NCBI GenBank assembly: GCA_016871055.1
Contig: VFZW01000018.1
Span: 1-36,579 of the forward strand
Direction of reading: 5' to 3'
Origin: Acidobacteriota bacterium
GTDB lineage: Bacteria; Acidobacteriota; Terriglobia; Bryobacterales; Bryobacteraceae
Length of the DNA: 36,579 nucleotides
Shown here: positions 1 through 36,579 of the stretch, piece by piece
Layout of the letters: every line of letters begins with the position of its first letter
Position numbering within the stretch: the first letter of the stretch is position 1
Translations under genes and position numbers: made by a program
The notes under the pieces: model-generated
Told to the model about the DNA's origin: nothing
Seen by the model: the letters and a program-made list of their open reading frames with translations, nothing else
Database searches by the model: none

Positions 1-4
1 TACG

Positions 5-30
5 TGTAAATACATATACGAGTATTTACA
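5..30. repeat. Perfect 9-bp inverted repeat, AT-rich
   Basis: TGTAAATAC at 5-13 is the exact reverse complement of GTATTTACA at 22-30, with an 8-nt spacer. The first 60 bases are AT-rich, unlike the rest of the window. The repeat could be an operator, a hairpin or a trace of a mobile-element end. I cannot choose between these, because the left neighbour lies outside the window. Confidence 0.5.
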
Positions 31-87
31 TGGGTATACAGAACAAGGCAAAAAAACGCGCAACCCACGCTGTCTGAGAACCTTGCG

Positions 88-2535
88 GTGAAAACTACTG
101 CTTATCGGCGGGGGAACTTCGGGCTAGACTCGTGTCTCAGATTTGGGGACAACTCCAATGCGTTCGACAAGAACCTGATCGGATTGGTCAGTCAGAAGAC
201 GATTCGGAGCGGGAGTGCGACCGGGACGATCCTTGCGGATGTCAAGAACTACTTTGACGAGGGAACAACTGCCGTACTGACAGGCATTGTCGGTTGGGAC
301 TGGCCGGTTGCGCCGACGAATAAAGGCAATTTGACGCGGGTGTCGCAGTGGCGCAATCTGCCGTCCGAGGCGTGGCTGGATACAAAGATCGAATACGATC
401 ATGCGGGAAATCCGACGAAGCGGATCGATGCGAAGAATCAGGAGACAATCGTGACGTTCGCGGCGTCGCCGTGCGCTGGTGGGTTCGTGAACATTTATGC
501 GTTTCCAACGAAGATCAAGAACCCGGCGCAGCACGAGGTGAACATCACCTATGACTGCTCGACGGGCAAACCGCTGACGATCAGCGATGCGAATTCGAAC
601 CTGACGACGGCTTCGTATGCCGGCGACGCACTCGACCGGCTGATGTCGATCACCTATCCGGACGGCGGGAGCAAGGGCTACAGCTACCAGGATTCGAGCA
701 ATACGATTACCGAAACCGTTGGATTGAACTCGTGCTCGGTGGCGAACATTTCGCGCACGACCGTTTATGACGGACTTGGCCGGGTAGTGTCGGCGAGCGT
801 CGACGATGGCGGCGGACTGATCACGACGACGACCGAGTTTGATGGACTCGGGAGGACGGTGCGCGCGCACGTTCCGAAGCGCGCGACCGACACTGTAGAC
901 GCGTGGACGGAGACGGAGTACGATTTTCTTGGCCGGCCGCTTAAGGTGTCCAGCGGGTGCGTGAGCACAACGACGGCGTGCTCAGCAGGCGGGACGAATA
1001 ATCAGCAGGCCACGACGACATCGTTCGTCTATTCGGTGCTGTCGACGACGACGACGGCGCCGGGATCCAAGCGGATGCAACATTTCAAGGACGGCTTCGG
1101 CCGTTTGGTGAAAGTGATCGAAGATCCGTTGGTTGTACCGAATCAGAGCCCCACGCCGCTGCAACTGGAAACGAGTTACACCAACGATCTGCTCGACCGG
1201 TTGACTGCAGTGACGCAGGGAACTCTGCCGCAACGTACATTCAGTTTCGACTCGCTAGGCCGGCTTTTGTCGACGACGCAACCGGAGAGCGGGACGACGA
1301 GCAACAGCTACGACAACAATGGCAACGTTTTGTCGCGCACCGATGCTCGCGGGTACATGGCGATCTCGGTCTACGACAGTTTGAATCGCGTGACGCGCAA
1401 AACGTACTCGACGACTCCGCAACCGTCGCAGGTGGCGGAGCCTTTTCATGTTTATCCGGACACTGTGAAAGCGGATTTCCTTTGGGACACGCGGTTTAAG
1501 GGGCAACTTTCGGGGACGGTGACGACATACGGCGGCGCCGCCGTGTCGCGGACGGAGTACTTGACGTTTGACGCGATGGGGCGGGTGACAAGCAGCATGC
1601 AGTCGACGGGCGGGACGGTGGCGAACTTTGGGTACACGTATAATAAGGCCGGGATGTTGGAGACGATGAGGTATCCGTCGGCGCGGGTGGTGACGAACTG
1701 CTACAACGCGGGCGGGAGTGTCAAGAAAATCAGCGGGGTGGCGGCTGGGGCGACGACGGTGTACGCGGATTCGGCATTGTATGCGTCGCATGGTGGATTG
1801 GCGTCGGTGACGGTGGGGCCGTCGTATCAGATGACGATGGGGTATAACACGCATCACCGGCAGTTGACGGCGATCGATGTGACGCGGAGTGTGGCGCAGG
1901 TGTTTAAGTCGTCGCTGTTCTATTGCGCGAACGAGATAGACGGGTGCCCGGAGAACAACGGGAACATCGTGCGGCAGAAGTCGCATGATGGGGCGATGGA
2001 GCGGACGCAGGATTTTTCGTATGATGCGCTGAACCGGTTGAAGACGGCTGGGGAGGTTGGGGGGTATAGCCAGACGTTCGATTACGACCGGTATGGGAAT
2101 CGGTGGATCTCGGCGGGGACGCAGGTTTATGGGGCATCGGTGCAGCCGATTGTGGCGGGGGATTATCAGGCGTCGACGAACCGGTTCACGAAGGCGGCGA
2201 ATACGATCAAGTACGATTTGGCGGGCAATGCGTGGAACGAGAACGGGGCGATTGCGAAGTACGATGGCGAGGGGCGGATGGTGGAGTCGACGTTTCCGTG
2301 GGGGACGGGGCCGGTGACCCGGAATTATCTTGCCTTGCTTGGCTCGGCGCAGATAGTAGCCCAGCGCCGACTCGGTGATCCCTCGCTGCCGGCAGAACTC
2401 GGCCCGCGTTCCCGGCCGGGCGTGGTAGCCGGCCACTACCTTCGCCACTTCCGCCGCCGTCAACCCTCGTGTTCCGTTTGCCATCCTTCCAGCCTCGCCC
2501 TAGGCGTAGCTTCCAGGCAAGGTGGAATGGCTTGA
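88..2535 (+). CDS. RHS/YD-repeat protein, 3'-truncated by an IS remnant
   Basis: This is an open reading frame from a GTG codon at 88 with no clear ribosome binding site, so the true N-terminus may lie upstream or be lost. The protein carries many YD-type repeats, for example YDHAGN, YDGLGR, FDSLGR, YDNNGN, YDSLNR, YDALNR, YDRYGN and YDLAGN. RHS/YD proteins form a large beta-cage at the cell surface, often as polymorphic toxins, with an RHS core box and a variable C-terminal domain. Neither is present here. RHS-like sequence stops after about residue 746 (near base 2325). The last 70 residues are the reverse strand of an IS66 tnpA-like fragment, and no RHS sequence resumes beyond it. Codons in the second half end in G far more often than in neighbouring genes, which tend to end in C. 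The gene is probably a pseudogene. Confidence 0.75.
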   Translation: MKTTAYRRGNFGLDSCLRFGDNSNAFDKNLIGLVSQKTIRSGSATGTILADVKNYFDEGTTAVLTGIVGWDWPVAPTNKGNLTRVSQWRNLPSEAWLDTKIEYDHAGNPTKRIDAKNQETIVTFAASPCAGGFVNIYAFPTKIKNPAQHEVNITYDCSTGKPLTISDANSNLTTASYAGDALDRLMSITYPDGGSKGYSYQDSSNTITETVGLNSCSVANISRTTVYDGLGRVVSASVDDGGGLITTTTEFDGLGRTVRAHVPKRATDTVDAWTETEYDFLGRPLKVSSGCVSTTTACSAGGTNNQQATTTSFVYSVLSTTTTAPGSKRMQHFKDGFGRLVKVIEDPLVVPNQSPTPLQLETSYTNDLLDRLTAVTQGTLPQRTFSFDSLGRLLSTTQPESGTTSNSYDNNGNVLSRTDARGYMAISVYDSLNRVTRKTYSTTPQPSQVAEPFHVYPDTVKADFLWDTRFKGQLSGTVTTYGGAAVSRTEYLTFDAMGRVTSSMQSTGGTVANFGYTYNKAGMLETMRYPSARVVTNCYNAGGSVKKISGVAAGATTVYADSALYASHGGLASVTVGPSYQMTMGYNTHHRQLTAIDVTRSVAQVFKSSLFYCANEIDGCPENNGNIVRQKSHDGAMERTQDFSYDALNRLKTAGEVGGYSQTFDYDRYGNRWISAGTQVYGASVQPIVAGDYQASTNRFTKAANTIKYDLAGNAWNENGAIAKYDGEGRMVESTFPWGTGPVTRNYLALLGSAQIVAQRRLGDPSLPAELGPRSRPGVVAGHYLRHFRRRQPSCSVCHPSSLALGVASRQGGMA
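2326..2484 (-). pseudogene. IS66 TnpA-like N-terminal fragment
   Basis: The frame starts with ATG at 2484 and reads MANGTRGLTAAEVAKVV, then a segment with FCRQRGITESALGYYLRR, which is the helix-turn-helix style of IS66 accessory proteins. After about 53 residues the frame runs into antisense RHS sequence and loses any similarity. A long overlapping minus-strand reading frame continues to 1255, but only its first 53 or so residues look like a real protein. It is a fragment and presumably without function. Confidence 0.65.
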
Positions 2536-2542
2536 CGGTTAC
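2326..2542 (-). mobile_element. IS66-family insertion sequence remnant (one end)
   Basis: The minus strand encodes the N-terminus of an IS66 TnpA-like protein (start 2484). Further right, 2529-2542 reads on the minus strand GTAACCGTCAAGCC, which resembles the GTAA-type terminal repeat of IS66 elements. The element would therefore end at 2542. On the left it breaks off inside the RHS gene at about 2318-2330, with no tnpB, tnpC or second terminal repeat. Most of the IS and the 3' part of the RHS gene were evidently lost in one or more deletions. The left junction is uncertain by about 10 bases. Confidence 0.6.
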
Positions 2543-2611
2543 GATGTATTAGCTGTGCGAACAGCGGATTCGACAGCGCGCAGGCGCTAGCCGCGGCCAC
2601 CCATGCGAGCT
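2543..2611. other. Short gap between IS end and thrC
   Basis: Nothing recognisable is seen here: no RHS continuation and no convincing terminator. The eight bases after the IS end (2543-2550) would be one copy of an IS66-type target duplication, but no partner copy is found at the left junction. Confidence 0.4.
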
Positions 2612-4009
2612 TTATGACACGCTCTCCTCGATGATCCTCTTCACAACGCCAGCATCCGCATCGATCACCCTGCTGCGTTGCGGCAACGCTTCGATGCCGT
2701 CGAACTTCGATGGCCGCTCCGGCTCGCGTCCCAGCGCCTCTTGTATCGTCGCGGCGAACTTTGCCGGCAGCGCCGTTTCCAAACAAATTAGCGGCGTACT
2801 GACGGAACGCAACTCCATCCCCACTTTCAATCCATCCGCTGTATGCGGATCGACCACAACTCCATAACGCTCCCACGTCCGGCGAATCGTCGCCAGGCGG
2901 CCGGTGTGTGTGCTTGATCCGCTAACGAATCCGAAGCGCCGGGCGTCTGTGCCGCTCAAATCGAACGCCCCTTGCGCCCACAGCGACCTGATGCGCGCCG
3001 AGTCGCGCCCGACAAGATCGAACACGAATCGCTCAAAATTTGACGCTTTCGAAATATCCATCGACGGACTCGAAGTCTGCTGCGTCTCCGTCGTGCCGCG
3101 CGGACGGTAAATGCCCGTCCGAAAGAACTCATCAAGCACATCGTTTTCATTCGTCGCGAGTATCAATCGCCCAATCGGCAGGCCCATCATGCGCGCGATG
3201 TGCCCCGCGCAGATGTTGCCGAAGTTCCCCGATGGCACAGCGAAATCGACGGGTGCGCCGGCCCCGGGCGCCACCGCGAAGTAGCCTTTGAAGTAATAAA
3301 CAACCTGCGCCACAACGCGCGCCCAGTTAATCGAATTCACCGTGCCAATGCGATAGCGCCGCTTGAACTCGAGATCGTTCGACACCGCCTTCACAACGTC
3401 CTGGCAATCGTCGAACACGCCTCGCACCGCCAAATTGTGAATGTTCTCGTCCATCAGCGTGAACATCTGCGCGGTTTGAAACGCGCTCATTTTTCCATGC
3501 GGCGACAGCATGAACACACGGATGCCGCGCTTGCCGCGCATGGCGTATTCGGCCGACGATCCCGTGTCGCCGCTCGTCGCGCCGAGAACGTTTAACGACT
3601 CGCCGCGCTCCGCCAGCGCCCACTCAAACAGGTTGCCGAGCAACTGCATCGCCATGTCTTTAAACGCAAGCGTCGGCCCGTTCGACAACTCCAGCAAATG
3701 CACCCCGGGTTCGAGCGTTCGCACCGGCGTTATCTCTTCCGCGTTGCTGCCGTTCGAGTAAACTTCGGCCGTATAGGTCTTATCGATTAGCGCGCGCAGC
3801 ACGCCTTCCGGTACGTCGTCCGCGAAGAGGCGCAACACTGCGAACGCAAGCTCGCGATAGTTCATCGTGCGCATCGCGTCGAGGTCCGCCGCGCTCAACC
3901 GCGGATACTCCGCCGGCATCGCGAGGCCCCCGTCTTCCATCAACCCGCCCAACAGAATCTCCCGGAATCCGGCGCCCCGGTCTTCCCCCCGCGTGCTTAC
4001 ATATCGCAT
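2612..4009 (-). CDS. thrC: Threonine synthase
   Basis: Threonine synthase converts O-phosphohomoserine to threonine with pyridoxal phosphate in the cytoplasm, the last step of threonine synthesis. The 465-aa product begins MRYVSTRGED, typical of the family. The PLP lysine is K117 in the GPTLAFKDMA segment. LGATSGDTGSSA and VPSGNFGNICAG match the phosphate-binding and active-site loops, and TADGLK lies near the C-terminus. Length and layout fit the long (ThrC class II) form. The ATG start at 4009 lies 11 nt after the ankyrin gene's stop, so it is probably cotranscribed with that cassette. The upstream sequence shows only a weak GAG-type ribosome binding site. The functional identification is firm. 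Confidence 0.96.
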   Translation of the reverse strand: MRYVSTRGEDRGAGFREILLGGLMEDGGLAMPAEYPRLSAADLDAMRTMNYRELAFAVLRLFADDVPEGVLRALIDKTYTAEVYSNGSNAEEITPVRTLEPGVHLLELSNGPTLAFKDMAMQLLGNLFEWALAERGESLNVLGATSGDTGSSAEYAMRGKRGIRVFMLSPHGKMSAFQTAQMFTLMDENIHNLAVRGVFDDCQDVVKAVSNDLEFKRRYRIGTVNSINWARVVAQVVYYFKGYFAVAPGAGAPVDFAVPSGNFGNICAGHIARMMGLPIGRLILATNENDVLDEFFRTGIYRPRGTTETQQTSSPSMDISKASNFERFVFDLVGRDSARIRSLWAQGAFDLSGTDARRFGFVSGSSTHTGRLATIRRTWERYGVVVDPHTADGLKVGMELRSVSTPLICLETALPAKFAATIQEALGREPERPSKFDGIEALPQRSRVIDADAGVVKRIIEESVS

Positions 4010-4020
4010 GAACTCTCAGG

Positions 4021-5679
4021 CTAGCGCGCCGCCGACAACCGCCGCAAACAATCGGTGCCTGCTGTCCCGCGCACGATCTTCTTCAACTTCTCGACATCGC
4101 CATCGACGTTCTGTCTCTGAATCGCGTCGCGATACCGCTCCTGCTTGTCGGCCAAGTCGAACGGCGTCTCACCCATCGAGTTCTTCGCGTCCAGCGCCGC
4201 GCCCTGCGCGTGTAGATATTCGAGAATCTCCGGCTTACCTTGAATCGCCGCCAAGTGCAGGATCGATTGATCGCCGCGCGCCAGCGTGATCGCTTCGACA
4301 GGATCGGGAATCTTGTCCTGCGGATTCCACCGCGCGTTAATTGTTGCGCCCGATGCGATCATCTGCTTCACGACCGCGAGATCGCCCGCGAGCACCGCTA
4401 CCGAAAACGGAGTGTGCCCATCCTTCCGCAACTGGTTGACGTTGCCGCCGCGCGCCGCGAGCAACTTCAAGAGATCGACACTGCCCGAACTCGCCGCGAT
4501 ATGCATCGCCGACGATCCCGCCGGCGCCGGATTGATCCGCACATCGCCCGCCGGGCCGCCCGTTGGGAAAATCGTGCCCAGGTTCGGATCCGCGCCCGCA
4601 TCCAGCAACCTTTGCACGAATTCGAGCGTGTCGTTCAGTTCCAGCTTCAGGCCCTCTTCGTCATCGCCGCCCAATGCCAGCGCCGCCGCGGTTTGTCCGT
4701 ACGCACCGCGCTGCCGCGTACCCGTGCGCGCCGCCTTCGCGACAGCCAGCGCCGCTCCATGCAAGGGTGAGTAACCTGTGCCGTCAATCACCTTCACGGT
4801 AGCGCCGCGATCCAGCAACAACCGAGCCACGCGCAGATTTGGCGTGAATCGCTGCGAACTGCCCGCTGTCGCCGGCGCGCCGCGGCCCGGGATGAAAGCC
4901 GCTTTCGGAAGATCCCACTTGTACAGCGCGGTGAGCAGCGGCGTTGTGCCATCGGCCGCGGCCGTATTTACATCCGCGCCCGCGTCGAGCAAGATACGCA
5001 CCGATTCAAAATCGTTCTTCTGCACAGCGAAGTGGAGCGCGCTCAAGCCGCCCTTCTTCGCGATGTAGTCGCCATCGTTGTTCCACGGAATGCCAGTCTT
5101 ACCAAGCGTCACAGTCGTAGGCAAATAGTTCGTGTACTTCACATCCCATGCCTTCGTGATAGCGCGGATATCAGCGCCGGCCTGCACGAGCATCTGCACG
5201 GCTTCGCTATTGCCGGCGGCCCACATCAGAACGGTTTGTCCGAACTTCTTTTCGCGCACATTCACATTCGCGCCACTCGCAAGCAGGCTCTTCATGATAT
5301 CGACGCGACCCATTCGCGCGGCGATCATCAGCGGCGTCTCGCCGTTCTCGCGGCTCACGTTTGGATCGGCGCGATGTCTCAACAGCAGCGACGCAATCTC
5401 ACCCGAGCCATTCGTTATCGCTATCGCCAAAGGGCTGACGCCCGATTCGTTCGTCAAGTTCGGATCGGCGCCCGACCGTAACAACAACGTCGCTATTGAA
5501 ACGTTGCCTCGCATCGCGGCCCATGCCAATGCCGGAGTCCCGTCGTCGTCGCGCTCGTTTGCCTTCGCGCCCCCACGCAGCAGTTGCTCGGCCAGCGCGC
5601 GGTCGTCATTGCGCACGGCGTCGAGCAAGCCGCCGAACATCGATGCAGCCGCGATCGCGAATAGGAACAGCGTTCGCAT
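4021..5679 (-). CDS. Exported ankyrin-repeat protein
   Basis: The product is about 552 aa. A signal peptide (MRTLFLFAIAAASMFGG) is followed by about eleven ankyrin repeats of about 33 residues, with repeated motifs such as GADPN, TPLMIAA, ALHFA and LLDAGAD. Two longer insertions interrupt the array: about residues 175-210 (around KAWDVKYTNYLP) and about 250-275. Ankyrin repeats bind proteins; here they would do so in the periplasm. The ATG at 5679 overlaps the TGA of the DUF1552 gene (TGATG), with GGAG five bases upstream, so I prefer it to the GTG three bases earlier. It sits directly behind the DUF1592 and DUF1552 genes, an arrangement I know from Solibacter-type acidobacteria and planctomycetes. 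The partner is unknown. Confidence 0.9.
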   Translation of the reverse strand: MRTLFLFAIAAASMFGGLLDAVRNDDRALAEQLLRGGAKANERDDDGTPALAWAAMRGNVSIATLLLRSGADPNLTNESGVSPLAIAITNGSGEIASLLLRHRADPNVSRENGETPLMIAARMGRVDIMKSLLASGANVNVREKKFGQTVLMWAAGNSEAVQMLVQAGADIRAITKAWDVKYTNYLPTTVTLGKTGIPWNNDGDYIAKKGGLSALHFAVQKNDFESVRILLDAGADVNTAAADGTTPLLTALYKWDLPKAAFIPGRGAPATAGSSQRFTPNLRVARLLLDRGATVKVIDGTGYSPLHGAALAVAKAARTGTRQRGAYGQTAAALALGGDDEEGLKLELNDTLEFVQRLLDAGADPNLGTIFPTGGPAGDVRINPAPAGSSAMHIAASSGSVDLLKLLAARGGNVNQLRKDGHTPFSVAVLAGDLAVVKQMIASGATINARWNPQDKIPDPVEAITLARGDQSILHLAAIQGKPEILEYLHAQGAALDAKNSMGETPFDLADKQERYRDAIQRQNVDGDVEKLKKIVRGTAGTDCLRRLSAAR

Positions 5680-6974
5680 CACATCTCCAGCCGGTTGAAG
5701 CGCCCAGTGCTATCGCCCAGCTTCTCCATCGGTATGCCGACCTTTTCGAGCATCGTCAGATACAAATTCGACAGCGGCGTCTCATCGCCGGGCAGCGCGA
5801 GGTAGCGCCCATGCGCGACCCGCCCCGCCGCGCCGCCGGCGACGATAATCGGTAGGTCTCGCTGGCTGTGCGAAGTCGGCACGCTGAGGTTGCTGCCATA
5901 CATAATCAGTGAATGATCGAGCAGCGTTGAACTGCCTTCGCGCAGTGCATCGAGCTTCGACAGGAAGTACGCGAACAATTGCGACTGGTTAACGTTGACC
6001 TTCGCCAGTGCGTCGAGCTTTTCTTTCTCAAAGTTGTGATGCGAGATCTCGTGATGGCCCATCGAAATATTTAAGTGAGGGAAGTTGATCGACGTCGCCT
6101 CTCGCGCGTAGAGAAACGTCCAAACCCTCGTCAAATCGGCCTGCAACGCCAGCACCTGCAAATCGAACATCAGCTTCACGTGATCCGGCCAAGCGTCAGG
6201 CGCGCCGGCGGGCCGCGTCATCGGCGGCAACTCCGCGGGCCGCTTCTTCGACGCCACTTGAATGCGCCGTTCGACATCGCGAATCGATTCCACGTACTCA
6301 TCGAGCTTGCGTTTATCTCCCGCGCCCAACTGCCGTTTCAGCTCGCCAATACGTTCCAGCACACCGTCGAGACTGCTCTGGTCCGCTGCATTCCGCGCCG
6401 CTGCCGCTCCTGGATCGATGCGGCCGCCTTCGCCGAATAGCCGCTCAAAAACTTTTCGCGGATTGTATTCGAAAGGCAGCGGCGTCGTTGCCGTCTTAAA
6501 TACCGGCCCTACATGCGCCGCACCGCCGCCGTTGTTCTCCGTCGAGAGTTCCAGCGACGCAAACGGCGTCTCTTTTCCGAGTGTCTTCGCCGCGATCTGA
6601 TCGACCGAAATGCCGACATGCACCTTGCCCTTCGTCATCTCGACGCCGGTCAAAAACGACGCCAGCGCGCGGTCGTGAAATCCCGCCTTCGTTCGGTCAG
6701 GATCGGACGACAGTCCGCTAATCACCGTGAACTTGTTGCGATGCGGCGCAAGCGGCGCGAGCGCTTCGCTAAACGCATACGACGCGCCTTCGCCTTTGGG
6801 TTTCCAGCGTGCCTGATCGACGCCCAGCGGATACATGATGAAACCGAGCCGCCGTACGGGCGGAGGTTCCGGCGTCGCCGCCGCGGCCATCGCATCCAAT
6901 AACGGAAGGCCAATCGACACGCCCGCGCCGCGCAAAAGCGTTCGTCGAGCCAGCTTCTTTCTCGTGAGAAACAT
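5679..6974 (-). CDS. DUF1552 family protein, Tat-exported
   Basis: The product is 431 aa. The N-terminus has a twin-arginine signal, RRTLLRGAG at residues 10-18, followed by a hydrophobic stretch ending in AMAAAA. The body matches the DUF1552 family, including GFIMYPLGVD, GLSSDPDR, SVDQIAAKTLG, DEYVESIRDVERR and YGSNLSVPTSHS. The biochemical role of the family is not known to me. It is usually encoded next to a DUF1592 cytochrome-like protein, as here: its start lies 6 nt after the upstream gene's stop. Its stop overlaps the ankyrin gene's start. Tat export suggests that it folds, possibly with a cofactor, before crossing the membrane. Confidence 0.93.
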   Translation of the reverse strand: MFLTRKKLARRTLLRGAGVSIGLPLLDAMAAAATPEPPPVRRLGFIMYPLGVDQARWKPKGEGASYAFSEALAPLAPHRNKFTVISGLSSDPDRTKAGFHDRALASFLTGVEMTKGKVHVGISVDQIAAKTLGKETPFASLELSTENNGGGAAHVGPVFKTATTPLPFEYNPRKVFERLFGEGGRIDPGAAAARNAADQSSLDGVLERIGELKRQLGAGDKRKLDEYVESIRDVERRIQVASKKRPAELPPMTRPAGAPDAWPDHVKLMFDLQVLALQADLTRVWTFLYAREATSINFPHLNISMGHHEISHHNFEKEKLDALAKVNVNQSQLFAYFLSKLDALREGSSTLLDHSLIMYGSNLSVPTSHSQRDLPIIVAGGAAGRVAHGRYLALPGDETPLSNLYLTMLEKVGIPMEKLGDSTGRFNRLEM

Positions 6975-6980
6975 CGGTGA

Positions 6981-9233
6981 TCACTCCTGCTTCTGTCTCA
7001 TTCGGAACGGTACGCTTCGGGTAACGGCTGCGATCAGATCCTGAAAGCGGTACCCGCCTGCTTCAGTTTGGCGCAAGATCTCCCGCACCGCGGGTTGATC
7101 GCGCCCGTCAAGCTCACGTCCTACAGCATACGTCAGCAGCCGCTCGGCGGTAGCGTGCGCCAACTCATCGGTGCGCCCGGTCAACATGGTGCGCAGCCCT
7201 TGCGGGCCGGCGACGCGCTCTCCATTCGCCATTGTGCTTGACGCGTCGACCGGCGAACCTTCGTCCTGAGCTCGCCAGCGGCCTATGACGTCGTAGTTTT
7301 CCAGTGCGAACCCGAGTGGGTCGATGCGGTTGTGACAGGACGCGCAGCCCGGAATCGATCGATGTCTCTCGATCTGCTCGCGCGCCGTCAGTTTCTTCCC
7401 CTCGCGCAGACTCTCCTCCAACGCCGGCACATTTGCTGGCGGCGGTGGTGGTGGAGAGTTCAGCAAATTATCGAGAATCCACTTGCCGCGTAGGACTGGC
7501 GAGGTTCGAGCCGAATGTGAGGTCGCCAGCAAAACGCTTCCGTGCGTCAAAAGGCCGCCGCGTTGCGACTCGTCGCCGAGCGTCACACGCCGGAAGCCGG
7601 GACCAACAACACCAGGAATGCCATAGTGCGCGGCGAGCCGGTCATTCACGTACGTGTAATTCGCTCCGATCAAGTCGCCAAGTTTGCGATTCTCGCGCAG
7701 CAAGCTGCCGATGAACAAGCGCGTCTCCGTCGCGAACGTCTGCGTCAGGCCGCGATCATACGCCGGGTACAATTGCCTATCCACATCCACGGAATCGAGA
7801 CCACTCAACCCCAGCCACTGGGTCACGAAATTCCCCATCAAGGCAGACGACTTCTCATCCGCCAGCATGCGTCGCACTTGGCTATCCCACTGCTGACGCA
7901 AGCGTCCCGATGCGGCTGCATCAAGCAACTGGCCGTCGGGAATACTGCTCCACAAGAAGAACGACAACCGCGACGCCAATTCGAATTCTCGCAGCGGCTG
8001 TGGCGTTCCGGGTTTGCCTTGCCCGGAATCGAGCTCTAATCGGAAGAGAAAATCGGGCGCGAGCAAAATCTCTCGAATCGCCATTGCGATCGCGGGTTCA
8101 AAGTTCCGGGAATGCCGCGCGTACACTTTCAGAAACGGCGCGACATCCGCCGCGCTCACATCGCGCCGAAACGCTTTCCGGACCAGTGGTTTTAAGATCT
8201 GTTCCGCGCATGCGTCCGACGCCCTGCATATAAAGATTCGCGCCGAGCCCGCCGTGGCGTTGTACGGCCCCGCAATTTCGATTCGCCCCAGCGCCGGCGG
8301 CCCAGGCTGTCCGTCGAACGCCGCCTCACCCGCGGTCATGCCGCCGATCTCGAACAGCTTCACGCGTTTGCCATCCAGTCGGAACTCGATCGTCGGCCGC
8401 ACCGCCGTGCCGAGAACATCCAGCGGCCCACCCAACGACGCGCCGCCGATGCCGCTGACGTTCGATACTGGGCCTTCGCGCTCCGCGAATTCATCGGGAA
8501 ACGTCACGACGACGTTGTGTGAACCCGCACGTACGCCTGTCAGCCGAAACTTGAAAAACCGCACGCCTTCAAGCGGCGTCAAACTTTCTTTCACCAGAAA
8601 CGCTCGGAGATCGTAGTCGCCATCGCGAGGAAAGTAGTGCGTGACGCGAATGCCGCCTCGCGTGCCGATTGGCATCCCCTCGCCTTGCCAGGCAGCCTGT
8701 GTTGCCCTGGCGGGGAAGGTCTCGACGATTGGACTTGCATCGCCCGTGCCTGTCGCTAGTTCGCTCACGCGCCGCGCAACTTTCAAGTAACGCTCGAGCA
8801 GCAGCGGCGACATCGACAACGCATCGGCTATGTTGTCAAACCCGGCCGCCGATTGATCCTGCGGCAACTCATCCGCAAACGGCAAATTCAGGCCGAACAG
8901 ATCGCGCACGGCGTTTGTGTATTCGGTTCGATTCAAGCGGCGGATTACCGGGCGTCCCGCGTGCGGCAGCGCGCGGTCAAGGCGCGCCGTCACGCCTCGA
9001 ACATACGCCCGCGCCGCTGTGTGATCGGGCTTCGGCGCGCCAGCCGGTGGCATCTCGCCCGCGCGCACTCGCTTCACGGCCTTCTCCCAAACCACATCGT
9101 TGCTCGACAAACCGGTTAACACGAGCCCGCCCATCTTCGCGTTCGCGCTGTGGCAACTCACGCAGTACTTCGCCACGAACGGATCGTCTGCCGCTAGCAA
9201 TACACCGGCAAACAGGAGTGGGAGCAAACGCAT
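6981..9233 (-). CDS. DUF1592-family protein with c-type haem motifs
   Basis: The product is 750 aa with a signal peptide (MRLLPLLFAGVLLAA). An N-terminal cytochrome c-like segment has CVSCH at residues 24-28 and a likely distal Met in AGEMPPAG. Then follow DUF1587 (IRRLNRTEYTNAVRDLFG), a beta-rich middle part, DUF1595 (LVRKAFRRDV), DUF1592 (LDSGQGKP to ADEKSSALMG), DUF1588 with a second CASCH at residues 630-634 (CASCHNRIDPLGFALE) and C-terminal DUF1585 (LLTYAVGREL). This is the standard order in planctomycetes and acidobacteria. Two CxxCH motifs imply covalent haem and periplasmic redox chemistry, but the substrate is unknown. It is the first gene of a minus-strand run into DUF1552, ankyrin and thrC. 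Confidence 0.93.
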   Translation of the reverse strand: MRLLPLLFAGVLLAADDPFVAKYCVSCHSANAKMGGLVLTGLSSNDVVWEKAVKRVRAGEMPPAGAPKPDHTAARAYVRGVTARLDRALPHAGRPVIRRLNRTEYTNAVRDLFGLNLPFADELPQDQSAAGFDNIADALSMSPLLLERYLKVARRVSELATGTGDASPIVETFPARATQAAWQGEGMPIGTRGGIRVTHYFPRDGDYDLRAFLVKESLTPLEGVRFFKFRLTGVRAGSHNVVVTFPDEFAEREGPVSNVSGIGGASLGGPLDVLGTAVRPTIEFRLDGKRVKLFEIGGMTAGEAAFDGQPGPPALGRIEIAGPYNATAGSARIFICRASDACAEQILKPLVRKAFRRDVSAADVAPFLKVYARHSRNFEPAIAMAIREILLAPDFLFRLELDSGQGKPGTPQPLREFELASRLSFFLWSSIPDGQLLDAAASGRLRQQWDSQVRRMLADEKSSALMGNFVTQWLGLSGLDSVDVDRQLYPAYDRGLTQTFATETRLFIGSLLRENRKLGDLIGANYTYVNDRLAAHYGIPGVVGPGFRRVTLGDESQRGGLLTHGSVLLATSHSARTSPVLRGKWILDNLLNSPPPPPPANVPALEESLREGKKLTAREQIERHRSIPGCASCHNRIDPLGFALENYDVIGRWRAQDEGSPVDASSTMANGERVAGPQGLRTMLTGRTDELAHATAERLLTYAVGRELDGRDQPAVREILRQTEAGGYRFQDLIAAVTRSVPFRMRQKQE

Positions 9234-9244
9234 GCTTGTGAATC

Positions 9245-9250
9245 ATTATA
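9245..9250 (-). promoter_or_regulatory. Candidate -10 box for the DUF1592 operon
   Basis: A perfect TATAAT on the minus strand ends 11 nt before the ATG at 9233. Transcription would start about 5 nt before the ATG, leaving no room for a ribosome binding site. No convincing -35 element is seen. Confidence 0.5.
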
Positions 9251-9264
9251 TTTCCAATCTGGGA

Positions 9265-9270
9265 TAGAAT
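9265..9270 (+). promoter_or_regulatory. Candidate -10 box, leaderless start
   Basis: TAGAAT lies 6 nt before the ATG at 9277, so transcription could begin at the start codon itself. It is back to back with the minus-strand TATAAT at 9245-9250. Confidence 0.5.
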
Positions 9271-9276
9271 CGGCGA

Positions 9277-10188
9277 ATGCAGTTGGACCGCAGAACTCTG
9301 ATGCTTGCCGCCGGCGCTTCGGCCGCGGTTGCCGCGCTGCCGATCCCGATCATCGACAGCCACTTTCACATTTACGACCAAACGCGCCCGCAAGGTGCGC
9401 CGTACCCATTCACGCCCAACGCGCCGCCGTTTCTGCCGAAAGATTTTCGCGAGTCCGCAATCCCCCTAGGCATCGTAGGCGGAATCAAGGTAGAGGCCAG
9501 CCCGTGGGTCGAAGACAACCTCTGGGTGCTGATGATGATAGAAAGCGAGCCGATGATCGTGGGCATGATCGGAAATCTCGATCCGGTCAAGGAAGACTTC
9601 CGCGAACACCTCGACCGCTACCGGAAAAACAAGCTCTTTCTGGGCATTCGCTACGGCAACGTGTGGAAGGGCCAGGACCTCGTGACCGCGATCGGGCGCC
9701 CAAGCGTCATCGAGAATATGCGAGCTTTCGCCGAAACGGGCTTAACGCTGGAGGTCGCTAACCCGCGTCTCGATCTCATCGAGGCCACGCTGCGATTGAA
9801 AGACAAAGTGCCTGGCTTGCGCATCGTGCTTGGCCATTTGCAAGCGCTCGCGCTGCCAACACAGCCGGATGTACTAAGGGGTTACGAAAAAACATTGCGT
9901 GAGTTGAAGCAACGCGGCGCGTTTGTCAAGGTGTCCGGCCTGTACCGGCCGCGCAACGCCCCCAGCGGCGCTTTTAATCCGGCCGACTACAAGCCCGTTA
10001 TGGACTTCATCTGGGACATCTTCGGCGAAGACCTTCTCGTTTACGCTGGGCGGAACAAGGCCGCGCTCGATGTCCTGCACGATTACTTCGCCGCCAAGAG
10101 CCCCACAGCCGCCGAAAAATATTTTTGGAAGAACTCGGTGAAGGCGTTCCACTGGATTCAGCGAGACCCGAAGCAGCCGCGATTGTGA
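9277..10188 (+). CDS. Amidohydrolase_2-like exported protein
   Basis: The product is 303 aa. The N-terminus (LDRRTLMLAAGASAAVAALP) looks like a Tat signal. The TIM-barrel metal motif of the amidohydrolase superfamily follows at once: IIDSHFHIYD with His29 and His31. GIRYGN, EVANPRL and IVLGHLQ match later strands of fuconolactonase/dicarboxylate-lactone hydrolase-like relatives. The last strand normally reads FGSDWP or YGSNWP; here it reads VYAGRNKAALD, so the usual acidic residue and Trp-Pro are absent. The domain is otherwise complete to the C-terminus. Lactone hydrolysis is a guess from the family, and the missing motif makes activity doubtful. It is divergent from the DUF1592 gene and convergent with the HD gene. 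Confidence 0.8.
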   Translation: MQLDRRTLMLAAGASAAVAALPIPIIDSHFHIYDQTRPQGAPYPFTPNAPPFLPKDFRESAIPLGIVGGIKVEASPWVEDNLWVLMMIESEPMIVGMIGNLDPVKEDFREHLDRYRKNKLFLGIRYGNVWKGQDLVTAIGRPSVIENMRAFAETGLTLEVANPRLDLIEATLRLKDKVPGLRIVLGHLQALALPTQPDVLRGYEKTLRELKQRGAFVKVSGLYRPRNAPSGAFNPADYKPVMDFIWDIFGEDLLVYAGRNKAALDVLHDYFAAKSPTAAEKYFWKNSVKAFHWIQRDPKQPRL

Positions 10189-10205
10189 ACCGCCGGCGCT
10201 CGGCG

Positions 10206-10727
10206 CTACTCGCCATGCAGAGCCCGCGCCGCGGAATACTCCGCCATCAGTGCCTCATTCGGCGACGGCAAACTACTGACGACTCGATGCGCCCACGCCA
10301 CGTATTCGATACGCCGCTCGACCGACCAACCTGCCGGCGGCGCCGAGTGAATCGATCGCAGATTCGAGATCTTGTCCGCGGTCTTTATTGCGCCAATCTC
10401 GGCGCTCGCCGCGCGTGCATGTTCCACCTGTTTTTCCTTCCGGACCTGCTTCGGCAGCGACTTGTCGTCGGTCACCGCCGCCACCAGATCGGCAATTCGA
10501 GGCCCGAACTCCACTTCCAGTTCGTCGTAGGTCACGCCCGTGTCCTCGATTGTGTCGTGCAGCAGTCCGGCCGCCACGACCTCGGCGTCGCATCCAGCCT
10601 GCGCTAACAGAAATGCGACTTCGATTACGTGATTCACGTACGGTGTCGCCTCTTCATCCTTACGGCGCTGTCTCCTATGGGCGCGCGCAGCGAAGTCCGC
10701 CGCCTTCATGATCAGGAGGGTGCTCAT
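10206..10727 (-). CDS. HD-domain (p)ppGpp hydrolase-like protein
   Basis: The product is a 173-aa stand-alone HD domain resembling the hydrolase half of SpoT/Rel and the small MESH1-type hydrolases. It has an RRKDEEATPYVNHVIEVA segment, then GLLHDTIEDTGVTYDEL (His57-Asp58, Glu61-Asp62) and IKTADKISNLRS. No synthetase, TGS or ACT domain is present. The family removes the 3'-pyrophosphate of ppGpp with Mn2+; other nucleotides are possible substrates. The reading frame is open further upstream to 10817, but MSTLLIMKAADFAARAH at 10727 is the natural start. There is no ribosome binding site, and an AT-rich -10-like TATTAT/TTATAC lies 11-13 nt before it. It converges on the amidohydrolase gene with a 17-nt gap. 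Confidence 0.85.
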   Translation of the reverse strand: MSTLLIMKAADFAARAHRRQRRKDEEATPYVNHVIEVAFLLAQAGCDAEVVAAGLLHDTIEDTGVTYDELEVEFGPRIADLVAAVTDDKSLPKQVRKEKQVEHARAASAEIGAIKTADKISNLRSIHSAPPAGWSVERRIEYVAWAHRVVSSLPSPNEALMAEYSAARALHGE

Positions 10728-10837
10728 GGGACTTAATGGTATAATAAAACCATGAGCCGTTTGTAAATTTCGTTTATACCTTCTAGTTTTCCGGACATCG
10801 CGTCCAAGCCAATGCAACCAACATCGAGGTACAAGTT
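10728..10837. promoter_or_regulatory. AT-rich divergent promoter region
   Basis: This 110-bp gap is AT-rich. On the plus strand it holds TATAAT (10740-10745) and a TTGTAA (10761-10766) with TAGTTT 17 nt later. On the minus strand it holds TTTACA and TATTAT/TTATAC in front of the HD gene. These are candidates only, but transcription is probably driven both ways from here. A four-codon ATG frame at 10752 (stop 10764-10766) follows the plus-strand TATAAT by 6 nt. Confidence 0.4.
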
Positions 10838-11308
10838 TTGAAACGATGGATCGCTAAAGGTCTCGTCTTGTCGTCTGTCTTCTTTTCCCCAGCTGTAAAT
10901 TCCACCGCCGAAGTGATCGAGGACAGGAACATTTCCAGGGACTCCAGGCTCCAAAGAATCAGGAACTTCTTCAACCGGCAGAAATGCCCGGTCGAGAAGT
11001 ACGCAGAGGAGTTTATTATCGCGGCCGACAATAACAAGCTAGACTGGCGGCTGCTGCCCAGCATTGCACTCGTAGAGTCGTCGGGAGGCAAGGTCTATCG
11101 AAACAACAACGTTTTCGGCTGGAGTTCCTGCCGTCGCCGTTTCCCGAGCGTCAAGGCAGGCATCCACGCCGTTGCCGAAAGGCTCGCAAACGCGCCGCAG
11201 TACCGGGACAAGGATCTCGACTCGATCCTCAAGACATACAACTCCCGGCCGATCTATAGCAAGACCGTCAAGCGCGTCATGATTCAATTGTCGGCCGAGC
11301 CGATCTAA
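10838..11308 (+). CDS. Secreted lysozyme-fold (glucosaminidase/transglycosylase-like) protein
   Basis: The product is 156 aa. It starts with TTG at 10838, supported by GAGG at 10826-10829 eight bases upstream and by the absence of an in-frame ATG or GTG. A signal peptide (MKRWIAKGLVLSSVFFSPAVNS) precedes a compact lysozyme-like domain: LDWRLLPSIALVESSGGKVY, with Glu80 as the likely catalytic acid, then NNNVFGWSS and SVKAGIHAVAERLA. This pattern is shared by soluble lytic transglycosylases and endo-beta-N-acetylglucosaminidases, so peptidoglycan cleavage in the periplasm is likely. The exact bond is not predictable. Its stop overlaps the end of the 48-aa gene on the opposite strand by four bases. 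Confidence 0.8.
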   Translation: MKRWIAKGLVLSSVFFSPAVNSTAEVIEDRNISRDSRLQRIRNFFNRQKCPVEKYAEEFIIAADNNKLDWRLLPSIALVESSGGKVYRNNNVFGWSSCRRRFPSVKAGIHAVAERLANAPQYRDKDLDSILKTYNSRPIYSKTVKRVMIQLSAEPI

Positions 11309-11451
11309 CCTAAGACGCGAACGCCGAAGTAAAGACCGCCAAAAACCAAAACGCTCGCGGCGACAACCGCAAGCCAAACCATCATCCGTTCCGAGTTCGA
11401 AGAGGACTCTTTCGCGTCTTTCTTCATCGTTTCGTCGAGGCTATCAAACAT
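11305..11451 (-). CDS. 48-aa single-pass membrane protein
   Basis: This is a short gene: ATG at 11451, TAG at 11305-11307, 48 residues. The first half is hydrophilic and charged (MFDSLDETMKKDAKESSSNS). The second half is one transmembrane helix (about residues 25-46) ending in RVLG. AGGAGG lies six bases before the ATG, one of the best ribosome binding sites in the window. The helix, the strong site and the compact frame together support a real gene. I do not recognise the family; the charged N-terminus is probably cytoplasmic. It may be a regulator or subunit of an envelope complex, but nothing shows which. It follows the metallopeptidase gene by 139 bases. Confidence 0.7.
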   Translation of the reverse strand: MFDSLDETMKKDAKESSSNSERMMVWLAVVAASVLVFGGLYFGVRVLG

Positions 11452-11460
11452 GGTGGGCCT

Positions 11461-11474
11461 CCTGATTAATCAGG
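11461..11474. promoter_or_regulatory. Perfect 14-bp palindrome at the ribosome binding site
   Basis: CCTGATTAATCAGG is an exact palindrome that partly overlaps the AGGAGG site (11458-11463) of the 48-aa gene. As DNA it could bind a dimeric repressor. As RNA it could fold into a 5-bp stem with a TTAA loop that hides part of the ribosome binding site. Confidence 0.5.
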
Positions 11475-11542
11475 TCACTGTGAAGCCGTTGAGAACCAGG
11501 ATCCGCCGCGTACCCGATGGTGCGCGGTGGTTTTCCAACTCG

Positions 11543-11548
11543 ATCATA
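11543..11548 (-). promoter_or_regulatory. Candidate extended -10 box for the 48-aa gene
   Basis: The minus strand reads TGTATGAT here, a TATGAT hexamer with an upstream TG. Transcription would start near 11536 and give a leader of about 85 nt that contains the palindrome. No good -35 element is visible. Confidence 0.4.
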
Positions 11549-11590
11549 CACCCATTCCGCCGTGGTGCGACAGTTTTATTTTGGGTTTGT

Positions 11591-12844
11591 TTAGAGCAAA
11601 TTAGCAGGCGTCCTTGGCGTACTCAGCAACTCCTCGAACGCCTTCCACTGCGCGGCGGCGTCGTTACCTGCCGTCTTCTTCACCCACGCCGCCACCAAAT
11701 CCTCGCCGTAACTATAGTTGATGATATAGCTCCGCTCGGCGTCGAAAAACTTCACCCGCCGCTCGGCCATGCCCTTCGTGTTCAGCGCGTACCGCTGCAA
11801 GTAGGAGACCGTTTGTTCGGCGTTCGTGTGCCCATCTAGATAATCGCGCGCCCCCTGAATCGCCGCATGCTTCACCCCCGCGCGTAACTTCGATATCGCC
11901 TGCTGCTCGTCGGCCGACTTCGGATCGAGCCCCGCTTCCTTAAACAACACGTCGCGCTTGAACGCCAACCGCTCCTGCTCCGGCATGACGAGCGAAGCGC
12001 CAAAATCCGCTGTGCCCTCGGCGATCAACGACTGCGGGCTATACAGCGGGTACACCGAAAACTCGATCCAACCGCGCTCGCGGACGAGCCTGGCCTCCAG
12101 CAATCCGTTGTACACATGATGGCCCGGATAGCCTTCGTGGCATGCGAGGTGAATGATCCGGTCGACATTGATCGGCAGATCGATGTTCACCTGAATCACC
12201 GATCGCGAGTTTCCCTTGTACCAGTTGTAGGCGCTCCAAACCTTGTCCTTGACGTACTCGACATCGAACGATTCGTTTGCCGCCAGCGACGTAATCCGCT
12301 TCTTCGTCAATGAGCGCGCCTCGGCGATCGCCGCGCGAAACGTCTTGTCGACTTTCGCCGCCGGAACGGCAAATCGCGCGTCGAACTTCTCGATGCGTTC
12401 GGAGAGTTCGCCGCCGCCGGGCAACGCCTCGTCAACCAACTCCCGCGCCGCTTCCAGGTCGCTGCGCAGTACCACCGGCGGCTTCACTGCGTAGAGCGCG
12501 GTCGCCTCGCGGTCGAAGTCCAATTTCTCGCCGCCCAGGATATTCGCCATTGCCAGTGCCGATTGCGCCTGCGTCAACAGGTACTGAAACCGCAGCGGAT
12601 CGACCGCCGTGAGCTGCTGGATATCGGTAATCAGCGCCGATACTTCGGTGCTCAATTCCCGAAGCGGCTTACTTGCCGTTGGCTGCCACTCCGCGGGCCC
12701 ATAGTAAGCGTCGACGTACTTCGGCTGATGTTTGCCGATGGCGAGTATCAGCCGGACATACCGCTCCGCCAGCGCATTCATATCGGGGGCCTTCTTTCCA
12801 CACGAGGCCAAGGCCACACAACCCAGTGCTGTCCGCCGCGTCAT
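11591..12844 (-). CDS. DUF885-like zinc metallopeptidase lipoprotein
   Basis: The product is 417 aa. A short signal ends in a lipobox, LAS-C with Cys15, so it is probably a lipoprotein. The core motif is HLACHEGYPGHHVYNGLLE, with His236-Glu237 and His242/His243, followed by AEGTADFG with Glu276. This is the gluzincin-like arrangement of DUF885 proteins, where HEAYPGHH is usual. The rest is alpha-helical. It probably cleaves small peptides at the cell envelope; the specificity is unknown. Its ATG overlaps the TGA of the response regulator by four bases (ATGA), so translation is coupled. It is the last of four genes running from 17263. Confidence 0.85.
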   Translation of the reverse strand: MTRRTALGCVALASCGKKAPDMNALAERYVRLILAIGKHQPKYVDAYYGPAEWQPTASKPLRELSTEVSALITDIQQLTAVDPLRFQYLLTQAQSALAMANILGGEKLDFDREATALYAVKPPVVLRSDLEAARELVDEALPGGGELSERIEKFDARFAVPAAKVDKTFRAAIAEARSLTKKRITSLAANESFDVEYVKDKVWSAYNWYKGNSRSVIQVNIDLPINVDRIIHLACHEGYPGHHVYNGLLEARLVRERGWIEFSVYPLYSPQSLIAEGTADFGASLVMPEQERLAFKRDVLFKEAGLDPKSADEQQAISKLRAGVKHAAIQGARDYLDGHTNAEQTVSYLQRYALNTKGMAERRVKFFDAERSYIINYSYGEDLVAAWVKKTAGNDAAAQWKAFEELLSTPRTPANLL

Positions 12845-14160
12845 TTGTCCAACCCAAACCGCTCAATCAAACGATACAACGTCTTGCGCTCAATGCCGAG
12901 GATCTTCGATGCCTTGCTCTTGTTGCCGCCCGTGGCCGCGAGTACTTTCCGAATCTGCTCGGCCTTGGCGTCTTCCAAGGTCTCGCCAAGCGACTCCTTG
13001 CCCTCGCCATCGGCGATCGCGTCCCGCACCGCGGTTTCGTCGATCCGCCCCTGCGGCGCAAGAATCACCAGCCGTTCGATCATGTGCTGCAATTGCCGCA
13101 CATTGCCCGGCCATGTGTAGCTGTCGAGCGCGCGCACGCCGCTCTCGGTCAATATTGCCCGCATGCCATAGCGCTCGTTGTAGCGGTCGAGAAACGTCTG
13201 CGCCAGCAGCGGCACGTCCCCGCGCCGCTCCCGCAACGACGGCAATTCCACACGTACGACATCGAGCCGGAACCACAAGTCTTCACGGAACTTGCCCTGC
13301 TCCACCAACTGCCGGACGTTCTTGTTGGTTGCGGCGACGATGCGGACATCGATCGGTTTCCCGCGCGGCGAGCCAAGCGGCCGGATCTCCCGCTCCTGCA
13401 ACACGCGCAACAACTTCGCTTGAAAGTTCAAGTCGATGTCGCCAATCTCGTCCAGGAACACCGTCCCGTTGTTAGCTGCTTCGAACACGCCGACTCGATC
13501 CCGATCAGCCCCAGTGAACGACCCCTTCAAGGCGCCGAACAGTTCGCTTTCCAGCAGCGACGGAGGAATCGAGCCGCAATCCACCGCGACGAACCCTTTC
13601 TCCGATCGCTTCGAAAAGCGATGGATCATCCGCGCGATTAACTCTTTGCCGGTACCCGTCTCGCCTTCGATCAGCAGGGTCGCGTCCGTCGGCGCCACCT
13701 TGGCCAGCGTCTTAAAGATCTCGACGATCTGCGGCGACGACCCGATCATATCGGTCTCCGGGATATCGTCGATGCGCGCTTCCTTCTCCTCATCCACATC
13801 GAACGACGCCACGGCGCGCCGCACCTTCTCGACCATATCGTCGAGATCGAAGGGCTTCGCCAGATAGTCGAACGCGCCGCCACGAGTCGCAGCCATGACA
13901 GTTTCCATCGACCCGCGGCCCGACATCAGGATTACCGCGCAGTCCCCGCGCGCCGTTCTCGCCGCGCGCAGCACATCGAGGCCCGTTCGCTCGTCCAAAT
14001 AGATATCGGAGAGCACGATCGCATACGACTCGGCATTCAAGCGGTCTAGCGCTTCCCGCGTGGTTCCTACTGAATCCACCTGAAAGCCTTCAAGCTCCAG
14101 GCAGGTCACGATATTGTTCCGGACGGCGCTATCGTCCTCAACAACGAGTAGACGTTGCAA
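12841..14160 (-). CDS. NtrC-family sigma-54 response regulator
   Basis: The product is 439 aa. The receiver domain (1-115) has Asp9/Asp10, phospho-acceptor Asp52 and Lys102. The AAA+ domain (about 137-370) has Walker A GETGTGKE at 166-173, Walker B VFLDE at 234-238 and an arginine-rich sensor region. A Fis-type helix-turn-helix sits at the C-terminus (about 395-437). The sigma-54 contact loop reads GSFTGA (213-218) instead of GAFTGA. The start is TTG at 14160, 3 nt after the kinase's TGA, with GGAGAAG about 6 nt upstream, which supports it. It pairs with the CHASE2 kinase directly upstream and is expected to activate RpoN promoters when phosphorylated. No targets are evident in the window. 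Confidence 0.95.
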   Translation of the reverse strand: MQRLLVVEDDSAVRNNIVTCLELEGFQVDSVGTTREALDRLNAESYAIVLSDIYLDERTGLDVLRAARTARGDCAVILMSGRGSMETVMAATRGGAFDYLAKPFDLDDMVEKVRRAVASFDVDEEKEARIDDIPETDMIGSSPQIVEIFKTLAKVAPTDATLLIEGETGTGKELIARMIHRFSKRSEKGFVAVDCGSIPPSLLESELFGALKGSFTGADRDRVGVFEAANNGTVFLDEIGDIDLNFQAKLLRVLQEREIRPLGSPRGKPIDVRIVAATNKNVRQLVEQGKFREDLWFRLDVVRVELPSLRERRGDVPLLAQTFLDRYNERYGMRAILTESGVRALDSYTWPGNVRQLQHMIERLVILAPQGRIDETAVRDAIADGEGKESLGETLEDAKAEQIRKVLAATGGNKSKASKILGIERKTLYRLIERFGLDK

Positions 14161-14163
14161 AGG

Positions 14164-15994
14164 TCACTTCTCCATTTCCGGCAAGGGGGACGCGGAAGAA
14201 ACCTGCGCCGGTACTTTCATCGTAAAGCACGAACCCTTCCCAAGGGAACTGGCTACCTCTAATTTTCCTCCGTGATGTTCGACAATTTGTCGAACGATCG
14301 ACAGCCCAATGCCCGTGCCCGCCTCGCCTGACTGCTCGGCCCGCTTGGTCCGGAAGAACTTTTCGCCGATGCGTTTTACGTCTTCCTCGCTCATTCCCAT
14401 GCCTTGATCACGCACCGCCACCGCCACCGAGCCGCCGTCCAATTCGCAATTCACCGTCACGCCTGTATCGGCCGGTGAGTATTTCACTGCGTTGGTCAGC
14501 AGGTTGTAGACGGCGTATTCCATCAGCTCTAAATCGCCTTCGACGATGGCGTCGGCCAGTTCGCCGGCTTCAATAGTGATTCTTTTTCGCTCCGCCAGCG
14601 GCTTCACCCGGTCGATGCATTGCCCGACGACGAATGCGATGCCGAACGGTTCGCGCTTTAACTGCATCTGTCCCGCGCTCAACCGTTCTACGTCGAGATA
14701 GATTTGAATCATTCGCGCCAGCCGCTTCGATTCCGTGTGAATCTGCTGCGACAGCTGCTTCTGCTTCTCCTCGCTGAGCTTATATCGGTTCATCAACTCG
14801 CTAGAGCCTTGGATCGCCTGCAGAGGGGTGCGCATCTCGTGCGTTACGAACTGAATTGCCTGTTGGTATCGCGAGCGTTCCCCTTCGGTGAGTTCAAGCG
14901 TCAACCGCGTCTGAAAATACTGCCACACCGCCGCGCACGTCACCGAGAACCACGCCGTCGCCATCGGCGCCACGAACGGGAAAACGATGTCGTTGACGAA
15001 GAACAGGTGCGGCAGCCCGTGCGCTAGTGCGATCATCCCCGCGCCGGCAAGATACGCCGCCAGTCCAGTCCATCGTAGGAATACAAACCCCGCGCCGCCG
15101 ATCAGCGCCAGCGCGAGCAGCAACACCACGCTATTTCGCGCGTCGAGCAAAAAGAGACCTTGCACAATCGTCTCGTAGGCGTGGGCGTGAATCTCGACGC
15201 CCGGCATCGGCAGCAGCGTTGTGTACGGCGTCATCAATCGATCACGCGTCGCCGTCTGCGCGGTCGCCCCGACGAAGACAACCTTTCCGCGGAAAAGTTC
15301 CGGTGTCTCCGTCAGCGCGCGCTTCACCGACATCTGCGGAATCTGCGAGGCGCCATTAGTGTCCGGCGGATAGTAACGAATCCGAATGCGCCGCCAGTCG
15401 AACAGCGACGCTGGGATCGTGCGGTCTCCAACAATCAGCGCCTCCGGCGTTTCGATTATTCTCGCGTTGCGCGTCATCCGAAACGCTTCCAGCGACATCG
15501 CCCAAAACCTCTCTCTGGCGGCCGTCTTTTCCAGCGGCATCATGCGTTGAAAGCCATCCGCTTCTGGATCGGCCGCGACGTGCCCCAGCGCCGCCGCCGC
15601 CTCGCGCAACAGCGGTAGAGGCTTCGCCCAGCGGCTATCCAGTTGCTCGCACGCCAGCACGACATTGCCGAGCCGCTTGATCGCCGCCGCCAATCGCACG
15701 TTCTGATCGTCGTCGCCCGCATCGGAGAAAGTAACGTCGATGACCACCGCCTTCGGCTGCACTGCCGCCACGCGTTCCAGCGCCTCGGCCAACCTTACGC
15801 GCAACTGCCGCTGGCCGTTCATCATTTCGTAGGAATCGTCGTCGAGCGCCAGGATCGCCGATTCCAACGGCCAGGCCGCCGGCTTGTGCACGCGGAACAA
15901 CCAATCGGCGCCGTAGCGATCGGCCTGCGCCGCCAGCGAGGTCCAACCGATCAGAAGCCCCGCCAGCCCCGCGCCGAAAACCGCCGCCCAGTAC

Positions 15995-16011
<17 letters not shown>
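14164..16011 (-). CDS. CHASE2-domain sensor histidine kinase
   Basis: The product is 615 aa. One transmembrane helix (about 8-28) is followed by a periplasmic CHASE2 domain (about 30-285, with ALDDDSYEMM, VIDVTFSD and GKVVFVGATAQTATRD). Three further helices follow (about 293-312, 315-335 and 343-366), as is usual for CHASE2 proteins. The kinase core has the HisKA box FVTHEMRTPLQ with His391, and a HATPase domain with YNLLTNAVKYS, DQGMGMS and GTGIGLSIV. Its own ligand is unknown. The ATG at 16011 lies inside the end of the peptidase gene (17-bp overlap), and its stop is 3 nt before the regulator. Cotranscription with both neighbours is almost certain. Confidence 0.94.
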
Positions 16012-18690
<2,679 letters not shown>

Positions 18691-18769
18691 TGGCGAAGTT
18701 CGCCCGAAGCACTGGATCTTCATCGAAATTGCCTGCCCGCCGTGCTATCCTGACTAGTTTGGAGCAGGT

Positions 18770-19486
18770 GTGGATAAGCACGAACGCGAACAACTGAAAC
18801 ACGACGTCTTTGTCGAAGAAGTCACGCACTCTATCGACTACGCAAAGCATCACCAGAAGCAGCTCACCATGTATGGCGGGATCGCCGTCGCCGCGCTGGC
18901 GGCGGGTTTTGGCTGGTGGTGGTGGTCCGACAAGCAACTGGCCGAACGCCAGAAAGCGCTGAAGGAAGCCGTCGAAATCCAGCAGGCCTCGATCGGACCG
19001 GGTCAGAATCCCTACGTCAAAGTCTTCCCGACGCAAGCGGAAAAGGATGCCGCCATTATCAAGTCTTTCAGCGGGTTGGCCGCGAAGTATCCTGGCAAGC
19101 AGGAAGGCGACATCGGCACCTATTTCTTGGGCATCGCGAACGCCGACCAGGGGAAGCTCGACGAAGCCGAAAAGGAATGGTTGAAGGCGGTTAACGGCGG
19201 TGGATCCGAAATCGCCGCGCTCGCCCGTTTCTCGCTGGGCCAGATGTACGTTCGCCAAAACAAGCTGGCCGAAGCCGAAAAGCATTTCCGGTATTTGGTC
19301 GATCACTCGACCACCTTTGTGTCCAAGGAAAACGCCCAAATCGAACTGGCCAAGGTTCTCGCAAAGACCAATCCGGCCGAGGCGCAAAAGATCCTTGAAC
19401 CGCTCCGCCAGATGAGCACCCGCAATCAAGTCAGCCGCTGGGCCATTACGGCGTACGGTGACACGCGGCCCGGCCCTAAGCCTTAA
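18770..19486 (+). CDS. Membrane-anchored TPR protein (YfgM-like)
   Basis: The product is 238 aa. The GTG start at 18770 is supported by GGAG at 18761-18764, five bases upstream. The cytoplasmic N-terminus (MDKHEREQLKHDVFVEEVTH) is charged. One transmembrane helix (about 34-53, ending GFGWWWW) leads to a periplasmic part with TPR-like helices, for example GTYFLGIANADQGKLDEAE, FSLGQMYVRQNKLAEAEKHF and the last pair around AQIELAKVLAKTNPAEA. This is the build of YfgM/UPF0070-like proteins, which associate with the Sec translocon and periplasmic chaperones. That role is inferred from architecture only. The dGTPase gene begins 4 nt after its stop. Confidence 0.8.
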   Translation: MDKHEREQLKHDVFVEEVTHSIDYAKHHQKQLTMYGGIAVAALAAGFGWWWWSDKQLAERQKALKEAVEIQQASIGPGQNPYVKVFPTQAEKDAAIIKSFSGLAAKYPGKQEGDIGTYFLGIANADQGKLDEAEKEWLKAVNGGGSEIAALARFSLGQMYVRQNKLAEAEKHFRYLVDHSTTFVSKENAQIELAKVLAKTNPAEAQKILEPLRQMSTRNQVSRWAITAYGDTRPGPKP

Positions 19487-19490
19487 CCAA

Positions 19491-20624
19491 GTGAGCGCGC
19501 CCGACGGACCTCTTGCGTTTCTCCGGCTTGGGCCTGAGCGCTCGCGAGGCCGCCGGTTTCCCGAACTCCGTCATCCGTATCGGAACGACTTTCAACGCGA
19601 CCGCGACCGCGTCATCCACACCCGCGCCTTTCGCCGTCTCGAAAACAAGACGCAGGTCTTTACGCCCGATCTGTCGGATCACTTCCGCAATCGCCTGACT
19701 CACTCGATCGAAGTCTCCCAGATGGCCCGTACCGTTGCCATCGCGCTTGGCATCGACGCCGATCTTACCGAGGCCCTCGCCCTAGTCCACGACATCGGCC
19801 ACCCGCCCTTCGCGCATTCCGGCGAAGAGGAGTTGAATCGCCAGATGGCCCCCTACGGCGGCTCGTTCGATCACAACATTCACGCGCTCCACATTGTCGA
19901 AGAGTTCGAGCAGCGCTACGCCCGTTTTCCAGGCCTCAATCTGACATTCGAGATGCGCGAAGGCATCGTTAAACACTCGCGCGATCTGACGCCGGGCGAG
20001 AAACCCGATCTCGATGAATACCTGCCAGAGAAACGCCCGCCGCTCGAAGCGCAACTCATCGATATCGCCGACGAAATCGCCTACTCCGCAGCCGATCTCG
20101 ACGATGCGCAGCAGGCTCAATTCTTCACTCTCGACGACGTCGCGCGAGCCGTCCCCGCCTGGGGCGATCTGTTCGAGTCGATCGAGTCCATGTACCCAGC
20201 CGCGCCCAAGCGTGTCCAGTTTCAGGAGAGCCTTCGGCTTCTCATCGATCTACTTGTAAGCGGCTTTGTCGAAGGCACCATCGCAGCCTGCCGCGAAGCC
20301 GGCGTCAGGAGCGTCGACGATGTGCGCGATCATCCGAAGCGGCTCGCGCGCATGACCCCGGATTCGGGGCGCACCGGCCAGCAGTTGAAGCAGTTCCTCC
20401 GCAAAAAGGTCTACTTCTCCGAGGAACTCAAAGCCGACCGGCAACGTTCGATCGATATGATCGGCGGGCTGTTCCGCTACTTCATGGACGACGTGAGCCG
20501 TCTCCCCGTCGGATACGCCGAACAGGCCAGGGAACGCGCGCCACACCTGGTGGTCTGCGATTACATCGCCGGTATGACCGACGGCTTTTGCGCGCGTATG
20601 TACGAAGCGCGCAACCCATCCTGA
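19491..20624 (+). CDS. dgt: Deoxyguanosinetriphosphate triphosphohydrolase-like protein
   Basis: The product is 377 aa from GTG 19491, four bases after the TPR gene's stop. An earlier GTG at 19458 would overlap that gene by 29 bp and add 11 unconserved residues. The HD-domain motifs are present: FRRLENKTQVF, RNRLTHSIEVSQMAR, LVHDIGHPPFAHSGEEEL, DHNIHALHIVE and DIADEIAYSAADLDDA. Enzymes of this class hydrolyse dNTPs to the nucleoside and triphosphate and so trim dNTP pools. The shorter, type-2 form seen here is often allosterically activated by another dNTP, so strict dGTP specificity should not be assumed. Confidence 0.92.
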   Translation: MSAPDGPLAFLRLGPERSRGRRFPELRHPYRNDFQRDRDRVIHTRAFRRLENKTQVFTPDLSDHFRNRLTHSIEVSQMARTVAIALGIDADLTEALALVHDIGHPPFAHSGEEELNRQMAPYGGSFDHNIHALHIVEEFEQRYARFPGLNLTFEMREGIVKHSRDLTPGEKPDLDEYLPEKRPPLEAQLIDIADEIAYSAADLDDAQQAQFFTLDDVARAVPAWGDLFESIESMYPAAPKRVQFQESLRLLIDLLVSGFVEGTIAACREAGVRSVDDVRDHPKRLARMTPDSGRTGQQLKQFLRKKVYFSEELKADRQRSIDMIGGLFRYFMDDVSRLPVGYAEQARERAPHLVVCDYIAGMTDGFCARMYEARNPS

Positions 20625-20832
20625 GTCGTCAGGGAGATCGCTGCATGGCTTTGGCCTGAACGGAAGTACCTGACCCAAAGCTCGCCATGCCTTCGACGTG
20701 GTCGCATTGGGCCAGGAGGTTCCCATCGTCTTCGCGGCTCGCCTAGGTAAATTCGCAGCCGCCCCACTCTGCGTTGATGAAGCCAAGGACATCGACTTGA
20801 TTGCGCGCCACGCCGCTACAATCGAAGAGTGA
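20625..20832 (+). pseudogene. Coding-like remnant with an in-frame stop, unidentified
   Basis: In the frame ending TGA at 20830-20832, the translation after 20674 reads protein-like: PKARHAFDVVALGQEVP, then IVFAARLGKFAAAPLCVD, then EAKDIDLIARHAATIEE. The same frame continues upstream of a TGA at 20671-20673 (SLHGFGLNGST). There is no ATG; only GTG 20698 could give a 44-aa product, without a ribosome binding site. It looks like the 3' end of a decayed gene whose 5' part is lost, perhaps with TGG mutated to TGA. I do not recognise the family. Its last codon overlaps the trmFO start. Confidence 0.4.
20817..20822 (+). promoter_or_regulatory. Candidate -10 box for trmFO, leaderless start
   Basis: TACAAT lies 6 nt before the GTG at 20829, so the transcript could begin at the start codon. 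No ribosome binding site is visible. Confidence 0.5.
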
Positions 20833-22160
20833 CTGAATTTGTAACCGTGCTTGGCGCCGGACTGGCCGGCTCCGAGGCGGCTTGGCAGCTTGCCGAAGCG
20901 GGTGTGCTCGTGCGGCTCTTCGAGATGCGGCCGCTCAAATCAACCTCGGCCCATCAGACCGGAAACATGGCCGAACTTGTCTGCTCGAATTCTTTGAAAA
21001 GCGAGTCGGAGAACTCCGCGCCCTGGCAACTGAAACGGGAACTGCGCCAGTTAAACAGCCTGCTCCTTCACGCCGCCGCCGAAACGCGCGTCCCTGCCGG
21101 TCATGCGCTCACGGTCGATCGCGAGGTGTTTTCGAAACTCGTTTCGGAGAAGATCGCCGGGCATCCGCGGATTAAACTCGTGCGCGAAGAGGTCACCGAA
21201 ATTCCGCAGGAAGGCGTTGTGATCGTAGCCACCGGACCGCTGACCTCCGACGCGCTCGCACGCGACATCGCGCGCGCCACCGGCGCCGGCCGTCTCTACT
21301 TCTACGACGCAATCAGCCCCATTGTCGAGGCCGATTCCATCAACTACGACATCGCCTTCCGCGCCTCGCGTTATCGCAAATCGATCGACGGCGGCGACGA
21401 CTACATCAACTGCCCGATGAACGCCGAAGAGTACAACCGCTTCATCGACGCCCTGCTCGAAGCGCGATCCTACGACCCACACATTCCCGAAGACAACACG
21501 CCCTATTTTGAATCGTGCCTGCCGATCGAAGAGATCGTTCGCCGAGGCCGCGATACGCTCCGTTTCGGCCCGATGAAGCCGGTCGGCCTCACCGACCCGC
21601 GTACCGGCCGCTGGCCCTACGCCGCCGTACAGTTGCGCCAGGAAAACCTGCGCGCCGATTCCTACAACCTCGTCGGTTTTCAAAACAGTCTGAAGTTCGG
21701 CGAACAGGCGCGCGTGCTGCGGTTGATCCCCGGTCTCGAAAACGCTGTATTCGTGCGCTACGGCCAAATCCATCGCAATACCTACATCAACGCGCCGTCT
21801 TGCCTCACGCCAACCTTGCAACTGCGCAACGACCCGCGCATCTTTTTCGCCGGGCAAATCTCGGGCGTCGAAGGTTACGTCGAATCGATCGCCACCGGCC
21901 TGATGGCCGGCCTGCATGCCGCGGCCTACATCCAAAACAAGACGCCTCGCGAATTCCCGAGGGAATCCGCCCTCGGTTCCTTGTGCTATTACATCACCGG
22001 CGCCGATCCCGCCAATTATCAGCCAGCCAACATTACGTTCGATTTACTGCCGCATCTCGACGACGCCACGCGCGCCAAACTCAAGCGCGACAAAAAAGCG
22101 CGTCACGCCGAAGTCTGCCGCCGCGCCGGCGCCTCGATGGAGGCATGGCTTGCCGGATGA
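20829..22160 (+). CDS. trmFO: FADH2/folate-dependent tRNA (uracil-54-C5)-methyltransferase
   Basis: TrmFO makes 5-methyluridine at tRNA position 54, using methylenetetrahydrofolate and FADH2. The product is 443 aa, the usual length. The FAD-binding N-terminus reads VLGAGLAGSEAAWQLA. The family signature MAELVCSNSLKSE holds Cys52, and FESCLPIEEIVRRG holds Cys230; these correspond to the two functional cysteines known in the family. PMKPVGLTDPRTGRWPYAAVQLRQ and GQISGVEGYVESIATGL are diagnostic. The start is GTG; no ATG fits. The stop overlaps the recombinase ATG (ATGA), so the two are cotranslated. Linkage of trmFO (gid) with xerC also occurs in Firmicutes. Confidence 0.96.
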   Translation: MTEFVTVLGAGLAGSEAAWQLAEAGVLVRLFEMRPLKSTSAHQTGNMAELVCSNSLKSESENSAPWQLKRELRQLNSLLLHAAAETRVPAGHALTVDREVFSKLVSEKIAGHPRIKLVREEVTEIPQEGVVIVATGPLTSDALARDIARATGAGRLYFYDAISPIVEADSINYDIAFRASRYRKSIDGGDDYINCPMNAEEYNRFIDALLEARSYDPHIPEDNTPYFESCLPIEEIVRRGRDTLRFGPMKPVGLTDPRTGRWPYAAVQLRQENLRADSYNLVGFQNSLKFGEQARVLRLIPGLENAVFVRYGQIHRNTYINAPSCLTPTLQLRNDPRIFFAGQISGVEGYVESIATGLMAGLHAAAYIQNKTPREFPRESALGSLCYYITGADPANYQPANITFDLLPHLDDATRAKLKRDKKARHAEVCRRAGASMEAWLAG

Positions 22161-23056
22161 GCGACCTCGGCGCAATGATCGGCGAATTCCTCGCGACGCT
22201 CCGCCGCGAGGACAAATCCGCGCACACCATCCGCAACTACGAAAGCGACCTCGATCAGTTTCTTGCCTACCTCACGCCGCCCGGCGGCAGCGCGCCGCCG
22301 CTCGAAGAGATCGACCTGCCCGTGCTGCGCGAATGGATGGGCGCGTTGTACAAGCAGAAGCTCGCGGCATCGAGCACGCGCCGAAAGATCGCGGCGCTGC
22401 GTGCGATGTTTCAGCATGCCCTTCGCGCCGGGGCGATAAAACGGAATCCCGCAAAATTGTTGTTGCTCCCGAAGATGCCGAAAGGTCTCCCCAAAGTTCC
22501 GACGGCCGAACAGGTCGGCGCGATCGTCGATGGCATCGAAGGCGCGAAACTCAATCGGCCCTACCCCAAGCGCGACCGCGCAATTTTTGAATTTCTCTAC
22601 GGCTGCGGCTTGCGTGTCAGCGAACTCGCGGGTTTGAACATCGACGATATCGACCGCTCCGAGCGCTGGATTCTTGTACGCGGTAAAGGCCGCAAGGAAC
22701 GCCAGACACCCTACGGCGGCAAGGCCGCCGAGGCGCTCGACGCCTGGCTCGCCGAACGCACAGCCGCTGTTGAAGAGCACGCCGTATTCGTCAACTTCCG
22801 AGGCGCCCGCCTAACCACGCGCGGGATTCATTGGATCGTCGAATTCTACGCGCGCATGCTCGCCGGCGATGGCGGCATGCATCCGCACACGCTGCGCCAC
22901 GCCTACGCGACGCACCTTCTCGCCGATGGTGCCGATCTGCGCGCGATCCAGGAACTCCTCGGTCACGCGCAGTTATCGACGACGCAGAAGTATACGTCGG
23001 TCGCGCTTTCGGATTTGCTCGCGGTCTACGACAAGGCTCACCCCAAGGCGCGGTAA
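22157..23056 (+). CDS. Tyrosine recombinase XerC/XerD
   Basis: The product is 299 aa, typical for Xer proteins that resolve chromosome dimers at dif. The N-terminal SAM-like core-binding domain (about 5-105) is followed by the catalytic domain with Arg153 (GCGLRVSELAGL), Lys177 (RGKGRKER), His244-x2-Arg247 (HPHTLRHAYATHLL), His270 (LGHAQLSTTQ) and nucleophile Tyr279. All catalytic residues are present. The frame is open far upstream, but ATG 22157 gives the natural N-terminus MSDLGAMIGEFL and overlaps the trmFO stop. I cannot decide between XerC and XerD. No integrase-type DNA arm domain or phage gene is nearby, so a housekeeping role is likely. Confidence 0.93.
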   Translation: MSDLGAMIGEFLATLRREDKSAHTIRNYESDLDQFLAYLTPPGGSAPPLEEIDLPVLREWMGALYKQKLAASSTRRKIAALRAMFQHALRAGAIKRNPAKLLLLPKMPKGLPKVPTAEQVGAIVDGIEGAKLNRPYPKRDRAIFEFLYGCGLRVSELAGLNIDDIDRSERWILVRGKGRKERQTPYGGKAAEALDAWLAERTAAVEEHAVFVNFRGARLTTRGIHWIVEFYARMLAGDGGMHPHTLRHAYATHLLADGADLRAIQELLGHAQLSTTQKYTSVALSDLLAVYDKAHPKAR

Positions 23057-23269
23057 GTACTCAGGTAGTACTCACACCAGTTTGACGGAACCGTCGCTTC
23101 AATTTGGAATACGCTTTGCAACCCTTCGCTCGACACCCAAACGAACGAACACTCGAATTCGCGAATGCTCTTCACCCCGGGCGCCGCGGATCGCGGCTAG
23201 CGGTGTTCGCGATGCTCCGAATTTTGCCCACCCCGCCTCCGCTCTGTTATAAGCTAAGACCTCGCCCTC
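23056..23269. promoter_or_regulatory. Gap before the MFS gene with paired AGTACT boxes and candidate promoters
   Basis: AGTACT occurs twice (23056-23061 and 23067-23072) with centres 11 bp apart; each copy is a palindrome. TTGACG (from 23083) with TGGAAT 17 nt later is a possible promoter. A second candidate is TTGCCC (23224-23229) with TATAAG (23248-23253) after 18 nt, which would give a leader of about 10 nt. A 10-bp palindrome ATTCGCGAAT lies at 23157-23166. A 6-bp stem, GCCGCG/CGCGGC (23183-23197), has no T-tract. No coding sequence is seen. Confidence 0.35.
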
Positions 23270-24538
23270 ATGCCCCAACCCACCACATCGCACGTCCGCC
23301 ATCGTGTCGTTGCCTTTTGCGTCGCGCTGGCCGCCATCACCTACATGGACCGCGTCGCGATCGCCAATCTCGCCAAGTTCGTCACGCGCGATCTCGCCCT
23401 CACAGACGAACAAATGAGCCTCGTCTTCAGCGCCTTCACCCTCGCCTACGGCAGCTTCGAAATTCCCACCGGCCGCTGGGGCGACAAGATCGGCACGCGG
23501 CGAGTCCTCATGCGTATCGTGTCATGGTGGAGCGCCTTCACCGTCGCCACCGCCGGCGCGTTTAACTACGCCTCGCTGCTCACGATTCGATTCCTCTTCG
23601 GCGCCGGAGAGGCGGGCGCGTGGCCGAACGCCGCCAAGACGTTTTCCAAATGGATTCCGCTCGCTGAGCGCGGCCGTACACAGGGCATCTTCTTCGCGGG
23701 CGCATTTTTCGGCGCCGCGTACACCCCGATTCTGATCCAGTGGCTGCTGACATTCCTTAACTGGCGCAGCGTTTTTCTCGTCTTCGGCTGTGTCGGTTTC
23801 GTGTGGGCGTTTCTCTGGTATCGCTGGTTCCGCGACGACCCCGCCGAACATCCCGATGTCAGTCCCGCCGAGCGCGAACTCATCGCCGCCGGCCGTGCGC
23901 CCGAGGCTTCGCACGACTTGAAGAACGCGCCATGGGCCGAAATCCTCCGCTCGCGCAACATCTGGCTGCTCTGCCTCATGTACTTCACGCAGAGCTACGG
24001 CTTCTACTTCTACCTGACTTGGATGCCGACCTACCTCGAACGCATCCGCGGCTTCTCTTCGACCGGCCTCAGCCTCTTCGCCGGCGCGCCGATGGTCGCC
24101 TGCATGATCGCCGGCGTCACCGGCGGCTTGACGACCGACAAACTCACGCCCAAACTCGGGCTGCGGCTCGGCCGGGGCATCGCCGGCGGCATCTCGTTTG
24201 TCTTCGCATCGCTGTTCACCTTCATCGGAGCCTCCGCCGCCGATCCCACCAGTGCCGCGATCCTGCTCGCCATTGCGGCGGGTTGGACGGCGTTCTGCCT
24301 CGGCGCCGCTTGGGGCGCCTGTCTCGACATCTCCGGCGAACACGCCGGTGTTGTCGGTGCGTGTATGAATACCGCGGGCCAGGTCGGCGGATTCCTGTCG
24401 CCAATCCTACTCGCGCAACTGGTCAAGCACTTCGGCGATTGGCAGATCGCGCTGCAAGTCAGTGGCGGATTATTTCTTGTCGGCGCCATCTGTTGGGTGT
24501 TCATCGATCCCACCCGGCCTCTCCGCGCCCGGAATTAG
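23270..24538 (+). CDS. MFS transporter, anion:cation symporter type
   Basis: The product is 422 aa with about 12 transmembrane helices. YMDRVAIANLAKF in the first helix, GRWGDKIGTRRVLM in the loop between helices 2 and 3, and FLFGAGEAGAWPNAAKTFSKW in helix 4 are typical of the ACS family, whose members import hexuronates, glucarate, tartrate and other organic anions with protons. The substrate cannot be read from the sequence. The carboxypeptidase gene begins 17 nt after its stop but appears to have its own -10 box. The ATG at 23270 has no ribosome binding site. Confidence 0.9.
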   Translation: MPQPTTSHVRHRVVAFCVALAAITYMDRVAIANLAKFVTRDLALTDEQMSLVFSAFTLAYGSFEIPTGRWGDKIGTRRVLMRIVSWWSAFTVATAGAFNYASLLTIRFLFGAGEAGAWPNAAKTFSKWIPLAERGRTQGIFFAGAFFGAAYTPILIQWLLTFLNWRSVFLVFGCVGFVWAFLWYRWFRDDPAEHPDVSPAERELIAAGRAPEASHDLKNAPWAEILRSRNIWLLCLMYFTQSYGFYFYLTWMPTYLERIRGFSSTGLSLFAGAPMVACMIAGVTGGLTTDKLTPKLGLRLGRGIAGGISFVFASLFTFIGASAADPTSAAILLAIAAGWTAFCLGAAWGACLDISGEHAGVVGACMNTAGQVGGFLSPILLAQLVKHFGDWQIALQVSGGLFLVGAICWVFIDPTRPLRARN

Positions 24539-24541
24539 CCG

Positions 24542-24547
24542 TACACT
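24542..24547 (+). promoter_or_regulatory. Candidate -10 box, leaderless carboxypeptidase gene
   Basis: TACACT lies 7 nt before the ATG at 24555, and no ribosome binding site is present. The hexamer matches the consensus at four of six positions. Confidence 0.35.
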
Positions 24548-24554
24548 ATTCTTC

Positions 24555-26018
24555 ATGCTCCAACGCGCCGCCGCGATTGTCTTCGCGGCCTCACTCTTCG
24601 CCCAGCAACCGCCCGCCGCCAAGCCAGAACCCGCGCCCGTCGTGAAGAAACATTCGATTTCGCTCGGCGGCAAGACGTACAACTACACGACGACCACGGG
24701 CCGCTTGCCGATCTCGAACGATCAAGGCGAAGTCGAAGCGCACATGTTCTTCATCGCCTACACGCTCGATGGGGCGCAACAAAAGCGGCCGCTCATGTTT
24801 TCCTTCAACGGCGGTCCCGGATCGGCCTCGGTCTGGCTGCATCTCGGCGTGCTGGGCCCCAAGATCGTTAAGATGCAGGACGACGGCGGCTATCCGCCTC
24901 CGCCGTTCCAACTTGTCGACAACGAGCATTCCTTCCTGCCCTTCACCGACATGGTCTTCATCGACCCCGTCGGTACCGGCTACTCGCGAGCCGCGCGCCC
25001 GGATCTCGGCAAGAAGTTCTTCGGCGTGCAGGGCGACATTCAATCGGTCGGCGAGTTCATCCGCCTCTGGCTGACGCGGTATCAGCGCTGGAACTCGCCG
25101 CTCTACCTGATCGGCGAAAGCTACGGAACCTTCCGCGCGGCCGGTGTTGCCGGATACCTCGTCGATCGCGGCGTCGCCTTCAACGGCGTGTGCCTGATTT
25201 CCAGCATCCTGAACTATCAGACCGCCCGTTTCGCACCGGGTAACGATCTCCCGTTCCAACTCTTTCTTCCCACCTACACCGCCATCGCCTGGTACCACAA
25301 GAAATTGCCCAAGGATCTGCAAGGCGATCTTCGCGAAGCGACCAAAGAGGCCGAACAATATGCCATCGGCGAGTATGCCACCGTACTGGCCAAGGGCGAC
25401 CGCCTCAGCGCCGCCGAACGACAGAAAGCCATCGACAAACTGAATCGCCTCACCGGCATCGACAAGCGTTTTCTCGATCAGAACAACCTCCGAATCGAAA
25501 TTCAACGCTTCACCAAGGAACTGCTGCGAGAGAAACAAACAACCGTCGGCCGTTTAGACGGACGGCTCACCGGCGTCGAAGGCCTGAACGGCGAGTTGTC
25601 GCCGGAGTTCGATCCTTCGATGACCGCGATCCGTGCGCCTTACACCGCGTTGTTCAACGAATACGCCCGTCGCGAACTGGGTTACGAAAGCGATCTGCAC
25701 TACTACATCCTGGGAGGCGGAATCGGACCGTGGGATTACGGCCAGGGCGGCAATAATCGCTATGCCGAAACTGCCGACGCGCTCCGCTCCGCCTTCGCGA
25801 AAAACCCGTATATGAAGCTCTACATAGGCTCCGGCTTCTATGACCTCGCTACACCGTATTTCGCGACGGAATACACCTTTAGCCACATGGGGCTGCCATC
25901 GAAGTACAAGCAACAGATCACCTCGAAAATGTTTGAAGCCGGCCACATGTTCTACATTTGGAAGCCAGCGCTGGGGGCGTTGACCAGGGACATCGAGGGA
26001 TTCGTCACGAAACCCTGA
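24555..26018 (+). CDS. Exported S10 serine carboxypeptidase
   Basis: The product is 487 aa from ATG 24555; the frame is open upstream to 24462, but that part overlaps the MFS gene and is not conserved-looking. The signal peptide MLQRAAAIVFAASLFA is followed by a PAAKPEPAP linker. The catalytic triad of family S10 is complete: Ser189 in GESYG, Asp430 in GSGFYDLATPY and His464 in EAGHMFY. The oxyanion motif NGGPGSAS is at 85-92. The enzyme would remove C-terminal residues from peptides, best at acid pH as known for the family. Together with the subtilase just downstream it suggests extracellular protein use. Confidence 0.93.
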   Translation: MLQRAAAIVFAASLFAQQPPAAKPEPAPVVKKHSISLGGKTYNYTTTTGRLPISNDQGEVEAHMFFIAYTLDGAQQKRPLMFSFNGGPGSASVWLHLGVLGPKIVKMQDDGGYPPPPFQLVDNEHSFLPFTDMVFIDPVGTGYSRAARPDLGKKFFGVQGDIQSVGEFIRLWLTRYQRWNSPLYLIGESYGTFRAAGVAGYLVDRGVAFNGVCLISSILNYQTARFAPGNDLPFQLFLPTYTAIAWYHKKLPKDLQGDLREATKEAEQYAIGEYATVLAKGDRLSAAERQKAIDKLNRLTGIDKRFLDQNNLRIEIQRFTKELLREKQTTVGRLDGRLTGVEGLNGELSPEFDPSMTAIRAPYTALFNEYARRELGYESDLHYYILGGGIGPWDYGQGGNNRYAETADALRSAFAKNPYMKLYIGSGFYDLATPYFATEYTFSHMGLPSKYKQQITSKMFEAGHMFYIWKPALGALTRDIEGFVTKP

Positions 26019-26034
26019 AGATGTTACGTGATAC

Positions 26035-26060
26035 ATCCAAGGGTGAGATCACTCTTGGAT
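26035..26060 (+). terminator. 11-bp hairpin just before the subtilase start codon
   Basis: Bases 26035-26045 pair with 26050-26060 (one G-T wobble) around an AGAT loop. No T-tract follows, so it is not a classic intrinsic terminator. It ends 4 nt before the ATG at 26065 and occupies the place of a ribosome binding site. It could end the carboxypeptidase transcript or control translation of the subtilase. Confidence 0.45.
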
Positions 26061-26064
26061 AGTT

Positions 26065-29000
26065 ATGCGTATTATCGCGCTGTTCTTTGGATTCCTATCG
26101 ATCGGCCACGCCGGCCGCTATCTGGTCGAACTGAAGGCGCCGTCACCCGCCGAGTCCGTGATCGCTTCGCGCGCGCGGAACCCGCGCGAAGCCGCGCTGC
26201 GAATGCGAACTGGCGTGCGCGCCGCGCTCGAACGCTCCCGGGCCGCGATAGGCCTCCGGGAAGCGGAGATCGTCTACCGCATGGACTTTCTGATCAACGG
26301 GTTTGCGGTCGACATCTCCGAAGAACCGACGCGGGAACTCGCCGCCAAACCGGAGGTGCGCGCCGTTCATGATCTCAACGCGCCGATGCGCTACATCCTG
26401 GATGAAGCGATCGGGCTTTTGAAGGTGCGCGAAGCCATGGCCCTTGTCTCTCCTGAAAAGTCCGGGGGCGCGGGCGTCAAGATAGGAATCATCGATTCAA
26501 GCCTCGATATCGTGCATCCGGCCTTTCAAGACCCGGAGTTGCCAATGCCGGAAGGCTTTCCGAAAGGAGATTTGACGAAGACCAGCAACAAGATCATCTC
26601 GTACAAAACGTACGGCGAGATCTCGGCCGGCGCGGGCCTTAACGTGCGACAGCACGGCACGTTCGTTGCCGCGGCGGCAGCGGGCGCGCTTCACGAAAGT
26701 CCGCTTGGTCCAATTTCGGGAATTGCGCCAAAAGCCTGGATCGCCTTCTGCGACGTCGGGGATCCAGAGACGCTCCGGATCCTGAAGGTGTTCGAAGACG
26801 CCGCCGCCGATGGGATAGACGTTCTCAATTTCAGCGTTGCGTTCCTACACTTCCCAAGGCCGTCCGGCCAACGATTCTTCGAAGTCGTTGCCGAGCGCGC
26901 GATGCAACTCGGAACTGCCATCGTGTGGGGGGCCGCAAACCAAGGACCCGAACGCACGACCATTTCGGCCAGTAGCGTTTCCGAGGCCAATCTGGTCGTC
27001 GGAGGGGCGCGTAACACCCGCTACATCGGCGGCACTCTGAAACTCGCCGACGGGGCTTCCTTCCCGATCGTTCCCTACGAAGGCATCACCCTTCCCGCCG
27101 AGCCGATTACCGCCCGTTTGCGACAGGTGCGCGACCTCGAAGCGGTGACTGGCGCCTGCAATCCATTGCCCGAAAATAGCCTCTCCGGACAAATCGCTCT
27201 CGTTGATCACATTTACCCCTGCCGCCTCGCTCAGCGGACCGCGAATCTCGTCAAGGCCGGCGCGAAAGCGATCATCGCCTATCGAACTGGCGTCCCTTTC
27301 ACATCGAGTCCAGGCCCCGCATCGGAGGACATTCCCGCCGCTGCGATGGGCTTCGACGACGTGCTTGCTCTTCTGCAAACGGTATCCGCGGGCGCCGAAG
27401 TCACGCTTACGATTGCGCGCGAGAAGTTGCCCGCCGACCCCGCGCTCGCCTACAACGTCACCTCGGCGGGACCAACCCACGACTTCAAGATCAGACCGGA
27501 CCTGGTGGGCGTTGCGCAGCACGTCTACGCTCCGCTGCCGGACAACTCCTGGGGCGTGCGGGATGGAACGAGCATCGCAACGCCGATGGTGGCCGGCGGA
27601 CTCGCCGTGCTCAAGGCGGCGCGCCCGCAGCTTACGCCTCCGCAACTCTACTCCCTCGTCACCAACACTGCGACTCCAATGAATCTGCCCGTCATGGTGA
27701 CTGGCGCGGGCCGCATGAACCTGGAAGCGGCCATGAAGGCGACCCTTACGGCGCTGCCGCGGTCTCTGTCATTCGGCGCCGGCGCGGCCAACGTCGATCA
27801 GACTCGTGAACTGACGATCACGAATCTGGGCGACAGCGTCGAAGTCGTCGAGCTGACCGCGCAAGCCGCCGAAGGGCAATCGATCCCCGCCATCTCTCCT
27901 CCGTCGATCAACGTCCCCGCCGGTCAGTCGGCCAAAGTCACTGTGCGCTTCCAGGCGTCGAATCTCCGGCCGAACGAGTATCAAGGCTTTGTTCGGGCCG
28001 TCGGTCAGGCATCGGGGACAGAACTGCGGATCGCCTATTGGTACGCGGTGCCATCGGGCGTTCCGGCGGCAATCAAGGTTCTCGGGCCGACCGAATTTAA
28101 CGTGGGCTCGACCTACCGGCATTTTGACCAGATGCCCCAAATCCGGATACTCGACACTTCGGGTCTGCCGATGACCAATATTACGCCGCGCGTGTCGGTA
28201 CTCTCCGGCGGTGCGACGCTGAACTTTCTCGACGCCTGGAGTGAGAACCCCGGGGTCTTCTATCCCAGACTACGTTTCGGTCCCAACGTAGGTAACGTCG
28301 TTCTCCGTGTTCAAGCCGGCGCGATCACAAAGGACCACATTCTGTCAGTGGGCGGGTCTGCCTACCCACACATCGAGTTCTCGATCAACGGCCTCGATTT
28401 TGGCGGTGTGCTTACGGGCTCTTCGCGAGACCTCGATTTCACCCTTAACAACACCGGCGGCGCGGCGCTCATTGTCTCCAATCCCGTGTTCTCCGATCCA
28501 CAGTTCCGAATCGTCTCGCCAAATTTTCCGCTGACGATTGCTCCGGGCGCGTCGGCGCGCATTGTCATTCGCTTCACTCCCGCGCGCGCCGCCGCCGTCC
28601 AGGGCGCATCCGTCCGATTCGAAGCCAACGAGCCAGGTTTCGGACTGTTCGCTCTCCAGCTTGCTGGAACCGGCGCTCCGCCCGCCGGGCCGTTGACGCT
28701 GCAGGTCGACTCCGGCGTCTTCAGTAATTCCTTCGGCTACGGCGGCGGCGGTGCGCAGCAGGCGTTCTTCGTGAATCGCCTCACGCCTCCCAAATATCCG
28801 GCCGTACTACAAAGTGTGCAGATCTTCTTTTCGGATCGCCCGGACGGCCTCCGGCTCAACGTACCAATTACCGCGATCGCCCGACCGAATCCGGAGGGTG
28901 GTGAGCGGCTTCAGGCGTTTTCTTTTCTGCAATCGCCCGGAACGATCACCCGCCTGAACGCCTTCAACAGCTTTCCGTTTCCACAGAATCAGACGTTGCG

Positions 29001-29196
29001 CATCGAGTCGGGCGACTTCGTCGTCGGATTCTCCACGTCGAACCCGCAGGGCATTTTCCCTGCCGAAATCGATCGCAGTAACCCCTCCCAACGAAGGTCT
29101 TACACCTCCGCCGACGGCCAGCCATTCACGGTCATTGATGTCGAGAGTAATTTCCCCGGAAACTTCCTGATTCGCGCCGTGGTGACGTTTCCGTAG
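26065..29196 (+). CDS. Secreted subtilisin-like serine peptidase (S8) with PA insert
   Basis: The product is 1043 aa. A signal peptide (MRIIALFFGFLSIGHA) is followed by an inhibitor I9-like pro-region (about 18-110). The S8 catalytic domain (about 135-560) has Asp144 (GIIDSSLDIVHP), His197 (RQHGTFVAA), oxyanion Asn292 (GAANQGP) and Ser503 (GTSIATPMVAGG). A protease-associated domain is inserted at about 365-450 (SGQIALVDHIYPC, VKAGAKAIIAYRTG). After it come a fibronectin-like region (560-670), an ASPM/Hydin-like beta domain near 770-870 (FGGVLTGSSRDLDFTLNN) and an unrecognised C-terminal domain. It is a large extracellular endopeptidase. No sorting signal is seen. Confidence 0.92.
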   Translation: MRIIALFFGFLSIGHAGRYLVELKAPSPAESVIASRARNPREAALRMRTGVRAALERSRAAIGLREAEIVYRMDFLINGFAVDISEEPTRELAAKPEVRAVHDLNAPMRYILDEAIGLLKVREAMALVSPEKSGGAGVKIGIIDSSLDIVHPAFQDPELPMPEGFPKGDLTKTSNKIISYKTYGEISAGAGLNVRQHGTFVAAAAAGALHESPLGPISGIAPKAWIAFCDVGDPETLRILKVFEDAAADGIDVLNFSVAFLHFPRPSGQRFFEVVAERAMQLGTAIVWGAANQGPERTTISASSVSEANLVVGGARNTRYIGGTLKLADGASFPIVPYEGITLPAEPITARLRQVRDLEAVTGACNPLPENSLSGQIALVDHIYPCRLAQRTANLVKAGAKAIIAYRTGVPFTSSPGPASEDIPAAAMGFDDVLALLQTVSAGAEVTLTIAREKLPADPALAYNVTSAGPTHDFKIRPDLVGVAQHVYAPLPDNSWGVRDGTSIATPMVAGGLAVLKAARPQLTPPQLYSLVTNTATPMNLPVMVTGAGRMNLEAAMKATLTALPRSLSFGAGAANVDQTRELTITNLGDSVEVVELTAQAAEGQSIPAISPPSINVPAGQSAKVTVRFQASNLRPNEYQGFVRAVGQASGTELRIAYWYAVPSGVPAAIKVLGPTEFNVGSTYRHFDQMPQIRILDTSGLPMTNITPRVSVLSGGATLNFLDAWSENPGVFYPRLRFGPNVGNVVLRVQAGAITKDHILSVGGSAYPHIEFSINGLDFGGVLTGSSRDLDFTLNNTGGAALIVSNPVFSDPQFRIVSPNFPLTIAPGASARIVIRFTPARAAAVQGASVRFEANEPGFGLFALQLAGTGAPPAGPLTLQVDSGVFSNSFGYGGGGAQQAFFVNRLTPPKYPAVLQSVQIFFSDRPDGLRLNVPITAIARPNPEGGERLQAFSFLQSPGTITRLNAFNSFPFPQNQTLRIESGDFVVGFSTSNPQGIFPAEIDRSNPSQRRSYTSADGQPFTVIDVESNFPGNFLIRAVVTFP

Positions 29197-29218
29197 CGGA
29201 TTGGCCGCGTCTGACTCC

Positions 29219-29247
29219 TTGTCTCGCGTTGCGCTTGCAGATAGAAT
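29219..29247 (+). promoter_or_regulatory. Candidate promoter for the hybrid kinase gene
   Basis: TTGTCT (29219-29224) and TAGAAT (29242-29247) are 17 nt apart. Transcription from about 29254 would give a leader of about 60 nt containing the AGGAG ribosome binding site. Confidence 0.45.
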
Positions 29248-29316
29248 CGGAGCAACCCGCTCTGATTCTTTCAAGGCTGACCGATATGTAGCCTGACTCG
29301 GTGTGTTAGGAGTTTG

Positions 29317-32300
29317 ATGTCCAAATTGTGCCCAGGCCCCGGCGTGTCTTCTCTCGCCGCCTTCCTGCTGTTCGCCGGAGCGGCGGACGCGCAACATTAC
29401 AACTTCCAACAATTCGGTCACGCGCAAGGATTACACAGCCTATCGCCCGACGCTTTCATGTTTGACCCGGTCGGCTACCTATGGGTAGGCACTGAGAACG
29501 GGCTCTATCGATTCGACGGCGAGCGGTTCCAGGCGTTCGGAACCAACTACACGGTACGCAGCATGCTCCGCAACCGCCAGTCGATGTGGCTGCGCACGCG
29601 AGATGGCGTAGCGGTTTTTCGCAACGGAAAGGTCGAGCCGCTCGATATTCATGGCCTCGATTTCGTCGGCGATACGCAGGTCTTCGCGCGCGGCCCGGAG
29701 GGATCGCTTTTTCTGGGTGCGAGGACCGGACTGGCCCACTGTGTCGAACAAGGCGCGGCATTGCAATGCAAGATCGTGCCGGGGAGCGAAAAACTTCGCA
29801 TTCTGGCCATCGCCGGCGCGCAGACAGGGGACATCTGGTTCCTCGCCGAGGGTGAATTGTGGCGCTGGCACGATGGCCGCCTGTCCCGTTTCGGTCCCGA
29901 GGCCGGCGTATCCAACAAACGCTGGAGCGCGATCGGTTTTCATTCCGCTGGAACCGTATTCCTGCGCGCCCCCGAGTCGCTTTTGGTCTTTGACCGGGGA
30001 AAAGAACGCGCTGTTCGAGAAATCCCGATTGAAGATGTCGCCGATCTTCGGCACATCCTGCTCTATGTGGATCGCCACGACGTCGCGTGGTGGAATACCA
30101 AGGCCGGGCTCGCATCCTGGGACGGACGCCGTGTTCGGCGGTTCTCAACGCGCGAAAACGGATTGCCCAGCAACGTTGTTTCGGGCATGATCGAGGACGC
30201 CTCCGGCTCCTATTGGCTCGCCACCGATGGCGTCGGACTGTACCGTTGGGCCGGATTCCGCGATTGGATGGGCTGGGGGCCTGAAGCCGGCCTTCCGGCC
30301 GAGAGTATCCGCTCGATTCATCGCGATCGTGCGGGAACGCTCTGGATCGGTACCAACATGGGCCTCTTGCATTTGGACATTGCTACGAACCGTTGGATCC
30401 CCGCGCGAGGTCCGGCGGCGAAGATGGACATTCGCTCCATCGCCAGCTCGGCCAGCGGCCATTTGTGGATCTCGGGCGCCGGTTACGGCGTCGGAAGGAT
30501 GCGCCCGGGAACCTCCGATTGGCGTTGGTTCGACCAAGCCGATGGCCTGCCGGCCAGCCCGATTCGTGACATGGCCGAGGTCGATGGCGATCTAATCTTC
30601 GCAGCCAAGGACGGTGTCTTCCGGCTGCGCGCTGGAGAATCGAGATTTTGCCCTGAACCGATGCCCGTCGGCGCAAAACTGAATATTTACAGCATGCATG
30701 TGGCCGCCGATGGCACGGCGCTTGTCGCCAGCCGAGGACTCTTGATTCTCGAAAAGGGCCGCTGGCGAAAGGTAGCGCCGCCCGATGGTTTGAAGGACGA
30801 TTTGATTCGCAGCGCTTCCAAGGCGCCCGACGGAGCAATCTGGATCTCCTATCGCAATCCGCACGGGCTCACACGGCTAGTCGAGCGGAACGGCCAATTC
30901 ACCGCGACCCACTACAGTGCTGAAGATGTCCTCAGTTCCGACCGCGTCAGTTTCGTGCGCCACGATCTGGCGGGCAACCTGTGGATTGGCGCCGACCGCG
31001 GCATCCAATCCTACGCCGCCGGCCGATGGCACGCTTGGACCCGGCAGGACGGTCTGATCTGGGACAATACGAACTCAACGGCGTTTCTGGCTCAGCCGGA
31101 CGGCGGACTTTGGATCGGCACCAGCCGGGGCATTAGCCATTTCCGCCCCCCGGTGCTGCCACTCCCGGAACGCTCGATTCCGCTTTCGCTCGGGTCCCTT
31201 CGCTTTGGCGATTCGGCTGTCGAGGACTTCACCAACATCGAAATACCTTTCGACCGCCGCTGGATGACCGCCCGATTTTTGGTGCTGCAATTTGACCGGC
31301 GCGAGGACCTGCAGTACGAGTACCGTCTCGACGGTTTGTCGGACCGCTGGATACGCACCTCGAATACCGAAATTTCGTTACTGGCGCTTCCTGCCGGCGA
31401 TTACACACTGCATTTTCGCGTCCGCGAGCGGAATCGGGAATGGAACACGCGCTTCAACGCGGCCACCTTTCGCATTCTGCCGCCCTGGTGGGCAACGTGG
31501 TGGTTTCGATCCGTCTGTGTTTCGCTCACTCTGGCCGGCATCGCGCTGGTTATTCAATGGCGGCTTCGAGATGGCATGCGGCGCCGCCAACAACTCGAGG
31601 AGTTAGTCCGGAGCCGTACCGAGGAACTGGCAACTGCGCGGGACGCCGCACTGGAGGCCAGTCGCGCCAAGGCAGCCTTTTTGGCCAACATGAGCCACGA
31701 GATCCGTACTCCGATGAACGGCGTCGTCGGTATGAACGATCTTCTGCTTCGATCGCCGCTCTCGGCCGAACAACGGGAATATGCCGGCGCCGTCAAGGAG
31801 TCGGCGGAATCGCTCTTGGTCATCCTCAACGATATCCTCGATTTTTCCAAGATCGAGGCGGGCAAGTTGCAGATCGAGTCCGCCGTCTTCGATCTCTGGA
31901 AGACCGTCGAGAGCTCCGTCGAGTTGTTTGACGAACGGGCGATGCAAAAAGACCTCCACTTGATCTGCCACATCGACCCTACCGTTCCGATTTCGGTCCG
32001 CGGCGACGCTGTGCGCGTTCGGCAGGTCTTGCTCAATCTCATCAGCAACGCCATCAAGTTCACTTCGACCGGCGGGGTGGATGTATGGGTTCGGACCGCC
32101 GAATCCGGCATACAGTTTGAGGTCGTCGATACGGGTATCGGTATTCCCGCCGACGCCGCGGGGCGCGTTTTTCAACACTTCTCGCAGGTCGACGATTCCA
32201 CCACGCGCCGCTTCGGCGGCACCGGCCTCGGCTTGGCGATTTCCCGTCAGCTATGCCAGTTGATGGGTGGTTCGATCGGTTACTCCAGCAACCCGGGTGC

Positions 32301-33069
32301 GGGGTCGTCGTTCTGGTTCTACCTCCCGCTTCCGGCCGCCGCCGGAGACTTGACGCTGTTCGAGCCGCTGGCCGGCAAGACACTGCTCGTATTGGAAGAC
32401 AACCCAGCCCAGCGTGCGAGTCTCATCGCGATTGCCGAGACCCTGCGACTCTCAGTTCTTCACGAATCGGCCCGTGCCGACTTTGCCTACGTCGGCAACA
32501 TCCCGCGGGCGCGCGAGGTGGCCGAAGGGTTAGCCGCCGAGGGATCCCTTGTGCTCATGGCCGGCGCCGTGGCGGGGGCAGGCTGCATCGGCTACGAACA
32601 ATCCCTCCATCGCCGCGAAGCCTTTGCTCGCCAACTCACGCAATCGCGCCTTGCCGCGCCAAGGCCGTCCGCTTCCCCTGTCGTTGCCGCCGGCCTCCGG
32701 ATTCTCGTCGTCGAGGACAACCTCGTTAACCAGCGCCTGGCCGAACAGATCCTCAAGAAACTCGGCGCCTCGGTGGCCATCGCCGCCGACGGAGAGCAAG
32801 CCATTGACGCTTTCCGCCGTGGGCGTTTCGATCTCATCTTCATGGACTGCCAAATGCCCGTTATGGATGGATTCGAGGCCACGCGCGCCATTCGCACCAT
32901 CGAGCCGCCCGGCCAGCACACTCCGATCATCGCCATGACTGCCAATGCCATGCCCGGTGACCGTCAGCAATGCCTCGACGCCGGCATGGACTACTATCTG
33001 TCCAAACCAGTCCGCGTCGACCAGATCGCCGCCGCGCTCGAACGTCTCCCGCAACGCGTTAGTGCGTAA
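29317..33069 (+). CDS. Propeller/Y_Y_Y hybrid sensor histidine kinase
   Basis: The product is 1250 aa. The start is ATG 29317 with AGGAG at 29308-29312; a TTG three bases earlier is less likely. A signal peptide (to about 27) is followed by a periplasmic two-propeller region of ligand-binding repeats ([52 protein letters not shown] and others). Next come a Y_Y_Y domain (about 620-710), one transmembrane helix (about 725-745), HisKA with His794 ([11 protein letters not shown]) and a HATPase domain (GTGLGLAIS). Then a degenerate receiver (about 1019-1115) and an intact receiver with Asp1177 ([12 protein letters not shown]) and Lys1230. In Bacteroidetes such proteins sense carbohydrates; here the ligand is unknown. 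No DNA-binding domain is present. Its end overlaps the convergent ABC gene by 11 bp. Confidence 0.94.
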
Positions 33070-33802
33070 CCGGTTCGTCGCGCTCGATTTTGCCGTCCCG
33101 CAAGAACACAATCCTGTGCGCGTGCATAGCGATGTCGTGCTCGTGCGTAACCAGAATGATCGTGTTGCCAGCCTGATAAAGCCGCTCGAACAGGCCCATG
33201 ATTTCCACGCCCGTCGCCGAGTCGAGCGCGCCGGTCGGTTCGTCGGCCAACAGAATCGAGGGCCGCGTTACCAGCGCCCGGGCGATCGCCACGCGCTGGC
33301 GTTGACCGCCCGATAGCTCGTTCGGCTTGTGGTACATGCGGTTTTCCAGATCGACCTGGCGCAACGCCTCCCGCGCCCGCGCGACACGTTCGTTCGCTTC
33401 GATTCCCGCGTAGATCAGTGGCAGTTCGACGTTGTGCAGGGCTGTCGCGCGCGGCAGCAGATTGAACGTCTGAAAGACGAATCCGACTTCTTTGTTCCGA
33501 ATATGCGCCAACTGATCGTCGTTCATCGTCGACACCAGGTTGCCGTTAATGAAGTAGTCGCCGCTCGACGGCGTGTCCAGGCAGCCAATCAAGTTCATCA
33601 GCGTCGACTTGCCCGAGCCCGAAGGTCCCATAATGGCAACGTACTCGCCCTTTTTCACATCGAAAGTGATGCCGGAGCACGCGTTGATCGTCTGGTCGCC
33701 CATCACGTAGGTCTTCCAGAGGTTCATCGTTCGAATGATAATGCCTGTACGGCGAAGTTCTTCGCCCTGCGCCTGGGCGCTGATTGTGGCTGCCTGTGCC
33801 AT
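33059..33802 (-). CDS. ABC transporter ATPase, MacB/LolD type
   Basis: The product is 247 aa. Walker A GPSGSGKS is at 59-66, the Q-loop FQTFNLLPR near 110-118, the signature LSGGQ at 163-167 and Walker B ILLADEP at 183-189; the switch histidine is in [20 protein letters not shown] and [10 protein letters not shown] place it with the MacB/LolD/FtsE-like group of lipoprotein, antibiotic or peptide exporters. It follows the MacA-like adaptor by 19 nt on the same strand. The FtsX-like permease normally next to it is absent, since the following gene is the convergent hybrid kinase. A short N-terminal extension (about 20 residues) precedes the usual start of the domain; an internal Met26 is a less likely start. 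Confidence 0.92.
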
Positions 33803-33821
33803 GTTGTGTGCGGGTACTCTC

Positions 33822-35237
33822 TTACGATTCTGCTTTGACGGGCGACTTGTTATCTACCTTGATCTTAGCCTCATTGCGGAGAGTCCGTATCACCTTGTAG
33901 CTTCCCGTGATGATTTCGTCACCTTCGTTGAGGCCGCTCAGGACCTCGATGTCGGTCGCGCCGGTGATCCCTGTGTCTACCTTTTGGAAGACCGCACGCT
34001 CACCGCGGATGACAAATACGCCCTGAACTTCTTCTTTCTTGGCGCGTGCGAGGGCCGGGTCGGTTACAGGTTCGTCCTTTTGGCCCTCTTTCTTTTCCAG
34101 ATCGCCCTTCGTTCTAACCGTAAGAGCCTGAATCGGAATAGAAATCGCCTTTGACCGCGTCGAAGTGACAATTTTTGCCGTCGACGACAACCCTGGCCGG
34201 ATCTCGTCCGGCGGATTGTCAAGCGCGATGACGACCTTGAAATCCTTCGCTTCCTGGCTCGAAATGGCCGACTGAGATGCCGCCAGACCCGTTGACCGCA
34301 GAATCGCCGTATTGCCGATCTCGATCACGTGGCCCTTGAACGTTTTGCCGGGAATCGCATCGATCGTAATATCGGCCACCTGGTCCAGCTTCACATCCAC
34401 GATATCGGTCTCGTCGACCTTGACTTCGGCAGTGATTAGCGACATATCGGCGATCGTCATGATCAGCGATGCCGGCGAATTCTGAATGCCCGGCACCACC
34501 GTTTCGCCAACGCGCACCGGAAGATTCGTGACAACGCCGTCAATTGGCGCCGTCGCCTGCGTGCGTTGCAGTGCGTCGGAGGCGCGACGCAAATTGGCCT
34601 GGCTCACGCCGATCCGCCGCTGCGAGGCCGCCAACTGCGCCGCGAACTGCTCCCGGCTCGCCCGCGCCTGCGCGATCCGCGATTCGGCTTCCGGAATCGC
34701 CGCCGTAAACGAGTCGAACGACGCCTTACGCGTGTCGAACTCCTGTCGCGACATCAAACCGGCGTCGACCAACTGCTTCGCCCGGTCGAAATCCGCCCTG
34801 GCCCTGGTCAGGTCCGCTTTGACACGGTCCAACCCTGCCTGTAACGTCCGGATGTTCGAATCCTGGGCTTTCAACGCCGCTTCGGCCGCCGACGATTCCG
34901 CTTCCGACGAGGTTACTGTCGCTCGCTGTGCCGCCACCTCCGCTTCCGGTTGAACGGACTCCAACTTCGCCAGCAACTGGCCCTTGCGCACCCGCGCGCC
35001 TTCGACGACGAGGATATCGGTGATCCGGGCCGCGCCATTGGCGTTCGACCCGATGTTGATGTAATTGCGGGGCTTAATCTCACCCGACGCGGTGACGATG
35101 CTAGTCAGATCCTGGCGCACGGCCTTTCCGGTCTGTACCGTGACGATGCCCTTTTGATTCCACTTGACACTCGCGTAGCCTGCGCCGGCCACAACCGCCA
35201 CTGCGGCGACGCCGGCGACAATTTTCCACGTTTTCAC
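33822..35237 (-). CDS. MacA-like periplasmic adaptor (membrane fusion protein)
   Basis: The product is 471 aa with one N-terminal transmembrane anchor (about 5-25). The biotinyl-lipoyl-like domain ([38 protein letters not shown]) is split by a long coiled coil (about 95-220, rich in Ala, Gln and Arg). The hairpin closes at [21 protein letters not shown] beta-barrel domain and a membrane-proximal domain follow ([18 protein letters not shown]). An unusual acidic-basic insert lies near 385-415 ([24 protein letters not shown]). Such proteins link an inner-membrane ABC transporter to an outer-membrane channel. The ATPase follows 19 nt downstream; no outer-membrane TolC gene is seen. Confidence 0.9.
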
Positions 35238-35302
35238 AGGTTAAGCTGCTCCCAATTTGGATAGACGCCCCACTCCGGGCGAAAGTTCAATATTTCTATT
35301 GG

Positions 35303-35578
35303 TTAACGACCCTTCAGCCAAGTGACTTTGACCGGATTCGTCGCCTGACACTGGCCCGAATCGGTCATACCCGAGGAAATCTGCGCACATGCCACGCCAG
35401 TGGCGGTGTTCATCGCATCCGTTTCGCTCGATCCCACCGCCGTACCACAGGCCTGCCTCCCGCAAAATTCTTTGCAGACTTCGACCTTGTAGCCCCCCAG
35501 CGACATCGTCGAATACGCCATCAGCCCAATGAGCGCCGCACCCACTCCGGCGATGGCGATGATCACGTTCTTGTTCAT
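35303..35578 (-). CDS. 91-aa membrane-anchored cysteine-rich protein
   Basis: The product is 91 aa: MNKNVIIAIAGVGAALIGLM begins a single transmembrane helix (about 4-24), followed by a soluble region with five cysteines (35, 39, 44, 64 and 77), which suggests disulfides in the periplasm. A larger frame is open upstream, but ATG 35578 overlaps the accA TGA by four bases (ATGA), which supports this start and translational coupling. I do not recognise the family and would not assign a function. Acetyl-CoA carboxylase itself is cytoplasmic, so the coupling may reflect expression level and not a shared pathway. Confidence 0.75.
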   Translation of the reverse strand: MNKNVIIAIAGVGAALIGLMAYSTMSLGGYKVEVCKEFCGRQACGTAVGSSETDAMNTATGVACAQISSGMTDSGQCQATNPVKVTWLKGR

Positions 35579-36417
35579 TCCTCGAAAAAGCTCCCCATCT
35601 TGCGGAACTTCTCGTAGCGGTGCTCGATCAACTCCGCCGCGCTCATCGGCGCCAACTCCGCCAGCGCCCGCTCGATGGCCGCTTTCAGATTCGCCGCGGC
35701 ACCGTCCCAGTTGGTATGCGCGCCGCCGGCCGGTTCGGGAATCACGCCGTCGATCAGCCCTAACTGGAGGAGATCCGGCGCCGTGAGCCGCAACGCATCG
35801 GCCGCCAATTCGGCTTTGCCGGCGTCGCGCCAAATAATCGCCGCGCACGACTCGGGGCTGATCACCGAATAGATTGCGTTTTCCATCATCAACACAGCAT
35901 TCGCCACGCCCATAGCCAGCGCACCGCCCGAACCGCCTTCGCCGATCACGATCGAAACTACCGGCGACTTGAGCCTTGTCATCTCACGAAGGCTGACCGC
36001 GATGGCCTCCGCCTGCCCTCGTTCTTCGGCGTCGATGCCCGGATAGGCGCCCGGCGTATCGAGCAATGCCACGACCGGACGGTTGAATTTCGACGCCAGC
36101 TTCATCGTGCGCAGCGCCTTGCGATAGCCCTCCGGCTTGGGCATCGCGAAATTGCGGTGCAGCTTCTGTTTGGTGTCCCGGCCCTTCTGATGGCCGACGA
36201 GCATGATCGGCTTCTCGTCGAGAAAACCCATGCCCGCGACGATGGCCGGATCGTCGCCATAGAAGCGATCTCCGTGTATCTCGGAAAAGCCGGTCAGTAT
36301 GCGTTCGACATAGTCGAGCGTGTGCGGGCGTTTTGGGTGGCGCGCCAACTGCACGCGCTGCCAGGTAAGGGCCATCGGAGACGAGCCGCCTTCGATTCCC
36401 AACGGGATTTCATCCAT
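35575..36417 (-). CDS. accA: Acetyl-CoA carboxylase carboxyltransferase subunit alpha
   Basis: AccA transfers the carboxyl group from biotin to acetyl-CoA with AccD, the first committed step of fatty-acid synthesis. The product is 280 aa from ATG 36417 (GTG 36429 would add four residues). WQRVQLARHPKRPHTLDYVERI, GDRFYGDDPAIVAGM, GHQKGRDTKQKLHRNFGM-like sequence (here NFAMPKPEGYRKALR), LDTPGAYPGIDAEERGQAEAIA and VIGEGGSGGALA are all typical. The N-terminal helical part of E. coli AccA (about 40 residues) is missing: only 14-18 residues precede TWQRVQLARHP. TACAAT (minus strand 36436-36431) ends 13 nt before the ATG. No accD is seen nearby. Confidence 0.94.
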   Translation of the reverse strand: MDEIPLGIEGGSSPMALTWQRVQLARHPKRPHTLDYVERILTGFSEIHGDRFYGDDPAIVAGMGFLDEKPIMLVGHQKGRDTKQKLHRNFAMPKPEGYRKALRTMKLASKFNRPVVALLDTPGAYPGIDAEERGQAEAIAVSLREMTRLKSPVVSIVIGEGGSGGALAMGVANAVLMMENAIYSVISPESCAAIIWRDAGKAELAADALRLTAPDLLQLGLIDGVIPEPAGGAHTNWDGAAANLKAAIERALAELAPMSAAELIEHRYEKFRKMGSFFEE

Positions 36418-36430
36418 GGGCAACGTCACT

Positions 36431-36471
36431 ATTGTAACGTGGCGGCGAACGGAAGCGCTTGGCGCTATACT
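36431..36471. promoter_or_regulatory. Divergent promoter region of accA and the Uma2-like gene
   Basis: TACAAT on the minus strand (36436-36431) faces accA. TATACT on the plus strand (36466-36471) ends 7 nt before the ATG at 36479, which suggests a leaderless transcript. No clear -35 elements are seen in either direction. Confidence 0.45.
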
Positions 36472-36478
36472 GCAATCG

Positions 36479-36579
36479 ATGGGTTCGTCAGCCGCAATTT
36501 TGGAACTGTTTCCCGCGCCCGGGGAGTGGGCCGAAGACGATTACTTCGAAGTCTCTGATCGCGGGCGGCTTGTCGAGTT
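36479..36579 (+). CDS. Uma2-family (DUF820) endonuclease-like protein, 5' part only
   Basis: Thirty-three codons are visible before the window ends. The translation contains ELFPAPGEWAEDDYFEVSD and RGRLVE, which matches the N-terminal pattern of Uma2 family proteins (PD-(D/E)XK-like nuclease fold; role mostly unknown, often in many copies in cyanobacteria and acidobacteria). The ATG has no ribosome binding site and lies 7 nt after TATACT. The catalytic region lies outside the window, so activity cannot be judged. Confidence 0.6.
   Translation, partial: MGSSAAILELFPAPGEWAEDDYFEVSDRGRLVE

Follow-up and report, generated by a model that had tools for sequence, protein, structure and literature searches.

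Three genes lying head to tail on the minus strand of the window, the 36,579-nucleotide stretch of acidobacterial DNA that was analysed, make up a recurrent trio encoding, in order, a DUF1592-type di-haem protein, an HXXSHH (DUF1552) protein and an ankyrin protein. The evidence supports the trio as one functional unit and, since it has moved together through several bacterial phyla, the three genes very probably work together; judged by sequence, all three products look exported. Our preferred reading, to which we give a probability of about 45%, is that they form an exported redox metallo-unit with parts related to Cbp2D of Cellvibrio and the ankyrin protein as dedicated partner, in which we infer the complex, the metal, the redox role and a carbohydrate-like substrate. 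The relevant features are as follows.

9277 to 10188, plus strand: amidohydrolase with a Tat-like start, divergent neighbour outside the unit (Pfam; orthologous loci)
6981 to 9233, minus strand: first gene, apparently exported di-haem c-type protein, PSCyt1(weak)-PSD3-PSD5-PSD4-PSCyt3-PSD2 (DUF1587/1595/1592/1588/1585) (Pfam, alignment, model)
9150 to 9164, minus strand: first haem-c motif CVSCH, residues 24-28 (sequence and 68-sequence alignment)
8250 to 8744, minus strand: putative embedded beta jelly roll, residues 164-328 (structure comparison of the model; modest)
7332 to 7346, minus strand: second haem-c motif CASCH in PSCyt3, residues 630-634 (sequence and 68-sequence alignment)
5679 to 6974, minus strand: second gene, Tat-type HXXSHH/DUF1552 protein with a predicted alkaline-phosphatase-superfamily fold (Pfam and fold model)
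6942 to 6947, minus strand: residues 10-11, twin arginine in the Tat-type signal (conservation)
6675 to 6677, minus strand: His100, probable sequence position of the sulfatase nucleophile (conservation; register from a weak profile alignment and motif spacing)
6036 to 6053, minus strand: HXXSHH motif, His308-His313 (conservation)
5868 to 5870, minus strand: His369 (conservation)
4021 to 5679, minus strand: third gene, apparently exported ankyrin protein, a conserved partner (Pfam)
2612 to 4009, minus strand: thrC, incidental neighbour (Pfam; orthologous loci)

The first-pass annotation had placed three adjacent genes here, and this arrangement was confirmed, with a gap of 6 bp between the DUF1592-type and DUF1552 genes. 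The ankyrin ATG at 5679, to which a GTG at 5682 is the alternative start in the ORF as listed, overlaps the DUF1552 stop codon by one base (TGATG), and translational coupling of these two genes is therefore very probable. The trio had also been described as next to thrC, which is literally so, at 11 bp on the same strand; as a functional neighbour, however, thrC was rejected, being beside the trio in none of the 19 orthologous loci fetched, some of which are truncated by contig ends and several (e.g., L284 and L302) too short on that side for certainty. The divergent amidohydrolase adjoins the trio in 6 of the 19. A recurrent fourth gene from which the substrate could be read was sought among the immediate neighbours in 80 loci (61 downstream and 58 upstream ORFs, selected by a simple script rather than a gene caller), but no family reached 10%. 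The commonest upstream matches were PQQ_2 (4/58) and Beta-prop_ACSF4 (3/58), followed at 2/58 each by PQQ, GSDH, 3-keto-disaccharide hydrolase, GFO/IDH/MocA and cytochrome c, so the upstream neighbours lean toward sugar oxidation, and it is a lean, nothing more.

The ankyrin gene proved to be firmly tied to this kind of pair. It was found downstream of the window-type DUF1552 gene in 23 of 23 orthologous loci (L070-L091 and L093), contrary to the concern that it might not be kept there in other genomes. Among 80 homologous loci in named genomes, 72 had more than 800 bp downstream, and row-by-row reading of these placed an ankyrin gene downstream on the same strand in 67, upstream in 4 and nowhere in 1, a strict script counting 64 of all 80 loci. 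In a tree of 96 HXXSHH rows, a single 55-row clade held 50 ankyrin-linked rows, 1 row at a contig edge and 4 rows without, and none of the 41 rows outside the clade was linked. The ankyrin label changed 5 times along this tree, compared with a mean of 31.7 after shuffling, and 0 of 500 shuffles gave a value as low. A survey of 86 HXXSHH rows of 8 genomes picked for holding a trio-type match used about 70 of 278 ankyrin matches, which makes its counts of unlinked rows upper bounds. The 96-row tree omits about 20 of these 86 rows, along with L263 (a region of G042 that yielded no DUF1552) and L279 (a 57-bit partial match); L275 was labelled unlinked, since the ankyrin gene near it is part of the following set, and L182 was set aside as a contig edge. 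In the first tree, 22 of the 24 rows in the clade were linked, and the status of L214 and L182 was settled later.

Co-divergence was also seen. Across 31 paralogous sets of one chromosome, distance correlations were 0.74 for ankyrin with DUF1552, 0.79 for ankyrin with DUF1592 and 0.81 within the DUF1552-DUF1592 pair, and 0 of 2000 permutations were as high. If the ankyrin gene were merely carried along, kept by operon inheritance alone, the single clade of linked copies would be expected, but this explanation was already disfavoured and we consider it highly improbable: the ankyrin protein diverges with the pair nearly as tightly as the pair does within itself, retention is near-complete with close spacing in many loci, and the link is present in several phyla and outlasts changes of gene order and strand (in one chromosome the ankyrin gene was downstream in 20 cases, divergent upstream in 7 and upstream on the same strand in 4). 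The recurrence in Solibacter-type acidobacteria and planctomycetes pointed out at first pass is genuine and extends, by record title, to Verrucomicrobia/Opitutae, Gemmatimonadetes, Pseudohongiella and others.

The association is a property of one clade. In the window's genome, an ankyrin match lay within 1.5 kb of 5 of 23 HXXSHH genes versus 1 of 75 DUF1501 control genes, the lone exception belonging to an HXXSHH set (21 of 24 ankyrin matches were used, the other 3 being further repeats in the same genes). The remaining 18 of the 23 copies are without ankyrin, as are 4 members of the ankyrin clade, and the family at large therefore does not need it. Other genomes, from an unselected draw of the phylum, contributed 9 copies, of which 7 were without ankyrin in the 1.5-kb flank, although one of the 7 (L214) does have it upstream; together with the 18 of 23, these copies rule out ankyrin as a general feature of the DUF1592-DUF1552 pair.

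The first gene encodes a protein of 750 amino acids in which PSD3, PSD5, PSD4, PSCyt3 and PSD2 follow one another, all above the Pfam cut-off, in an order that was identical in 10 of 10 homologues scanned. At the N terminus, where a CxxCH is found, a PSCyt1/cbb3 cytochrome match scored 20.4 bits, just under the cut-off of 22, which 6 of the 10 homologues passed. The two CxxCH motifs first reported from the window alone were borne out by a 68-sequence alignment, in which Cys24, Cys27 and His28 of the first are each at least 90% conserved and Cys630, Cys633 and His634 of the second are invariant. In the structural model (pTM 0.86), the nearest solved folds to residues 164-328 were CBM35, CBM36 and CBM6, with a top Z of 8.1 and an rmsd of 3.1 over 106 residues, a Z of about 8 being in the range that the comparison tool rates as common; the model thus gives modest support to a CBM-like jelly roll. 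No Pfam CBM was found in the 11 DUF1592-type proteins scanned, and neither CBM2 nor YceI had a Pfam match in the window's protein. A sequence search of solved structures returned generic cytochrome c only, at the N terminus only, and Foldseek with the whole model gave no match at an E value of 0.001 or better.

The second gene encodes a protein of 431 amino acids whose PF07586 score, 283 bits, exceeds the cut-off of 30 and which has the motif H308-E-I-S-H312-H313. The Tat-type signal attributed to it earlier was upheld, Arg10 and Arg11 both occurring in all 94 rows that have letters at these positions. Its residues 36-431 are predicted to adopt an alkaline-phosphatase/sulfatase fold (Z 17.1, 245 residues, 3.5 Å), with 471 of 683 comparisons to solved chains at a Z of at least 8. 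Foldseek gave a top E value of 1.9e-4 and, for the best ten matches, query-normalised TM-scores of only 0.33-0.43; the sequence search of solved structures gave no credible match. His100 and His312 are each present in 95 of 95 HXXSHH rows, and among 94 rows with letters His308 is found in 91 and His369 in 93; these four histidines may hold a metal in one pocket. By hhalign, His100 aligns to the sulfatase nucleophile Cys, weakly (E 0.066, probability 0.8%), and the register combines this alignment and motif spacing with the fold result. In that weakly supported register, the Cys/Ser/Thr nucleophile at the helix start is replaced by His100, and the Asp-Asp metal ligands after strand 1 are replaced by Gly51 (95/95 rows) and Val52. 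We therefore suggest, with reserve, that His100 occupies the nucleophile position; a DUF1552 protein with a predicted sulfatase-type fold and a histidine at this site is what is new here. The likeness to the sulfatase/alkaline phosphatase superfamily lies in the predicted fold and in the spacing from the nucleophile to T-G, which is kept, whereas the histidine in place of the nucleophile, the missing Asp-Asp and the histidine-rich HXXSHH set DUF1552 apart.

These observations bear on a rival reading in which the HXXSHH protein acts as hydrolase or transferase through a covalent His100 nucleophile (phospho- or sulfo-histidine) and a Zn-type site, the cytochrome serving some other step, such as oxidation of the released product, and the ankyrin protein docking. 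The fold family is overwhelmingly hydrolytic, His100 stands at the nucleophile's sequence position by weak profile alignment and motif spacing, and the window's genome has 105 sulfatase-family matches, so that sulfated or phosphorylated substrates are plausible. We nevertheless judge this reading unlikely, as the same register shows no acidic metal ligands after strand 1 and a near-constant di-haem partner would be odd for a plain hydrolase.

In the redox metallo-unit that we prefer, the HXXSHH protein would fold in the cytoplasm and exit by Tat; within its alkaline-phosphatase fold, the nucleophile used for hydrolysis and the first acidic residues that bind metal would both have been replaced. 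A metal held by the cluster of His100, His308, His312 and His369 would act on the substrate, and the haems of the DUF1592-type cytochrome c would supply electrons to this site or accept them from it; the cytochrome would thus move electrons while its jelly roll positions the unit on the substrate. The ankyrin protein would be non-catalytic and would dock on, stabilise or tether the pair, as ankyrins do for neighbouring catalases. The periplasmic redox complex proposed at first pass is plausible; two haem-c motifs lie in one subunit, while DUF1552, with its predicted alkaline-phosphatase fold, is not a known redox family. A bolder version, which we hold to be speculative and somewhat doubtful, is that the HXXSHH protein is a former hydrolase turned histidine-only redox metalloenzyme, fed by the di-haem cytochrome, and that one multi-phylum clade gained ankyrin as a standing third subunit, giving an unnamed three-part exported oxidoreductase of which more than 30 paralogous versions would be possible per genome.

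The PSCyt/PSD and DUF1552/DUF1501 proteins are strongly amplified function-orphan families of Acidobacteria, Planctomycetes and Verrucomicrobia, with 23 HXXSHH and 75 DUF1501 matches in the window's genome and 40 HXXSHH matches in one Vicinamibacterales chromosome. A three-component clade and a sulfatase-type fold with histidine at the nucleophile site make the question of their function directly testable and, if the redox reading is true, a novel class of environmental oxidation chemistry would be widespread in soils and lakes.

Of the systems already described, the closest in families and adjacency is the pairing of PSCyt3/PSD proteins with HXXSHH genes that is known from Planctomycetes and Verrucomicrobia; we take the published PSCyt3 neighbour to be DUF1552. 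The available main text of that paper has 0 occurrences of ankyrin, whereas here the ankyrin gene marks one clade, and open-licence PMC papers yielded no report that connects ankyrin with any of these families. DUF1501 proteins are the partners of PSCyt2 proteins. They resemble the HXXSHH protein in a weak profile match to its C-terminal part (hhalign E 0.0016) and in a histidine, His134, at the same spacing before T-G, but they form a separate Pfam family, whose 75 matches in the window's genome practically never adjoin an ankyrin gene.

The available text on Cbp2D of Cellvibrio japonicus (PMC8981238, PMC12542752) describes a secreted protein, X183-DUF1587-X132, in which X132 is the C-terminal CxxCH domain, X183 reduces LPMOs in vitro and the whole is required for growth on cellulose. 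Compared by named domains and not by sequence, Cbp2D and the window cytochrome share DUF1587 and a CxxCH domain at the C terminus, as well as a small cytochrome c domain whose match in the window cytochrome is weak; like Cbp2D, the window cytochrome combines DUF1587 with two single-CxxCH regions. Only Cbp2D has CBM2, FN3 and X158/YceI, the window cytochrome having a putative, unassigned jelly roll and no CBM2 match, and the same portions of text mention no HXXSHH or ankyrin partner. The first-pass remark that the trio has no established substrate stands, but Cbp2D, a relative with comparable cytochrome domains, does have a cellulose phenotype. From these shared parts, the unit could be seen as an electron source for oxidative, LPMO-like polysaccharide enzymes, as proposed for Cbp2D, with a structural HXXSHH protein. 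We find this improbable, as an invariant histidine cluster speaks against a merely structural role and results for related T. turnerae proteins, as far as the available text goes, seem inconsistent with LPMO donation (PMC10916295).

The window's ankyrin protein (Pfam E value of 5e-61) has a hydrophobic N terminus by eye, and a crude rule picks out such an N terminus in 48 of 69 homologues. DUF1552-ankyrin gene fusions, suggested by very long open frames (L115, L138, L151, L171), were discounted, no frame holding both families. The ankyrin protein could also be a biogenesis factor for one clade of the pair, delivering haem or metal or assisting folding, and not a subunit, like Cj1386 for catalase. 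A dedicated chaperone would show co-divergence too, but the window's ankyrin protein contains a single Cys and no conspicuous haem ligand, and the haem here is haem c, for whose attachment cells normally use the Ccm or Ccs machinery; we regard such a role as quite unlikely. Precedents that bear on both roles are AnkB-KatB, Cj1386-KatA and similar pairs, several of them encoded adjacently, in which, according to the available text, an ankyrin protein supports a haem enzyme and is proposed to promote heme binding or stabilise the enzyme (PMC10294975). By analogy with these, the scaffold role first suggested for the ankyrin protein is plausible. As with AnkB and Cj1386, the window-type ankyrin gene adjoins a haem protein gene and is co-inherited with it; their partners are catalases, whereas here they are a di-haem PSD cytochrome and a protein of predicted alkaline-phosphatase fold.

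Three adjacent minus-strand genes were confirmed at 4021-9233, the coordinates given in the first-pass annotation:

6981-9233, minus strand: DUF1592-type protein of 750 aa, the first of three head-to-tail genes
5679-6974, minus strand: HXXSHH/DUF1552 protein of 431 aa with a twin-arginine start, the second gene
4021-5679, minus strand: ankyrin protein of about 552 aa with ankyrin repeats and a hydrophobic start, the third gene

The first two genes are separated by 6 bp, and the ankyrin ATG has one base in common with the DUF1552 stop. In the 750-aa protein, the Pfam domains PSD3, PSD5, PSD4, PSCyt3 and PSD2 were above the cut-off, while an N-terminal cytochrome c was a sub-threshold match. CxxCH occurs twice (residues 24-28 and 630-634), and both motifs are conserved across 68 aligned sequences. 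The finding of the trio is real and is stronger than first stated.

Conservation of the ankyrin gene, on which the proposal had been staked in advance, held: the gene was downstream in all 23 orthologous loci (L070-L091 and L093). Orthologues of the window's DUF1552 protein (41 genomes searched, its own included) had 72-98% identity, clearly apart from paralogues at ≤49%. In the regions of ~5-14 kb around 19 orthologous loci, the trio was present in each, a divergent amidohydrolase lay beside it in 6, and thrC, cited originally as its neighbor, was beside it in none (0/19, some regions ending at contig ends). The unit thus consists of these three genes and no others, and the thrC neighbor is incidental. 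A Cys pair kept in >90% of the broader HXXSHH family alignment was missing from all 20 sequences of this orthologue group (the window and 19 orthologues). One genome (G007) had, on contigs C64, C222 and C601, three pieces with 97-98% identity to the DUF1552 protein of the window, which are either a strain mixture or assembly duplicates, and in G001 (locus L093) the orthologue was broken into two overlapping frames.

Elsewhere in the window, an HD_4 domain hydrolase (10206-10817, minus strand) and a weak glucosaminidase match (10838-11308, plus strand) are unrelated to the trio. A Rhs/YD-repeat-like protein (88-2535, plus strand) has, as read by eye, an apparently broken C terminus, and the antisense ORF at the end of its gene (1255-2484, minus strand) has a start resembling, also by eye, a short transposase OrfA. 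The sequence suggests that a mobile element may have inserted in or beside this gene.

The window's own assembly contained 23 HXXSHH matches. A DUF1592-type gene adjoined 22 of these, the window included, the exception (L031) starting at a contig end, and an ankyrin gene was directly downstream in five, again including the window. In the DUF1552 tree, a branch with support 96/94 set these five copies apart from the rest, and in the DUF1592 tree one with support 100/100 did so for the four ankyrin-linked sets with a DUF1592 gene in hand. As a control, an ankyrin match lay no more than 1.5 kb from only 1 of the 75 DUF1501 genes of this genome, and this ankyrin match was part of an HXXSHH set. 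A DUF1501 gene at C2:42724-43941 adjoins the ankyrin gene of the L030 trio on its outer side, and at L102 (7589-9004) a DUF1501 gene also comes after the trio. With 105 sulfatase, 75 DUF1501 and 23 HXXSHH matches, alkaline-phosphatase-fold families are strongly expanded in this 7.1-Mb assembly.

For a wider survey, a profile built from eight DUF1552 proteins was used to scan one genome per species. By record title, the best 80 of 585 confirmed loci were 57 Acidobacteria-type, 16 Verrucomicrobia, 3 Planctomycetes, 2 Proteobacteria, 1 Gemmatimonadetes and 1 Acidimicrobiia. A DUF1592-type gene was upstream in 78 of the 80, the other two being at contig ends. Among the 72 loci with >800 bp downstream, the ankyrin gene was downstream on the same strand in 67, upstream in 4 and absent from 1 (L129, titled Planctomycetia); a strict script count of downstream ankyrin genes gave 64/80, as it overlooked five loci in which long phantom frames occur and one with the gene at +1255. 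Because the 80 loci overrepresent the branch of the DUF1552 family to which the window belongs, whole-genome HXXSHH sets were also counted. In the eight genomes holding first-scan hits, the ankyrin gene was downstream of at least 31 and upstream of at least 14 of 86 HXXSHH copies, and of the 64 ankyrin genes counted among the matches listed, 47 had an HXXSHH gene no more than 6 kb away. HXXSHH was present in 6 of 30 genomes in an unselected draw of the phylum, the window's own among them; for the nine copies outside the window's genome, the ankyrin gene was downstream in two and upstream in a third.

A 96-row DUF1552 tree took in copies from the window's genome, every usable copy from a complete Vicinamibacterales chromosome (OY282382) and others. 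All 50 ankyrin-linked rows fell in one 55-row clade (SH-aLRT 95; 96/96 in a 62-row tree with bootstraps), its remaining rows being four unlinked and one at a contig end, compared with 0/41 linked rows outside it (Fisher p of about 1e-22, a value that ignores relatedness). The ankyrin label changed 5 times on the tree versus 31.7 in shuffles. The chromosome itself carries 40 HXXSHH matches and 31 complete trios, diverged and scattered, which form a natural set for studies of substrate specificity. Of its sets, 20 have the ankyrin gene downstream, 7 have it upstream in divergent orientation and 4 have it upstream on the same strand. Rearrangements of this kind would be expected to separate a passive passenger from its partner, and the reading of the ankyrin gene as passive is all but excluded. 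Distance correlations across the 31 sets were 0.74 (ankyrin-DUF1552), 0.79 (ankyrin-DUF1592) and 0.81 (DUF1552-DUF1592), and none of 2000 permutations reached the observed value in any of the three comparisons; thus the ankyrin protein diverged in step with the pair, nearly as tightly as the pair members with one another. Positions such as Arg122, Gln148, Trp153 and His307 were invariant in the ankyrin alignment (67/67), so the ankyrin partners are members of a single family rather than assorted ankyrin proteins.

The AlphaFold model of the DUF1552 protein (mean pLDDT 80, pTM 0.77) matches the alkaline-phosphatase superfamily. The Foldseek top ten comprised phosphatases, sulfatases, lipoteichoic-acid synthase, phosphonate hydrolase and similar proteins (best E of 1.9e-4), and VIA-align gave Z 17.1 over 245 residues at 3.5 Å, with Z ≥8 for 471 of 683 chains. 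In sulfatases, the Cys of the C-x-P-x-R motif is the nucleophile; the motif C-x-P-x-R-x-x-L-x-T-G stands at a helix start (Cys78, Thr87 and Gly88 in the sulfatase alignment, A5). The DUF1552 stretch H-D-R-A-L-A-S-F-L-T-G (His100, Thr109, Gly110) has the same spacing, residue 100 is a helix start in the model, and a weak profile alignment pairs the two stretches with His100 in register with the Cys. In a rival reading, the HXXSHH protein might be a hydrolase with a histidine nucleophile. DUF1501, a second planctomycete-type family, has the spacing in common (His134 to Gly144, alignment A4), which suggests that it may share the His-for-nucleophile replacement. By the weak profile alignment, Gly51-Val52 stand at the Asp-Asp position after the first strand. 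Zinc in Escherichia coli alkaline phosphatase is bound via a D-x-x-x-H motif, to which His308-x-x-x-His312 would correspond. His100 and His312 were conserved in 95/95 rows, His369 in 93/94 and His308 in 91/94. We read the DUF1552 protein as a hydrolase fold with a center rebuilt from histidines, most likely around a metal.

Helices dominate the DUF1592-type model (pTM 0.86), which also contains a beta jelly roll (residues 164-328). Among solved folds, CBM35, CBM36 and CBM6 modules came closest to this segment (Z of 8, a modest value). Pfam scans of the protein and of ten homologues gave no CBM match.

Linkage, clade restriction, co-divergence, motifs and a predicted fold are established for the unit. 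In the most likely working that we infer for it, all three products would function beyond the cytoplasm, with the DUF1592 protein carrying electrons through its two haems and anchoring the unit to a substrate. The HXXSHH protein would be exported folded via Tat and perform chemistry at a His-bound metal, and the ankyrin protein would bind the pair, stabilizing or tethering it. The redox role first proposed for the trio is plausible, and an ankyrin scaffold is a reasonable hypothesis. AnkB and Cj1386 are reportedly ankyrin proteins that serve catalases. The ankyrin role proposed here resembles that of such proteins, as far as the available text of PMC10294975 describes them; alternatively, the ankyrin protein may be a biogenesis factor.

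The nearest studied protein named for the DUF1592-type protein is Cbp2D of Cellvibrio japonicus, which in the available part of PMC8981238 comprises CBM2, X158, the small cytochrome X183, DUF1587 and the CxxCH domain X132. An electron source like Cbp2D is a rival reading of the unit. The accessible portion of PMC12542752 reports slow LPMO reduction by X183 in vitro and poorer growth on insoluble cellulose upon Cbp2D deletion, and results for two T. turnerae relatives appear, in the portion available of PMC10916295, inconsistent with an LPMO-donor role. PSCyt3 genes usually adjoin a family of genes without known function, for which carbohydrate chemistry was guessed (PMC5615132, available text). 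We would class the trio as a new, three-part form of the PSCyt3/PSD-HXXSHH pair, which was itself already known.
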